Assembly (NCBI GenBank): GCA_030295235.1
Contig: AP026155.1
Location: 496,001 to 560,000, forward strand
Direction of reading: 5' to 3'
Source of the DNA: Fistulifera solaris
Taxonomy: Eukaryota; Bacillariophyta; Bacillariophyceae; Naviculales; Stauroneidaceae
Length of the DNA: 64,000 nucleotides
Below the pieces are notes generated by a model, which ran no database searches, was not told the origin of the DNA, and saw nothing but the letters and a program-made list of their open reading frames with translations. Positions 1-64,000 of this stretch are shown here, piece after piece. How positions within the stretch are numbered: the stretch's first letter is position 1; each line of letters opens with the position of its first letter. Position numbers and translations under genes: made by a program.

Positions 1-2
1 GA

Positions 3-371
3 ACACAAACGCGGGCACTGGAGGGACTCCAACTCGTGCGCTATGAACAAGGACAATTTTTTGGTGTTCATCATGATCTAGGAATTTATGATGAAGAAGA
101 AGATACCGTCGCATTACCCCCCAAAACGACATGGAGTCCACGGCGTTTGGTCACCTTATTTTGCTATTTGAATGACTGTTCCGAAGGGGGTGCTACGGTT
201 TTCCCGAAAGCTCAGTTGCGGGTGCAACCGGCAGCAGGAAATGCGGTCTTGTTCTCGAATGTAATGTCGGGTGGTATGCCCGATGTTCGGACACTGCATG
301 CGGGAGAACCGCCTACTTCGCCCCAATGTGTCAAGTATGGATTGAACATTTGGTTTTGTGAGGAATTTTGA
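3..371 (+). CDS. Prolyl 4-hydroxylase, C-terminal part (2OG-Fe(II) oxygenase)
   Basis: This is the end of a prolyl 4-hydroxylase alpha-subunit-like dioxygenase, which hydroxylates proline using Fe(II), 2-oxoglutarate and oxygen. The frame is open from base 3 with no start, so the gene begins outside the window; the GTG at 36 is an internal valine. The visible part has the family core: VRYEQGQFF followed by the HHD iron-binding His/Asp pair, RLVTLFCYLND on the central strand, a GGATVFP turn, and the distal HAGEP histidine followed by a lysine (VKYGLNIW) placed to bind 2-oxoglutarate. The protein ends a few residues later, as is usual in the family. The substrate (collagen-like, cell-wall or cytosolic protein) and the targeting signal cannot be judged because the N-terminus is missing. 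Confidence 0.88.
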   Translation, partial: TQTRALEGLQLVRYEQGQFFGVHHDLGIYDEEEDTVALPPKTTWSPRRLVTLFCYLNDCSEGGATVFPKAQLRVQPAAGNAVLFSNVMSGGMPDVRTLHAGEPPTSPQCVKYGLNIWFCEEF

Positions 372-955
372 GGCTTGGCTCGTGGCTAAGCAACGTGAAT
401 GGATCTTGCAACTCTAGGTGATTCACTAGTCACCCCTCCGCTAAACTTAAGCCCCTGGCTTGGTGGAAACAAAAATATTTGTTGACTTTGACAAACAGAG
501 TCAGGCATCCTCAGTTACGGGTCCCAATCTCGTTTAACCGCGTCATGCCGAAGCGTTTTGGGAGTTCTTCTGAGATACAAGAAGTTGCCGCCCGCATCGA
601 ATCGAACGAAATTCCACGAGTGGGGACTTCGCAGGGTCACTTTCCGAGTCCCGTTCGGGGAAACTCGTAGATGGAAGCACCGGCCTTTGAATGTCAGGGC
701 AATATATCAGATTACGAAACCAAAATCCGAAAAGGTGAACATCGATCATGGTAGGCGTTATCAACATGTCAACTTGAACTGGGTTGGATAAATGAAATGC
801 ACCGGGTTTTAATAGTAAGGCAGGTCAGCGTTCGAACCTAAACGCCGTTGTCGGAGACTCCAAGTGAAGCAAACTGTTTGCAGTCAAATCTGATCATAAA
901 CGCAACATCCGCGGCGGTGAACACGAAATTACTTTGAGACTTGTCGACTTTCAAG
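372..955. other. Intergenic, no gene recognised
   Basis: Only short overlapping open frames without recognisable domains occur here, on both strands. It holds the 3' side of the hydroxylase gene and the upstream side of the broken beta-glucosidase. I see no repeat or RNA gene. Confidence 0.6.
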
Positions 956-2322
956 ATGAGACGATTTCCAGCTAATTTTAGATGGGGAACAGCCACTGCA
1001 GCTTATCAGATTGAAGGCGCGACTCGTATCGATGGTCGTGGGCCTAGCATCTGGGATGCCTTTTCTCAAATACCCGGTAAGATTTATGGGGGGCATACCG
1101 GAGACATTGCGTGCGATCATTATCGCCGATTTAAGGAGGACGTTGGCCTTCTTAAATCAATGGGTGTCAAGTGTTACCGATTTTCTATTGCCTGGCCTCG
1201 TATTTTGCCCCAAGGACGAGGGGATGTCAACGAGAAGGGTGTAGCGTTTTACAACGAACTTATTGATTGTCTCATTGAGAATGACATTGAACCGTGGGTG
1301 ACGATTTATCACTGGGACTTGCCGCTCGCATTGCAAATGGAAATGGATGGGCTATTGAATCCTGACATTGCCAAATGTTTTGCCGATTATGCTCGTGTTT
1401 GTTTCGATCGCTTTGGAGATCGTGTTCGTCACTGGATCACCTTGAACGAACCGTGGTGCAGTGCCGTGTTGGGACATGGAGTCGTGTGTCTGAAACAGAA
1501 CCGTATGTGGCCGCTCACAATCTTTTGCGCGCCCATGCTTATATGGTTGATGTTTATCGCCGCGAGTTTCAAGAAAGTCAACGAGGTGTGATCGGTATCA
1601 CAAATAATTCTGACTGGCATGAGCCCCTCACAGACTCTTCGGAAGACCGCGAAACCGCAGATCGTGCTCTGGAGTTTTCGTTGGGATGGTTTGCAGATCC
1701 TGTCTACTTTGGTGATTATCCACCTAGTATGCGCGACCGGCTTGGGTCTACTCTACCCCATTTCAGCGAAGAAGACCACAAACTTTTGAAAGGATCATCT
1801 GATTTTTTCGGTCTCAATCATTATAATACTAACATGTCTGCGGCGGAGGGTAGTATCGACTCGATGTTGCAAGACTTGTACAACAATGAGGGCGATCATG
1901 TCGATCTTTTGCGCGATCCCTCGTGGAAGCAAACTGATATGGGTTGGAATATTGTGCCATGGGGGATCCGGAAGTTGCTCGAATGGATCGACAGACGTTA
2001 CGACCATCCGCCCATCTACATTACAGAAAACGGCTGCGCTTTGCCTGGAGAAGACGTTCGTGAAGTAGCCTTAAACGACGTTGGCAGACTGGAATTCTTC
2101 AAAGGGTACCTTGGTGCTTGCCATGAGGCTATTGAGAACGGAGTCGATCTGCGTGGATATATGTGCTGGAGCATGATGGATAATTTGGAATGGTCGCATG
2201 GGTACAGTAAGCGCTTTGGCTTGACATGGGTTGATTTCAAAACTGGTGAACGTCATCCTAAAGCGTCGTTTCGGTGGTACTCAACCGTCTGCGCGGAAAA
2301 CGCGATGCGCCCAGTTGAGTGA
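956..2322 (+). pseudogene. Beta-glucosidase (GH1), copy 1, frameshifted by a 19-bp deletion
   Basis: A glycoside hydrolase family 1 gene, paralogous to the intact copy at 15282. The ATG at 956 gives MRRFPANF, aligning with the start of the intact copy. The first frame runs through the acid/base motif TLNEPW and then breaks at about 1475-1487. Relative to copy 2, 19 bases are missing between the GHG loop and the TEPYVAAHN helix, so translation ends at 1591 in a nonsense tail. The other frame resumes and carries the rest of the barrel, including the nucleophile motif ITENGC and the aglycone-site MMDNLEW, to a stop at 2322. A 19-base loss is not a homopolymer slip, so I call it a pseudogene. Bases 1175-1459 are identical to copy 2 although both flanks have diverged. 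Confidence 0.8.
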
Positions 2323-2607
2323 GCCTTTGAAGCTGAACATTAATTAACAACTCATAGAGGAATATGCAGATTAAAAAGAGTTGAAACTTTGACTATAAAT
2401 TAAATATTAGCGTTAAGCTACCAGCAATTCTGCGAATACGCTTCGACTTCAACATTTGTTTTCTCGACTTTGAGTACTTTCGTGAAAGTAAAGACTCATC
2501 TATTCTTACTCAGTATTTGCGGTTGAGTCGTTGCAGACAAATTATGTGTCGGTTCGTAAGCAGTGGGAAACTACAAAGGTAATTCCTTCTCGAAGCTATT
2601 ATTTTAC

Positions 2608-4577
2608 TCACTTTTTGAGAAGCGAATCCCTGTATTCCTTAATAGCTCGTCCCCATATTTCGTAGCCTTTCTTGTTCGGATGAACGCCATCCGTGTATAA
2701 ATCAGCCTTCACTGTCCCGTCAGAGTTCAGAAACAAGTTCGTTGCTTCAAAGAATTGGACGGCATTTCCCGTCGACTCGGTAAAGCATTTTAGCTTTGAA
2801 TTGATGAGATGAATAACATCAAAGCCTGTATCCATGCGAGGAAGGATTGAATTGATGACAATTCTTGCTTTTGGTTTTCGGCGCATAATTTCTTTTACTA
2901 CGACGATGTTTGCAGCGACAATCGTATCAGAATTGCAGTCGTCGGTAATATCATTCGTCCCGATCAGTATCCATATAACTGAAACGTCAAGCTCCGAAGG
3001 GGAGTTCCCCGTTTTGAATACGATGTAGAAGGTACGATGACCTGTCTGCTGAAATTCCCATTACTAGCGTGGATTCGTTTGAAAATAGTTCGGCGAAAAC
3101 GCCCGGTATATCCCTATAGCGAAGCGATGGAGTACCGAGAACTGTTCCAAGCCACAGTTCTGTTATCGAGTCCCCCATAAGCATTAATTCCACGGTCGAC
3201 TTGTTTGCTAGAAACGGAATCAGCTGGTTTTTATTGCGCTGGAATGTTTTCGTCCATCGTGCATGCATTCTCGGGTCATCATTTGCCATGGGTAAATGAG
3301 GATCTAGACACAGACATGGATCTTTCTGACGGCAACGGTTTGTCGGCGCGGTCGAGTTTTCATTCATCATGGCGTCGAAATAGCTGGCTCTTCCGCAAAT
3401 GGGCTGAGATACCGTGTTATCATCGCGAGACATTTCAAAAATAATTTCTTCGACTCGCTGAACGATCGCCTTGCCCCAAACTCTATAGCCCTCACTCGAT
3501 AGATGAAGCGAATCTTGGTATAGCGTAGCGTTTCGATAGTCTGGACTTTCATGTGCCACAAAGAGATTGGTAGCGTCGAAGAACTCGAGGGCACTGGAGG
3601 CAAACATTTCTGAATAACACTCGAGATGCTTGTTAATTCGTAGTGCCTCTTGCCAATTCCGATCCTCTGTGAGATGCGTATCATTGGCGTTTCGACCACT
3701 GCGGGGCAACAATGAATTCAACACGACTTTCGTTTTACCTGGAGTCAACTGCATTCAAAACAAATTCCGCCACTGCAATATTCCCAGCCACCACAGCGTC
3801 TACATTGCAATGATCACCACCCAAGTCGTTGGTCCCAATATTAATCCAGATAACTTTCGCCGTCGTCAGGAGTTCACCCTCTTTCATTCGGTACAAGAGA
3901 TGCGGAATGCGGTCACCGGATATTCCTAACGCCAAGCCCCGCATCGTCCCGTCTTGAAAATAGTGCTGATACACTGGACGAACGTCACTGTAATCACGAT
4001 TCTGCCTACCAAAATCCGTTCCAAGCCAGTGTTCGGTCAAGCTATCACCGAGCAAGAGAACATCTAAGGCTTGTGAACTATTAAATCGTTGCGCTATGTC
4101 CACGTTACGCTGAAAAGCGTCGTTCCATTTTTGTAATATCGGTAATCGACGTCCTGTTTTCGCGGAATGGTAGGATTCTGGCAAAGACATTTTCGTTTCC
4201 GGCCAATATCATCACACAAATCCATGCTATCCAGTTTCTTGCGCAATGTTTGATAATACTGAAGATTTGGGCAAGAACGAATCACTTCCGGAAGCGTAGG
4301 ACCGACATAGATAGGATCCACAATGGTAGGTGCGGGAAAAGCGGCCGGTTCTTGAGAATACTCTTCTGTGGGCAGCTCCTTCAGATCCTTAGATGAGACA
4401 TCCGATGCATGGTTATCGGGCAAATAGTAGATAAGAATACTCGTGACGATGAAGAGAAAGAGGGAAAGGAGAGTATAATACAGCGTATTTTTTTGACGAA
4501 CGTTCGCTTATCCGTCTGGTCGACGGAGCTTGCTCACCTTCCCTCACTGGAAGACTTTCGTAGGCTCCTTTTGTCAT
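2608..4577 (-). CDS. Two-domain SGNH/GDSL hydrolase, type II membrane protein, several frameshifts
   Basis: Read from the ATG at 4577 this encodes a short cytosolic N-terminus, a membrane segment (LFLFIVTSILIYYL) and two SGNH hydrolase domains in tandem. Domain 1 has LLLGDSLTEHW, IGTNDLG and DSLHLSSEGY. Domain 2 has LMLMGDSITELW, IGTNDIT and DGVHPNKKGY. Both therefore keep the Ser, Asn and Asp-His catalytic blocks. Each domain is preceded by a Cys-rich CxCxDPxxP-type linker. The reading frame changes at about 4488-4494 (a run of seven T on the plus strand), 4130-4150, 3740 and 3000. In each case the continuing frame restores family motifs. It may be a decaying gene or an intact gene with sequence errors. 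SGNH enzymes of this shape act as esterases or acetylhydrolases; the substrate is unknown. The two single-domain relatives lie next to it on the same strand. Confidence 0.7.
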
Positions 4578-5705
4578 ATTATTGAGGAAGAAGTTGGGTA
4601 TAGCATTATACAAAAGATTGCCTCAATGATACGATGTGGTCATTTATCTGATCTTCGCGCTCTGCATCTCGGCGGTGCAGATGAGATTTTGCGGCTTTTT
4701 CGTAGCCGCTCGCAAGGCCGATTTCGGCGACCTTGTTCTCTAAAACACTATACTACCCATTCCGTGATCCAATGCATGCGTGATTCACCCACTTCCTTCC
4801 GCCGTGTGTGCAGAGGAGGAGTCGTTCGAGGAGTAACGAAGAATAAGTTAAGGCAAGAGACAACGAAGCAGTTTGAAGTAAAAAAAGATTGCGGTCACAA
4901 CTTTCACATCATACATGACGGTCGAGGGAAAATCGATAATGAGAAAAAGAGAATAGCGTACTCGTCCCTTTTTTCGTTTCCTTTGTCGAGATGGTGAAAC
5001 TAATTTCTTCACTTAATATGTCACATCTCTCCTCTTTTTTCATTTTTACTTCCTCTATTGTTTTAAACGCGCGCGAAGAATGGCAAAAGCGACACAGATA
5101 ACGTCAAAAAGTATCTAGAAAAGCGGCTGAGTTTGGTCCGACGTCTCCCGAAAGGATCTCTGGGCGTTTCACCTTCCTTTCAATCATACCTCCTTTAGAT
5201 TCTCAATAAGACTTCTAGTTTTCAAGGGCTAGTGCTTAGATTGTCCAGACATAAGTCGCTGTCTTGATGGTTGTGTACAAGCGGCGGCGTAAGATTGCAC
5301 TTGATCCAAACGTAATCTGCAATCTGAAGCGGAATATTCCACAGACGCAAGTTGTCGTTCATTTTTCGCGCAAGACGATCTTACACCTATAAAAAGCAAC
5401 GATATCAAGTCAAACAAAGTTTGTGATCTGAAACGTCGATGTCTGTGTTCGTTTCGAGCTCGACCATCCAACCCCTCGTTTAAAGCTCCACGAAAATCCG
5501 TTCTCCCTCCTCCGTATTTTAACTTTGAAGATACGTGCTGATGTTGTCGTAAGCAACTCTTTTGGTCGATGCAGGCATCTTCTCGATTTCCACACCCATT
5601 TTGCACGAGGTCTGCCTAATTGGCGACCTTACGGTAATATCATTGCAGCCGGCTGAAAGCACGCCAACACCCGAAACCACTGGGTAAACTTTCAGCTGTT
5701 CGACA
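4578..5705. other. Intergenic, no gene recognised
   Basis: This lies between two same-strand SGNH genes. Open frames on both strands (for example minus 5519-5716, which overlaps the end of the next gene) have no recognisable domain. I see no repeat or structured RNA. Confidence 0.5.
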
Positions 5706-6827
5706 TTAAGGTCCATCTGCCGTCTTCCAATCTAAAATCTCTACCTTCATATCATCCAATATCCGTTTCACCCGTTGAACAATTGCCCGTCCCCATAGTT
5801 TGTAGCCTTCAACATTCGGATGTATAGCGTCTTGAAATAGCGTCACATTTCGATGCAAAACATCGTTTGGTTCCATAAAGAGTGCCGTGGCGTCGAAAAA
5901 CTCCACGTGGGGAGTCGCTTCGGCATAGCAGTGCAATAATTCATTCACCTGTCGGGCCAGTGTTTGTCGTCGCGTCACTGGCAAGATCGAATTAATGACC
6001 ACACGGGTGGGTTGATGCCTATGTGCCAAGATAGCTTGCACGATTTCCATTATCCCCGACAGGACCGCCTCGGGGGTACAATCTCTCTTTTGAATGTCGT
6101 AAACTCCAACAGTGAGCCAGACAACAGGTGCCACGATCCCGTCACCTTTCAATTCATCGTTTTGTATTCGATACAACAATTGACTGTAACCATCTTCACC
6201 TACTCCGAGCGGCACGCCCTTGACCGAAGTTTCACCCCTGGCACCAAAGCGTTCCGCAAAGACATCTTTGATGGGATGATAACGGCCACGCCCGTAAGAG
6301 TCCGGCATCGGAACACGTGAGAAATACGTCCCTTGCCACCGCTCGGTCAATGAATCACCCACGAGCAGTACATCGAGGGCGTCCATGACATGTTCGAAGG
6401 GTTGCAGGAGAAACGAATTTCGTTGTCGTGTTCGATCCCACCATTCCTTCTTTTCATCATATTCGCTGGGCATAGCCGGATCTGGACAAAAGCATTCGCT
6501 ATTTTCTAAACAACGATGTTCGCTATCTTTCATTCGTTTCAATAGCGTATGTCGAAGGAAATAGTCGGCATCCGACACGAGCTCTTTACAATCCAATTCC
6601 AGGAACGTCGAGTCGACTAGATACAAATCGTCGATATCATCAACATTGTCTTGTATATTCAGTCGAGAACCGATAATCACGAGAGCCAGCACGCTTCCAG
6701 CAAGTAGGAAGAGCAAAATTTTTATTTTTCGGCTCCTTTTTCGTGTCACGGGCACTAACAGAGCCGACACTTCGACATCCTCATCCTCGCTTTCTGTGTC
6801 ACTACACTCAATTTCGAGTCTTTGCAT
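5706..6827 (-). CDS. SGNH/GDSL hydrolase, type II membrane protein (intact frame)
   Basis: A 373-residue protein with an acidic cytosolic N-terminus, basic residues before a membrane helix (about residues 36-53), then a lumenal or extracellular SGNH domain. A Cys-rich linker (about 106-120) precedes the domain. The nucleophile block is LLVGDSLTERW (Ser159) and the final block is DAIHPNVEGY (Asp333, His336). In the third block the paralogues have GTND or GIND, but here it reads GVYD (241-244), so the oxyanion-hole Asn is missing. Activity may be weak or altered. The two neighbouring paralogues lie on the same strand, which suggests tandem duplication. A TACCAGGTA site lies 72 bp upstream of the start codon. 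Esterase or acetylhydrolase activity on the cell surface or in the Golgi is an inference from the family. Confidence 0.78.
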   Translation of the reverse strand: MQRLEIECSDTESEDEDVEVSALLVPVTRKRSRKIKILLFLLAGSVLALVIIGSRLNIQDNVDDIDDLYLVDSTFLELDCKELVSDADYFLRHTLLKRMKDSEHRCLENSECFCPDPAMPSEYDEKKEWWDRTRQRNSFLLQPFEHVMDALDVLLVGDSLTERWQGTYFSRVPMPDSYGRGRYHPIKDVFAERFGARGETSVKGVPLGVGEDGYSQLLYRIQNDELKGDGIVAPVVWLTVGVYDIQKRDCTPEAVLSGIMEIVQAILAHRHQPTRVVINSILPVTRRQTLARQVNELLHCYAEATPHVEFFDATALFMEPNDVLHRNVTLFQDAIHPNVEGYKLWGRAIVQRVKRILDDMKVEILDWKTADGP

Positions 6828-7375
6828 TCTATCTGACGACGATGTAAGATAGTTTTAACAAAAAGTCGTCTAACAGGAACAAGAAATGAGAAAGAAAATA
6901 CCAGGTAAGAACTGTAAGAACAGACCTGAGGTGACCTTTTTTTCTGTCGTCTTTCTTTTCGTTTGCAACAAAAAATAAGTGCGCAAAAGCGGTCATCCTT
7001 GAACCATCGGATGGACAGACAGAAATTTAAGTCCCATCACAACTTTTGCTTAGCAAAACTTCGACCATGTGCGATTGATGCAAATGAATAGGATCGACAG
7101 TCATTGATTGTGTGTTAGCGAAAATGTTGCAACTACCATTGTTGCCGAAACTGAATACCTTTTTAGCAATTCAATTAATAGTCGAGACCGCCAAAAAGTC
7201 TCTCTTACGTTCAATTGACTAGTATGATGCGAAGGGGATCTCTCGAGCAAGAAACTTGCAAGTGTTCAACACAATCGATAAATAGCAAGAGAGACTAATC
7301 GTATGCAATGATCTGTTTCAATTGACGTCTATATGCAAATAAATTATACTATTAAAGCGCTGTTGAAGCGGGTTT
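6828..7375. other. Intergenic with one TACCAGGTA site
   Basis: The upstream region of the 5706-6827 gene and the 3' side of the next SGNH gene. It is AT-rich, with one TACCAGGTA at 6899-6907. No gene is seen. Confidence 0.5.
6899..6907. promoter_or_regulatory. TACCAGGTA site
   Basis: One of eight exact TACCAGGTA/TACCTGGTA sites in the window. It lies 72 bp upstream of the start codon of the minus-strand SGNH gene at 6827. Confidence 0.35.
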
Positions 7376-8450
7376 CTATAAACCTTCTTCTTCTAAAATG
7401 TGTAAGACGCGATGAACAATTGCTTCTCCCCATACCTTGTAACCTTGCGCATTCAAATTGACCGTATCAGCAAACAAATCCGGGTTTGGACGCGACACAT
7501 TCCCCCTCCATGATACTCAGCAAAGGCGTCGCATCAAAGAAATCAACATTCGGAATTTGTTGCGCGTAGCAATGCAATCGTTCGTTGACTTGTGTGACTC
7601 GCTCATTCAATGGTACTAACGAATTGATTACAATCCGTGTCGGCTGATCGTGTCTTTTCCGAATCTCTTGCAGTTGTTGGATGACAGACAATACGCCAGC
7701 CACTACACCATCGGCGGTGCAGTCGTAATACTGCATGTCGTTGATTCCGATGTTGATCCAGAGGATGGGAACTTTGAATGTAACTGGCAATTCACCATTT
7801 TGAAGACGATACAATAATTGACTGAAACCGTCTTGCGCAATGCCCAGAGCAAGGCCACTAACAACCCGTTCGTGATCGCTCGTGACGTTGGTAGCCTGAA
7901 AATACTGTTGATACAAGTCATGAATGTCACCCCAAGCCTTATGACCCGTCACTTTAGAGCGAAAATGAGAATTGTTGGTCCCCAGCCAGTGTTCGACTAA
8001 CGAATCTCCGAACATGAGAACATCCCAGTGTTTATTGTCCGAATCCTGAATCAATTTGAGGTTGCGCTGGAAGACATTGTTCCATTCCGGATCCCATTGA
8101 TTCCCTGTCGCAACCTTCGGAGACTCACATTTGCAATGTCGACGATCTCTGTCACCCGTGACACATCTCCGAGGTTGATGATTCGCCATATTTCCGACAA
8201 CGTGTTGAAAATACTTGTCATCCGCACCGACTGCGTCACAGTCAATCGAAGTAAACGTTGAAACGACCGGTGCTGTCACTACAGGTTCGTCCAGTGCCTC
8301 GGCAGACTCGGGTCGTAATGTCATGGCCATGATAATGATCATGAGACTCAACAAGGCGGCGATGAGAAACAAGGAAGCCCGGCGAATGTGCGGGCGATGG
8401 AAAACAGCAAAGCTGTAATGGCCGTCGCGAGTGACGCTTTCGACATTCAT
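7376..8450 (-). CDS. SGNH/GDSL-like protein with Asn in place of the catalytic His; one frameshift
   Basis: The third SGNH paralogue. The ATG at 8450 opens a frame with a membrane helix (about residues 24-45), the Cys-rich linker, MFGDSLVEHW (nucleophile block), IGINDMQ (third block) and the VVINSL-type strand. The frame stops early at 7467 after a run of five G (plus-strand C at 7502-7506). Reading past it by one base restores about 40 family residues (GYKVWGEAIVHRVL) to a TAG at 7376-7378. In that tail the Asp-x-x-His block reads DTVN, so the catalytic His is replaced by Asn whichever way the frame is resolved. The protein is probably catalytically dead or has a changed function, or the gene is decaying. 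Confidence 0.65.
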
Positions 8451-8753
8451 TTCTTATAAATTGTGGATTGATTGGTTTAACAATTGTTTTCTTGAGATAT
8501 GGAAAGATAAACAGTATCTAAAACACCCCATCATTTGCCCAGCAACGACAAACCTGAGGAAAAAGCCGACGGTCATCGTTTCCTCCCGCAATTTTCGTGA
8601 GAATGACTGTTTCCTTACTGTGATCCACCGTGTACACTGGATTTGAAGTTTGAGGCGTGAACGCACAAGCTGTGAGTCACGAGACAATGTCTCACCGTTC
8701 ATCGTTCATTCAAAGGAGTTTGGTTCCTACTTTGTAGTGTACGCGCGCGATCA
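8451..8753. other. Region between SGNH gene and 5' LTR
   Basis: The upstream region of the SGNH gene starting at 8450, interrupted by the retrotransposon insertion at 8754. No gene is seen. Confidence 0.5.
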
Positions 8754-9264
8754 TGTCAAAGAGCGAGGTCGAGGTTGAGTGTCGGACTGAAAGATTTATT
8801 CAGTCATGAGTTGACACGTCATCGGATGTCGGAATGGTTCGAAATGACCGCCTAGTTTATTGGGAAAGCATTCTACTCGTGAAAGGAGTCTCGGAAGTGT
8901 TTCGAACTATATGTTTGGGGATTTGGGATCACGGAAGAATCCAGTATGCAATTATGGACGATGACTGTTGCTAGTTGCTAAGGAACATGCAATAATGGAG
9001 AATCTGGTGGATTGGCAGAAAGGGCTATTTTATCCTAAAGTTGTTATTGGAGAAATGGACTTGGCAAGATCGGATCATGATCAGATCAAGATCAGATCGG
9101 AGACCAGTGAAAAGAGGAAAGCGAAAGTAATCGTAGGAAATCGTCATAATTCTGTAAGCGAGTGTTTGGAGCAAAAGTTCGTTGTTTCAATAGTCTTTTG
9201 TCTGGGGTGTGTGGAGTCCCCCGATAGCCGAGAGCAGTTACAGACCGCGGTAGAAATTTCAACA
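8754..9264 (+). repeat. 5' LTR of copia element
   Basis: 511 bp, TG...CA. Compared with the 3' LTR I see one base missing in a C run, one missing in an A run, and two substitutions (GTAAGCGAG against GTAAACGAG; TTTTGTC against TTTCGTC). The LTR is followed at once by the perfect 12-bp palindrome CGCTTATAAGCG. Confidence 0.9.
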
Positions 9265-9313
9265 CGCTTATAAGCGTGGCGTTGAGAAAAAAAAGTTTAC
9301 GAGACAAGACAAG

Positions 9314-9997
9314 ATGACCGACGAGGGAGAGAAGATGAGGGCTTTGACCTTCTACCCGTTGGACGACAAGGTCGCTGAGAAGTCGTACGATGACTGGAAG
9401 TTCAAGACGATGTCGTTGATCACGAAGAGAGGTTGGACGAGTGTGTTCGATGACCTGAAGGCCGAGATCCCCACGAAGGAAGTTGCGATGGGAGCGACGG
9501 CGACGGCGAAGGACAAGGAGTTGTATCGAAGCAATCTCGAGATCATCGATTTGTTGGTGATTGCGTGCGAAGGCGTTCCTTTGGGTCTTGTCAAGAGAGC
9601 GGATGGCGATGCGAGAGACGCATTCAAGCTTTTGGATGCTAAGTACGCCCGGAACAGCGAGGAAGATTTGGCGGAAGTGTTGGCGGAGTTCGGACGGTGC
9701 AAGTTGGCGTCGAAGGAAGATGACCCTGACAAGTTCTTCCTGGAGTGCGATCGGTTGCAGAACCGTTTGAAGACAATCGGATCGCAGTATGTGAAGCCAA
9801 GTTTCGTTTTGAAGGCCCACTACTTGGCCAACCTTCCTGACGAGTATTCGGATGTGATCACGAAGTTGAGCGGAAAGATCAACGAGACCTCGATTGAAGA
9901 CCTCGAGAAGGAGATCCGGAACAAGTGGAAGCGCTGTTTCAAGCCCAAGAACGATGAAGAAAACGAAGAAAAAGAAAAAAGACAAAAAAGAAAATAA
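9314..9997 (+). CDS. Copia gag polyprotein part
   Basis: The ATG at 9314 follows the LTR and leader. The 227-residue frame resembles the UBN2/retrotran-gag capsid region: SYDDWKFKTMSLI near the start, AFKLLDAKYA, and a Lys/Glu-rich C-terminus. Open reading ends in an A-rich stretch. The continuation (ENKNLALNVEKGKGG) is in another frame, and the pol frame returns to the original register. Two opposite one-base slips in the A-rich run would join gag and pol into one polyprotein, the usual copia arrangement. Gag packages the RNA in cytoplasmic particles. Confidence 0.8.
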   Translation: MTDEGEKMRALTFYPLDDKVAEKSYDDWKFKTMSLITKRGWTSVFDDLKAEIPTKEVAMGATATAKDKELYRSNLEIIDLLVIACEGVPLGLVKRADGDARDAFKLLDAKYARNSEEDLAEVLAEFGRCKLASKEDDPDKFFLECDRLQNRLKTIGSQYVKPSFVLKAHYLANLPDEYSDVITKLSGKINETSIEDLEKEIRNKWKRCFKPKNDEENEEKEKRQKRK

Positions 9998-10039
9998 AAA
10001 TTTAGCATTAAACGTCGAAAAGGGCAAGGGTGGTTTTAA

Positions 10040-13000
10040 GAAGAAGTTCAAGGAAAGTGCCGCAACTGCGGCAAACAAGAACACAAGGCAGTGGAGTGCA
10101 AGAGCGACAAGAAGAAAGTCTGCTTCAACTGTGGCAAGGAAGGCCATTTCTCTCGCGAGTGTCCGGACAAGTCGAACGGCAAGGATCCGAAGCCGGAGAA
10201 CAAGGACCTGAACATGTTCGTCGGCATGTGCTATGAGGTCGGCAAAGGCGGCGAAGAGTTCTGTGGCGTCGTTCATCAAGTTGGCGCGGTCGAAGTGTCG
10301 AGAGTCAAAGACAAGGAAAGGTTCCTTCTCGACAGTGGAGCGACGTGCCATGTTGTTGTGGATGAAACGATTTTGAGCGATGTTATTTCGACGAAGGAGT
10401 ATTTGGTCGTCGGTGACGGAAAGGAAGTCCAAGTACACAAGAAGGGTACACTCATGCTCGCTACTGTGGGTGGTACTATGAAGTTGAGTGAAGTCAAGGT
10501 GGCGCCGACGTTCGCGAAGAATATTATCAGTACTGGGGCTTTAGTGAAGCAAGGGTGCAAGATTGAGATAACCAGTTGTGCGATGAAGATCACTGACCCC
10601 TCCGGAAAGAGTGTGTTGACGGTACCTCAGTCACACTATGGGTTATACTACTTGAAGGCTAGCGTTGTTAAGTCAGATGTCCATGCGGTGGAGACCAAAG
10701 TGAAGATGGACATAAATGCTGCGCACGATATGTACGGACACGCAAGCGACATTCCTTTGAAGAGTCTCATGAAACAGTTGGGAATCGAGTTAACTGGAAC
10801 CAAGGAGACATGCGAGGCGTGCGCGTATGCGAAGGCGAAAGCAAAGGCGGTGTGCAAGTCGACGGCTATCAAAGCAACGGCGAAAGGAGAACGATTCTAC
10901 GTGGACACGAGTGGGCCCTACAAGAAATCGTTGGGACAGAGTTGCTACTGGATCTTATTGGTGGATGATTACACGCGCAAAGCTTGGAGTTACTTCGTTA
11001 CAAAGAAGTCGATGATTGGCAAAGTCATGACGCTATTTCTTGATCGCTTGAAAGGAGATCCGAACGTAATCGTAAAGTACATTCGGTGTGATAATGCAGG
11101 CGAGAACGGAACATTCAAGGAGATCTGTGAGGCGAGGGGCATAACTATGGAGTTTACTGCCCCGCATACTCCGCAGATGAACGGTGTTGTTGAGAGGAAG
11201 TTCACGACAATTCGCGATAAGGCCCTTGCGATGATGTTGGCGGCGAAGTTGTCGGATGAGCATCAAGGAAAGTTATGGCCCGAGGCTGTTCACACGGCAA
11301 CGAAGTTGGATAACGCTGTCCCGAATCGGAATGTGGAATCGAGCCCTGATTATGCGTGGTACGGCGAGCATCCTAAGATACTGAAACACTTGGTTCAGTG
11401 GGGGCGGATCGGATATGTGACTTTACGAAACAAACAGCCCAAGTTGGAGAAGAAGTCAGTGAAATGCGTGATGGTTGGGTACGCGGATTCGCATGCGGGC
11501 GATACGTATCGTGTTTACAAGCCGGATGAAAATATTGTCATTCTCTCACGTGACGTCACTTGGGCAGACTGGCATGGATCGAGTGCTTCAGTTGCATCAG
11601 AGTTAAGGATGTTTGCAGCTGGAATGGAAGTCGACTTAAAGGATGACCAAATTGGGGAGGAAGTCGCAATCAAACCGGTGATGCTCGAAGATGTCGATGC
11701 TGGAGCAGGGAGGAAAGTTGTGGAAGAGAAAGCGGCAGAGGAAGTTGTCGAAGTGGCTGTGGAAGGTCCTACGGAAGCTCTGGTACCCGAGGCTACGGCG
11801 GACAATACTCCAGCACCGAATCAACGGAAAGAGACGCAATCGACGATGAAAAGACTGAATAGAGAAATGGCAAGGCTGGACACTTCATATAATCCAACAA
11901 TGAACGCCAAAGGAGAGATCAATACAATCGATGTGTCGGAAGGTTATTTTCACTACGTTTTGAATACGGAGTTGGCGTCGGATCCTGGTGCGCCGAAAAC
12001 TTACAAGGAAGCCTTGGTTGGTCCGGATGCAGACAAGTGGAAAGAGGCAATGAAGAAGGAGATTGAAAATTTCATTAAAAGAGATGCTTGGAAGATGGTT
12101 CCTAGAAAGCAGATGAAGGAGAGAGGACGGAAGCCTGTTACGCCGAAGTGGATTTTCAAAAAGAAGAAAGAGGCAACGGGAATTCGTTTCAAAGCTCGGA
12201 CTTGTGCGCGGGGGTTTGTTCAAATCCCTGGTGTGGACTTCACTCTTTCGCATTCACCTGTTGCATCGGACATGTCGGTTCGAATGGTTTTGGCAGTGGT
12301 ACTTTACATGTGGAAGAAGATGTGGGTCACTGAAGTTATTGACGTTGAGGCTGCGTTTCTAGAAGCGAAGTTGAGAGAGGAGGTGTATCTTGAATGGCCC
12401 TTTGGGCTATATGAGTTTGGGTACATCACGCATGAAGAGTTAATTGACTACATCATCCTATTGGAGAGGGCGATGTACGGTTTGGTCCAGAGTCCACGAG
12501 AGTACTTCATGCTCTACTGTGCCCAATTGAGGAAGCTGGGGCTTATTCAGAGTGCTGCGGATCCGTGTGTCTGGTTTAAAGTGGTGAACGGCGAGACAGT
12601 ACTAATCATTGTGGTGTATGTCGATGATTGTATCCTTGCCGGTCCCCAAGAAGAAATCAATTGGTTCAAGAGAGAGATCAAGAAGCGCTTCAACATTACC
12701 GAAATGGGCCCGATTCAGAAACACTTGGGAGTTTGGTACGAGAGAAAATCGGATGAAGCAGGAGAGTTCTACGAAGTGCGAATGGATGAGTACAAAGACG
12801 AGATAGTAAAGGATTGGAAGGAGCTGATTGGACCGTTGAAAGCTGAGAAGACACCGGGCTATCCAGGGGAATCGCTTGTGAAGAACGAAGGCGATCCAGT
12901 TAATAAGGATCAGTATCGGAAGTTTCTCGGACGTCTCATGTGGCTGGTGCGGAAAGTAGCTCCGGAATGTGGAAATGCAGTCAGGGAGCTTGCAATGTTT

Positions 13001-13645
13001 ATGGATTCGCCAGGCGAAGAACATTGGAGAGCGATGAAGAGATTGGTTGGCTATCTCGAGAGTACGGACGTTCATCTGAAGTTGCGCGAGCCTGTTAATT
13101 TGAAGGTTTACGCATGGGTGGATTCAAACTTTGCTACGAACAAGGAGTCAGCGGAAAAGTGTTACTGGCTACTTTGTTACCATTGGAGGTTGTTTGTGTG
13201 GCTTTTCAAGCAAGTTGCAACCGGCGGTGACACTGTCAAGTGGGAGGCGAATATTATGCGGCATCTACGTGTGCGACGGACATCAAGTTTTTGCAGATGT
13301 TATTCGAAGAATTGTTTCCGAAGGTGAAGATTCGACCGGCTACCTTGTTTGAAGATAACACGGGCGCAATCTTCTTGATGGAAAAACCAAGTTGTGGGGA
13401 ATAGGACGAAACACATTGATATTCGAATGCATTTTATAAGGGAGATGATGGCTGCAACGGAGAAGGAAGAAGCCAGGCTGGTTGTGAAGTTTATTCGATC
13501 GGAAAGGAATATTGCAGATCTGGAAACCAAGAATGTGACAGAGAAAATCCATGATCTTTTGGTGCCTGTTGTTAGAGAAGGACTCATGACGCAGTTAATC
13601 TTAGCAGCCGACAGGGAGGATGTCAAAGAGCGAGGTCGAGGTTGA
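10040..13645 (+). CDS. Copia pol: zinc knuckles, protease, integrase, RT, RNase H (frame breaks at C-terminus)
   Basis: Domains in order: two CCHC knuckles (CRNCGKQEH and CFNCGKEGHF), aspartic protease LLDSGATCHVV, integrase zinc domain (H-x-H...CEAC), integrase core with FYVDTSGPY, RCDNAGENG and MNGVVERKF supplying the D, D, E residues, then reverse transcriptase with VIDVEAAFLEA and the catalytic VVYVDDCIL. RNase H starts at YAWVDSNFA and is split by three single-base changes near 13145, 13244 and 13385. Reading through them gives SVTGYFVTIGG, GEYYAASTCATDIKF and KHIDIRMHFIREMM, the normal family order. The last stop lies inside the 3' LTR. The enzymes copy the RNA and insert the DNA. As written the copy cannot make a complete RNase H. 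Confidence 0.88.
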
Positions 13646-14133
13646 GTGTCGGACTGAAAGATTTATTCAGTCATGAGTTGACACGTCATCGGATGTCGGA
13701 ATGGTTCGAAATGACCGCCCTAGTTTATTGGGAAAGCATTCTACTCGTGAAAGGAGTCTCGGAAGTGTTTCGAACTATATGTTTGGGGATTTGGGATCAC
13801 GGAAGAATCCAGTATGCAATTATGGACGATGACTGTTGCTAGTTGCTAAGGAACATGCAATAATGGAGAATCTGGTGGATTGGCAGAAAGGGCTATTTTA
13901 TCCTAAAGTTGTTATTGGAGAAATGGACTTGGCAAGATCGGATCATGATCAGATCAAGATCAGATCGGAGACCAGTGAAAAAGAGGAAAGCGAAAGTAAT
14001 CGTAGGAAATCGTCATAATTCTGTAAACGAGTGTTTGGAGCAAAAGTTCGTTGTTTCAATAGTCTTTCGTCTGGGGTGTGTGGAGTCCCCCGATAGCCGA
14101 GAGCAGTTACAGACCGCGGTAGAAATTTCAACA
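13621..14133 (+). repeat. 3' LTR of copia element
   Basis: 513 bp, about 99% identical to the 5' LTR by eye. The purine tract AGGGAGGA lies immediately upstream at 13612-13619. Confidence 0.9.
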
Positions 14134-14525
14134 AAAGTTGTGGAAGAGAAAACTCTTCATGCGTGATGTACCCAAACTCATATAGCCCAAAGGGCCATTC
14201 AAGATACACCTCCTCTCTCAACTTCGGCTTCTAGAAACGCAGCCTCAACGTCAATAACTTCAGTGACCCACATCTTCTTCCACATGTAAAGTACCACTGC
14301 CAAAACCATTCGAACCGACATGTCCGATGCAACAGGTGAATGCGAAGAGTGAAGTCCACACCAGGGATTTGAACAAACCCCCAGCGCACAAGTCCGAGCT
14401 TTGAAACGAATTCCCGTTGCCTCTTTCTTCTTTTGAAAATCCACTTCGGCGTAACAGGCTTCCGTCCTCTCTCCTTCATCTGCTTTCTAGGAACCATCTT
14501 CCGTATAAGGCCAGGGAGGATGTCA
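14134..14525. repeat. Rearranged copia fragments after the 3' LTR, including an inverted RT segment
   Basis: Bases 14134-14151 match 18 bases of the element at 11714-11731 in the same orientation. Bases 14151-14502 are the reverse complement of 12090-12441, part of the reverse-transcriptase region, with only scattered differences. The next bases read CAGGGAGGATGTCA, the same polypurine tract and LTR start as at the element's own 3' end, but the sequence then diverges. This looks like a template-switch product or a nested, broken second copy. Confidence 0.8.
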
Positions 14526-15281
14526 GATTGAGGGTCTGGACGTCAATCAGAGTGGCTTATATATCATGGATCGAGGTAGAAATACGACGTGATTGGGATG
14601 GCTCTGTGGTTCGATTCCACAGTACGTTAGTATTTTAACACGATCACACGCTGCGATCAAAATAATTGTTTAAACGAGCTAACAAAGTAGAATGAAGACA
14701 ATGCGAAGCTTATTATTTGTCTCAATCCTGCTTACAATCTCAAGTGAACTCCCCTTATTTTCGATTTTCTGCGAGCCTAAGAGCTGCATGGAATTACTCG
14801 TTCGGCGGAGTAATGTGATCCATAATCCATAGCTTCGGAGAAATTTGTCCGTCCGGCTTCTCTTCGTTCGGGGCAATTCTTGTGATGGTAGAGGCAATGC
14901 TTTCGAGTCCTGTCCTGGAAGCCGGAGTCTTAAAGAGTCGCGTCCGGTTACGAACCACGATCCTATGCCGAATTCGGGAAACAGAGTCTCCTGAATGACC
15001 TCGCGGTCCCCGCAAACTTGGGTATCATTGCTTGCAAAAACGTTGAGTCACACGGAACAAGTGATCCTTTCGCTATTGTTAAGTATACACCAGCCAGCGT
15101 GGTCTCACCGAATCCGGTCAAATGAAGAAGAATATGAAGCCGTTCTAATGTCTGAACCGGGTTCATTCAAATCTTCCTCCTCAAATGCAGATCAGGAGAG
15201 GTCATAAAACGGATTCAGCTCCGAAGTTGCTGTCTTTCTGCACCTCCAACTATTAGTTTTCTCTTTTCCATCAAAATATCC
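14526..15281. other. Intergenic upstream of the intact beta-glucosidase
   Basis: This starts with a possible LTR remnant after the purine tract. A T-arm-like string (TGTGGTTCGATTCCACA) at about 14607-14623 lacks the rest of a tRNA. No gene is seen. Confidence 0.5.
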
Positions 15282-16676
15282 ATGAGACGATTTCCTCCCA
15301 ACTTTTTGTGGGGTACCGCCACGGCCGCGTACCAGATTGAAGGTGCCGCTCGGATTGATGGCCGCGGACCGAGCATTTGGGATGCGTTTTCGCAAATTCC
15401 CGGTAAAGTACACGGCGGACACACTGGAGATGTTGCTTGCGATCATTATCGTCGCTTCAAAGAAGATGTTGCTCTTCTCAAGACAACGGGTGTCAAGTGC
15501 TACCGATTTTCTATTGCCTGGCCTCGTATTTTGCCCCAAGGACGAGGGGATGTCAACGAGAAGGGTGTAGCGTTTTACAACGAACTTATTGATTGTCTCA
15601 TTGAGAATGACATTGAACCGTGGGTGACGATTTATCACTGGGACTTGCCGCTCGCATTGCAAATGGAAATGGATGGGCTATTGAATCCTGACATTGCCAA
15701 ATGTTTTGCCGATTATGCTCGTGTTTGTTTCGATCGCTTTGGAGATCGTGTTCGTCACTGGATCACCTTGAACGAACCGTGGTGCTGTGCCTTGTTGGGA
15801 CACGGCAATGGATGTTTCGCGCCGGGTCGTGTGTCGAACACCGAACCGTATGTCGCCGCTCACAATCTGTTACGAGCCCACGCGTACATGGTGGACGTTT
15901 ACCGTCGCGAGTTTCAAGAGCGTCAGAAGGGAGTGATCGGCATCACCAATAACTGCAACTGGTACGAGCCCCTCACTCATTCGGCGGAAGATCGCGAGGC
16001 GGCCAACCGTGCTTTGGAGTTTTCGTTGGGATGGTTTGCAGATCCTGTCTACTTTGGTGACTATCCGCAAAGTATGCGCGATCGTCTGGGTTCCAAGTTG
16101 CCCGAGTTTAGTGCCGACGACCGCAAGCTCTTGAGAAATTCCGCTGATTTCTTTGGCCTCAATCATTACAGCACGAATTTGGCCGCTGAGCCGGCCATTG
16201 CCACCGCCGGAGACACCGCTCGTCGGGACCGAGGCATTATCGGTGATCACAATGTCGACTTGTCGGATCATCCTTCATGGGAGAAGACAGATATGGGATG
16301 GAGCATCGTGCCGTGGGGAGTCCGCAATTTGCTGCAGTGGATCGACCGACGATACGAGCATCCGCCCATTTACATTACTGAAAATGGGTGCGCCATGCCT
16401 GGCGAGGATGACCGCGAGGTCGCCTTGAATGATACAGGCCGTTTGGACTATTTGGAAGGATACCTCGGTGCTTGCCACGAGGCCATTGATAGCGGCGTGG
16501 ATTTGCGAGGATACATGTGCTGGAGCATGATGGATAATTTCGAATGGGAGTACGGGAACAGTAAACGTTTTGGCTTGACGTGGATTGACTTCAAAACGGG
16601 TGAACGCTTCCCGAAGGCATCGTTTCGTTGGTACTCGACTGTGTGCACCAGCAATGCCATCCCCGCAATCGCCTAA
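15282..16676 (+). CDS. Beta-glucosidase, glycoside hydrolase family 1 (intact copy)
   Basis: A 464-residue single-domain GH1 enzyme, normal length for the family. It hydrolyses beta-linked glucosides or related glycosides by the retaining mechanism. The start MRRFPPNFLWGTATAAYQIE is the typical first beta strand. The acid/base is Glu165 in TLNEPW and the nucleophile Glu367 in YITENGC. The glycone-binding QIEG, YHWDLP and the late MMDNFEW motif are all present. There is no signal peptide, so a cytosolic site is likely. The paralogue at 956 is broken. The two share an identical 285-bp block (15501-15785) inside otherwise diverged sequence. Natural substrate candidates such as laminarin-derived glucosides are an inference from diatom storage glucan, not shown by the sequence. 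Confidence 0.93.
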   Translation: MRRFPPNFLWGTATAAYQIEGAARIDGRGPSIWDAFSQIPGKVHGGHTGDVACDHYRRFKEDVALLKTTGVKCYRFSIAWPRILPQGRGDVNEKGVAFYNELIDCLIENDIEPWVTIYHWDLPLALQMEMDGLLNPDIAKCFADYARVCFDRFGDRVRHWITLNEPWCCALLGHGNGCFAPGRVSNTEPYVAAHNLLRAHAYMVDVYRREFQERQKGVIGITNNCNWYEPLTHSAEDREAANRALEFSLGWFADPVYFGDYPQSMRDRLGSKLPEFSADDRKLLRNSADFFGLNHYSTNLAAEPAIATAGDTARRDRGIIGDHNVDLSDHPSWEKTDMGWSIVPWGVRNLLQWIDRRYEHPPIYITENGCAMPGEDDREVALNDTGRLDYLEGYLGACHEAIDSGVDLRGYMCWSMMDNFEWEYGNSKRFGLTWIDFKTGERFPKASFRWYSTVCTSNAIPAIA

Positions 16677-17095
16677 AATGCCGAGTGCTCGCAGGATAAC
16701 TTGGAAACGGCGTTACTATTCTACTTCGTCGTGAACGCTGCGTAGAATCTTGTACTGGAGGCAAAGTATTGACGTCCTTTCCTAGTATGAAAGTGCTTTG
16801 TCAGAGAGTATAACAAAATAAGAGTTTAAATTAAAGAATGAACAACTGAAGAGTACTCGGCTCGTATGTTCTTCCTATTTATTTCGTACGGAGTAGTTTT
16901 CAAGTCAGGCTCGTGACTCACACTTTCGTTCAATCGTGAGCGCGTTCGACACGCCACGCGACGACTTTCTTCTGCGTTCCGAAGACAAGAACAGAACTCT
17001 CTCACATACCTCCTGTCGCTGCTGTCATTAATGTTCAGAGCATTTAAATCCTTTTCATTCCTTTATTCATTCTCTCTCAACAAACAAAAGAAATT
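16677..17095. other. Intergenic with an 80-bp inverted-repeat element
   Basis: Between the beta-glucosidase and the amino-acid transporter. It holds the short element at 16703-16782 described separately; the rest is AT-rich upstream sequence of the transporter. Confidence 0.5.
16703..16782 (+). mobile_element. Short inverted-repeat element (MITE-like), copy 1
   Basis: 80 bp starting GGAAACGGCG and ending GACGTCCTTTCC, with the shared core TAGAATCTTGTAC. It is the most diverged of the three copies, with terminal repeats partly eroded. It lies 26 bp after the beta-glucosidase stop. Confidence 0.65.
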
Positions 17096-18634
17096 ATGCC
17101 GACGGAAGACCCGTTAGCTCAACATCGACGAACCGAAACGAATACCGACATTGCACGACTGATGTACGAAACAGAAGACGCTGCGGATCAAGAGAATGAT
17201 AGTCCTCATCAAAATGACAACACATTACCAGCTCGTCGAACTGTCGTCATGGGAGCCGTCGCGAATCTTTGCAGTGCTACGTTGGGTGCGGGAATTTTAT
17301 CACTCCCATATTCTATGCAACAAGCTGGCTATTTCGGCGGTACCCTATTATTGCTCATGTCGGCGTGGTCGACGCGGGCTAGTATTGATATTTTGACACA
17401 TGCCGCCGATTCGTATCAAATCTATACGTACGAGGGAGTTGTTGAAAAGTGTTTGGGACGTGCGACTCGCAATGTCGTCGAATGGAGTATTCTCGTCTTT
17501 TGTATCGGCTGTGCCGTGGCATATTGTATTGCGGTGGGAGATATTTTAGAAATCAGTGGCTTGCTCTTGCCTCTGCAGCACGGAGCGCGAGAAGCTTCCA
17601 TGTTACTTGTCTGGATGCTAGCGATGATGCCGCTCAGCTTACTACGGACCATGAAAAGTCTGCAGTTCTCTAGCACCGTGGGAATCGCCAGTATTTCCAC
17701 TTTAGTTTTCGCCGCGTTCGTGCACCTCCTCGAAGACAGAGACGATCCACCCGACGCGATTCCCACAAATACAACGAATGTTACCGCCTGGAATTCACAT
17801 TTTGTCGAATCTTCTTTCGATAGCTCAGTGCCGCGGCGGTTCTGGCCGGAGCATGGTGTCGTTTCGATCTTACAGGCGTGTCCGATCATGCTGTTTGCCT
17901 TTTGCTGCCAAGTCAATGTTTTGGCTATTTTCGAAGAACTTCCTTCTCGTACGATTCAGAATAATAATGCTGAGACAGACAAATTTGACCTCATGAGTCG
18001 TGTAACAAAGTACGGAGTCGGCGTTTGTGCGGTACTCTACACCAGTTTATCGTGGATCGTCATGGCCGATACAGATCAAGTTCCACCCAATGCGTTGCTG
18101 CTGTACGCGCCCCCGAAAGGTATTATGCAAGTGGCTACGGCGGGTATGGCGGCGGCGGTGATTACGGCATTTCCTCTCAATATATTTCCCGCGCGTGTTT
18201 CCATTATGTCCATGCTACAGCGGAAGAAGCCACGCCGAGAACTGGTGCCGCACTCGACGTTGACACAGGCGCTGTTGGAGAATCATGAAGTAGAAAGCGT
18301 CACAGCTGTCACTGAAGAAGAAGAAACTGCTTTTTCCCACGTTCCAGTCTCCGAAAGCGAACCCTTTGATTGGAAGCAACATCTTTTCTGGTCTATTTTC
18401 GTTTCGGCCCTGTCCTTGGGCATGGCGCTACTCATTCCCGACATTTCGATCGTCTTTTCGCTGATGGGAGGAACGACTAGTAGTCTGTTGGGATTTTGCG
18501 TACCTGGGGCTTTGGGCATTCATATGAAGCAGAATACAACGTCTATAGTCATATCTTGGTTGCTTCTTGTCGGCGGGGGACTACTGGGCACTCTCACGAC
18601 AGCTGTTACGATCTACACAACATTCAACAAATAA
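17096..18634 (+). CDS. Amino-acid transporter of the AAAP/SLC38 type
   Basis: A 512-residue membrane protein with the Aa_trans fold. A hydrophilic N-terminus of about 45 residues is followed by the conserved first transmembrane region with NLCSATLGAGILSLPYSMQ (residues 57-75), the signature break of this family. About ten further hydrophobic segments follow, with a longer soluble loop (roughly residues 370-420) before the last ones. Members move neutral or cationic amino acids across the plasma membrane or vacuolar/lysosomal membrane, coupled to H+ or Na+. No sorting signal is obvious, so the membrane is unknown. The gene has no intron and its length is normal for the family. The ATG at 17096 is the first in frame and fits the family. 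Confidence 0.88.
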   Translation: MPTEDPLAQHRRTETNTDIARLMYETEDAADQENDSPHQNDNTLPARRTVVMGAVANLCSATLGAGILSLPYSMQQAGYFGGTLLLLMSAWSTRASIDILTHAADSYQIYTYEGVVEKCLGRATRNVVEWSILVFCIGCAVAYCIAVGDILEISGLLLPLQHGAREASMLLVWMLAMMPLSLLRTMKSLQFSSTVGIASISTLVFAAFVHLLEDRDDPPDAIPTNTTNVTAWNSHFVESSFDSSVPRRFWPEHGVVSILQACPIMLFAFCCQVNVLAIFEELPSRTIQNNNAETDKFDLMSRVTKYGVGVCAVLYTSLSWIVMADTDQVPPNALLLYAPPKGIMQVATAGMAAAVITAFPLNIFPARVSIMSMLQRKKPRRELVPHSTLTQALLENHEVESVTAVTEEEETAFSHVPVSESEPFDWKQHLFWSIFVSALSLGMALLIPDISIVFSLMGGTTSSLLGFCVPGALGIHMKQNTTSIVISWLLLVGGGLLGTLTTAVTIYTTFNK

Positions 18635-18993
18635 AGGCGCACGGATAAGGGCGGTTTTTGCTTGATGGAGCAGCTATCTTTTATAACTGTACACAGAAAG
18701 GATCTACTCACCCTCCGGGAGTTTTGCTATTGACGTGCATTAACTGTGAGATGCCTCATAGCAGCTTAACGACAGTATAGGCGTCAGAAAGATTTCCTGA
18801 AAACTGAGACTAGTTATCAATAGAAACCTAAATCTCGCGTATAATCCTGCAGTCTTCCAAGCAATTGACATTTTGCTACAAAGCTATCATTCTTGTAGGT
18901 GGTTAAATGTAATATTTATAGCGTGTTACCCCCCTGCAAGTAATATACAAAATATAAAGCCCCTGATCTTCGAACAAGTCTTCCCGTTAATAT
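18635..18993. other. Intergenic, convergent 3' region
   Basis: This lies between the stop of the transporter and the stop of the minus-strand HMG-box-like gene. No gene or repeat is seen. Confidence 0.5.
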
Positions 18994-19353
18994 TTATCGA
19001 CTCACATGTTCCTTGTACGCACGAATTCTTTCGCCCGCCATTTCATGATACCGAGCTCGCGTCGCCAAAGGTAGAGCATTCCATTCCTTCAGTCCACCGA
19101 ATCGATGTTCTAGCCGAAACATTTTGTAACCCGACACAGAACTCCGACGATGTGCTTTGAAGCCAACTTCTTGTTGATTCGCTTCTCGTAGCAACTGTGC
19201 GAAAATGAACTGCTGTCGCTTGAGCAGATCATGAATGCATTCGTGCGAATACGATGGCGGACCCTTGTTCGAACTAGCCTTTGTCGAGCCGCGATTCATC
19301 AGATGATTCAAATTATCTTCTTTGTGATGGTCTTTATCGTTCATTTGGTCCAT
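18994..19353 (-). CDS. Small HMG-box-like protein
   Basis: A 119-residue protein. The C-terminal half (about residues 73-119) reads SGYKMFRLEHR, then EWNALPLATRARYHEMAG and IRAYKEHVSR. This spacing of aromatic, Trp, Leu-Pro and Tyr residues matches the helices of an HMG-box DNA-bending domain. The N-terminal half is His- and Asp-rich and carries a Gln-rich helix. A single box with little else is typical of small chromatin HMG proteins. The match rests on pattern only. The divergent neighbour at 19982 is an oligopeptidase with no obvious link. Confidence 0.5.
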   Translation of the reverse strand: MDQMNDKDHHKEDNLNHLMNRGSTKASSNKGPPSYSHECIHDLLKRQQFIFAQLLREANQQEVGFKAHRRSSVSGYKMFRLEHRFGGLKEWNALPLATRARYHEMAGERIRAYKEHVSR

Positions 19354-19981
19354 GGTTTATGGCTTCGTGATCAAGTATTAAACGATTGATTTTCTGTGCA
19401 GGATCCAAAAGGATGAAGTTGCATGAACTATTCAAAAATCGATGAAATCATGAACGAATCAAGAGAGAGATTACGAACGAGTGAAACTTGAGCGACGACA
19501 ACGAGTTTTCATGTGAATTGTCCCCCTTGAAATCACTTTCACCATTCCTTGGATATTAAAAAGTAGAAAAATGGAGGCTGTTTTTCTTGTTCTCTACCTA
19601 CATTCTTTTATGTCCGTACATTCGAGGTATAGTTCCATTGATTCGTGAATATAGAAGAAACAGTAAGCAACTTCTTTCATCATTCATCATGAAACATCCA
19701 CATTTCAGATTATTGTCTTCATTTGCGATCCGCGACTCGATCCTTTTGGGGCAACAAGGAAAAACAATAAGTGAAGCGTTGAGTCTTGGTTATTTTATCA
19801 AGTGCGAACCAATCAGAATGCGTTTCTGGTCACTCCGTCGTCAGTTCTTCCTTAAGACGGTTTTAAGCGGTACTGCATTTTCACGCGCACAAACGCAAAA
19901 AAACAAAAACAAAAACATAAAATGTGACAACGAGAGACCGCGACGCTCGAATTGTCAAGAGAGGGGACATATGGCCTTACC
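19354..19981. other. Divergent intergenic region
   Basis: Between the starts of the HMG-box-like gene (minus) and the oligopeptidase (plus). Plus-strand open frames here have no recognisable domain. A run rich in CAAAAAC lies at 19897-19917. Confidence 0.5.
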
Positions 19982-21697
19982 ATGCATTCTTTTTCGCGTC
20001 GAATACGCGTCGTTTCTTATCATATCTATTTGTCTAAACGCTACATTGCTTCCGAAGCGAGACAAGAAGCCTTTTACGCGTCATTGCGACGGGGAGACCT
20101 TTCCCCGTCGCTATTGCAATGGATGCAACACGAAAGCCAGGAGACATGGGATCGCTTCGCCGGTAATGATTTTCCCATCATTCCTGTAATTACAAGTGAA
20201 CTGCCCGAGATTGGACCTGCGGGGAGATTCTACTATTATTGGCACAATGATTCCTATTATCGACGACCTGTGCTCAGCGGTGAGCCGCAACATTTGTGCC
20301 CCGCCGATCCGAATCTTGTGCATTTGGCAATTTCTCCTGACGAAACACAATTGGTCCGAGTGTTTCAAAATGGATCCGTCGTAATCAACTCGAAAGAACA
20401 ATACTGGAAAGCACGAGCTGTCGAATTCGGGCCTTACAATTCTTTGTATTGGATTGCACACGACGGAACCGTTTGGAGATCGGTTTTTGACGCGCCAGCA
20501 GAGTGTATCTATCACGGACCGTCACATCCCGCCATGTCGTTGCGTCGGTCCAAGGGAGGTTCCGCTATGCTGCTAGAAAACAAAAGCACAACATGGGTTT
20601 GGCAACACCGAGAAGACGGCACCATTTCTGAGGATGTGTCTGATACTCTCCTCGTGGATGTTCACCGGGATGGTCAAATCGTTTCGCTACAATCAACAAC
20701 AAATGATGCAGTATGGAACATTTACGAAATGGATCTATTTGCCAAGCATGTGGTGACCTATCAGCGCTCCTACGAGGAAGAGCGGCATCGAATTGTGATA
20801 CAATCCTTCGAAGGCCAAGAGTTTGTTTCAAATGAAACAATGATCGATCCATTCAGCAAACTCACGCCTTCTGGAAATATGCAGTATGATACGGATATTT
20901 TACGCTTTTGTTTGGAAAAACCGTATCAACCACCAACGACTTATGAATTCAACATGACGAATCATCACTTGGAGACTTTGGCTAGGAATTTCGCGCCAGC
21001 CTTCCACAACATGATGGAGGAACGGATATATGCCACCAGCCCTGATGGTACGCAAGTCCCTATTACCGTCTTTTCTCATGACAAGTCAACAATCGATCAT
21101 GTCTTGCTGGTGGGCTACGGCGCCTACGAAAAGCCGGCCGAGTGGTCTTACGATCCCCTGTTTCATTACCTTTTGAACCAAGGTGTAGTTGTAGCATACG
21201 CGAATATTCGCAACGACAAAATTCTTGGTATTCAAGATTTCATCGCTGGTGCGGAGTGCATGCAGTTGTATGGGAGTGTGACGGCTTACGGTGTGTCGGC
21301 GGGTGGTGTGGTGGTAGGGGCCTCGCTGCAACAAGCACCCCACGTGTTTCAGAGCGGAATTTTTGTGAATGCCCTTTTGGATGTGGAAGCCACGTTACGA
21401 AATCCTGACTTGTACTTGACGAAAGAAGATTGGGAAGAATATGGCAACCCGGAACTGGATCCTTCGATTGCTTCCTATTGTCCTGTGCAAAATGTTTCAC
21501 GGGGTGGTCCTCCTGTACTCGTGTTGGCAACCTTGGACGATGATCGCGCTCCCTACTGGAATGCCCTCATCTATACCCACAAACGGGGCACGGAAAGCAC
21601 CCATTTGTACATGGAGCCGAGCGGGGGTCACACTTGGAATAGTGACCGTCAGCGAATGATGGCCCTACAGGCCTCATTTGTCTTGCATTCTCATTGA
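19982..21697 (+). CDS. Prolyl oligopeptidase-family serine peptidase (S9, oligopeptidase B-like)
   Basis: The first true ATG is at 19982; the frame is open further upstream but only from a TTG. The roughly 571-residue protein has a propeller-like N-terminal part and a C-terminal alpha/beta-hydrolase domain. Catalytic residues are visible: Ser in TAYGVSAGGVVVG, Asp in LATLDDDRAPYW and His in SGGHTWNSD. The stretch VNALLDVEATLRNPDL and the EEYGNPE motif are typical of oligopeptidase B, which cuts short peptides after basic residues. The family is usually about 680-730 residues, so the propeller is shortened. The basic N-terminus (SRRIRVVSYH) could be an organelle presequence, but this is uncertain. 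Confidence 0.83.
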   Translation: MHSFSRRIRVVSYHIYLSKRYIASEARQEAFYASLRRGDLSPSLLQWMQHESQETWDRFAGNDFPIIPVITSELPEIGPAGRFYYYWHNDSYYRRPVLSGEPQHLCPADPNLVHLAISPDETQLVRVFQNGSVVINSKEQYWKARAVEFGPYNSLYWIAHDGTVWRSVFDAPAECIYHGPSHPAMSLRRSKGGSAMLLENKSTTWVWQHREDGTISEDVSDTLLVDVHRDGQIVSLQSTTNDAVWNIYEMDLFAKHVVTYQRSYEEERHRIVIQSFEGQEFVSNETMIDPFSKLTPSGNMQYDTDILRFCLEKPYQPPTTYEFNMTNHHLETLARNFAPAFHNMMEERIYATSPDGTQVPITVFSHDKSTIDHVLLVGYGAYEKPAEWSYDPLFHYLLNQGVVVAYANIRNDKILGIQDFIAGAECMQLYGSVTAYGVSAGGVVVGASLQQAPHVFQSGIFVNALLDVEATLRNPDLYLTKEDWEEYGNPELDPSIASYCPVQNVSRGGPPVLVLATLDDDRAPYWNALIYTHKRGTESTHLYMEPSGGHTWNSDRQRMMALQASFVLHSH

Positions 21698-22168
21698 TTG
21701 CGACATAATTTAAACGAACAGAAGGGATTTGATCCACATTATTATAAAAGGCAAAATGGAATCGAGAGACGATGGGCGTGATAATTTTCTCATCAAAATT
21801 TTCTATTGGCCACAAAGTAGGGTGGGGCACGCGACCGGGATTCGGTGCTGGGACGCATTTTTTGGCAAGGATTGCACTTTCTTCAGTACAGTGTTACATT
21901 TTCATAGTCCGCTAGCCCCGAAACAAATCTTACTGGTACTCAACATTTATAAGCGTTAAACCTAAGAACTCAAATACATAAGAGAAAAACGGAAAGTTCT
22001 TATGCAGCTGGCCGGCACCGAAAATTTGGGTGAGCAAGTATAATAATGAGACAAGAAACGACGTTTGCTACAAGTAACAGGTAACGCTTGGATCTCTTCT
22101 GGTTCTCTTCGACACCACGAGAACTCAGAAATATATACTTTCTCGCATTGTGAGCGGTCGCCTTCACG
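21698..22168. other. Intergenic, no gene recognised
   Basis: Sequence between the oligopeptidase and the disordered-protein gene. No repeat, RNA or conserved frame is seen. Confidence 0.5.
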
Positions 22169-23379
22169 ATGACGGAATCGATGAGCCGCAGAGGGCAGTC
22201 AAGCCCACGTTCGAACGACCTGGCACCTCCTCGAGTCTCTCCCCGCATGAGGAAGATTAAGTCCTCGAAGCAGAGCCCAAAAACTTGCCTGCGACCGTCA
22301 ACGATGAAAAAATCCTTGCTGTGGATACTGTTGCATCACATGACGATGCAAGTACGCCTTGGGTGCATCGAACAACATCATCTGCCCCGGTTGATGTTGA
22401 CGACTTATCCTCTTTCTCGGAAATGGATTCGCCATCGATTCATACTCCTCCTCTCAAAACATCACCCACACAAGATGCATGGGAAGAAATTCAAGCATCT
22501 TCGCTCAATATCAAGTCCCAAATGTTGCGTTCCGCTCAGACTGCAGCCGATAGGAAAGCAGTTGTCGCGACTGAGAAGAAACCTGAGCCGAAGTTTGGAC
22601 GAGTGATCGAAGCATTCACATCCGGAGAAATTTGTCACGCAACAACCGATTGGCTTTCTCCTCAAAATTGCGGACGGTCGAAGGATCAGCAAAGCAATGA
22701 TGTGACGACAACAAGTGACGATCCGTACTTGCCGCACACGCCAAGATCCGTAGTCAGTTTACTGCTAAAGGAGAATCCAACTGACACGCAAAGTAACTTG
22801 GACGAAGTAGAGACGGCAGTTGAACCGCACACTTTGACCACAAAAGCCGCAGAATCCTTCGAAGAGGCCCTTACATCTTGTGCATCCACTTGTTCCTCTT
22901 CTACGGGTGGTGCTTTGAACAGTTACACCATGAAGACGGACAGTCAGTCCCTTGCCGAGACGGCGGCCACCACGAAAGAAGATAAACCGCAACATCCCTT
23001 TCGATCCATGGTAAATCCGACGAATTTAGAGTCACGTTTCATGGCTGCCGTTGGTGTACCAGAAAGTAGTCACAACGAGTTAGACCCTGTAGCTACGGAG
23101 GAAGAAGCGGGTGTCGAGACGGTGCTCTCCAGTCCGTCCTCCGAGGATCCGATGACCACCCGATTAGTGGCTATTGGAAATATACAGGAGCATCCACCCT
23201 TACTTGGTGCTGTGAGCTCTGAATCTTCTTCGGAATCAAAAGAAGATGAAACCGTTTCAAAGAATACAACCAAGAAAAAGGAATCGTTTTTGCGACGAGT
23301 GCTCGGTGTTGGAACGGGAAGTCCTTGCAAAAACAACGACGACGCTTCAAAGAAACAATCCACGCTCGTGTCGTTCTAA
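22169..23379 (+). CDS. Hypothetical Ser/Thr/Glu-rich disordered protein (one frameshift)
   Basis: I do not recognise this protein. The ATG at 22169 opens MTESMSRRGQSSP and leads through a basic Ser-rich stretch to a run of five A at 22279-22283. One base of change there joins it to the 364-residue frame that ends at 23379, which itself has only a TTG start. The joined product is about 400 residues, rich in Ser, Thr, Glu and Asp, with no membrane helix and little predicted structure. The C-terminus is basic (TKKKESFLRRVLGVG) and ends in LVSF. It may be a regulatory or scaffold protein; no function is proposed. Confidence 0.5.
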
Positions 23380-23554
23380 ATCAATAACTTAATGGTTTGT
23401 GAGTATGAAATCCTTTTGCCGTTAAAAGTCGTAGCGTTAATGATCTGATACATTGTAAAAACAGCAAGAACGCTTTACTCCGTAATGTAATCTGAAAATG
23501 CAAACTGCTAGATAAAGTCTGTACGAAGAAGCCTCTCTGTGTCGTTTTGTTTTT

Positions 23555-24424
23555 TTATGTTTCCAGCAGCCCCGGTATTTTGACCATGCCTTTTTCTGTC
23601 CATTCCAATGTCCGCCACATGCGTTCCAATTCTTCATCATTCCCCTGAACAACAATTTCATTTTCTGTTTCATCGGCATTGGCCACTAATTTGACTGAAA
23701 TTTCGTCTACCCGATCTCCCGCACTCCAATAATACACCCCCGCGTACGGACTCAGTAACGCAATCGCGTACCAATTCAACCCGAAAGGCAATTCGACATC
23801 ATTGAATTGCACTTGCAAGACGAGCGCCAACGACAACAATCCGAGTGCCGTACAAAAGACCAAAAAGGCGGCTTGTCCCAAGCTCCGCTGCACAATCCCA
23901 CGAAAGGTAATGGTTTCTCCTGCTTCCACTACTTCGTAATTGTTCGATGTCATGTCTGTAAGAAAAACGAGCAAGTTAGATCACGTTTTTGTCGAACACA
24001 TCGGATACAATCCAACTTTTACTTACACGCCATGATTTCTCCGGCTTGTTGCCGCAAGGATTTTCCTTTTGGGGCATTTTCTCCCGCCGTGACAAAGGTT
24101 TTTCGTTTGATTTTTGGCCGACGTACTCCGTTTGACTTGCGACCAGACACCGGGAAAACTCAAGACATAGAGTCCCAAGATGGTATAGTACGATGCTTTA
24201 CTATACGATACACCTCCCACTTCCGGAGGTCCTTCGACTACCGAAAGTAACAACGAAGAAAGGTGGTTTTGTGTCGCATCATTGAGATGAGCCATCGGCA
24301 TCATCCTTGCTCGAAATGAGACCCTTCTCGACTGATGATGATGATTCGTTTGTGATGTCACGACAAACGCACGGCATTGAGTAGCGCACAAAAGGAGAAA
24401 TGAAAATATCCAGGTAATCTTCAT
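23555..24424 (-). CDS. CCB1: CCB1-like cytochrome b6f cofactor-assembly factor, plastid-targeted
   Basis: Exon 1 is 24424-24027 and exon 2 is 23955-23555, with a 71-bp GTAAGT...TTACAG intron (23956-24026). The N-terminus is a signal peptide ending CRA with F at +1, the diatom plastid signal, followed by a basic transit region. The mature part has YTILGLYVLSFPGVWSQVKR, GEIMAYMTSNNYEVVEAGET across the splice, a hydrophobic pair of helices, and LLSPYAGVYYWSAGDRVDEI. This matches my memory of plant CCB1, a thylakoid protein needed to attach haem c' to cytochrome b6. The frame is broken by a run of five T (plus strand 24111-24115). With one base fewer, exon 1 reads KIKRKTFVTAGEN and splices cleanly, so I read this as a sequence error. 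Confidence 0.75.
23956..24026 (-). other. Intron of the CCB1-like gene
   Basis: 71 bp, GTAAGT...TTTTTCTTACAG on the minus strand. Removal joins ATGGCGT to ACATGACA and gives a continuous family sequence. Confidence 0.85.
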
Positions 24425-24693
24425 GTTTATTGATTAGCACTCGTCGTAAGGATTTTCTTTGATGATATATATAGCAACAAGCCTTTTTTGCCATTATGCT
24501 ACTTGCTTATTATCATCGCGATCATCGGTTTTTTTTTCGGCCGGACTGACGCATGGGCGCGTTTGCGCACTATTAGTTACTCAATGTATTTCTGATTTAC
24601 AGGCCACGGAAGACGACAGACACACGCACAAGATCTTTCGTAGTATATTATTACGGAATATCTTATTCGCATCGTCGCACTTATTCGTTTCTT

Positions 24694-25905
24694 ATGATTT
24701 CTTCAATTGGAAGGCTCACTTCAATTCTTCATCATCTCAAAAATAACAATACAAAACTTTACATAAGCATGCCATCTATTGCGGTTTTGACACCCGTATT
24801 ACCCTTTAACGACCAGAAAGAGATTGTCTTGTCGGAACAAGATCAACAACGTGATGCCTTGGATGAATACAATCATTCACGTCAACGCCGTGCCTTGATT
24901 TTACAAGAATTGCGCACGCGTCCCGGTATCGACATCAAGCTGTGTACGCCTTCCGACGACGACGACGACGACGACGACGAGACAGACTGGGTGACGCACA
25001 TCTATCGTAAAGTCCATTCGTCCGAATTGTTGCAGTTTTTACAAACGGCCCCCGCACGCTGGGAAGCGTTGGGAAAAGCCGGACAAGATCCCATTGCTTC
25101 GTTGCGCGCTGCACTCATTCCCATTTGTGTTCCGCTACAACGTACGACGGCGTCCCAACGTCCGAGTCAACATGTCGTAGGACAAATGGGATATTATTGT
25201 ACCGACAATTGCACGCCGCTCTTTGCCGGTATTGTGGAAGAATTCGAACGCGATGCCTACCTCGTGCAGTGTGCGTTGCAAGAGTCTTCCCGCACAGTCG
25301 TCGTCTTGTTGCCGACTCATCCGGGTCATCATGCGGCAACCGATTGTTTTGGAGGATACTGCTATACGAATCACGCGGCGGCGTTGGCGGCGCATTTGCC
25401 TCACGAGCGAGTTGCCATTCTCGATGTCGATTATCATTGTGGCAATGGGACGGCCGCCATTTTTGATAATGACCCGAATGTACTCGTGGTCAGTTTGCAT
25501 TGCGATCCGGACTACGATTATCCGTTTCATGCCGGATTCGCCGATGATGTCGGTACCGCCGGTACCACGTGTCATTTGCCGTTGCCACCGGGGACTGATT
25601 GGGCTCAATACAAACCTGCCTTACAACAGGGTTTGCAACGAATTCGGGACTTTGGTGGTACGGCTTGCATTGTATCCTTGGGATTGGATACGTACGATCA
25701 AGATCCGTGTGCCTTGCGACGAGCGGGATTCCATTTGCGTGACAATGATTACGTTGCCATGGGTCGGTGTATCGCACAAGGACTCGATACGAGTGTTCAA
25801 GTCTTGTTTGTTCAGGAAGGTGGGTATCGCATGGATAAGGTGCCCGTGGCGGCGGCCGATGTGATTTGTGGATTTGCGGAAGAACGCGAGAGAATGAGTG
25901 AATGA
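24694..25905 (+). CDS. HDAC-superfamily deacetylase, acetylpolyamine amidohydrolase-like
   Basis: A 403-residue zinc hydrolase that removes acetyl groups from lysines or polyamines. Active-site residues are visible: His212-His213 in THPGHHA, zinc ligands Asp246 and His248 in ILDVDYHCGNG, Asp332 in SLGLDTYDQDP, and the transition-state Tyr378 in QEGGY. The GGYCYTNHAA and PLPPGT segments resemble bacterial acetylpolyamine amidohydrolases more than nuclear class I HDACs. A run of eight Asp (GAC repeat at about 24955-24981) interrupts a surface loop. The ATG at 24694 adds 25 residues that could be an organelle presequence; the ATG at 24769 starts directly at the domain. It is intronless and of complete length. 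Confidence 0.88.
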   Translation: MISSIGRLTSILHHLKNNNTKLYISMPSIAVLTPVLPFNDQKEIVLSEQDQQRDALDEYNHSRQRRALILQELRTRPGIDIKLCTPSDDDDDDDDETDWVTHIYRKVHSSELLQFLQTAPARWEALGKAGQDPIASLRAALIPICVPLQRTTASQRPSQHVVGQMGYYCTDNCTPLFAGIVEEFERDAYLVQCALQESSRTVVVLLPTHPGHHAATDCFGGYCYTNHAAALAAHLPHERVAILDVDYHCGNGTAAIFDNDPNVLVVSLHCDPDYDYPFHAGFADDVGTAGTTCHLPLPPGTDWAQYKPALQQGLQRIRDFGGTACIVSLGLDTYDQDPCALRRAGFHLRDNDYVAMGRCIAQGLDTSVQVLFVQEGGYRMDKVPVAAADVICGFAEERERMSE

Positions 25906-26265
25906 AGCTTGTTTTGTTTTAATTTGTAAACAGACAATGTCTTGAGTTGATTAGATTTCTAATTATAATCATCAACCTTAAACTCGGAGTATTCTTTGTC
26001 TCCGTGTTCGCTCGGGACTCGGGACCCGCAGTGATTCGTGAACGGAAAAGCACGACTAAATTATTTTTGGCTTCAAAGAAGTCCCACGCAGAAAGTCGTC
26101 TTTCATCATGCGGAAGCAGCGAAGAAATACAGCGAGCCAAAACACATTCGCCAAACTGTAATAACAGTCCTTATTCTAAGATCAGCTCTCTCATTTCATT
26201 AATCAAACGTATTACTGCTTTCACAAGTAAAGCTAAGAAAGAGCAGACACCCGCAAAAGCAAAGA
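25906..26265. other. Intergenic, no gene recognised
   Basis: Upstream region of the R-SNARE gene. Open frames on both strands look like noise. Confidence 0.5.
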
Positions 26266-26961
26266 ATGACAGAACAACCCAAAATTTTGTGGAGTTGCAT
26301 CGCACGCAACCATGCTGTTTTGGTTGAGACGGGTTCAGATGATCCCGCCGTCCGAGATACCGCACAAGGTCTGTTGGCTCGCAAAGCGACACCGGGATAC
26401 GAGTTCTATCATCAGCGACGTCGTTTACGGGGTTGTAAATTTCATATCTACGAACATTCTGGACGTGCGGACGTAGACGAGGAAGAAGAGTCTCTGTTGA
26501 TTTGGGTCTTTGCGGCCGTGTACGATGCTTCTGTCGTAACGCAAGTACAAGTACAAGCTTTTTTACAAAAGTTAGTTCAATTGACGGAATTGCTGCGGCA
26601 CGAAGATCCCGAATGGCGGTCCGGATACAACTGTCAAACGACGTTTGCCCCGATTCTGCAGCAGCGTATGGAAGATATTACCCATTTAGCCAAAATCGTC
26701 GCACTCGAGCAACAACTCGAAACGACGCGTACTATAATGGAACGCAATATAGAATTAATTTTGGATCGCGAGGAGCGATTGCTTCGAAGGTTACACGAAA
26801 AGACTTCGGAAGCAAACGAAATGGCACAAATCTTTCGCAAACGCACTCGCAAGGTACGACGGATGCAATTGATGCAACAAGCGAAGCATGGGATAGTAGT
26901 AGGAACCGCTATCACGCTGGGTGTTGCTATTGCAGTCGTACCCGTGGTGGTGGCGCTGTAA
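26266..26961 (+). CDS. Longin-type R-SNARE (VAMP7-like)
   Basis: A 231-residue tail-anchored protein. The N-terminal longin domain (ILWSCIARNHAVLVE, about residues 7-125) folds back on the SNARE motif in the family. The SNARE helix (about 145-205) contains the heptad pattern and the zero-layer Arg in NIELILDREERL, which makes it an R-SNARE. A C-terminal hydrophobic anchor (IVVGTAITLGVAIAVVPVVV) ends the protein. VAMP7-type proteins mediate fusion of endosomal, vacuolar or secretory vesicles; which step applies here is unknown. The start ATG is followed immediately by longin sequence, and the length matches the family. Confidence 0.85.
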   Translation: MTEQPKILWSCIARNHAVLVETGSDDPAVRDTAQGLLARKATPGYEFYHQRRRLRGCKFHIYEHSGRADVDEEEESLLIWVFAAVYDASVVTQVQVQAFLQKLVQLTELLRHEDPEWRSGYNCQTTFAPILQQRMEDITHLAKIVALEQQLETTRTIMERNIELILDREERLLRRLHEKTSEANEMAQIFRKRTRKVRRMQLMQQAKHGIVVGTAITLGVAIAVVPVVVAL

Positions 26962-27299
26962 GAGTTCATTAAACACTGCCAGCAGTGATTTTTCAGTCAC
27001 CAAAAGTCAAACTGTAGCGCACACGCAAAATGCTAGGCTATTTTAGTTCGAAGACGGAAAGTAATGAAGAATGGGAGGTTAGCTTTGAAGTAAACGCTTG
27101 ACTCAATTTCAACCTGCGCTTTTGGCCGTTGCGACAGCAGACGGTACTGAGTATTTTCCGCCCTCATTGCATGATTTTTTTTTATCATGCTTGTCGTTGA
27201 TGTTACTCCACGGAGTATTTGTTCATAACCACAATAACAGCAAACCAATCTACAATATAAACATCTTTTTTATTTCTTACTATCAATCGCAGTCATATC
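26962..27299. other. Intergenic, no gene recognised
   Basis: Between the R-SNARE and AIG2-like genes, AT-rich. No repeat or RNA is seen. Confidence 0.5.
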
Positions 27300-27749
27300 A
27301 TGATGAAGCTCGAACCACGCAATTCGCTCTTCGTTTACGGCACTCTCATGGCACCTCCCGTCATTCAAACTCTCCTTGGAAGGGTGCCTCCACACGGCAC
27401 GGCAATTCTTCAACATTATCGACGACATCCAGTACGACATCAAGTCTATCCTGGAATGATTCCTCAAATCGGTGCCATGACACAAGGCATTTTGTATCAC
27501 GGACTGACACCAAAGGAGATAGCACGACTCGATTGGTTTGAAGATGTCGAATATGCGAGACGGCCCGTCATTGTGACAATGGGCACAGAAGAAACCGCGA
27601 CAGACACGTATGTATGGACGAATCCTTTGTCCGAATTGCAGTTGGATTCTGAATGGTCGATCGAAGACTTTTCTCAAACCCATTTAACCCGATTTTTAGA
27701 AAAAACGGTTCAACCGTGTTGTATTCGAATGGAAAGTGAAGGTTTGTAA
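27300..27749 (+). CDS. AIG2/gamma-glutamylcyclotransferase-like protein
   Basis: A 149-residue protein with the family hallmark LFVYGTLMAPPV at the N-terminus (glycine-rich substrate loop). LDWFEDVEY carries the acidic residue used in catalysis by gamma-glutamylcyclotransferases. Family members split gamma-glutamyl amines or peptides with release of 5-oxoproline. The exact substrate is not predictable from sequence. The adjacent ATGs at 27300 and 27303 give MMKLEP. It is single-exon and full-length for the family. Confidence 0.82.
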   Translation: MMKLEPRNSLFVYGTLMAPPVIQTLLGRVPPHGTAILQHYRRHPVRHQVYPGMIPQIGAMTQGILYHGLTPKEIARLDWFEDVEYARRPVIVTMGTEETATDTYVWTNPLSELQLDSEWSIEDFSQTHLTRFLEKTVQPCCIRMESEGL

Positions 27750-27975
27750 CGACTCCGTTACATTCGACTTGATCAACTACTTTAATGTTCCCCTTATTTT
27801 CTGTTCTACTAGTTACTTATTTGTTATGATGTTTAGTTCGCCGTTGCGCTAATGGACTTTCGTCATTCGGCAAGCGAATCTCTACTTTTTTCCTCTTTCG
27901 CGTTTCTTCTTACCTATTTCACACGCTTCGCTGATGACAAACCCGCCGATAGAAGATCATCGACCGAGTCTTTCT

Positions 27976-28267
27976 TCATCGTCGGCACCTTTTACGTACA
28001 ACCGGGGCGACCGAGTTGGCTTGCTGGGCACTCTCTTGTTCTTGTTTTGCCTTTTTGGCAGCAATTTTAGCTTCTAGTGCTGCCGCATCACTGCTATTGC
28101 GTTGCAACGGATCTCCTCCCTGTAACAGCAATCAAAATGAGAAAACACACACGGCAGCGATAGAGAGTCACTTGCAGCTTTCGTACCCTGGCTTGCGATT
28201 TGGCTTTCGCCTGTTGTTTGGCTAAATTCTTGGCACGATCTCGATCTCGCTGGTCACCTCGTGACAT
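27976..28267 (-). CDS. SERF/4F5-like small basic protein, two exons
   Basis: Exon 1 (28267-28187) encodes MSRGDQRDRDRAKNLAKQQ, nearly the consensus N-terminus of SERF/4F5 proteins. The intron is 67 bp (28120-28186, GTACGA...TTACAG). Exon 2 (28119-27976) continues GGDPLQRNSSDAAALEAKIA, then a Lys/Gln/Glu-rich helix, and ends in a basic CRR. The product is about 75 residues. SERF proteins are small, highly charged and disordered, and change the aggregation or phase behaviour of other proteins and RNA. The gene is too short to stand out as an open frame and was found from its splice signals. Confidence 0.72.
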
Positions 28268-28427
28268 TCTATGCAAGCAAGTTAAAATGGAAAAGCTACG
28301 GAGTAGTAGATAAGGAAAAATAAAGACAAGGGAGAGGCTCACACTCACTGGGCGAACAAAGGAGGGGCGAATGACGCGAAACGACTGGCGGTGCGATTGT
28401 TGCCGCAAAGTTGTGTTTTCTCGCCAA

Positions 28428-28448
28428 CAACGTGCAACGTGCAACGTG
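28428..28448. repeat. Tandem heptamer (CAACGTG)x3
   Basis: Three perfect 7-bp units about 160 bp upstream of the SERF-like start codon; each contains ACGTG. Confidence 0.6.
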
Positions 28449-28481
28449 CAACACAGACGTTGATGATGGGGCGATACATAC

Positions 28482-28490
28482 TACCAGGTA
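28482..28490. promoter_or_regulatory. TACCAGGTA site
   Basis: Exact motif about 215 bp upstream of the SERF-like start codon at 28267. Confidence 0.35.
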
Positions 28491-28726
28491 CGTACTTTGT
28501 ACGGACGTTGCACTGTGGAAGCCATGCCAGGACATACCGGTATTTATGAATCATAGAAACAAACGTGTTCCTATGCCTCGTAAGCCTGAACCCTTATTAA
28601 AAACGATAACAGACTGGTCGCATCGAGCTCGACGCTTCCGTCATTCTAGTTTGCAACAAGAAGAACAAAATCAACCACAAAACTAAGACTTCTTACATAA
28701 AACTGTTTCAACCAAAAGGAACGCAA

Positions 28727-29552
28727 CTAGTCGTCGGCTGCCTGAAGAGCCGCCACGACGGATGCGGAATCCGTCACGGACCCAAAGATCCCTCCTTGTG
28801 CCGTAATCATGCGGAGCGCCGTTTTGTGAAAGTCATCAAAGAAGGAAGCACACGCATCCGACACGGCAATACAGTGATAGCCACGATCGTTGGCTTCTCG
28901 GATGGTGGTATGGACACAAACTTCGGTTGTGACGCCCATGACCAACAAGGTCGTAATATTTTGAGCTTGCAAGATGGCTTCCAAGTCTGTGGCATAGAAG
29001 GATCCTTTTCCTGGTAGAAATAATGAAAGTATGATGTAAGATAGCAGTGAATTCATACACTTGTTATTTTTTCAAGAGTGACGACGCGTACCGGGTTTGT
29101 CCACGACCGGCTCTCCGGTGATGGGATACAATTCTTCAATAATATCATGACCTTCTTCACCACGAATCAGAATCCGACCCATGGGACCCATCTCACCAAT
29201 GGCCGGAGGTACCGTTCCGTGCTTGTCTTTTTTCCAAACATGCACATCGGCCATGCTGGGACGGTGGCCCTAACAACGAAACAAAAGTGAGAAAACAAAA
29301 CTATTGCAGGAGTCATACTACCACACGAAAACGCACTTCACGGGTATGAATCACCAACATGTTTCGAGCCCGTGCGGCTTCCAACACCTTTTGGCAAGGC
29401 TGAATGGCGCGTGTCAATTTCGAGACATCGTTGCCCAACTTTTCGCCAAAACCGCCCGGCAACAAAAAGTCGCGTTGCATGTCGATAATTACGACAGCCG
29501 TACGTTCCAAATCTATGGTTCCATCCCGTGGTTTCATATGAATAGGAGCCAT
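28727..29552 (-). CDS. Isochorismatase-family cysteine hydrolase 1 (biuret/ureidoacrylate hydrolase-like), three exons
   Basis: Exons 29552-29337, 29269-29092 and 29010-28727, with introns of 67 and 81 bp and GT-AG ends. Splicing gives one continuous protein of about 225 residues. The catalytic Asp is in [10 protein letters not shown], the Lys in [10 protein letters not shown] (across the second intron) and the nucleophile Cys in [11 protein letters not shown] with the preceding cis-peptide motif. HTREGHRP is restored across the first intron. This subfamily of the isochorismatase fold contains amidohydrolases acting on biuret, ureidoacrylate and similar N-carbamoyl compounds. A close paralogue lies 1.3 kb away on the same strand, with a nucleobase-type permease beyond it. 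No targeting signal is seen, so it is probably cytosolic. Confidence 0.85.
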
Positions 29553-29938
29553 GGTGTTCGTTCGATTCCTTTATCGGAAGAGGGGAGAAAACCCAAGAAA
29601 ACACAACAAGAAATGGAACAGAATGGATTTTATAGAAGGACAAATTGTAAGTGTGATTTTGTGCGAAGAAAGATCCTCTGCTAAAAAACGTACGGATCCG
29701 TCGTTTAGAGACTATAGAACAAAATGTAGTATCGTTGTTGTACTCTTTGTGTTTGGTTTCTTCTTCTCATGCCAAGATCGGAAGATCGGCATTTGATTTT
29801 GTTCCATTTGATCAATTCTTTTTGTTATTATTTCAAACGTCAAACGTCAAACGTCACTCATTGATTCAAAAGACGAAACAAAAAAAAAAAGAAATCCATC
29901 CATAGAGAGATATTAGATCGAGTTGAACTGAATCGAAG
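29553..29938. other. Divergent promoter region with heptamer repeat
   Basis: Between cysteine hydrolase 1 (minus) and the secreted protein (plus). It contains three CAAACGT units at 29834-29854 and an A-run at 29879-29890. Confidence 0.5.
29834..29854. repeat. Tandem heptamer (CAAACGT)x3
   Basis: Three perfect 7-bp units 85 bp upstream of the secreted-protein start codon and about 280 bp upstream of cysteine hydrolase 1. ACGT is at the centre of each unit. Confidence 0.6.
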
Positions 29939-30868
29939 ATGTTGCATACTCATTCTTTGTGTTCTTTCTTCTTCTTGTTGTTGTTCTTCTTCTCCTTCTA
30001 CGACACCGTCATCGCCCACGAGTATTTGATTGTCGGTGTCAGTGGTGGATTGCAAGATGGATTCCCCGAACGTTCGAAAATGGATTATCATCACGGTCAA
30101 GACGATGCCGTCCCGGCCGTGTTTCTGGGCAAAGCTTTAGTGCGGGGTTATAAAGCTTTTTTGGATGTCATGCAACCGGGATGGCGACAATATATTGAAG
30201 AACCAGGACAACCGCTCATCAACAGTAATGTGTTCCCTTCAGGATGTTACGAACATGCGAATGAATATTGGATTTATTTGATTGATTCGAGACAAGTCAT
30301 GGCGGTCTTGAACAATGAACCACGGTTTCTGAGTATTACACCCGACACGGGGATGGTCGATTTGCGGGCGGAAGAAACGAGCCCGGTCGTGCGCGCTCTC
30401 TTGGAGCAAATGATTCAACAGCAGGGCAAATCCGATTTGGAACAAGTAGCCATTCCACTCGTGACCGCGGTTTGGTTTCAAAAGGAATCTCATGTGCCCA
30501 GTCCACCGATTCGTATACACGAAGATGGAACGTACATTACCAATTTCCCCGAATCGTTGGCCTTGTGGGCCAATGTAAGTGATGCCGATCGGACTGCATT
30601 ACAGGAGGAATGCGCCGATCAAACCTGTTCCGCCGAAGCCCTCCAACGTGTGCAACGATATTGGGACGGCATTCGTCGAGCGGTACGTCACGCCGAGCAG
30701 TCGTTGGCTGAGTTGAAAGATGTCAATTACGGTCCACCCTTTCAATGTAAGACCAAAGTACGATTTGGAGTAGGAAACGACACGGCCCGGATCAATTATC
30801 CCTTTCCGATCAAACAAATGACGGCACTGTTGCAATCGGTAGGATTCAATTTAGAGCAAAACAGCTAG
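29939..30868 (+). CDS. Secreted protein of unknown function
   Basis: 309 residues, not recognised. The N-terminus is a strong signal peptide (FFFLLLFFFSFYDTVIA then HEYLIVG). The mature protein begins with a conserved-looking EYLIVGVSGGLQDGF. It has four cysteines, of which CYEH and the late CADQTC pair may form disulfides, and several Trp- and Pro-rich turns. There is no membrane helix and no retention signal. It sits alone on the plus strand between two minus-strand cysteine-hydrolase genes, so it may share the chromatin context or function of that cluster. It could be an unrecognised enzyme or a binding protein. Confidence 0.7.
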   Translation: MLHTHSLCSFFFLLLFFFSFYDTVIAHEYLIVGVSGGLQDGFPERSKMDYHHGQDDAVPAVFLGKALVRGYKAFLDVMQPGWRQYIEEPGQPLINSNVFPSGCYEHANEYWIYLIDSRQVMAVLNNEPRFLSITPDTGMVDLRAEETSPVVRALLEQMIQQQGKSDLEQVAIPLVTAVWFQKESHVPSPPIRIHEDGTYITNFPESLALWANVSDADRTALQEECADQTCSAEALQRVQRYWDGIRRAVRHAEQSLAELKDVNYGPPFQCKTKVRFGVGNDTARINYPFPIKQMTALLQSVGFNLEQNS

Positions 30869-30881
30869 AAATTATAGAATA

Positions 30882-32036
30882 TTACGTTTCATGACTCGAT
30901 AGACAACGAATCAGGGTCTTGGAATCCGTGACAGCACCAAAGACACCTCCTTGCTTTTGAATCATGGAAATCGCCGCATCGTGATTGAGAGGATCCGTGG
31001 CGGCACAACAATCCGAGACGAGTAAACATTCGTAGCCCATGTCGTTTCTGGAAACCAGGAAAAGCACGTTCAGTCTCATGCCCATCCATCCAAAGACAAC
31101 TCATAACGAAACTTTCTACTTACGCGTTGCGCATGGTCGTATGAACACAGACATCGGTTGTGACACCCGCAAGAATGATATTGACAATGCCCTTGGAACG
31201 TAAAATTAAATCCAAATTCGTACCTATCAATCGATCGAACCATTGAGAAACGAACCCAATTCCTATACACTCAAACACACACACACACAAAGCAAAAGAA
31301 AACACACGTACCGACAAAGGAACCCTTGCCGGGTTTATCAATGACAATTTCCTGCGGCAAGGGTGCCAATTCGGGAATAATTTCCCATCCCGGTTCTCCT
31401 TTGATCAAAATGCGACCACAAGGTCCGGCGAAACCAATGGCGGCCCCAATCTGTTGACTCCGCCAGAGTTTGTTGGGAGGACAATCAGCCATGTCTTTTT
31501 GTCAAAATAAAAAATGAGATATTAAGACCGTTCGGAACGAAACAGCAAACTCATTCGAAACGCGTCGCGTACCTGGTCGATGTCCTTCCCGGGTATGTAA
31601 AATGTGATATCCCAAGCCCCGCAGACATTCCAATACGTTTTGAATGGGTTCAATTGGTTGGCGTGTCAAGGAAATCTAAAATATCGAGTGCGTCTGTATG
31701 TGAGAGGCGAAAATGTCTCTCTGTTTCTTTCTTCCTTACTTTAGAATTTGTGTTTTTGTTCCATCCACTTACATCATATCCCATCTTGTCAACGTATCCA
31801 CCCGGAGAACAGAAATCGACCTATATATGCCAAAATAAAACAGGAAAGGCAATCAGAAAAGAGAAGTCAATCATCGACCCATGGAGAAATGACAATACAA
31901 TTTCATTTTCCCTTCTTTCTTTTTCTTTGGAAGAACGCACCTGCATATCAATCACAATAATACACGTATTCGATGGATGCAAGTTTCCATTATACGGCCA
32001 AGCGTATGGTTGCGCGTCAATGTATGTTTGGGTCAT
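30882..32036 (-). CDS. Isochorismatase-family cysteine hydrolase 2, six exons
   Basis: Exons 32036-31941, 31820-31773, 31675-31573, 31494-31312, 31223-31124 and 31047-30882, all with GT-AG introns of 76-120 bp. The spliced protein is about 231 residues. It shows [15 protein letters not shown] (catalytic Asp; the exon 1-2 join supplies MQ|VDF), [44 protein letters not shown] (catalytic Lys) and [15 protein letters not shown] (nucleophile Cys). It is close to bacterial biuret-hydrolase-like proteins. With six exons against three in its neighbour, it shows the paralogues have changed intron content since duplication. It is transcribed divergently from the permease at 32943, about 0.9 kb between start codons. 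Confidence 0.85.
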
Positions 32037-32942
32037 CTGGAGGAATAAATGAATAGATGAGGGTTGTTTCTTCTTTTTTCTTTTTACTTCTTTTTCTCTC
32101 GTTCGTCGACGACGACAACCTTCCCCTATCGTTCAACAAAAACAACACCACTTCCCGACAATGATGATGATTCAAAAGTAAAACGAGAGTGTCTCACAAT
32201 CAACAACAACAACAACAACAACAGAACAAACGTTGAATTGACAAAAGGAAATGGGTAATGATTGAGATGGACAGATATCTTCGGGGTGTGGCGAACGGAA
32301 CCAGAATTTTCTGAACCGAAGACAGAGAGCGAGTGTGTCAAAGGAAAACTTCGCGCGACGTTGAAGGAAGTTGTTTCAAGTGAGTTCTCACTATTTGGCG
32401 CAGAGTCATTCTCACATGACTCCATTCCTACTGTGGTGACGTGGGGATGTTCGTTCTTCATAAATCACCCTATCCGGAACGTCTCGAACCCACCACATTT
32501 CGGGCCCCCTACAGTCTATAGTGGGACGTGGGACACAGTTTTTTACTGTTTTTAGACGAAGCCGAACGTTTCGTACTTCCGCTATTCCCCAACGAGCTGA
32601 CTCTAATGATAATAGTACATAGTCCACACGTATGTCACTTCCAATCAAGCGCACTTCCGATGGACTTGGAGCACTTTGATCAGGACGACGTTTTGCGTAG
32701 AAATTCACGTACAAGTCCGTACCCTTACGATTTCCGAAGGACGTTTGGATCGAGGTCGTTCTTCTCATCTTTTCAACAGAACATTATTCTTTTTGCCGTG
32801 TCGATCGAAAGTCTCCCAAATTGCAAGACATCCCTCTTGGATCTTTGTTGACTTCCCCCATTCTTTGTGTTCAACATATCATCTTCATCTTCATCATCTT
32901 CATCATTATCATCGATCGGTAGCATTTTCACCTCCACTCATT
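32037..32942. other. Divergent region between cysteine hydrolase 2 and permease
   Basis: 906 bp shared upstream region. It contains an ACA trinucleotide repeat at about 32198-32223 and a pyrimidine-rich ATC repeat just before the permease ATG. Open frames here have no recognised domain. Confidence 0.5.
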
Positions 32943-33444
32943 ATGCCGGAACCGAAACTCCCACCCAACGAATCGACCTTCGTGCAGGATGTCATGTCCA
33001 TGTTTTCCATGACGCCCGCCGATTGGGGTTGTCTTTGTCAGCTCTTTTTGACAATCTTTCGACGCTGCTCGGAGCACTCTTTGCCATTCAAGGATTGGCC
33101 AATTTGGGAGATATCAGTGCCGATTTAAGTATGATCAACTATTATATCTTTGGGAAGATTGTGCCCGGAGTCGGTGTCACGTTGCTCGCCGGAAACATTT
33201 ACTATGCGTGGCAAGCGTCGCGTCTCACCAATCGGTGGGGACGACAGTACACGGCACAGCCGTATGGATTGAATACACCGGCGGCCTTTTCCTTTGTCTT
33301 TAACATTATGTGTAAGTGCTGACAAGACGCGTGAGAGTGTAGAGTGTCGATGGGGTCCTCTCTCTCTCTCTCTCTCTCTCTTTCAACACGCATATCACAT
33401 CTCGCTCTCTCTCTCTCTCTCTCTCTCAACACACATCTCTCTCA

Positions 33445-33489
<45 letters not shown>

Positions 33490-35365
33490 ACACGCAGACC
33501 CCGTCTATTTCAGTTTGGTGTTTACGGAAGGCTCCGAAGTTGCCTTCAAGACAGCCTACGATGTCGCACTCGCCGCCAACTTTATTACTGGTTTGATTTC
33601 CACCGTCTTGGCCTTTTTGGTCCCCTCATTTTGCAATACGTCCCGCCCGCTGCCCTTCTCGTACCGATTGCCGGCATTGGTATTGCCTTTTTGGGCATGG
33701 AACAAGTCACCAACAGTATTGCTGCCCCGCTCGTGGGATATCCCGCCATTTTGTTTGCCTTTTTGGGGTGGTATTCTGGAGTCCGACTCGGATACGGCAA
33801 TTACCGTTGTCCGGAAGCACTCCAAGTCATTCTGGTTGGTGTCATTATGGGCTGGTCCACGGGTCTCAACAAGAAATCGACCGTGGAAGATGCGATGGAT
33901 CTCGTCAAGTGGTATGGACCGGATTGGTCCGCCGATGACATGTTTGCCAATTTTGATCTCATTAAAGATTATTTGGGAATTGTCATCCCCATTGGTATTT
34001 CCGCAACCGCCACCACTTTGATGTGTCTCGTATCGGCTAAGAATGCGGGAGATCCGGTACGTCCATGTTAAGAGCACGTTGGTATGTGTGTCACATTCGA
34101 TCCTCTTAACCCCTTGCCTCAAACAGTTCCCCGTTCGTGAATCCATGATTGCGGATGGTATTGGAACCATGATTGCGTCCTTTTTGGTTCTCCCTTTGGC
34201 ACGGTCATTTGTAAGTCCAAGAGTGGTGGAAGCGACGATATGATTATTTTTGTTTGGATATAGATGACCTCAATTTTTTCAAAACTTGCACCAATTGCAG
34301 ACATTGGACATCCCGCTCACAAGCGCAGTGGTGCCAAAACCGGATACAGTATGGCCAATGGTCTCATTTACTTCATCCTGTCGTGGTTTGGAATTCTGGC
34401 TTTTATTCAGAGCATTGTCAATGTAGCGACCATTGGTCCGATTGTTTTATTTGTCGGTACGTCGATATATTGTGAGGCGGCGATTGGATTCGGTCGATCG
34501 ATCGATCGATTTCTCACTCAAAGATTTTGCCTTTTTAGGTCTCGCCATCAACGAGGAATGTTTGAACTTTATTCCGTCTCGTCAGTATGCTGCCTACGTG
34601 TAAGTAACGAATCCCGCTCTCTCTCTTTCTCTATAATTCTCTAGGGACGGCATCTAACACAGTTTTTCGTTCGACAGCGTTGGTTTGTTTCCCTCCATCT
34701 TTGATTGGGTCGTGAATGTGGCGAACCGCAGTCCTCTTGGTAATGACGCCGATGGCAATACCAATTTCCCCGGTGGAGATGGCTGGTTTGGTATCTTGGC
34801 TTGGAAACGCGGTGCCTTGTTGGTTTCCTTTGTGTGGGTTGCCATTTTGGTACGTGAAATGCGTGCTCTCCGTTACACGATTGTTCTTCTTCTCGCTCAT
34901 TTGTTGGTTTTTTAGGTCAGTGTGATTGATCGTCAATGGAACAAGGCGACCTTTTGGAGTTTGTTGGCGGCCGGTTTTGCTCTGTTTGGCATCATTCATA
35001 TGCCCGAAGCTGGTTTGGACAAGTTGAGCGAACCCTTTTGGGAACAGTGTCCCGCGGGCGGTTCCTGCTGGGAACATGGCGAACAGTGGATGTACTTTGT
35101 GGCGTATCTCATGTTTGCAGGTATTTTTGTGCTCATTGAATTGGCTCGTCGATTCGGTCTTGATGAACAATTGTTGCCCGGCTTGGAAGATCCAACGTCC
35201 GACGAGTTCAAGGACTGGTTCCGTGATGCCGAAAAGACGACGCACACTGTCACGAAGACGTGGCGTGATGAATTGGAAGAGAAACGTTTGGATCCAACGG
35301 TGCAGTCGAGCGAGAAGGTGATGGGATCGGACGGCGACGAATCGCCGGTCGAAGAAGACGCTTAG
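32943..35365 (+). CDS. NCS2-type nucleobase (xanthine/uracil) permease-like transporter, seven exons
   Basis: Exons 32943-33311, 33498-34056, 34127-34210, 34301-34456, 34539-34599, 34678-34849 and 34916-35365, all GT-AG. The spliced protein is about 610 residues with about twelve hydrophobic segments. Features include LTNRWGRQYTAQPYGLNTPA, an early NFITGLISTVLAFFGP, SMIADGIGTMIASFFGSPFG and YIGHPAHKRSGAKTGYS, where the last two match the re-entrant region of purine permeases. The acidic C-terminus is cytosolic. Single-base changes at 33025-33028 (four G), 33613-33617 (five T) and 34181-34185 (five T) break the frame; adding one base to each run restores the family sequence. It probably imports purines, pyrimidines or related N-rich compounds, consistent with its neighbours. 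Confidence 0.8.
33354..33486. repeat. CT microsatellite blocks inside permease intron 1
   Basis: Three blocks of (CT)n separated by short CAACAC-containing spacers, filling most of the 186-bp first intron (33312-33497), just before its CAG acceptor. The tract would act as a very long polypyrimidine tract. Confidence 0.85.
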
Positions 35366-35599
35366 AAGCGCCCCCCTTTTTTGTGTTTGTTGCTTTTTTT
35401 TGAAAGAATGTTTTGATCTTCGAGGGACGTTTGGAGTCTCTCTAACATTTTAGTTGAACGGTTTATATATAATAGTTGGATCTATTCTATTCTATTTTGT
35501 TAATGCGCATCGCGTGAGATTTTAATTACTGTAGTTTTTTACTACGGAGTAGTTAGAATTACTACTGTCACTATTCCAGCGCGCAATATCACTAAGGTT

Positions 35600-35608
35600 T
35601 ACCTGGTA
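35600..35608. promoter_or_regulatory. TACCTGGTA site
   Basis: Exact motif (reverse complement of TACCAGGTA), 70 bp before the MITE-like copy. It is not close to a known start codon. Confidence 0.25.
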
Positions 35609-35677
35609 CGCACATGTACGTGAAAGGAATAGAAGGGTAGAACGTTTGTCTTTGATACGTGGTAACCTTACTGTACA

Positions 35678-35758
35678 GGGAAGGACGTTAAAATTCTGCC
35701 TCCCAGTACAAGATTCTACGTTGCGTCTACGACGAGGCAGAATTTGAACGCCGTTCCC
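35678..35758 (-). mobile_element. Short inverted-repeat element (MITE-like), copy 2, opposite orientation
   Basis: 81 bp. Its reverse complement starts GGGAACGGCG and ends ACGTCCTTCCC, with the shared core TAGAATCTTGTAC. It is close to the copy at 63590. About 25 bases at each end are inverted repeats of each other with few mismatches. Confidence 0.75.
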
Positions 35759-36292
35759 AGTTCACGTAGTAGGCATGTACACTACGGTAGCCCAGCGGCG
35801 ATGATGGATGAATGCGGTAACCGAAACAAAAGAATGATTGAAAGAGCTATGAATGAATTATGAAAGCTATTTGCCGCTATTCAACTCGACAAACGACGGC
35901 CAACTCATTATGCGACAATACACTGCATGAGCAATCCGTCCTGATCGGAAAGAAAGCGAAAAATATTAGTTTCGCTCCCTTTGTCTCTCTCTCTCTCCAG
36001 GCTCGAGTCGGTTTCAAGTCATTCGCCTTCTAGTCGAATGTTACCCTTACACCAAGATTTCGTACTAATCTACAAAAAAGAGAAAAAACGAATTTGCCGT
36101 ATAAATTGAGAATGATGGTAGAGACGGTGGCCTTGCCATCGCGATGCAGGCAAATTTTTACCGGGGGCCGATTCCAGCCAAGCAAAAAAAAAACAGGATA
36201 CGATGATTCAGCTGAGTGAAGTGTCCGTTGGTGTTGTTTTTTTGTGAAAGACGCAAAATCGTCCGCATGACCAAACTTACAACGAAACCAGT

Positions 36293-36766
36293 TTGACCGT
36301 TTTACTTTCCGTCACCGATGATGTGATAAACCGTTTTGAATGGGGAGAGCGGCAGATGAGGAAATGGAGAAGCTTGTATCCAGAAAGGTTCACAAGTAGC
36401 TCCTTTTTGGGCTTGGTATCAATCGCGTGTTGCGAATGGATGTTTTCGAACTATCTTTCTCCATTGGCGACGACTATCTCAGCTGCTTCTCTTTTACTGC
36501 TGCATTGTGCTATATATCCGAGGGCATCTGCTCAACGCACAAGCGACTTTCTTCCTCCTGTGTATCAGCCTCTCGATAATCGCCGGCTGGTTCCAGCAAA
36601 ACGACTTGAATATCTACAGGAGACACCCTATCGACACGGTGATGGGAATAAGACGTGCGATTCGAACCGGGGATCCATACGCGGTGTTTTCAAAGTATAC
36701 GTAGGGTTCTTTTCATGTATCGAATGCTACCATGCTGTTCTCGCTCATCGAATTTGGAGATCATGA
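36293..36766 (+). other. Possible broken membrane-protein frame
   Basis: Frames here contain two hydrophobic stretches, FLGLVSIACCEW and (in a second frame from 36507) FFLLCISLSIIAGW, ending at 36704. Joining them needs one or two frame changes. I cannot name a family. It may be a small gene with sequence errors or chance. Confidence 0.25.
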
Positions 36767-37130
36767 TTCAAACTTCTTTCATCAAGAGGAAACATAAACT
36801 TGCGACAACGGGACCATTCTGCGCTTTCTTCTTACCGTTCCGCATGACGGACGGGCCGTCATAGTGAGACGCACGTGGTGGCTCATTGACTATCTGTAGT
36901 AGTGTACATTCCGCACGTCTGATTCCCAGCCCCGCAGCCAACGTCTAATTCTTGGTGTACATTTTGTATCAGAGTATGGTGTGGGTTTGACGCCATGTTG
37001 AGACCTCGAAAGCTGGAGCTCGAAAAGGTTTTTTTCCGCATTGTGATGGACCTTTCGGCTCATAAAAAAAGAGGTCGCTCCGTTTGACTTGTCATTCTTC
37101 TTGTTGTTAACGCACTTTTGCAAATCGATC

Positions 37131-40100
37131 ATGTTTCCTTTCCATGCCGAGGACACGGAAAAGTGTCCCTGCGATGTGCATTTTGGCCGTCACCTCGAAG
37201 AGGAAGCTGAAGCTCCTAAAGAGACATGGGAAATCGCCTTTGCTTCGATTGTGATCATTCTCATGTTTGTTGGTCTCATCCTCGAGCGCATTGGGGCGGA
37301 TCATGTCATGTTGATCACCATGACCATGTTTATGGTTACTGAGATCATTACAGTGAAGGAAGGTCTCGCGGGCTTCTCTAACAGCGGTGTGATCACTGTC
37401 ATGATTCTCTTTGTTGTCGCAGAAGGTATTTCCAAGACGGGTGCCCTCGATTGGTACATGTCCAAGCTGATGGGTGCTCCAAAGACCATTGCGAGCGCCC
37501 AACTTCGCATTCTGCTTCCCATTACTTTCGTGAGTGCCTTCTTGAACAACACTCCCATTGTGGTAGTGATGCTTCCTGTCGTCCTTCAGTGGGCCAAGAA
37601 CAACCGTCTCCCGCGACAGCAGCTACTCATTCCCTTGTCTTTCGCTGCCATCTTCGGTGGTACGTGCACTTTGATCGGTACCTCGACGAACTTGGTGGTG
37701 TCCGGTCTGGTGGAAGATCGGTACGGTGATACGGTCAAGATCGAGCTGTTTGATGTTGGTGAATTTGGTGTGCCTCTTGCTTTGGTCGGTATCGCCTACG
37801 TGTTACTATTCAGTCCCTGGCTTCTTCCGGGTGAGATCGAACAGGAGGAAGAAGCAATCCTTCTGGGTGCCCGAGTAACCGCGTGGTCTCCTGCTGCGGG
37901 ACGAACTGTGCAGCGAAGTGGTTTGCGAGAGACGGGCGGTATCTACTTGGTCAGCGTCCTTCGCGCGGAGACCGGAAACGTCCACCGTGCCGTTTCGAGA
38001 GACTTTGTGCTGAACGCCGGTGACACGCTTTACTTTACCGGACTGGTCGAGTCGTTTGGTGACTTTTGCGAGGAACATGCTCTTGAGATCCTCACCAACG
38101 AGAGCTCAGCAGCAGCGCTCACCAATACCGCTACTGTCACTGATGCGATTGACTTCCATGTCGGTACGTCGAAGGAGGCTTTGCTGGGCGCCGATGAAAG
38201 TGAGCGCTTGCGAAGTATTCACCGCATGACAGATTTGATTCGTGGAGCGAAAGGAGCTGATTCGGGTATGCATGGTGCTCCTCCCAGCATTGTCGTGAGC
38301 ATGGATGAGGACGTGGTCGTTATTGGTGTCAATACACCAGACCGTCCGGGATTGCTGCTTGACATTTCGAAGGCATTGCTCAAGCTTGGTTTAGAACTGC
38401 ATCACACGGAGGCAGCTGTCCATGGCACTCGTTCATTGTCGATCTGGCGTACCGAGACGATTCAGACTGAAGACTTGCCTGACTTGGAAAAGATCTGGAG
38501 TGTCCTCAACGCGCTGCTTTCAGTGGAAGGAGGCGCTGCTAAGCAGAGGGTTTGCGAGTGCTACGCGCCCAGATTCGTAAGGGTTCTCGATTGGAGGGGA
38601 AGACTGCCTCTGAGGTTGACTTCCACAAGCTTTACAAGGCCGCATTGGTGACCGTCCCCAAGAGTCGATTGACAGAGGGCGACATCCTTGTGTTGCAAGC
38701 CAAGGAAGGATCTCCACTGCTTCTCGAGCCGCCTGCAGACTTTTACAAACAGCTCAACGCCAAGAATGCTTCAAAGTCGTTGTTGAAAAGCTTGGTTTCG
38801 GGGCGCTCCAGTCGTACCGACAGTGAGGCCGCGTCTGCTTCTCATGATAGTGACATTGAGGATGCCGGCGTGGAAGCCGCTTGGAAAGACTTGCAGGTTG
38901 TGACGCCACAGGCCGACGAGGGATTGGAGTTTTTGACGGCCATGGCCGTGGCTGAGAAGTCGGGCCTTGTCGGGAAGTCGGCCAATCAACATGGTATCAC
39001 GAGACTTCCCGCTGTTTATCTTGTCAGCATTGATCGTCCAACACCAGCAGGAACCAACCTTACGATGCAAGGTGGCAAGTCTGGTTTGGACAAGGCTCTC
39101 TCTGACTTCGACAGAAGCGACCAGCATGCTGCATCGATCGCGATCACCCAAGACGAACCGCTTCAAGTCGGTGATATTCTTTGGTTCAGTGGAAGCGCAT
39201 CGGCGGTTGGTGACTTGCGCAAGATTCCTGGCTTGCGTTCTTATGAGAGCGAGGAAGTCGGAAAGATCGAGGATACAGTTTTCGATCGTCGTTTGGTGCA
39301 GGCTGTTGTCGCTCGAAGTGGCGCATTGGTGGGCCATACTGTCAAGGAAGCGCGTTTTCGCTCGCGCTATGGAGCAGCCGTCATCGCAGTTCATCGCGAA
39401 GGGAAGCGAATTCACGACCATCCGGGTCAGATCAAGTTGCAAGCTGGTGATGTGTTGCTGCTCGAAGCCGGTCCGACGTTCTTTTCCAAGTCTGCTGAGC
39501 ATGACAGGTCGTTTGCATTGTTGGCCGAGGTTGAAGATTCGGCTCCTCCCCGTCTGAGCTTGATCATTCCAGCCGTGATGATTGTCGCAGCGACGTTGGC
39601 AGTGTATACCGCAGAGCTCATTGACCTGGTTGTGGGTGGTCTCCTTGCTTCCTTCTTGATGGTGGGTATCGGATGCTTATCGGAACAAGAAGCACGCGAC
39701 TCGATCCACTGGGATATCTACGTGATCATCGGATCTGCTTTCGGTATCGGTTCTGGTATGTTGAATTCTGGTCTTGCTGATATCGTTGCAGACTTTCTTG
39801 TCGACGTTGGCAAAGCGATCAGCCTTGGTGAAGCAGGATTGGTAGCCGCCATCATGTTGGCGGCGTTTTTGATCAGTAGTATTTTGACGAATAATGCAGC
39901 AGCTGCTTTGCTGTTCCCCATTGCCATGAATGTCGCCGAAAGCGCCGGAATTGATCTTAAGTTGATGAGTTTCGCTCTCATGTTGAGCGCTTCTGACTAC
40001 ATGACGCCGTACGGATATCAAACCAACTTGTTGGTCTATGGACCTGGAGGATACACGTTTGGTGATTTCGCGCGCTTTGGTATTCCGTTGCAACTGTTGT

Positions 40101-40249
40101 TGTGGATTTGCGGCGCTCTGTTTCTAACGGTGTTTGACTGGTACGTCAGCTGGATTGGAAGTGTGGTGGTCCTTGCCGCTGTCACTGCTTTTCGACTATT
40201 GGGAGATGCTTCGGCTTCTCGCTCCAAGAAGAGTCAACGCGCAGCCTAG
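37131..40249 (+). CDS. SLC13/SAC1-like anion transporter with RCK_C and ACT domains
   Basis: The ATG at 37131 opens a roughly 1,040-residue protein. It starts with a short Cys-containing N-terminus, then the first transporter half: IIVILMFVGLILERIGAD-type helices, FLNNTPIVVVMLPVV and FGGTCTLIGTSTNLVVSG, the signature of the SLC13/CitMHS fold. A long soluble middle follows with about four RCK_C (TrkA_C) repeats (for example GGIYLVSVLRAETG to LNAGDTLYFTG) and an ACT domain at about residues 394-443 (VNTPDRPGLLLDISKALLKL). The second transporter half repeats the motif as ISSILTNNAAAALLFPIA and ends in a basic tail. One base is missing in the GGG run at 38548-38550. Related proteins carry sulfate, silicate-unrelated dicarboxylates or other anions with Na+; the substrate here is unknown. 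Confidence 0.83.
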
Positions 40250-40677
40250 ATTATGTGGCGTTCAAGTAGGCATCTATAGTTTTCTAAGGAAAAACTAAGA
40301 TTTGTGTCGTCGCAAATAATGGTGTCTTTTTTAGGTCGCCCGTTTTCTGTCTAGAGTGAAGAGGTTTTTTGTAGTCGAAATATTTGCCTACTGCTGCTGC
40401 ATTGCTGGGTTCTTAAAGTAGTCACCATGGTCTAACTTTGGTGTTGAGGTTGAGGGAATGATTTGGTTCCATCGCACTTGTACAACTTCTACGTAGTATT
40501 GGTAGGGCGTCGTTTAGGGTCGCCTGTCGCCTTTGCGGAGAAAAATTCGAGCAACGCGACACTCTTTTAAATCGATCTTTTTACATAGATAAGGAAACAA
40601 AGCTATATTCTTTGCAGCAAAACGAATCTCTGATCAATTCATTTTAGAATTTTGGAGTCGAGGAATTTCGATGACGA
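40250..40677. other. Intergenic, no gene recognised
   Basis: Between the transporter and the PUB-domain gene. No repeat or RNA is seen. Confidence 0.5.
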
Positions 40678-41898
40678 ATGTGGCGAAACAATCTACAAGA
40701 ATCGTTCTCGCTCATTACGAATCATCCTTGGGCACAACATCTCACCGTCAGTCTATTGATTGTGATTTGCTTGCATTACTATCATTCTTCTTCCTCTGCG
40801 CAAACAAGAAGACAAACGGATATTCCCAACGATCTTTTGTTACGAGAAGAAGACGAAATAAGGAAGAAACCGCCTCCTATCCACGACAATGAAGTAGCAC
40901 CGACAGCAGCTCCACGCAAACCCAAAAACTCCACACTCTCCCGAGCAACGAAGACGACGACGACCACTCAGGAATCCTCATCGATCACTACAGCTATTCC
41001 ACCTGCCTTTCGAACACTCTCCGATCGCTTGTCGGCGTATTGGCACTGGCACGATACGGAAACATCCCTCTTTCGTGTGTACGAAATCGCGCAACGGAAC
41101 GGCGATACGTTCGTCGCCATTCCACCCTTTACACCCAGCAGTCGCAGAGGAAACGTCCGAATTCATTTGCGTGTTACGAACATGTGCGCGACACCCTTAA
41201 AAGTCTACTGGATGGATTATCAAGGACGAGAAATTTGGAAGGGAGATATATTGCCTTGTGAAACGTGGCATCAAACGACGTGGATCGATCATCCGTGGGT
41301 GTTTCGACAACCGGAAGGAGAGCTCTTATTGTATTATGTCCCCTATCGTGTCATTCCGACGTGCGACATGGTCCCGACCGTTGATCCAGACGACATTGTA
41401 GGCATTCACCGATTTAGTATTTCTCATCCATTGGAGGATTTATATGCCTGCTCGATTCAAGACCCAGTTTTGCCGTTCCCGGCACATCAACACTTGACCA
41501 CACCTGCAGCGGCTTTGCAGTGGGCCCTTATACATTGCACGCGGATGGGATTTCGAAATTGGGAACTATTGATGCAATGCGGCACCAAGATCATTCAACA
41601 ACCCGACAAACCCAAGTACCGATCCTTCCGCCAAGGCAATCCACAGTTTGGAGCTCGATTGTGGAATACGACAGCACGGGGTGTTTTGTTGGCGGGTGGC
41701 TTTTATGAAAATGCCGGTTACGTCCAATTCGGTGCGAGTCATCATCCATTGGGTCGAAACGAAGTTCAAGAACTATCTTTGTGGGTATGGACAATTCAAA
41801 AGTGGCTAGATCATTTCAATGATTGCGTACTAGCACAACCCACTGGAGCGGATGGATTTGGTCGAGCGGGTTATGGTCGTGCGGGGCAAATGACATAG
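40678..41898 (+). CDS. Membrane-anchored protein with VHL-beta-like and PUB-like domains
   Basis: 406 residues. A short N-terminus and one hydrophobic helix (about residues 21-36, LTVSLLIVICLHYY) precede a Lys/Thr-rich linker. Residues about 158-220 read NMCATPLKVYWMDYQGREIW, a Pro-Cys turn, then WIDHPWVFR, which is the pattern of the von Hippel-Lindau beta domain. Residues about 274-354 (WELLMQCGTKIIQQPDKPKY, then FRQGNPQFGARLW) match a PUB domain, the module that binds the C-terminal tail of Cdc48/p97. The combination suggests a membrane-tethered Cdc48 partner in ER-associated degradation or in SELMA, the related import machinery of diatom plastids. There is no clear plastid presequence. 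The assignments rest on motif pattern only. Confidence 0.65.
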   Translation: MWRNNLQESFSLITNHPWAQHLTVSLLIVICLHYYHSSSSAQTRRQTDIPNDLLLREEDEIRKKPPPIHDNEVAPTAAPRKPKNSTLSRATKTTTTTQESSSITTAIPPAFRTLSDRLSAYWHWHDTETSLFRVYEIAQRNGDTFVAIPPFTPSSRRGNVRIHLRVTNMCATPLKVYWMDYQGREIWKGDILPCETWHQTTWIDHPWVFRQPEGELLLYYVPYRVIPTCDMVPTVDPDDIVGIHRFSISHPLEDLYACSIQDPVLPFPAHQHLTTPAAALQWALIHCTRMGFRNWELLMQCGTKIIQQPDKPKYRSFRQGNPQFGARLWNTTARGVLLAGGFYENAGYVQFGASHHPLGRNEVQELSLWVWTIQKWLDHFNDCVLAQPTGADGFGRAGYGRAGQMT

Positions 41899-42261
41899 TA
41901 GTCAATTTTGAAAGAAAGTATTTCTTCACACCAACTTCACACCAGATAATTCGCAATTTTGTTGAAACATGGTTACCCTTATAGACCTTTTCTACTCATT
42001 CTGCGCATCCAATTGCGAGATGAACGGTCCACTTTGTGGTGTCATTGTAGACTACGAATGACGAATGCGACATTCTCCCTAATTTTAAGTCCCCAATAAT
42101 CGCGACTCAAAGTTGCTCCGCGTTTTCTCGAAAAAGAACTTGCGACCGAACCAAACAAAACGTCAGGTTTCATGTTTCCTTTTCCGATACTACAAGTATT
42201 CATTCACGTTCTGTCCGGTTTGTTGCTATTGACCTTCCAACAGGGCTTTTGCTAAGAGCAA
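41899..42261. other. Intergenic, no gene recognised
   Basis: Upstream region of the DUF1365 gene. Nothing recognisable. Confidence 0.5.
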
Positions 42262-43347
42262 ATGGTTCCACTCCTTTCAACACTACTTCTGTGGATCGTG
42301 TGGCCCGGATCGATTTTGCTGGGCACATGGCTCTTGCTGTTGATCATTTTGCCCTTGGTATTGGCAGTTCTTACGTGTTGCCGACGACGACAACAACAAC
42401 ACTTTTATTCCAACCATTACCGTTCGGCATTGTATTACGGTCGCGTATGGCACACCCGGTTTAAACCCGTAGCACATTCGTTTACGTATCCCTTGTTTCT
42501 TTTCGGTTTAGACTTACACGAGGAAATCGAAGAACAAGAGTTGTTTCCGCACGTATTGTGGCCTCTGTCACTGATTATGAACTTTCGCTCCGAGGATCAT
42601 TTGAAAAATCAAGAAGGATCGTCTCACACGTCCACAAAGAAGAAGAAGAAGAACTTGAGTGAACGACTCTTGACTCTCGTCGCCGAACGCACACAACAAC
42701 GATTCCAGCCCACGACAGAGACGCATCGCATCCTGCTCTTCACACATCTCGCGTATTATGGCTATTGCTTCAATCCGGTATCCTTCTATTACCTTCAAAA
42801 CAAAACAACCAACAAGACGGATGCCGTCGTGGGAGAAGTCTCCAATACACCGTGGAATGAAATGCATTGTTATGTCTTACACGAAGCGTCCGTCGATGAT
42901 GTAGCGACGAGTGTGTTGTTGGGGACCGATACTCAGATCAATTACGTCTTTCCGAAAAAATTTCATGTTTCACCCTTTATGGAAATGGCGTACAAGTACG
43001 ATTGGACGTTTGCGGAGAAACTTGACTCCACCGTGACCATTATCAACGAAATGCGTTCCTTGACCGACAATCAACTTTGTTTTCGAGCCAAGATGCAAGT
43101 TGAACGAAAATCCCTGCATCCCGTACAATTGGCCTTTTATGTCACGACATTTCCGATCTATTGTTTCATCATTCAACTCTGGATTCATTACGAAGCCTTC
43201 CAATTGTTCATTAAAGGCGTGACCTTTCAGCCTCATCCCGATGGAACGGAAACCTGGGCGTCGCGAGCGATTGGTAACGCGATGCGTCCTTTGTTTGCGT
43301 TACAAGAATATTACGATGCCTTTTTGAAGAAAGCAAAATATGAATAA
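42262..43347 (+). CDS. DUF1365 family membrane-associated protein
   Basis: 361 residues. One or two N-terminal hydrophobic segments (about residues 5-40) are followed by the DUF1365 core: YYGRVWHTRFKPVAHSFTYP, LFTHLAYYGYCFNPVSFYY, GEVSNTPWNEMHCYVL, FHVSPFMEM and MQVERKSLHPVQL. DUF1365 proteins are often encoded beside fatty-acid cyclopropane synthases and acyl-modifying genes in bacteria, but their biochemical role is not settled. A Lys-rich insertion (about residues 130-137) sits before the conserved Tyr-rich block. It is single-exon and complete. The ATG at 42262 places the hydrophobic segment at the very N-terminus, so it may be a membrane anchor. Confidence 0.85.
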   Translation: MVPLLSTLLLWIVWPGSILLGTWLLLLIILPLVLAVLTCCRRRQQQHFYSNHYRSALYYGRVWHTRFKPVAHSFTYPLFLFGLDLHEEIEEQELFPHVLWPLSLIMNFRSEDHLKNQEGSSHTSTKKKKKNLSERLLTLVAERTQQRFQPTTETHRILLFTHLAYYGYCFNPVSFYYLQNKTTNKTDAVVGEVSNTPWNEMHCYVLHEASVDDVATSVLLGTDTQINYVFPKKFHVSPFMEMAYKYDWTFAEKLDSTVTIINEMRSLTDNQLCFRAKMQVERKSLHPVQLAFYVTTFPIYCFIIQLWIHYEAFQLFIKGVTFQPHPDGTETWASRAIGNAMRPLFALQEYYDAFLKKAKYE

Positions 43348-43572
43348 AGTATTAGATAGCTTTTGTGATACTAAATAGTGATGGTAATCAATTTTGCTTT
43401 ACAATGTAATGTGTCTTTTATCTATTCAAATAGAGCCTGTGGGGTCGTGTTAAAATGGGAATGATGTATGTAAGGGGTATAAATCTAGGGAAACAGCAGA
43501 GAATCGTCAAAAAGTCATCGACCAAATCATCATCGCGCCGGTAGTTTACACCACCGCGATAACGACCCATTA

Positions 43573-43947
43573 CTATTCCGAAACCGGGAAATAGTGAGAC
43601 GACCATGAAGGCCAAGTACTATTGAAATGCCTTGTTGTTGCCGGAGAATGTGCCAAGGTGACCGGAGGAGGCGCCTTCACTTCTGGTGCGTGCTGCTGTT
43701 GTTGTTGTGCCTGTTGTTGCCTCTTGTGCGCTCGTACGAGATCGTTACGATCACGAATCAAGCCAATATTTCCGTACATGTTGACAAAGTCTAGAGATGC
43801 TAGGAAGGAGATTGTTCCAAGAATAATAAGAGAGATAATATGATAAAAAAGCAATTGATTTCGTTTGATGGCTTTTGTGTCGTAATAATAATAAGATTGT
43901 GACGAGCTCGTCGTCGGCTGTTTGGATTTTTGGATCGGTTCGCTCAA
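43573..43947 (-). CDS. Hypothetical single-pass membrane protein (start uncertain)
   Basis: Not recognised. A 124-residue frame with a Ser/Tyr-rich N-terminus, one hydrophobic helix (LLFYHIISLIILGTISFLAS), then a basic Arg/Lys segment, a Gln run and a Pro-rich tail. The upstream limit has no ATG in frame (it opens from a TTG), so the true start may lie across an unrecognised exon or the frame may be chance. The A run in the adjacent sequence could hide a frame change. Confidence 0.35.
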   Translation of the reverse strand: MSEPIQKSKQPTTSSSQSYYYYDTKAIKRNQLLFYHIISLIILGTISFLASLDFVNMYGNIGLIRDRNDLVRAHKRQQQAQQQQQHAPEVKAPPPVTLAHSPATTRHFNSTWPSWSSHYFPVSE

Positions 43948-44398
43948 ACGAAATCACTATAGCACAGAATGTATTTTAGAAATCATCTTGTCCGTGTCTC
44001 ACAAACTTCCTTCCCGACCACGGAACTGATGTGACTGAAGGACCCCGGGACTTGATTGCAGCCCGTGAAAATGCTCCGGAATAGGAAGCTTCTACATTCT
44101 AGTAGATAGTCATTTCAGATGACATCCTGAGTCAGGTGACGCTTGACTTACGAATGAAGATGCACCTCCTCCTTTTGCGAACCAGTCGTAACGCAATCCG
44201 AACACGAACCAGCCCAACGGTGCAAATAGCAAATAGCTAGGCTTATACCTGAACCCGTACTAGCGATGTGGAGAAATGATAGCACCGCATGAAAAATGAC
44301 GACAAAGACTAAATTGAATCATCCTAGCAATGTAACTTTAAAGATCTATAGTATTGTATATTTTACTGTATGAATCTATGGGAAACAATCCTCTTTAT
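43948..44398. other. Intergenic, no gene recognised
   Basis: Between two minus-strand genes. No domain, RNA or repeat is seen. Confidence 0.5.
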
Positions 44399-45145
44399 CT
44401 AAGAGAAGAAGCCAATATTGAGACGGGCCGTGGCTCTTGCGTGGTCATCCTGTACACTGTCGGGTAGAACAGTCGTTGTAGCATGGTTCGAGAAGAAATC
44501 AATGTTGTCGCGAGGTGAATCTTGTTTGCTCTGGAAAGCGTGCTTGTCTTGCAGAGCAAAGAAATCAATGTTGTTACGGGCCCGCAGGCGCGCGTGAGTC
44601 GTCATGTCTTTCGTTGTTTTTGTATCGTTGGGAACCATCGTCAAAAAGAAGTCGATGTTATCACGAGCTCGTTGGCGAGCGTGTTCGGGTGTAACGTGAT
44701 CGGGGATCATGGTTCCTACCGCATGACTGGAGAAGAAATCAATCTGATCGTGCAGATGAGGGACGATACTTGGTTTCGTTTCGGGTACGTTTCCCACCAA
44801 ATCCTTCTTGAGCGAATAACCAATGTGCTCACGAGCCCGCTGTCGTGCAACTTCCTGATTGGGAGAAGGAGTACGCTGTTTGATGTACAAACGAAAGCTT
44901 TCCTCATCCTCGAAAATCAATTGATAGCCATGTCCTTCTTTGCCGGGCATTTCCAGATCTTCGTAATTTCCCAAGAACGCATCCGCAATAGGAGGAGGAG
45001 GAAAGACGGTTGCGGCATCTACTTCGGCCATTTCCAAGATTCCCTTGCCCAAACGAAGTGACGTCTGGATGAGTTGACGGGAAGGAATGGAAAAGGCCTG
45101 AGTCGTAGCCACAATGGCCAATAGGATGGGTAATCGGAATGTCAT
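44399..45145 (-). CDS. Plastid-targeted repeat protein with six NIDFF-type repeats
   Basis: 248 residues, not recognised. The N-terminus is a signal peptide (RLPILLAIVATTQA) followed directly by FSIPSRQ, the A/F cleavage motif of diatom plastid import, then a basic transit part. After a Pro-rich spacer (residues 49-53) the C-terminal 145 residues hold six copies of a short motif: HIGYSL (107), QIDFFSSHA (134), NIDFFLT (163), NIDFFAL (192), NIDFFSNHA (214) and NIGFFS at the very C-terminus (243). Spacing is 22-29 residues. Most copies are preceded by HARxRARxN. Between them the chain is polar and probably disordered. The layout suggests a multivalent binding protein in the plastid. A TACCAGGTA site lies 68 bp upstream. 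Confidence 0.75.
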   Translation of the reverse strand: MTFRLPILLAIVATTQAFSIPSRQLIQTSLRLGKGILEMAEVDAATVFPPPPIADAFLGNYEDLEMPGKEGHGYQLIFEDEESFRLYIKQRTPSPNQEVARQRAREHIGYSLKKDLVGNVPETKPSIVPHLHDQIDFFSSHAVGTMIPDHVTPEHARQRARDNIDFFLTMVPNDTKTTKDMTTHARLRARNNIDFFALQDKHAFQSKQDSPRDNIDFFSNHATTTVLPDSVQDDHARATARLNIGFFS

Positions 45146-45212
45146 GATGTGTAGCTGGTATTACTTCTTGTTGTTGCTGCGTTTTATGATAGCATGAAAG
45201 TGTTTGTAGAAA

Positions 45213-45221
45213 TACCAGGTA
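45213..45221. promoter_or_regulatory. TACCAGGTA site
   Basis: Exact motif 68 bp upstream of the minus-strand repeat-protein start codon at 45145. Confidence 0.35.
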
Positions 45222-45396
45222 GTAGATTCGATGGTATTCGTTGGTTTATTTTGATGATGATGATTCATCGACGACGATCGGTGTCAAAAAAAAGAACAGT
45301 GACTTCATCGTTGTTTTGCATTTTCGTGAAAGTGTCAAGGCAGCGCGTGTCGTAGCGAAATTGATGCGAACGGGTTCGGTTCTATTACGAGCCCCA

Positions 45397-45440
45397 GACA
45401 GACAGACGGATGGACAGACAGACAGACGGACTGACGGACC
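45397..45440. repeat. GACA/GACG-rich microsatellite
   Basis: Imperfect tetranucleotide repeat of the CAGA type with CGGA variants in the divergent promoter region. Confidence 0.7.
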
Positions 45441-45726
45441 TGTCAAATGTCCTCTACATACGCGCAACAAGATTGGATGATGAGTGCAGAGTGTGACGTC
45501 TTTGATTTGAATGGCGACGATGTGAGAAAAAAAAAGACCCCAAAACGTATTGTTGGAAACATCCTTTGGATCATTCCTATGATTGATTCTCCTCTTTTCA
45601 TACTTACAAGAATCGCTAAGTACCAGCCAGGTACAATTGAGTTCCAAGTTTGCGTGCGCCATTCACAAGGAGACCTCCAGCATTCGGCGTATTTTTTTAT
45701 TCATTGCAACAACACAAAAGGCGAGT

Positions 45727-47382
45727 ATGATGATACTAACACGAACACCAATACGAACGGCTCGGATTGAGCCTTTCGCGAGAACGATAGCAACATCACC
45801 ACTCTTTTCAACAACAGCTGCATTTCTGTCAACTTCCACCAAGAAGACAAAGAAACCCCGCGTCGTCATTCTCGGATCTGGTTGGGCCGGTAATACTCTG
45901 GCACGTCGACTCGACAAACAAAAATACGATGTTCGTTTGATTAGTCCGGCAAATCACTTCTTGTTTACGTCCTTACTACCTTCCACGGCCGTCGGGACGT
46001 TGGAATTCCGGGCCATTCAAGAACCTGTTCGTACAATTGCCGGTCTTGGAGAATACTATCAAGCGAAAGCCTTGCAGTTGGGTGTCACCGACGAAGGCAA
46101 AACGGTAGTGCACTGTGCCGATCTCTTCAAGGGACACGAATTCCCCGTCCGGTACGATTATTTGGTGGTAGCGGCGGGCAATAAGACCAATACCTTTCAA
46201 ACACCCGGCATTGCGGAACGAGAAGGGAAGGAAGTTTTCTTTTGAAGCACCTGTATCATGCACGACAAATTCGCAATCGAGTCTTGGAATGTTTCGAACG
46301 AGCCTCGAATCCCAACATTACCGATTTTGAACGCGATCGATTGCTGTCGTTTGTCATTGTCGGTGGAGGACCCACGAGTTGCGAGTTTACGACGGAATTG
46401 TACGATTTCTTACAACAAGATGTCGTGCAGTGGTATCCGGATTTGATGTCGCATGTGAAGGTGACTTTGGTGGAAGCCGGACCAGGGTTGCTTGGTTCTT
46501 TTCATCAATCTTTGGCGGATTATTATCTGAAGAAATTGAAAGAAAAGAAAATTGATGTTCGTCTTTCCATGGCGGTCATTGGAGTGGAACTCCGACCGTA
46601 TGCCAAAGCGAATACGACTAGCGACGAAAGTCCCAACAGCGATGTCACGAACGATCCCAATCATCCCCACCGATCTTCCGCTATGGGACAATATACCGTC
46701 GCACAATTTGCCGATGGTACCGAATTACCCTTTGGTACGATGGTTTGGTCGGCAGGATTGGCACCGGTCCGATTTGTGAAAGATTCGGGCTTTCAATTGC
46801 AACGTGGACGGATCGTCGTGGATGAATACTTGCGTGTCCCGGACCACGAAAATGTCTTTGCTTTGGGGGATTGTGCCGCCCTGGTCAGTGGTCCTTTACC
46901 ACCCACGGCATCGGTAGCGGAGCAGCAAGCGTATTACTTGGCCGATTGTTTCAACAAGTATTATTACGAAGCTGCCACACGGAAAGAACCATTGCCACTC
47001 CCGGGTCCTGTAGCACCCGCTCTCATGCCATGGAAGTTACTTGAATTTCTTAATCCGATTTTGTGCAAATCACAGCCCGAATTTACGTACAAGAATCGTG
47101 GAATGATGGCAGGCATGGGTACGTCATTTGTGAATTTTTTGATTTGATATTCTTGGTTTTCCAAGCTCACTTAATTACGTGGGTATAGGCTTTGGTGGTG
47201 GTGTCACCGACTTGACCAACACCGATTTACCCTCCCCCAAGACGACCATGTCTGGTACAGCGGCGTTTGTGACATGGAGAACAACTTACTTGACGAAACA
47301 ATTGAGTTGGAAGAATATGATGCTGATTCCCATGTACTGGTTCAAAGCCATGGTTTTTGGTAGAGACATTAGTCGCTTTTAA
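45727..47382 (+). CDS. Type II NADH dehydrogenase (NDH-2), mitochondrial-type
   Basis: The ATG at 45727 (second at 45730) opens a basic, Thr-rich presequence suited to mitochondria. The first FAD-binding fold is [19 protein letters not shown]. The first frame stops at 46245 after TTTT (46240-46243). One more T gives [17 protein letters not shown] and continues into the second nucleotide fold, [20 protein letters not shown], followed by [11 protein letters not shown]. The 70-bp intron (47119-47188, GTACGT...TATAG) separates exon 2 (47189-47382), whose product ends in a membrane-binding tail with [26 protein letters not shown]-2 passes electrons from NAD(P)H to quinone without pumping protons. 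The matrix or intermembrane face cannot be told from sequence. Confidence 0.87.
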
Positions 47383-47563
47383 ATCAAAGTAAGTGTATCG
47401 GATTGGCAAGAAGGCAACCGAAAGCTGTACAACAATCCGAAATGGATCATATTTCGGAGTAGCGTGTCGGAGGATAATTCGTCGTCTACGGCCTATGAGA
47501 ATGCCGACGTAAATATTCCATCATTAACAGAGCACATATGATAGCATTCACTTCCTCATCACA

Positions 47564-48176
47564 TCACAGCGCGTCTTTACCGGTAATGACTAGTGACATT
47601 TTATCCAACAAAGTCAATGAAATGATACTATAGGGTGCCAATTTGACAAATGCGGGGGTAAATCCTTTCCACAATACCCCAAATCCATGGGCTCGAATGG
47701 ATTTTACGAAACAATCCCACACACTCTTATATCCAGAAACAGTATGATTCTGATAACGACTCTTCAAAACATCGAATGGTGTCGAAACCAAATTGGCGAA
47801 AAAGGAGGAAATCGTAGTGGCTAGAAACAAGACGGGGTATCCCTGAAGCCATTGTCCTTGTTCTCCAAAGTACTCGGACGCCGACAATTGTTCTTTTACT
47901 TCGGAGGTAATGCCCAACGAACACGCCGACACGAGTATCGCACGTACCACCGTCGGTGTTGCGCCGCGCCACAATTGCCCCACACCTTCTGCTTGCACCA
48001 GACGGCGCCAACAATCATAGACGGAAGTATACGTTTGAGGGTGAACCGACATGCGCACCAACGCCACTTCGGCCGGGGTTCCCACCCAAGCACCGATACT
48101 TCCCGCAATCGATCCCATGAGCAATTTGTGTTTTAAAGACACGGCACCTCGTTGTTGTTGTTGTTGTTGTTGTTGT

Positions 48177-48207
<31 letters not shown>

Positions 48208-48511
48208 AATGATGATCAAGTAAATAAGAATAAATTCCCATTCGACACGATCCATACAATACTTGTCGAATATAGGCAGCAGAAATACCTGCATACAGCC
48301 CCTTCGCGAGTCCAGCCTCCGCGTAAATCGAACGCGCGGTATGCCACATACCACGATTCTGATGAGGATGATGATGAAGTTGTTGCATGTGGATGCGAAT
48401 GACATCGAGGGGATGACATACATTGACGGCGCCGATACCGGCCAGTGCACTCAGTATCATGCGCGTGGGCAAAGGAACAACAGCGCGACTGTGGCCGTTG
48501 TCGTCGTTCAT
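47564..48511 (-). CDS. Mitochondrial carrier family protein with a His/Gln insertion
   Basis: 315 residues with three repeats, each with the carrier signature: HPLDVIRIHMQ, TPAEVALVRMSV and TPFDVLKSRYQ. Six membrane helices are expected in the inner mitochondrial membrane. It looks nearest to the dicarboxylate/oxoglutarate/uncoupling branch, judging by YGSCRMGIYSY and the third repeat, but the substrate is not certain. Between helices 2 and 3 there is a run of His (about 11) then Gln (about 9), encoded by a trinucleotide microsatellite at about 48152-48213. It is single-exon and starts at the ATG 48511. The gene is convergent with the NADH dehydrogenase. Confidence 0.88.
48152..48213. repeat. 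Coding trinucleotide repeat (poly-Gln/poly-His)
   Basis: Plus-strand GTT then GAT repeats, in frame in the minus-strand carrier gene as Gln and His codons. Confidence 0.9.
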
Positions 48512-49158
48512 GGTCTAGTAGCTACAAAGTATTATCGGCAACGGTGTTTCATCTGCTATTCGTCTCTTCTTAATTTGTCATCGGAACTCTCATCAGATTG
48601 ATGCTGTATCTTCCGCACCGCTTTCGATCCATTATTATTTGATTATTGTCGAACACTCTAATGATGATTGCCGAAGGGAGTCTCTGGAAGACAGAATTTC
48701 TAACCTCTATAGCGGCTAGGCATTCCGTCGCGTCTGATCGGTATTGACGTCAGCACGGGTGTAATTGGTGTCCCTATTCTATGTTTTCACCTATATATCC
48801 CAAGCACTTCAAGCCAAAGTGATAAGATTCTTATGGGACGCTTCCCTACGACTATCGTCTAAGTCTTGAAGGTCATCGGGCCTATTGGTATCTCATCAAT
48901 CATTCCATCCCTTCATTCTGCTATTGGGCGGACAGTTAATTCACTTGGTCAACAAGATCGCAAATTTCGCTTCCTCTCAACTCTTATGCTTTATCCCAGA
49001 TCCCAGCGGAGCGAATATCTTCATCATACAAGTAATCTGTAATCTATAATCTAACTTGTTTGCCTCGACTCTGATTATCTAACTTGTAACTTGTTGGCCT
49101 TTTAGACTTACGCGATCTTTCTGTTGTGACAGCGTGGAACGTGGAACCATGGGATGAC

Positions 49159-49167
49159 TACCAGGTA
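49159..49167. promoter_or_regulatory. TACCAGGTA site
   Basis: Exact motif in the divergent region, 648 bp upstream of the carrier start and 513 bp upstream of the clostripain-like start. Confidence 0.3.
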
Positions 49168-49546
49168 CTCATCTCTATGACTACAAAGCGCACAGAGAGC
49201 ACAGAGGCACCGTGGATATAGCGAATAAAGTTGCCGCTAATATGTTTGTGTATAGTGTACCGAATTACAACTTTTATCTACTATTTAATTACTCATAATG
49301 CAAAAACGCAAACGCCGTTCTCACATTATCACCAAAAATGTTCTCCTACCTTGATCCTTGACGGCTCGAGACACACATCCAACATCCATGTCCCATTTTT
49401 GATATATCTTATATATCCCATGGTATACCATAAGTTACTTGAATAATGCACAGAAAAATATCGTCAAGTGTCAAAAGTGTCCCTGTGAACGAGATTGCAT
49501 GTCAGATGCCATCAATCCATCAGCGAACAAAACCAATCGGGCAAGA

Positions 49547-49555
49547 TACCTGGTA
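49547..49555. promoter_or_regulatory. TACCTGGTA site
   Basis: Exact motif 125 bp upstream of the clostripain-like start codon at 49680. Confidence 0.35.
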
Positions 49556-49626
49556 ATTAGGAATTTCAATTTAAAATGTAACAAACCGTCTCTGGCATAA
49601 TTTGCCAGGTGTTGTGTGGTTACCGG

Positions 49627-49635
49627 TACCAGGTA
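49627..49635. promoter_or_regulatory. TACCAGGTA site
   Basis: Exact motif 45 bp upstream of the clostripain-like start codon, overlapping TACCGGTA at 49621-49628. Confidence 0.4.
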
Positions 49636-49679
49636 CCTTTGTATCCTTTGAATTGGCTTGAAGTATTTCACAGTCCACC

Positions 49680-52284
49680 ATGAAGCTCTTTGGCGTCTCA
49701 TCGATTCTTACATCTTTCGCTCTTCAGTCGATTTGGCTGGAAGTAGCCAAAGCAAACGTTTGCATGATGCTCTATCAGATGGCCGGTGCGTATCTTTTGA
49801 ATCGTTCACGCGTCATCGGATCCGCCTATATTCGCTCACACATCCTTCCTTTTAGACAATTATCTCGAGTACTTTATTCGACAGGATAACAACGAGCTGA
49901 TCAACTCGGCTGCCATTCGAGAGCCTACATTGACAACCTGGGTGTATTTTGACAGTCGCAACTACGGCACCGCCGAAGATATTACTTTACCCTTGGAGGA
50001 AGTGTTTGCTCCTGATGGAACTCCTCTCGCAGCAAAGTTCGAAGGCAGTCTCTTAATGACCTGGGATCATGCGAGAGAACAGATGGTCGTCAATGCATCT
50101 TCTACTGTAGAGTTGAACAGCGACCATCCTCAGACTCTGTTCAACTTTTTGGCGTACGCAATGACCGACTGCGTTGCTCGTGGCTCTACCGAGTACATGC
50201 TTATTTTGTCATCGCACGGTAGTGGAATGTTCGGATTTGGAGGTGACGAAAATGTCGCGCGACGTCGTCGTCGTTTGTTGCAGGCGAATCAAAATATTGT
50301 CAACGCGGTGCAGTCGGCCCTCGGTGCCGTGGAGGGTGCCCCCGCAAAATTGGATGTTTTAGGCTTCGATGCTGGCTTGATGCAAGCGGTCGATACTCTC
50401 GACGAATACCACAACATTACAAAGTACTATATGGCTAGCCAAGCTGTGGAGCCCGGACACGGTATGACTCGTATTGGTTCGTTTGCTTCGATCAAATGAC
50501 ACCCCTCTCACTCATCAATCACTTCTTCTTGTCACAGGCTGGGCTTACAACTTTTTAGAGCCTGCTACTAATGCTCTGGAATACGCTATCAATTTCCATG
50601 ACAATTTCTTGCAGCAAACACAGGGTTCGGATGTCCACATGACCCCCAAGACATTGGCTATCGTTGATGCGGACCTGTTTATTCCGTTCCTCAATGCGTG
50701 GGATGCACTGTTTTTGGAGCTCAGCATTAAAATTGCAAATGACAAGAATGTGCACACAATTATGCAACGTTCTCGCCTGAACACATTGGCCTTTATGGGT
50801 GCCATCGATACTTCCGATACCAACACACCGTCGGCAATGGACATTGGAAGTTTTTTCGAAACATTCCGCACCATGTGTTCAATTGATCCGAACAGCGAAG
50901 TCGAAACTTTGATGGCAGCTGCTGAAACTGCGTATACTGCCATGTTCGTCTCGAGAGGAAACGGTCCAGGAACACCACCAGCATCCGGGATGCACATCCT
51001 GTGGCCGCAGCGACAAGTTTACGAGAGATATGACCTGTCCGTGATCATCGAAAGTGATAGTCTTGCTGCAACTGGCGACGCTCCCAACTGGATTAATTTC
51101 CTAATGACTTTCTATCAAGCCGCCGCTCCTGAAGCTGTCAGTGAAAAATCGGTTTGTCTACAATCGATCGTCTCGGATCTTGAGGCGACCGCGGATGGTC
51201 GTCTGCTTTTGAATCCCGCAATCGTAGGAACTGACAGTGGAGTTATTGCATCCAGTGCATTGGCGATTAGAACCGATAGAATCTATGTGAATTATGGTAT
51301 CGATCTCACGTTCCTCTTGAAAGGCCGACTTCGTCATCTGAAAAAACCATTCCCTCCATGGCTAGTGCCAATCGCACTGCAATCAACCACCCGCTCAAGC
51401 CGAACTGGGAGAACGCTCAGAGACGTTTGCAAACGGAAACCGGTGATTATTTTATTTTGTTCGGTGGTAATGTGCTTGGAGCATTCGAAGGACCCGAGTT
51501 TGTCGCTACCTGGGACAAGAAGTTTTATTTTCTTGGAAACAGTGACTCGGGGGAGCTAGTATATGCTACGGATAGTAAAGGTGGACTGAAAAGCATTCCG
51601 GTCATGTATTTTGCAAGGAGTACCCCAATCACCGCCGCCGATATTCCACTTGGCAGTACCATTGAGCGCGCAATGTTTTTGGGCGGTATCTTTGGCTTCC
51701 TCACCGTCTCTCCCTCCGATGCCATATTATCTGTCATCAGCAGCTACGTCCTCTACACCTTTGATCCGGTAACAAGGGCATTCCGTGAAACCCCCACTTG
51801 GGCTGGCGGTCAAATCACACCCGTACTATTTTCGGAACTTGTTGTTGGTGACAAGGTAGTTACTCAACTGGTGGGTGGCTTTCGCAGCACCATCTTCCCG
51901 TGGGGCGAAGACAGTGATTTTGGAGTTCTCGTTATGGATGCGGTCAAATTCATCAGTAGAATCGATGCATTAGATTCGGTAAAGGTTGAAATGAGGGCGT
52001 ATGATAATGATGTCCGGGGGGCTGTTGACTTCTTTTCAGCATCGTTAACTTCCAGTGAGCTGGGAGGATCGACTGCTAAACCTCCCACTGCAGAATCACC
52101 GTCTACAGGACCTCCAACTGCTAGTCCTCCTACTGCCAATGCTCCCACTGCAGGCCCTCCGACGGATGCACCTCCCGTTGGAGATGCTCCTGCTGCTGAA
52201 CCCACTAGTGGAAGTTTCGGAAGTCGTGTCATGTTGTGGACGGCATTAGTCTTTGCCCCCGCTGTGATGTTTGTGTTGTTCTAG
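49680..52284 (+). CDS. Clostripain (C11)-family protein lacking the catalytic Cys, GPI-type tail
   Basis: Exons 49680-49785, 49856-50461 and 50538-52284; introns 70 and 76 bp. The signal peptide (MKLFGVSSILTSFALQS...) leads into NVCMMLYQMADNYLEYFIRQ, where intron 1 splits Ala-Asp, the usual start of a C11 peptidase. The catalytic His is in LILSSHGSGMFGFGG. The Cys expected in FDACLM is Gly here (FDAGLMQ, codon GGC), so peptidase activity is unlikely. A one-base frame change lies between about 51268 and 51357. The downstream part is an unrecognised beta-rich domain, then a Pro/Thr/Ala repeat stalk and a hydrophobic C-terminus with a Ser/Gly-rich site before it, typical of a GPI-anchor signal. 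It is probably a cell-surface protein. Confidence 0.75.
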
Positions 52285-52288
52285 ATGC

Positions 52289-52337
52289 AAAGGAAAGGAA
52301 AGGAAAGGAAAGGAAAGGAAAGGAAAGGAAAGGAAAG
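52289..52337. repeat. (GGAAA)n microsatellite
   Basis: About nine perfect AAAGG units starting 5 bp after a stop codon. Confidence 0.9.
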
Positions 52338-52512
52338 AAGAAACAGCACGCCAAGAAGCTGAGACCAAACACAAAACGAGACCATTAAACACTATAAAAA
52401 TAATAAACACGACAAGTGGAGTAATCGTGAACGGTGGACTAAATTCAGTCACGAGATCGCAATTTTCATTGAACTGTATGCGTTTTTCAAAAGTCCTTTT
52501 CATTTTAGTTGC

Positions 52513-52521
52513 TACCAGGTA
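52513..52521. promoter_or_regulatory. TACCAGGTA site
   Basis: Exact motif 78 bp upstream of the TCAIM-like start codon at 52599. Confidence 0.35.
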
Positions 52522-52598
52522 CATTTTCAAATACGACGACACACACAGCAACAACAATAAGAAGCAAATAGGAAAAAGCTTTCAAATCACTTGCACAG

Positions 52599-54099
52599 AT
52601 GTCCCGCTCGAATACGGTACGATCCGTGTACATGGCCCGTGTCCGACGAGCTTTTTTTGTTGCGCGTTCATCCCGATCGGTTTCGTTCTCCATCCATACG
52701 ATCGCAACAAGCTCGCTTGGTGCAAGCCTTGTCGAATCGGATGAATCAATCGGATTTTACGGCGTGGCAGCAGCAACAACAGGAAAGTGTTACTCCTACA
52801 TTTTTATTAAATCAAGACGACAACACAACGTATCCCTTTGTTTTGGAAAAGCGCGATGGGTCTTTCTTTCGAACTGAATTACAAATGAATGCCTCTGTGG
52901 ATGTCATTCTTTCTACCATATTGCACGGTTTGAAGCAAGTGGGTGCGTTGCTTCCGGATCCCCCCGAAAGGGCATCCAATACGGAAGACGACGACGACGA
53001 CGACTCGTAGGAACACCACACCCCTTCACGAAACGATGGAGTCACATACGTACAACAATCATCCTAGTCCTTCATTTCATCCGAAAGGACGCAGTTTGTC
53101 CGATTTCTTGTCCAATTTGCAACCCAATGAAATTTCAACACGTCGGAACAGTCGCATCGATGCCCAAGCAGCCGCTTTGGCCGTAAGACGGTTGTATCGA
53201 TTTCAAGCCGTCGATGCAACTTCCTTGGGATGGTCGTCGGCTTGGGTCGCGACCTTGTTTCGAAGATTGCTCGATTTGCATCATTATCATCATCATTCTC
53301 AACCATTTAAAGTCCATTCCTTTTATCCCATTCGTTTGGTATTTTCGAATGCGGCCGCCAAAGTATCGATCCTACAACGCCCGGATCATGCCTTGGATGT
53401 GTATGGTGGTGTATTGCGCTTGAGTCCAGCCAGTACATCGATGCAATGGCTCGAAGCACTCGCGAGTGTGACTTCGGAACGTATCGAGGAAATTCAATAT
53501 CATCAATCCCAAATGTTGGCTTATTCCAAGACGATTCACAGTGTTTTGGGAGTCAAAGTTAAGAAAGGTCATTCGTGTAGCAATGTGGAGTATTTTTCCT
53601 TTCTAGAACGCTTGTCGCATCAATTATTGCCGTTAGAGAATGATGTGTCTCGGTCAACGACACTGCAATTATCGACATCATTCCCTCATTTTTCCAAGAC
53701 ACCGATGGTCATGATGATTGAAGCGTCGACCCTGTGTCGTCGACCGATCGTGACAACGGAAGGCCAACTCCGACTCGGCGCGGCCATGAATACCACGACG
53801 GTACTACGGGCCATGACGGAACTCAGTCCAGTGGCTCGACAACGGCGGGACGAACATGAAGTATTCCGCGAACAACAAAGGAATGGATTCAACAAGCGCA
53901 ATATCAATTGGGATTGCAGCATGTTTATGCGACCGGAACGGTTTCTTTTACTGATTTTAATACAAGTTTGGAACGATTGATAGTCAATGGTCAAGTTGGG
54001 CAACATTTGGCAGGTCATTCGTTGGGAATAACCGGTGCGGATCGTTTTTGTCATTTGGCGGATGATGGATCGTTGGTGATTCCTCACAATTGGGTGTGA
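52599..54099 (+). CDS. TCAIM-like protein (DUF4460 J-like + DUF4461), three single-base frame changes
   Basis: The ATG at 52599 gives MSRSNTVRSVYMARVRRAFF. Adding one T to the T7 run (52652-52658) joins this to LLRVHPDRFRSPSIRSQQAR, a degenerate J-domain with HPD in the order seen in animal TCAIM. A C6 run (52960-52965) and an A3 (53877-53879) need one base removed and one added. The rest then reads SLSDFLSNLQPNEIS, AALAVRRLYRFQAVDATSLGW and, at the end, IQQAQYQLGLQHVYATGTVS, like the C-terminal DUF4461 region. TCAIM is mitochondrial in animals and the HPD motif suggests Hsp70-type partners, but function in protists is unknown. The basic N-terminus fits a mitochondrial signal. Confidence 0.6.
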
Positions 54100-54548
54100 C
54101 TCTACTGTAATCATCCGTTGTATTGTTTACTTCATTCCTGTTCTTGATGGCTTGCTACATACAACGCTTTATATCTCATGCCGTTCGGTTGTGCGTATAG
54201 CGAATCGCATCTAAACTATTACTACAACATAGGTTTTGGTATTCAACCCGGGAATAAATTTTTGTGTGTCCCGAAGTCATTTGCCATAAATATTTCGCTT
54301 TTCACCTGCGATGACCGTTTTTTTCCGATGATTTCTTTTGAAACAATAAAATCGGAAAACGATACATGAATAGCAAGAAGAGAAAGAGACAAATCTGTCT
54401 TATCGAACTTGCATTGCTCTTTCTACTCGTCTGTAGCTACGATGAAAGCTAGAACGATCTGAATTCACCAATTGACATCGATATCATAAGTCAAGAAACA
54501 CCTTCTCATTCTTTGCTCATCGACAAAAGTCGCTTTTCTTTCTTAACG
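54100..54548. other. Intergenic, no gene recognised
   Basis: Upstream region of the type II membrane protein. Nothing recognisable. Confidence 0.5.
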
Positions 54549-56054
54549 ATGCCAGTAATAACGACGAACTCTGCAAGAACGGTGACTCGTCGCAACAATG
54601 AAGCCATTACGAAATTATCCAGAATACATGGAGGAAGAATGGTGAAAGGAATATTGGGAGGTTTTCTACTTTTCTTTCTGGCTTGGAATTACTACATGGG
54701 GGTTCGCTTCATTCGTCCGCCCATTTTACAGAATGACCGCAATAACAACAACAACGCCTTACGAAAATATCCACCGCATCGTTATTATCATCTCAATAGT
54801 ATACCGAAACATCAACAACCGTCTTTTTGACGACCGAGACGGAATACATTTATGGTGAATGGCCCATCGTATTGCCACTCCGTGCCCGGAATGCCAATCA
54901 GCGACAAAAAAGGAATGAACACGGACCCTTTAAAATTGCTGTCGATCAAACTTCTTGGATATCTCGTGAAGACGTGTCGCTGCCCTTTGCAGATGGCACC
55001 AATCCCAGTATCATTTCAGTGGATCGCTTGAAGGGCTGGGACGCTCTACCCAGTCTGTTGCAACAGTTTCCCCAGACACGCTTCGTGGCGACGGCGTGTA
55101 TGACCAACAGTCAATGTGCGTGGAAGGATTCTCCGTCCGAAATACAGCAGTATCAGATATCAACCCAAACTCAGCCGGATACCATCCGCACTGTATTATT
55201 ATTACTGGACGATTCCTTTCAAACATTGACCCAAGCCACCATCTATTTAGAGCGAGATGCGGCTTGGGGACGGAAATTGCGACAACCGAGTTCTTCCTTG
55301 TACTTGCCGGCTCTTGATGATGCCCGATTGTTTCGTCACAATCAGCAATTGTTTGTCAGTTACCGAGAAGGACCAGGATTTGGGTACGAGACACAAGTCT
55401 TGAATCCCATTCATTTGCAATTTACTACGTCCAGTCAAGAATGGTCCGCGCACATTCGTGCCTCCGAGACGAGTTCCTTTTGCTGTGGACGGAATATGGC
55501 ATTGATGCGTGGAGAAAGTGAGGAACAGTTGCGGGCATTGACGTGGGTCGATCCGGTGACCATTATTGACATTGATACGACTCCGGGTGCCACCAACAAG
55601 AATAAGCGACGAAAGTTGGCCGCCGAGCACAAATCCCACATTCACGGCACCAATGGGTTCATGGTGGAAATTCCATCCTCAGAGGAGGAGGAGGAAGTGA
55701 CATTCTTGGGAGTCGCACACTTTCATCGTCCCAATGACCGGAAAGAGAATCCGTACGCTCGGTTCGGACATCACTACACGCACGCTTTTTTACACGGTAC
55801 GGAAGGATCAACTGGTGGGATTGTCACCCGAATTTGTATTACCCTCCAAATATGATGAGGATGATGGAGAAGTGATTCAATTTTTGTCGGGGTTGGAATA
55901 CGATGCGCCGCGCAATGAAGTGGTAATTGCGTACGGAATTAACGATTGTGAAGCTGCTGTAGAGGTGGTGGATCTACAAGTCATATTGCAATTCTTGCGA
56001 CCCGTGTCTGATGGCCAGCAAGTCGTCGATTTTATGATGCCTTTGAAATCATAG
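54549..56054 (+). CDS. Type II membrane protein with propeller-like lumenal domain (two frame changes)
   Basis: The ATG at 54549 opens a short basic N-terminus, a single membrane helix (GILGGFLLFFLAWNYYMGV), an Asn-rich stem and a lumenal domain of about 400 residues. The frame breaks at T5 (54824-54828; one more T gives QPSFLTTETEYIYG) and T6 (55786-55791; one fewer gives THAFYTVRKDQLVGLSPEF). The lumenal part contains ADGTNPSIIS, LPALDDARLF, YREGPGFGYE and, near the end, IQFLSGLEYDAPR and VVIAYGINDCEA. These resemble five-bladed propeller glycosidases or phosphorylases (GH43/GH130-like) and their Golgi relatives, but I cannot name a family with confidence. Golgi location is inferred from the topology. 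Confidence 0.6.
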
Positions 56055-56255
56055 TGACGAAGATTATGCAATTCGTGTTAAGTTTCTCAATAAAATAGAT
56101 CAATTCGACTGTCGGTTTCGGCCATACTCTGTAAACTACCGGTACCGGTAGTTGGCTTGTGACCTTAGTCTCGTCCGTCTGTCGTCGGTCACTCGCAAGC
56201 CGTCTGGCCATCCTCCAACGTTCTTGACGCGATTCATTCAGCCAGACGACCAACG

Positions 56256-58131
56256 ATGAAAAACGAAAAACGTCGCAAGGATCTCACCATGACGCCTTCA
56301 GCAAAGAAAGCCCGGTGCTGGAAAGCCAAACGTTCCTTGCCAACGATACAAACGAATAGCGAAATGAAGGACGACACAGATAGCAGCGATCAGGCTGAAA
56401 AGGTGAAGAAAAAGAAAGACAAGAGGGAAAAGAAGATCAAAAGGAGAAGAAAGAAAAGAAGGTGAAGAAAGACAAGAAGAAAGAACAAAGAGAAAAGATC
56501 GATCACCAGAGAATAAATTTCCTCTCAAAAGACAGCGTTACGAGCCTGAAAGTTCATCTACGGGAGAAGCGTCGACAAGGAATCATATTCAACAAGAAGA
56601 AACAACAGGAGACTCACTGGCGCAATACAATCGCAACAATCCGCGTCCCCGCGCCGAGTCGTCTTCTTTATTAAAACCCGAAGACAAAGACGCCGATCGA
56701 TGTGTGACTCTATTGCTGTTCTATCAATACGTTGAACCCGTCTGGAACGAAGAACAATACCAAGAAGCTTTGCGGATTGCCGAAACATTGGCGACACGCC
56801 ACCAATTGTCGGGTCGTATGCGGGTCGCCCGCGAAGGCTTCAATTGCACGCTCACTTCGAAACACAGAACCGAGATGTACGACTTTTGTCAGTCGTTGCG
56901 CGATTGGAATGACGTCTTCTATAAGACGGAATTCAAATTCACGCACGACTTGCCTTCGGCACAAGCATTTCCGCAACTCAAAGTCATCCCCGTCGTGGAA
57001 TTGGTGCATTACGGTTTGGAAGGACGCAAGGCTCCACCCATTGCGCAATATTCCGGTGTACATTTAGAGCCGACTCACTATCATCAGAAATTGGCAGAAC
57101 CCAACACGGTCGTCATTGATGTTCGGAATCATTACGAAGCGGTGATTGGGCATTTTCAGCCACCGACAGAGGCCGACGGGGAGGACACACCACCCAAGTA
57201 TATTGATCCGAAAATGCGAAAAAGCACTGAATTCCCCGCCTGGTTGGACAATCCAGAGACTCAGAAAGAATTGAAAGGGAAACAAGTCCTTATGTTTTGT
57301 ACAGGAGGAATTCGTTGCGAAAGGGCATCGGCTTTGCTTAAGTACAAGATGGCCACGGATCCAGTGGTCAAAGGTAAGTCAATTGATTGATTTGATTTGG
57401 ACGAAATGATAAAAACTCACAATCCTTTAGACCTCGGTATCAAGGGTGTTTACCAGTTGCAGGGTGGCATTGACAAATACTTTAAAGAATTCCCCGACGG
57501 CGGTTACTGGAAAGGAAAAAATTACGTGTTCGACAAACGCTTTTCTCACGCTCCCCTTTTGAAGGAGGAACATGTACCCGAGGCCAAGCCCGACGCTCCC
57601 ATTTCATCGTGCGAAGCGTGTGGCAAGCCGTGGGACAAGTTTCGCGGAAAGCAAAGGTGTTATACGTGTGGAGTACCGAGTTTGGTGTGTCGAGATTGTT
57701 TGGAAAGCAAATCAAAACCGCGGTGTGATTTGTGTGTAGCGCAGAACATTCGATCGAAGCGGGAATGGAGAGAGAAGGAACAGCAGGAGATTGAAGAATA
57801 CGAAAAACGATCGAAAGCCAGAGGTGTTTTGCTGGCTGCGACGCACAAAGAAAACCAAAATAACGTGACGCGACTCTTTTTGAAGAATATGTGTCGAAAG
57901 AACATGACAGATGCTATTCTATTGGATTTTCTGCCGGGAATCACTCATCTAGTCTGGAAAAATCGAGCTGGAGAGTTTACAGGACAAGGCTGGGTTGAGA
58001 TGGAATCCCCCGAAGCAGCTGCTGCCGCTGTTGCAAGAACGGGTGAAGTTATTTTAGGCCGAGCGTTGCACATAAAGTTTGATCCTCCAGATGGGAAAGA
58101 TGTTTGGCCTCCTCCGCATAGCAAAGTCTAA
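56256..58131 (+). CDS. TrhO-like rhodanese with Cys-rich segment and C-terminal RRM
   Basis: Exon 1 is 56256-57373 and exon 2 is 57431-58131 (57-bp intron, GTAAGT...TTTAG). A very Lys-rich N-terminus (nuclear or nucleolar type) is broken by one frame change in the A-rich stretch around 56405-56460. Then comes the TrhO/UPF0176 layout: an acylphosphatase-like part (LLLFYQYVEPV, MRVAREGFNCTL) and a rhodanese domain with the active-site Cys in LMFCTGGIRCERAS. After YQLQGGIDKYF are CxxC pairs (CEACGKPW, CYTCGVPS, CDLCVAQ). Finally VTRLFLKNM, then GQGWVEMESPEAAAAAV, match an RRM. TrhO hydroxylates U34 of bacterial tRNAs; the RNA-binding tail fits an RNA substrate. Confidence 0.8.
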
Positions 58132-58194
58132 TCAACACAAGAGACGGAATGAATATTGGTGATAAAACGGTAGTAGCGATCGATTTTTGTGCTA

Positions 58195-61100
58195 TCAAAC
58201 AAAATTTCCGTGTGAATCGGACTGTGTACTGCTGGTGGTGTCGATGCTGCTTGTATCATAGGAAAGAAGACGGGTGGCAGGAGCTCCAATCCACACGCTG
58301 TCAGACTCAATAACCTCTCCCGTCATGGCGAGACTCTTCTCGAGAATCATCGAGTTGTCTTCCATGCAGACACCTTGTTGAATTCGTGACCTAGAACGAA
58401 GTGTAACGTTATTGCCCATTTTGATCTTTGAGAGCTCGAAATTTCCTCGAGTATTCAAATGACAAACAATCGAGGCACAGTCGATAACGCAGCGGTCTCC
58501 CATCTCAACAAGATCCGGCTCGGGCATGTAAGGGTCGCCACCTGCAGGGTACAAACAACAGTCACGGCCAGCTTTCAGCCCAAGGGCCCGGAAGAAAAAG
58601 GTCATCAACGGCGAACCCGAAAATAGATCCATGATGTTCATCCGCCCATTGTGTCGCACAGTCGATATGATCTGATACAACTCCCAACGTTGCCCATAGC
58701 TGCAAGTGTCGTAGTTATAGCGCCCTTCCTCTCTTTGCCCCATGAGCCCCCACTTTGATGACACCTCAACGGCAAACCATATCAGGACACTGAACAAATG
58801 AGTGAATACAAAAGTGATCAAGACTACTAGATACATCGAGGACGAAGAAACTTCGGTTCCTGAGTAGTCACGTTCAGACAAGCGCCATCCGAAGAAATAG
58901 CCAGCAGCCAACTGAGTTGCCGCTAATATGGGCCTGTGCGGAAGGTCATGACAGTGAGTCAAAAGCCTGAAAAATAATGCCTAACTCTCGAATGTAATGA
59001 TACTTACATTGTGTGGAGAGCGGCATTCGCAACACGGGTTAAGATTGTGAACAAAATGATCATCCAGGTCGGCCAAACCCAGTAGGGGGCTTCGTTGTTG
59101 TAGACCGCTTTCCCAAATGGTCGCAATGTCGTCTCGTCTCCATGAAACTGCAATTGACTCGGTTTGACGTCAGATGAATTGACCACATAACTTGACGCTT
59201 CTAGGCCTTTTTCGAGAAGGACAGGTTCACCACATCGTGAGCCGAACCAGACACTTTGTTCCGGTAAATATCGTCCAGCCGGACAAACAGAGTTTGATCC
59301 AAGAACTGCATTTTTCCTATTATGCCGCCGGGTAGAACAACTGTGTTGTCAGAAACATTCGCTCCGGCACAAAGGACTATTTTCTCGCACGAGTCTGTTG
59401 TTGTACTTAAAAGACAAGTTCGTGATCCAAACACAACATCATCTCCTATTTCAAGTAAATCGAACTCCCCGTGAAAATCGGTTGATGACCAGGCCAGAAG
59501 ACACGTTTCCCTATCTTTGCACCAAGTAAGCGGTAAAGGATGCTAACTAATTCGTAGTGTCGTCCCAAAATTTCAGTGCAGTCTTGCATACTCTCTCGTG
59601 TGAAAATGTTCGCCGCAAGATGATGGCGAACCACTTCCCATTCAGAGGTAGGATCTCGTTGACCTGGCCTGAATTTTCCAATGATGAATCTTTTCACCAA
59701 AATGGCGAATATCATGTAGACAAGAGGGGCGACAGTAGCGCGGACTACTCGAATTCCGATGAAAAAGGTATTCTTCTCACATCACAGAGCCATTCCATCA
59801 AGTCATTCATCGTATCGAAGGGCTCATCGTGATGCCAAGGCATGGTAATCATCCAGTACAAGATGGCGAAAGCCGGGATATGCGAAATGGTGGTGACAAA
59901 TAATTTGATTGGCCATATTAGAAAGATTTGAGAAGTCAAATAAGGTTCAGGAAGAGCCTCTCGGTTGTATCGCAGGTTGTCAGAATCAGGCGAAGCACCT
60001 ATTTCATAGCTCGACGTAGCCGGACCTAGATGTCTCCCATCTGGTACTTCTGTATTAGGTGCTACAACGGATCTTATGCCAACGCTGGCTTGGTTTCCGA
60101 CCCGCACAGGACCTAGTATCACACAACCGTTATCAACACCGAAAGCTCGAACAGTCGAATACTCGATGGCAGCTTCGTCTCCGACTGTAACTAGGTCATA
60201 TTCAGCTACATCGGCAGCAGAACTGATTCTCGCGTTCTTTCCGATCTTTGCTCCGAGGGCGCGGTAGTAGAAGTTGAGCATCGCCGCATTAGATCCCCAA
60301 ATACCGCGCCCAATCATTTTTCTGAAGATTTCAACTATCCACCAACGAAGATAATATGATCCCCAGATACCAAATCTGCCCGCCTTGTACCTGCCGATGA
60401 CTGCCCATTTTATTAGCACAAAGATCCACGGTGTAACCGTCACCCAGAAGAAATGAAAGAACACTAGAGTGAAGATGATCTTGTACAAGTTGCGTTCCCC
60501 GGGTACAAATAGAAGTATCCACAGAAGACAACGAAAGAAGAGGAAAAATCTTGTCAAGTACCATAGGGGGTACAATACCGTGATGGGAAGAAGTTGAAAT
60601 GATGCCGAGAAAAAGTGTTGCTTGGTTCTATGCGGCTTGGATCAAAGGAAGCACGTGAAAGATTTAGGTCTTTTGAAAAGTGCGAAGAAGCAGCAACAGA
60701 CGCGGGGTCTGTTATTGATCGTGACTGTGGATTTGTTATTTTTTCTCCTCGACGTTCACGGATTACGTCCGAAATACTGAGACAGGTCGGATGATGGAAG
60801 ACTTCGGCTCCGCCGAAAGGAATGTCGTACATTTTCCGGATTCGGCTCGCGAGCTGCGAGGCTAGCATAGAACTCCCTCCTGTATTGAAGAAATTGGAGT
60901 CTGGTGCTGGTAAGCAATCTAAGTCAAGCAATATTTGAAACAGTTCCTGTAATTCTGAGACCAACGAATCCGTCGGACCATGCCCCGAGTTGAATTCTTC
61001 TTGCAAGATGGATACAATCGCATCAGACGGCTGTGGGGGATTCAACTCTGCGGAAGCAACGGGCTCATTTAATTTACACACATGGCTCGGCACGGCATAG

Positions 61101-63101
61101 CCATCGATCAGGTCTTGCGCAACACGGACTACTGTTGGTGGATCTAGATTGTATACATGGGCCACCAATGCTCCGTATTTTGTTGGGTGTGGAACAACAA
61201 CAAGATCTTGATGCTCGCCTTTTATCAGCGCATTTCGAAGTGTCTGTTGCACTTCATGTGCATTGACTGAAACTTGTGCACAGGGTATCGCGACGAGAAC
61301 AGATGTGCCTAGTGGTGGACAGGTGGCCTTAAAGGTTCGCTCGATAGGAAGCATCGAATCATGCAGCTCGGGCAGACTTAATCGCTGTCCTAATTTGACA
61401 CGTAGAATCTTGTTTGTATGCGATTTTGGAAGTGTGTCCATGTAGACTACACACTGAGGCCACTTGGGCGCTGCAAGACGACCATCTCCCAAGTATTTGT
61501 GCAGAGCGGGAAGATCCAAACGGGGTTTATTTGGATATGGTACCATTACCAGTCCAACAACCTCTTGTAACAGGGAATGCTTTGCCGAGAATGCCACACA
61601 AGCGGCCACTAACGGGTGCCCATTAATAGCTTCTTCTACTTCCATGGGACTAATGATTTCGCCGCCGCGGTTGATGACTTCTTTCGCTCGTCCTGTGATG
61701 TAAAGGTATCCATCAGCATCCATGTACCCCAAGTCTCCGGTGTTGAACCACCCTCCTGGAAGAAAGGATACGATTTTCTCCGATGGACATGATTGCAAAG
61801 CCCCGTATCCGCGAAAGAGTGGTTCGGACCTCACACAAATCGGGCCTTCTTTCCCAGCCGCAAGAGGCTTTTGAGTCTTTAAATCCAAAATAGCGAGCTC
61901 AGGACCTACAGCTACCCCACTAGTTCCTGGTTTTTCGAGCTGATAATCCGCTGGAGGTGATGTGATTGGCATACATTCTGTCATGCCGTACGACGGAAGC
62001 ACATTTGCACCGAACGCATTCCGGAGCTGTCGCGCCAGTGATGGCAACAGTCCACCTGCTGCATTGGCGATCATTCGAAGCTTCTTAGGCGACGCGGCTC
62101 CATCAATAAGATAGCCCTCTGATACTCCGGTTTGCAATATGAGCTGATGCATAGTCGGAGCAGCATAGTACCACGTAAAGGACGGCGAGCCATCCTGGAG
62201 AAGTAATTGCCAGAAAAGACCCGGATCAAAGGAAGGGCAGCAAATTACGCATCCACCTGAAAAGATTGGAGAAAACACTTGTCGAATAATACCGCCAACG
62301 TGGAATAAAGGCATTAGGTTGCAGTTTGTATCTTGCGGCGTCAACTTCCATGAGAGCGAGATGCAAGTCGTTGCAACAACAACATCCGCCAACAGATGGG
62401 GAACGAGCTTTTTAGAACCTGTAGTCCCCGATGTAAAGAGAACTAACACTTCATCATTGTGCTGATTCGCTTGAAATCGTTTGTCCGAATACTGATCGCA
62501 CTCTCTTGCTTCCAGACCAAATTTATCTATGCATCGATGTGGCGGCCAAGATAATCGACATGATGGCGCCTCCAATCGGAACAAACCTGCCCACTTGGTA
62601 TCTGGAATGAGTCCAACAAGTGGGATTTTTAGCTTTTGAAATCTTTTGTGAAAGATCGCTGTCTCGCAATCCTATTATAGTATCGGCCCCAGATGTGAAA
62701 AGATCGGCTTCAAGTTCCTGTTCCGCACCAAAGGCATTCAGTGGCACACAACTCGCCCAGGTCGTCGTCACAAGAATCGCGAGTGCTAGTTCTGGTCCGT
62801 TCGGCAAAACGACAGCGATTCGATGACCTCGACCTACCCCAAGACTTCTGAAGACATTTCCACTCATTGTGATGCATTCATGGATTTGTTCCGTCGTAAT
62901 TGGTTTTCGCCCATCAGTCGAGGCAAGCGCAGGCTTGTGCACTCCGAGTGGAAGCGCTGATAGTAAGTCGGGAAAATGAGGAAGTATTTCCTGAGCAACT
63001 TGCCAGCCCGATATGCTTCCATTAGGTTGCAACAAGTGCTGAGATCTCTGAATCAGTGGAGCGAGAGTTAACTCGACCGCTTTTGTATCGGACGATGTCA
63101 T
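58195..63101 (-). CDS. NRPS-like adenylation-carrier protein with three membrane/hexapeptide units
   Basis: The ATG at 63101 starts an acyl-adenylating domain: LVLFTSGTTGSKKLVPH, SYGMTECMPI, TGDLGYMD and GRAKEVINRGGEI, with the late Lys in SHTNKILRVK. A carrier domain follows with the phosphopantetheine Ser in FNTGGSSMLAS. The C-terminal 800 residues alternate membrane helices with three left-handed beta-helix (hexapeptide) regions: ARISSAADVAEYDLVTVGDE, then a second around IGDDVVFGSRTCLL, and a third around VIDCASIVCHLNTRG. This is the NRPS-terminal type also seen in poly-lysine synthetase. Single-base changes occur at 62626-62630, 60610-60614, near 59775, at 59467-59470 and 59255-59257. 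A 41-bp intron lies at 58967-59007. It probably activates an acid and condenses it on a membrane complex. Confidence 0.8.
58967..59007 (-). other. 41-bp intron
   Basis: GTAAGTATC...TTTTTCAG on the minus strand. Its removal joins HTM to LLTHCHDLPHR in one frame. It is the shortest intron seen in the window. Confidence 0.65.
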
Positions 63102-63754
63102 TGATTAAATGTAAGTTTACTTTAGAAGGTCTCTCCGTTGCCTATGTGGGGGTACAAGATGAAGAAGAAGACGTTGTTTCAAGAAGATGGAAACAAAAAG
63201 TGCGCAATCGTCGTCTTCGAGAAACGCATGAAAGGATGATCGACGGGCTCCGCCATTGGGGACAATTTTTCCGTTGGGCTCAATTTACCTATGTATTTTG
63301 TGTACAATCACTACAACCTTAATTTTTACTTAAGGATTTACCGAAATTTAGACCTGACGATGCACTAAGTATTTGCTGGTTCGTTGTTGGAAACGGAAAA
63401 GTTGTTAATGAGGTTTCTGGTTTCTAAACAAAGTGTACTGCTACCATATTTACCGATATGTCTTACTGCAATTGGACACGGTGAATGGACAGACCGTTAC
63501 TGAGGCGGTACATACAGCACAGGACGAAGTGGGCAGGGAGACAGGGCAACCAGCAGAAGTTGGCCATCTAAGATAAGTAGTCTAGGTCTGGAAACGCCGC
63601 TAAAATTCTCCCTCGTCGTAGACGCTACGTAGAATCTTGTACGGGAGGCAGAATTTTAACGTCCTTTCCTGTAAGAAGTGAGAACCCGCATAGTTCTGCA
63701 ATCAAAATAATTATCAACAAGAATAATTGTAGCCAACATTCTATAATTAGACTA
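63102..63754. other. Intergenic with a MITE-like copy
   Basis: Upstream region of the NRPS-like gene and 3' side of the last gene. It contains the short inverted-repeat element at 63590-63669. A plus-strand frame to 63322 has no recognised domain. Confidence 0.5.
63590..63669 (+). mobile_element. Short inverted-repeat element (MITE-like), copy 3
   Basis: 80 bp starting GGAAACGCCGCTAAAATTCT; its reverse complement starts GGAAAGGACGTTAAAATTCT. The best-preserved copy. CTG occurs on both sides (CTG|GAAACG and CCTTTC|CTG), a possible 3-bp target duplication. Confidence 0.78.
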
Positions 63755-64000
63755 TTATTTATAGTTCTTCTGCTTCAAAATCGTAATTCGTTCCATCAAT
63801 AAATCAAAATCAATATACGGTTCATAATGATGTATTGCTGCATCCACGCGATGTCTGTCTTCGGCGTTTAGCTTTGCTGTATACCCGTACATGAGCTCGA
63901 GAGACTCGTCCGTTTGAAAGGGCGTTATAAGAACGGGCGGAGCTTTCGGCATGGTGATGACAAAATCGGTGAGCTGATCCGATAGTGGGTAATCTGCACA
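63755..64000 (-). CDS. C-terminal part of an unknown gene, running off the window
   Basis: The frame is open from the window edge (ADYPLSDQLTDFVIT) through MPKAPPVLITPFQTDESLEL to a stop at 63755. The ATG at 63952 is probably internal, because the frame continues upstream. The 82 visible residues include ELMYGYTAKLNAEDRHRVDA and an acidic-to-basic helical end. I do not recognise the family. Confidence 0.5.
   Translation of the reverse strand, partial: CADYPLSDQLTDFVITMPKAPPVLITPFQTDESLELMYGYTAKLNAEDRHRVDAAIHHYEPYIDFDLLMERITILKQKNYK

Follow-up and report, generated by a model that had tools for sequence, protein, structure and literature searches.

In the literature covered, the only Rubisco linker described from a diatom is PYCO1 of Phaeodactylum tricornutum (Oh et al. 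2023), a protein of 592 residues with six tandem repeats of about 80 residues, a prion-like domain and an isoelectric point of 10.03 (PMC10288592). Its repeats are reported to carry KWSPR and GTGYNP, and the KWSP stickers, which are described for the small subunit, contain an essential tryptophan (PMC10288592). A BLAST search by its authors is reported to have found no homologue in other sequenced algae (PMC10288592). With PYCO1 standing alone and lacking BLAST relatives, pyrenoid cohesion in other diatoms looks open. The question could be tested directly on a second plastid-type repeat protein whose motif is distinct and has changed little; we describe a candidate from Fistulifera solaris, a diatom for which genome editing has been reported (PMC13276009). 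Even with a partner other than Rubisco, the protein would add a plastid interaction motif that has no name so far.

The window, a stretch of 64,000 nucleotides, spans C39:496001-560000 in an assembly of 51.7 Mb and 61 contigs. A single open frame on its minus strand encodes the protein (Table 1), and a diverged second copy lies on another contig (C38:529292-530013), with a protein identity of 85-86% to the C39 copy. The open frame is real and encodes a constrained repeat protein that has no named family in the libraries searched. Pfam-A returned 0 families (C39 protein at E values up to 10, body of the C38 copy up to 0.01) and the PDB sequences hold no relative, in agreement with the earlier note, which knew of no named family with this pattern. 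The C39 protein has no cysteine and no RR pair and, like the C38 body, no tryptophan; one tyrosine occurs within residues 95-248. The latter part is hydrophilic (GRAVY -0.73), with almost no net charge in the repeat region, and the computed isoelectric point is 5.99 for residues 18-248 and 6.93 for residues 95-248.

Table 1. Features of the repeat-protein gene, with coordinates counted from the first base of the window.
Feature	Coordinates	Strand	Remarks
Whole open reading frame	44399..45145	minus	248 aa plus stop; second copy on C38, body omega 0.168
Signal-peptide-like stretch, aa 1-17, MTFRLPILLAIVATTQA	45095..45145	minus	hydropathy; residues 1-18 identical at 15/18 in the C38 copy
Transit-peptide-like stretch from F18, aa 18-38	45032..45094	minus	composition of residues 19-37
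Conserved N-terminal segment of the body, aa 39-92	44870..45031	minus	omega 0.077, no family; beta hairpin in low-confidence model
Motif 1, aa 100-111, ARQRAREHIGYS	44813..44848	minus	strongly degenerate; unchanged in the C38 copy
Motif 2, aa 134-138, QIDFF	44732..44746	minus	without ARxxAR
Motif 3, aa 156-167, ARQRARDNIDFF	44645..44680	minus	
Motif 4, aa 185-196, ARLRARNNIDFF	44558..44593	minus	residue preceding NIDFF is D in C38
Motif 5, aa 214-218, NIDFF	44492..44506	minus	without ARxxAR
Motif 6, aa 236-247, ARATARLNIGFF	44405..44440	minus	ends one residue ahead of the stop
Internal duplication, first copy, aa 135-167	44645..44743	minus	gapless alignment, offset 80 residues
Internal duplication, second copy, aa 215-247	44405..44503	minus	gapless alignment, offset 80 residues
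3' untranslated region, probable	44324..44390	minus	67 bases following the stop that are the same in both gene copies

The 67-base run shared by both copies downstream of the stop codon is perhaps a regulatory 3' UTR element. Past this run, the identity between C39 and C38 is 68% and 55% in two 60-base windows (44180-44299) and 87% in 44120-44179. No Rfam match was found within 43300-46000, and a scan for bacterial-type promoters and terminators in 44200-45400, which is not applicable to a nuclear gene, gave 2 and 0 sites versus 2.1 and 0.9 in shuffles. Two neighbouring frames were also noted. At about 43590-43960 on the minus strand, an open frame that has no obvious start encodes LLFYHIISLIILGTISFLASL, a membrane-like stretch, and then MYGNIGLIRDRNDLVRAHKRQ, and includes a 53-base run (43700-43752) identical in the other copy; it may be the final exon of a small membrane protein. 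On the plus strand, a pyridine-nucleotide-disulphide oxidoreductase gene (45727-47147), which may be a type II NADH dehydrogenase, is split over two frames that match the front and the back of the Pfam profile, and the break between them is an intron or a frameshift.

Plastid import in diatoms is described as depending on a phenylalanine at position +1 and a transit peptide that is poor in acidic residues, rich in hydroxylated ones and net positive (PMC4329603). The start of the protein is consistent with this description. Kyte-Doolittle values reach 1.83 to 1.95 in 11-residue windows starting at residues 1, 4 and 7, an A17|F18 junction follows, and residues 19-37 contain 4 Ser/Thr, 3 Arg/Lys and 0 Asp/Glu, acidic residues being absent from residue 18 to 37. 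In the first 36 codons the two copies are identical at 27 of 36 residues with a dN/dS of 0.39, and the A|F junction is kept, which suggests a presequence that has been coding in both lineages. The hydrophobic stretch, the junction and the acid-free basic stretch, which the earlier note had read as a diatom plastid presequence, support that reading, and the protein is probably nucleus-encoded and chloroplast-targeted.

The C38 copy complicates this picture. As assembled, it misses one base near codon 37 (about position 3905 of the locus sequence), at the border between presequence and body, and this puts the presequence out of frame with a body that is itself open and conserved and whose first ATG matches M39. 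The conservation of motif and body in C38 argues that the frameshift is either recent or an assembly error; alternatively, the C38 copy may be made without a targeting signal. The same break speaks for a protein outside the stroma, be it a secreted or periplastidial one or a cytosolic product started internally at M39. We consider such a location improbable, since both copies have a phenylalanine right after the likely cleavage site (+1), the C39 copy lacks acidic residues in residues 19-37 and the presequence omega is 0.39.

The repeats centre on six 5-mers, HIGYS at residue 107, QIDFF at 134, NIDFF at 163, 192 and 214, and NIGFF at 243, which follow each other at 27, 29, 29, 22 and 29 residues in C39 and at 27, 29, 26, 22 and 29 residues in C38. 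The earlier note had listed six NIDFF/NIGFF copies spaced 22-29 residues apart, most of them preceded by HARxRARxN. Its spacing is borne out by these measurements, and its count stands for the four copies that read NI[DG]FF, the other two (QIDFF and HIGYS) being degenerate. Likewise, a basic element does precede most copies, in the form of ARxxAR at residues 100, 156, 185 and 236, upstream of four of the six; the full string is exact at two places only (residues 155-163 and 184-192). The histidine does not belong to it: the position just ahead of ARxxAR reads V, H, H and H in C39 but D, N, Q and P in C38, which puts it outside the motif and leaves ARxxARxNI[D/G]FF as the core that was kept. 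The array far exceeds what chance would produce: when residues 39-248 were shuffled 200,000 times, NI[DG]FF and [NQH]I[DG][FY][FS] each occurred at most once in any shuffle (observed 4 and 6), and ARxxAR reached two a single time (observed 4). The gapless alignment of residues 135-167 with residues 215-247, offset by 80 residues, points to duplication of a larger unit as the probable source of at least part of the array.

The eight residues ahead of the 5-mer carry a net charge of +2 to +3 in copies 1, 3, 4 and 6, as might be expected if the arginine-rich half of the motif bound nucleic acid or a membrane surface in the plastid. Copies 2 and 5 lack ARxxAR and have charges of -1 and 0 in these residues, and the full protein is slightly acidic; we regard this explanation as very improbable. 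Processing at the arginines into peptides was considered and rejected, as the basic sites do not fit the furin rules and motif 2 has no such site.

The comparison of the two copies shows where the protein is constrained. Fistulifera solaris has been called allodiploid (PMC13276009) and is reported to have 42 pairs of homoeologous chromosomes (PMC5935921). The 8-kb loci on C39 and C38 can be aligned along about 7.5 kb, with 81.8% identity, and paired, diverged contigs occur elsewhere in the assembly as well (e.g., at similar positions on C3 and C4), which fits such a genome. The protein identity between the copies is ordinary for a working gene, since a neighbouring gene with the Pfam domain DUF1365 (42262-43347) is 83.5% identical in protein between its copies. 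The body is under purifying selection, with dS 0.430, dN 0.072 and omega 0.168 over 203 aligned codons of these two sequences, and the conserved N-terminal segment has the lowest omega among the larger blocks compared between C39 and C38.

Within residues 93-248, the motif core, i.e., the six 5-mers and the 16 A/R positions of the four ARxxAR, is unchanged at all 46 positions versus 26 changes at 105 positions elsewhere (Fisher p = 2.6e-5), a value that is optimistic because the core was trimmed to ARxxAR after sight of both copies. The six 5-mers alone give 0/30 versus 26/121 (p = 0.0017) over the same region of the two copies, the wider motif of the earlier note, with the H and x positions included, gives 5/62 versus 21/89 (p = 0.0098), and plain 13-residue windows give a weak contrast of 8/78 versus 18/73 (p = 0.016). 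The short repeated motif singled out by that note has accordingly changed less than its surroundings, although two sequences are a thin basis for such figures. From the first motif to the last, the copies differ in length at one place only, by 3 codons in columns 175-177, and this place falls within a spacer. Some spacer blocks are unchanged as well (residues 128-133 before motif 2, 139-145 and 197-208), which counts against a pure sticker-and-spacer picture.

We tentatively favour, at somewhat less than an even chance, a stromal protein with repeated binding sites on a polar tail, in which each motif would become helical on docking. This reading follows from the motif core being unchanged between the copies while its surroundings changed more, and it starts from what is observed, namely the gene, the motif, its repetition and the lower change in the core; the plastid location, the helix on binding and the multivalent docking we infer. 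The nucleus-encoded protein would be imported into the plastid stroma, and removal of the presequence would leave about 210 residues, comprising a short conserved N-terminal segment and the polar tail with six motifs. The binding motif would be ARxxARxNI[D/G]FF or a shortened form of it, which on docking to a partner would probably fold into a short helix with two aromatic residues at its end. One chain could then bind several partners at once, or a single oligomer at several sites. In its favour we count the low omega of the body, the absence of change in the core, the position of the length change in a spacer, the coding presequence and the helices in the structural models described below. 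Against it count the occurrence of the motif in the two gene copies only, the degenerate motif 1, the unchanged spacer blocks, the two-sequence basis of the constraint, the weaker contrast under wider motif definitions, a helical moment of the motif windows no better than in shuffles (three tested) and a repeat region that the charge-hydropathy estimate places just on the ordered side.

The structural predictions bear on this last point. AlphaFold models of the full protein (two-row alignment) and of residues 94-248 (one row) have mean pLDDT values of 32.6 and 49.2, respectively, and both show six separate helices in the repeat region, one per motif, which at such low confidence are a hint at most. 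In the charge-hydropathy analysis, residues 37-94 fall on the disordered side (0.138 versus a boundary of 0.104) and residues 95-248 just on the ordered side (R 0.006 versus 0.016), so that disorder of the repeat region is not established. An amphipathic nature of the helices was considered and dropped: for the helical moment, two of the six windows lie above the 90th percentile, but 37 to 70% of shuffles do equally well (three tested).

A helix on each motif, even in models of low confidence, makes a folded helical-repeat protein a real rival, with one helix per unit of 22-29 residues and the isoleucine and two phenylalanines of each unit packing between helices. It would agree with the unchanged isoleucine and aromatic residues of the 5-mers, with the ordered-side position of the repeat region and with the spacing of 29 residues in three of five cases in the C39 copy. 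It agrees less with the low pLDDT of both models, the hydrophilic character of the region, a spacing that varies from 22 to 29 and in one case is 29 in one copy versus 26 in the other, and the lack of a PDB or Pfam relative. We therefore consider a helical-repeat fold rather unlikely, while taking it seriously.

The multi-site binding protein that we favour appears to be alone in its genome. A search with the protein against its own genome, at E values up to 10, recovered the gene itself, two pieces of the C38 copy and one weak match on C3 (E 1.5). The pattern RARxNI[D/E/G]FF with up to 2 mismatches gave 42 matches there, the control 16; those with at most 1 mismatch, 6 in number, all lie in the two gene copies, and the other 36 have 2 mismatches, an excess over the control that is not fully explained. 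At 0 or 1 mismatch, no second protein sharing the motif was thus found in the own genome. The DNA pattern for NIDFF alone is too short to be informative (338 matches versus 226 in the control). Collections from other organisms say little about diatoms: viral contigs gave 12 and 67 pattern matches and the protein scan of prokaryote contigs 151, none of them confirmed, and the DNA pattern met 5 single, bare matches in 5 bacterial records among the prokaryote contigs. A literature search found nothing joining NIDFF with diatoms, and searches for the motif strings returned no diatom title among the matches listed.

The earlier note had drawn a parallel with pyrenoid linkers, and in one respect the parallel holds, as the regular spacing of 22-29 residues lies inside the range of 20-120 residues given for Rubisco linkers by Barrett et al. 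(PMC11570498). As a special case of the binding-site reading, the motifs might dock on diatom Rubisco and thereby keep the pyrenoid matrix in one body, in the way described for PYCO1, EPYC1 and CsLinker in other algae. Such a role could draw on the plastid-type presequence, the short repeated motif and its spacing. A 2026 review moreover describes EPYC1, PYCO1 and CsLinker as having no shared sequence homology (PMC13159521), so that missing similarity is compatible with a linker role. A link to Rubisco or the pyrenoid is not supported, however: the protein has no tryptophan and hence no KWSP, its isoelectric point is 5.99 versus 10.03 in PYCO1 (PMC10288592) and its length is 248 versus 592 residues. 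We regard a pyrenoid linker, like Rubisco as the partner of the motif, as improbable, and the pyrenoid role of this protein as a guess. Similarly improbable is the idea of a stromal scaffold with a sticker of its own, ARxxARxNI[D/G]FF on a near-neutral chain, that would gather Rubisco or another abundant plastid enzyme as an independently evolved stand-in for PYCO1 in this lineage.

Whether PYCO1 itself occurs in this genome was approached with two motif patterns, both weak tests. KWSPRG, with one mismatch allowed, matched 149 times versus 116 for the reversed pattern (5 exact), and the large-subunit motif EWxSMN gave 6 versus 5 in the control; no clear PYCO1 gene emerged, as far as the KWSPRG matches listed go. 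Among these, a candidate on C5 was the only pair within 1 kb and was rejected, as it lies in no open frame of at least 100 amino acids. This pair (C5:642979 and 643214) is a 17-base word repeated 235 bases apart.

Like the present protein, EPYC1 of Chlamydomonas and CsLinker of Chlorella have repeated short sites at a linker-like spacing, but they are green-algal, differ in sequence and are demonstrated to bind the small and the large subunit of Rubisco, respectively (PMC11570498). In Chlamydomonas, a Rubisco-binding motif is reported to be common to many pyrenoid proteins (PMC10614612); here, by contrast, two gene copies are the only carriers at 0 or 1 mismatch in the own genome. In CsoS2 of alpha-carboxysomes, too, a short motif with arginines recurs several times along one chain, but CsoS2 is bacterial and its motif is RxxxxxRRxxxxxxGK (PMC10614612, PMC13159521), which is absent from the present protein, as this has no RR pair. 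CP12, described as a conditionally disordered chloroplast regulator, is a small, flexible plastid protein with enzyme partners, traits that the present protein may share; CP12 works via redox-active cysteines, while the present protein has repeats and no cysteine. From PYCO1 it differs in its 248 residues, its spacing of 22-29 residues, the lack of tryptophan, the single tyrosine in residues 95-248 and an isoelectric point of about 6. As KWSP(R), GTGYNP and an isoelectric point of about 10 are absent, we do not file it as a member of PYCO1. With PYCO1 it nevertheless shares that it is a diatom protein with a plastid-type presequence and six repeats with short motifs, and that aromatic residues stand in its candidate stickers.
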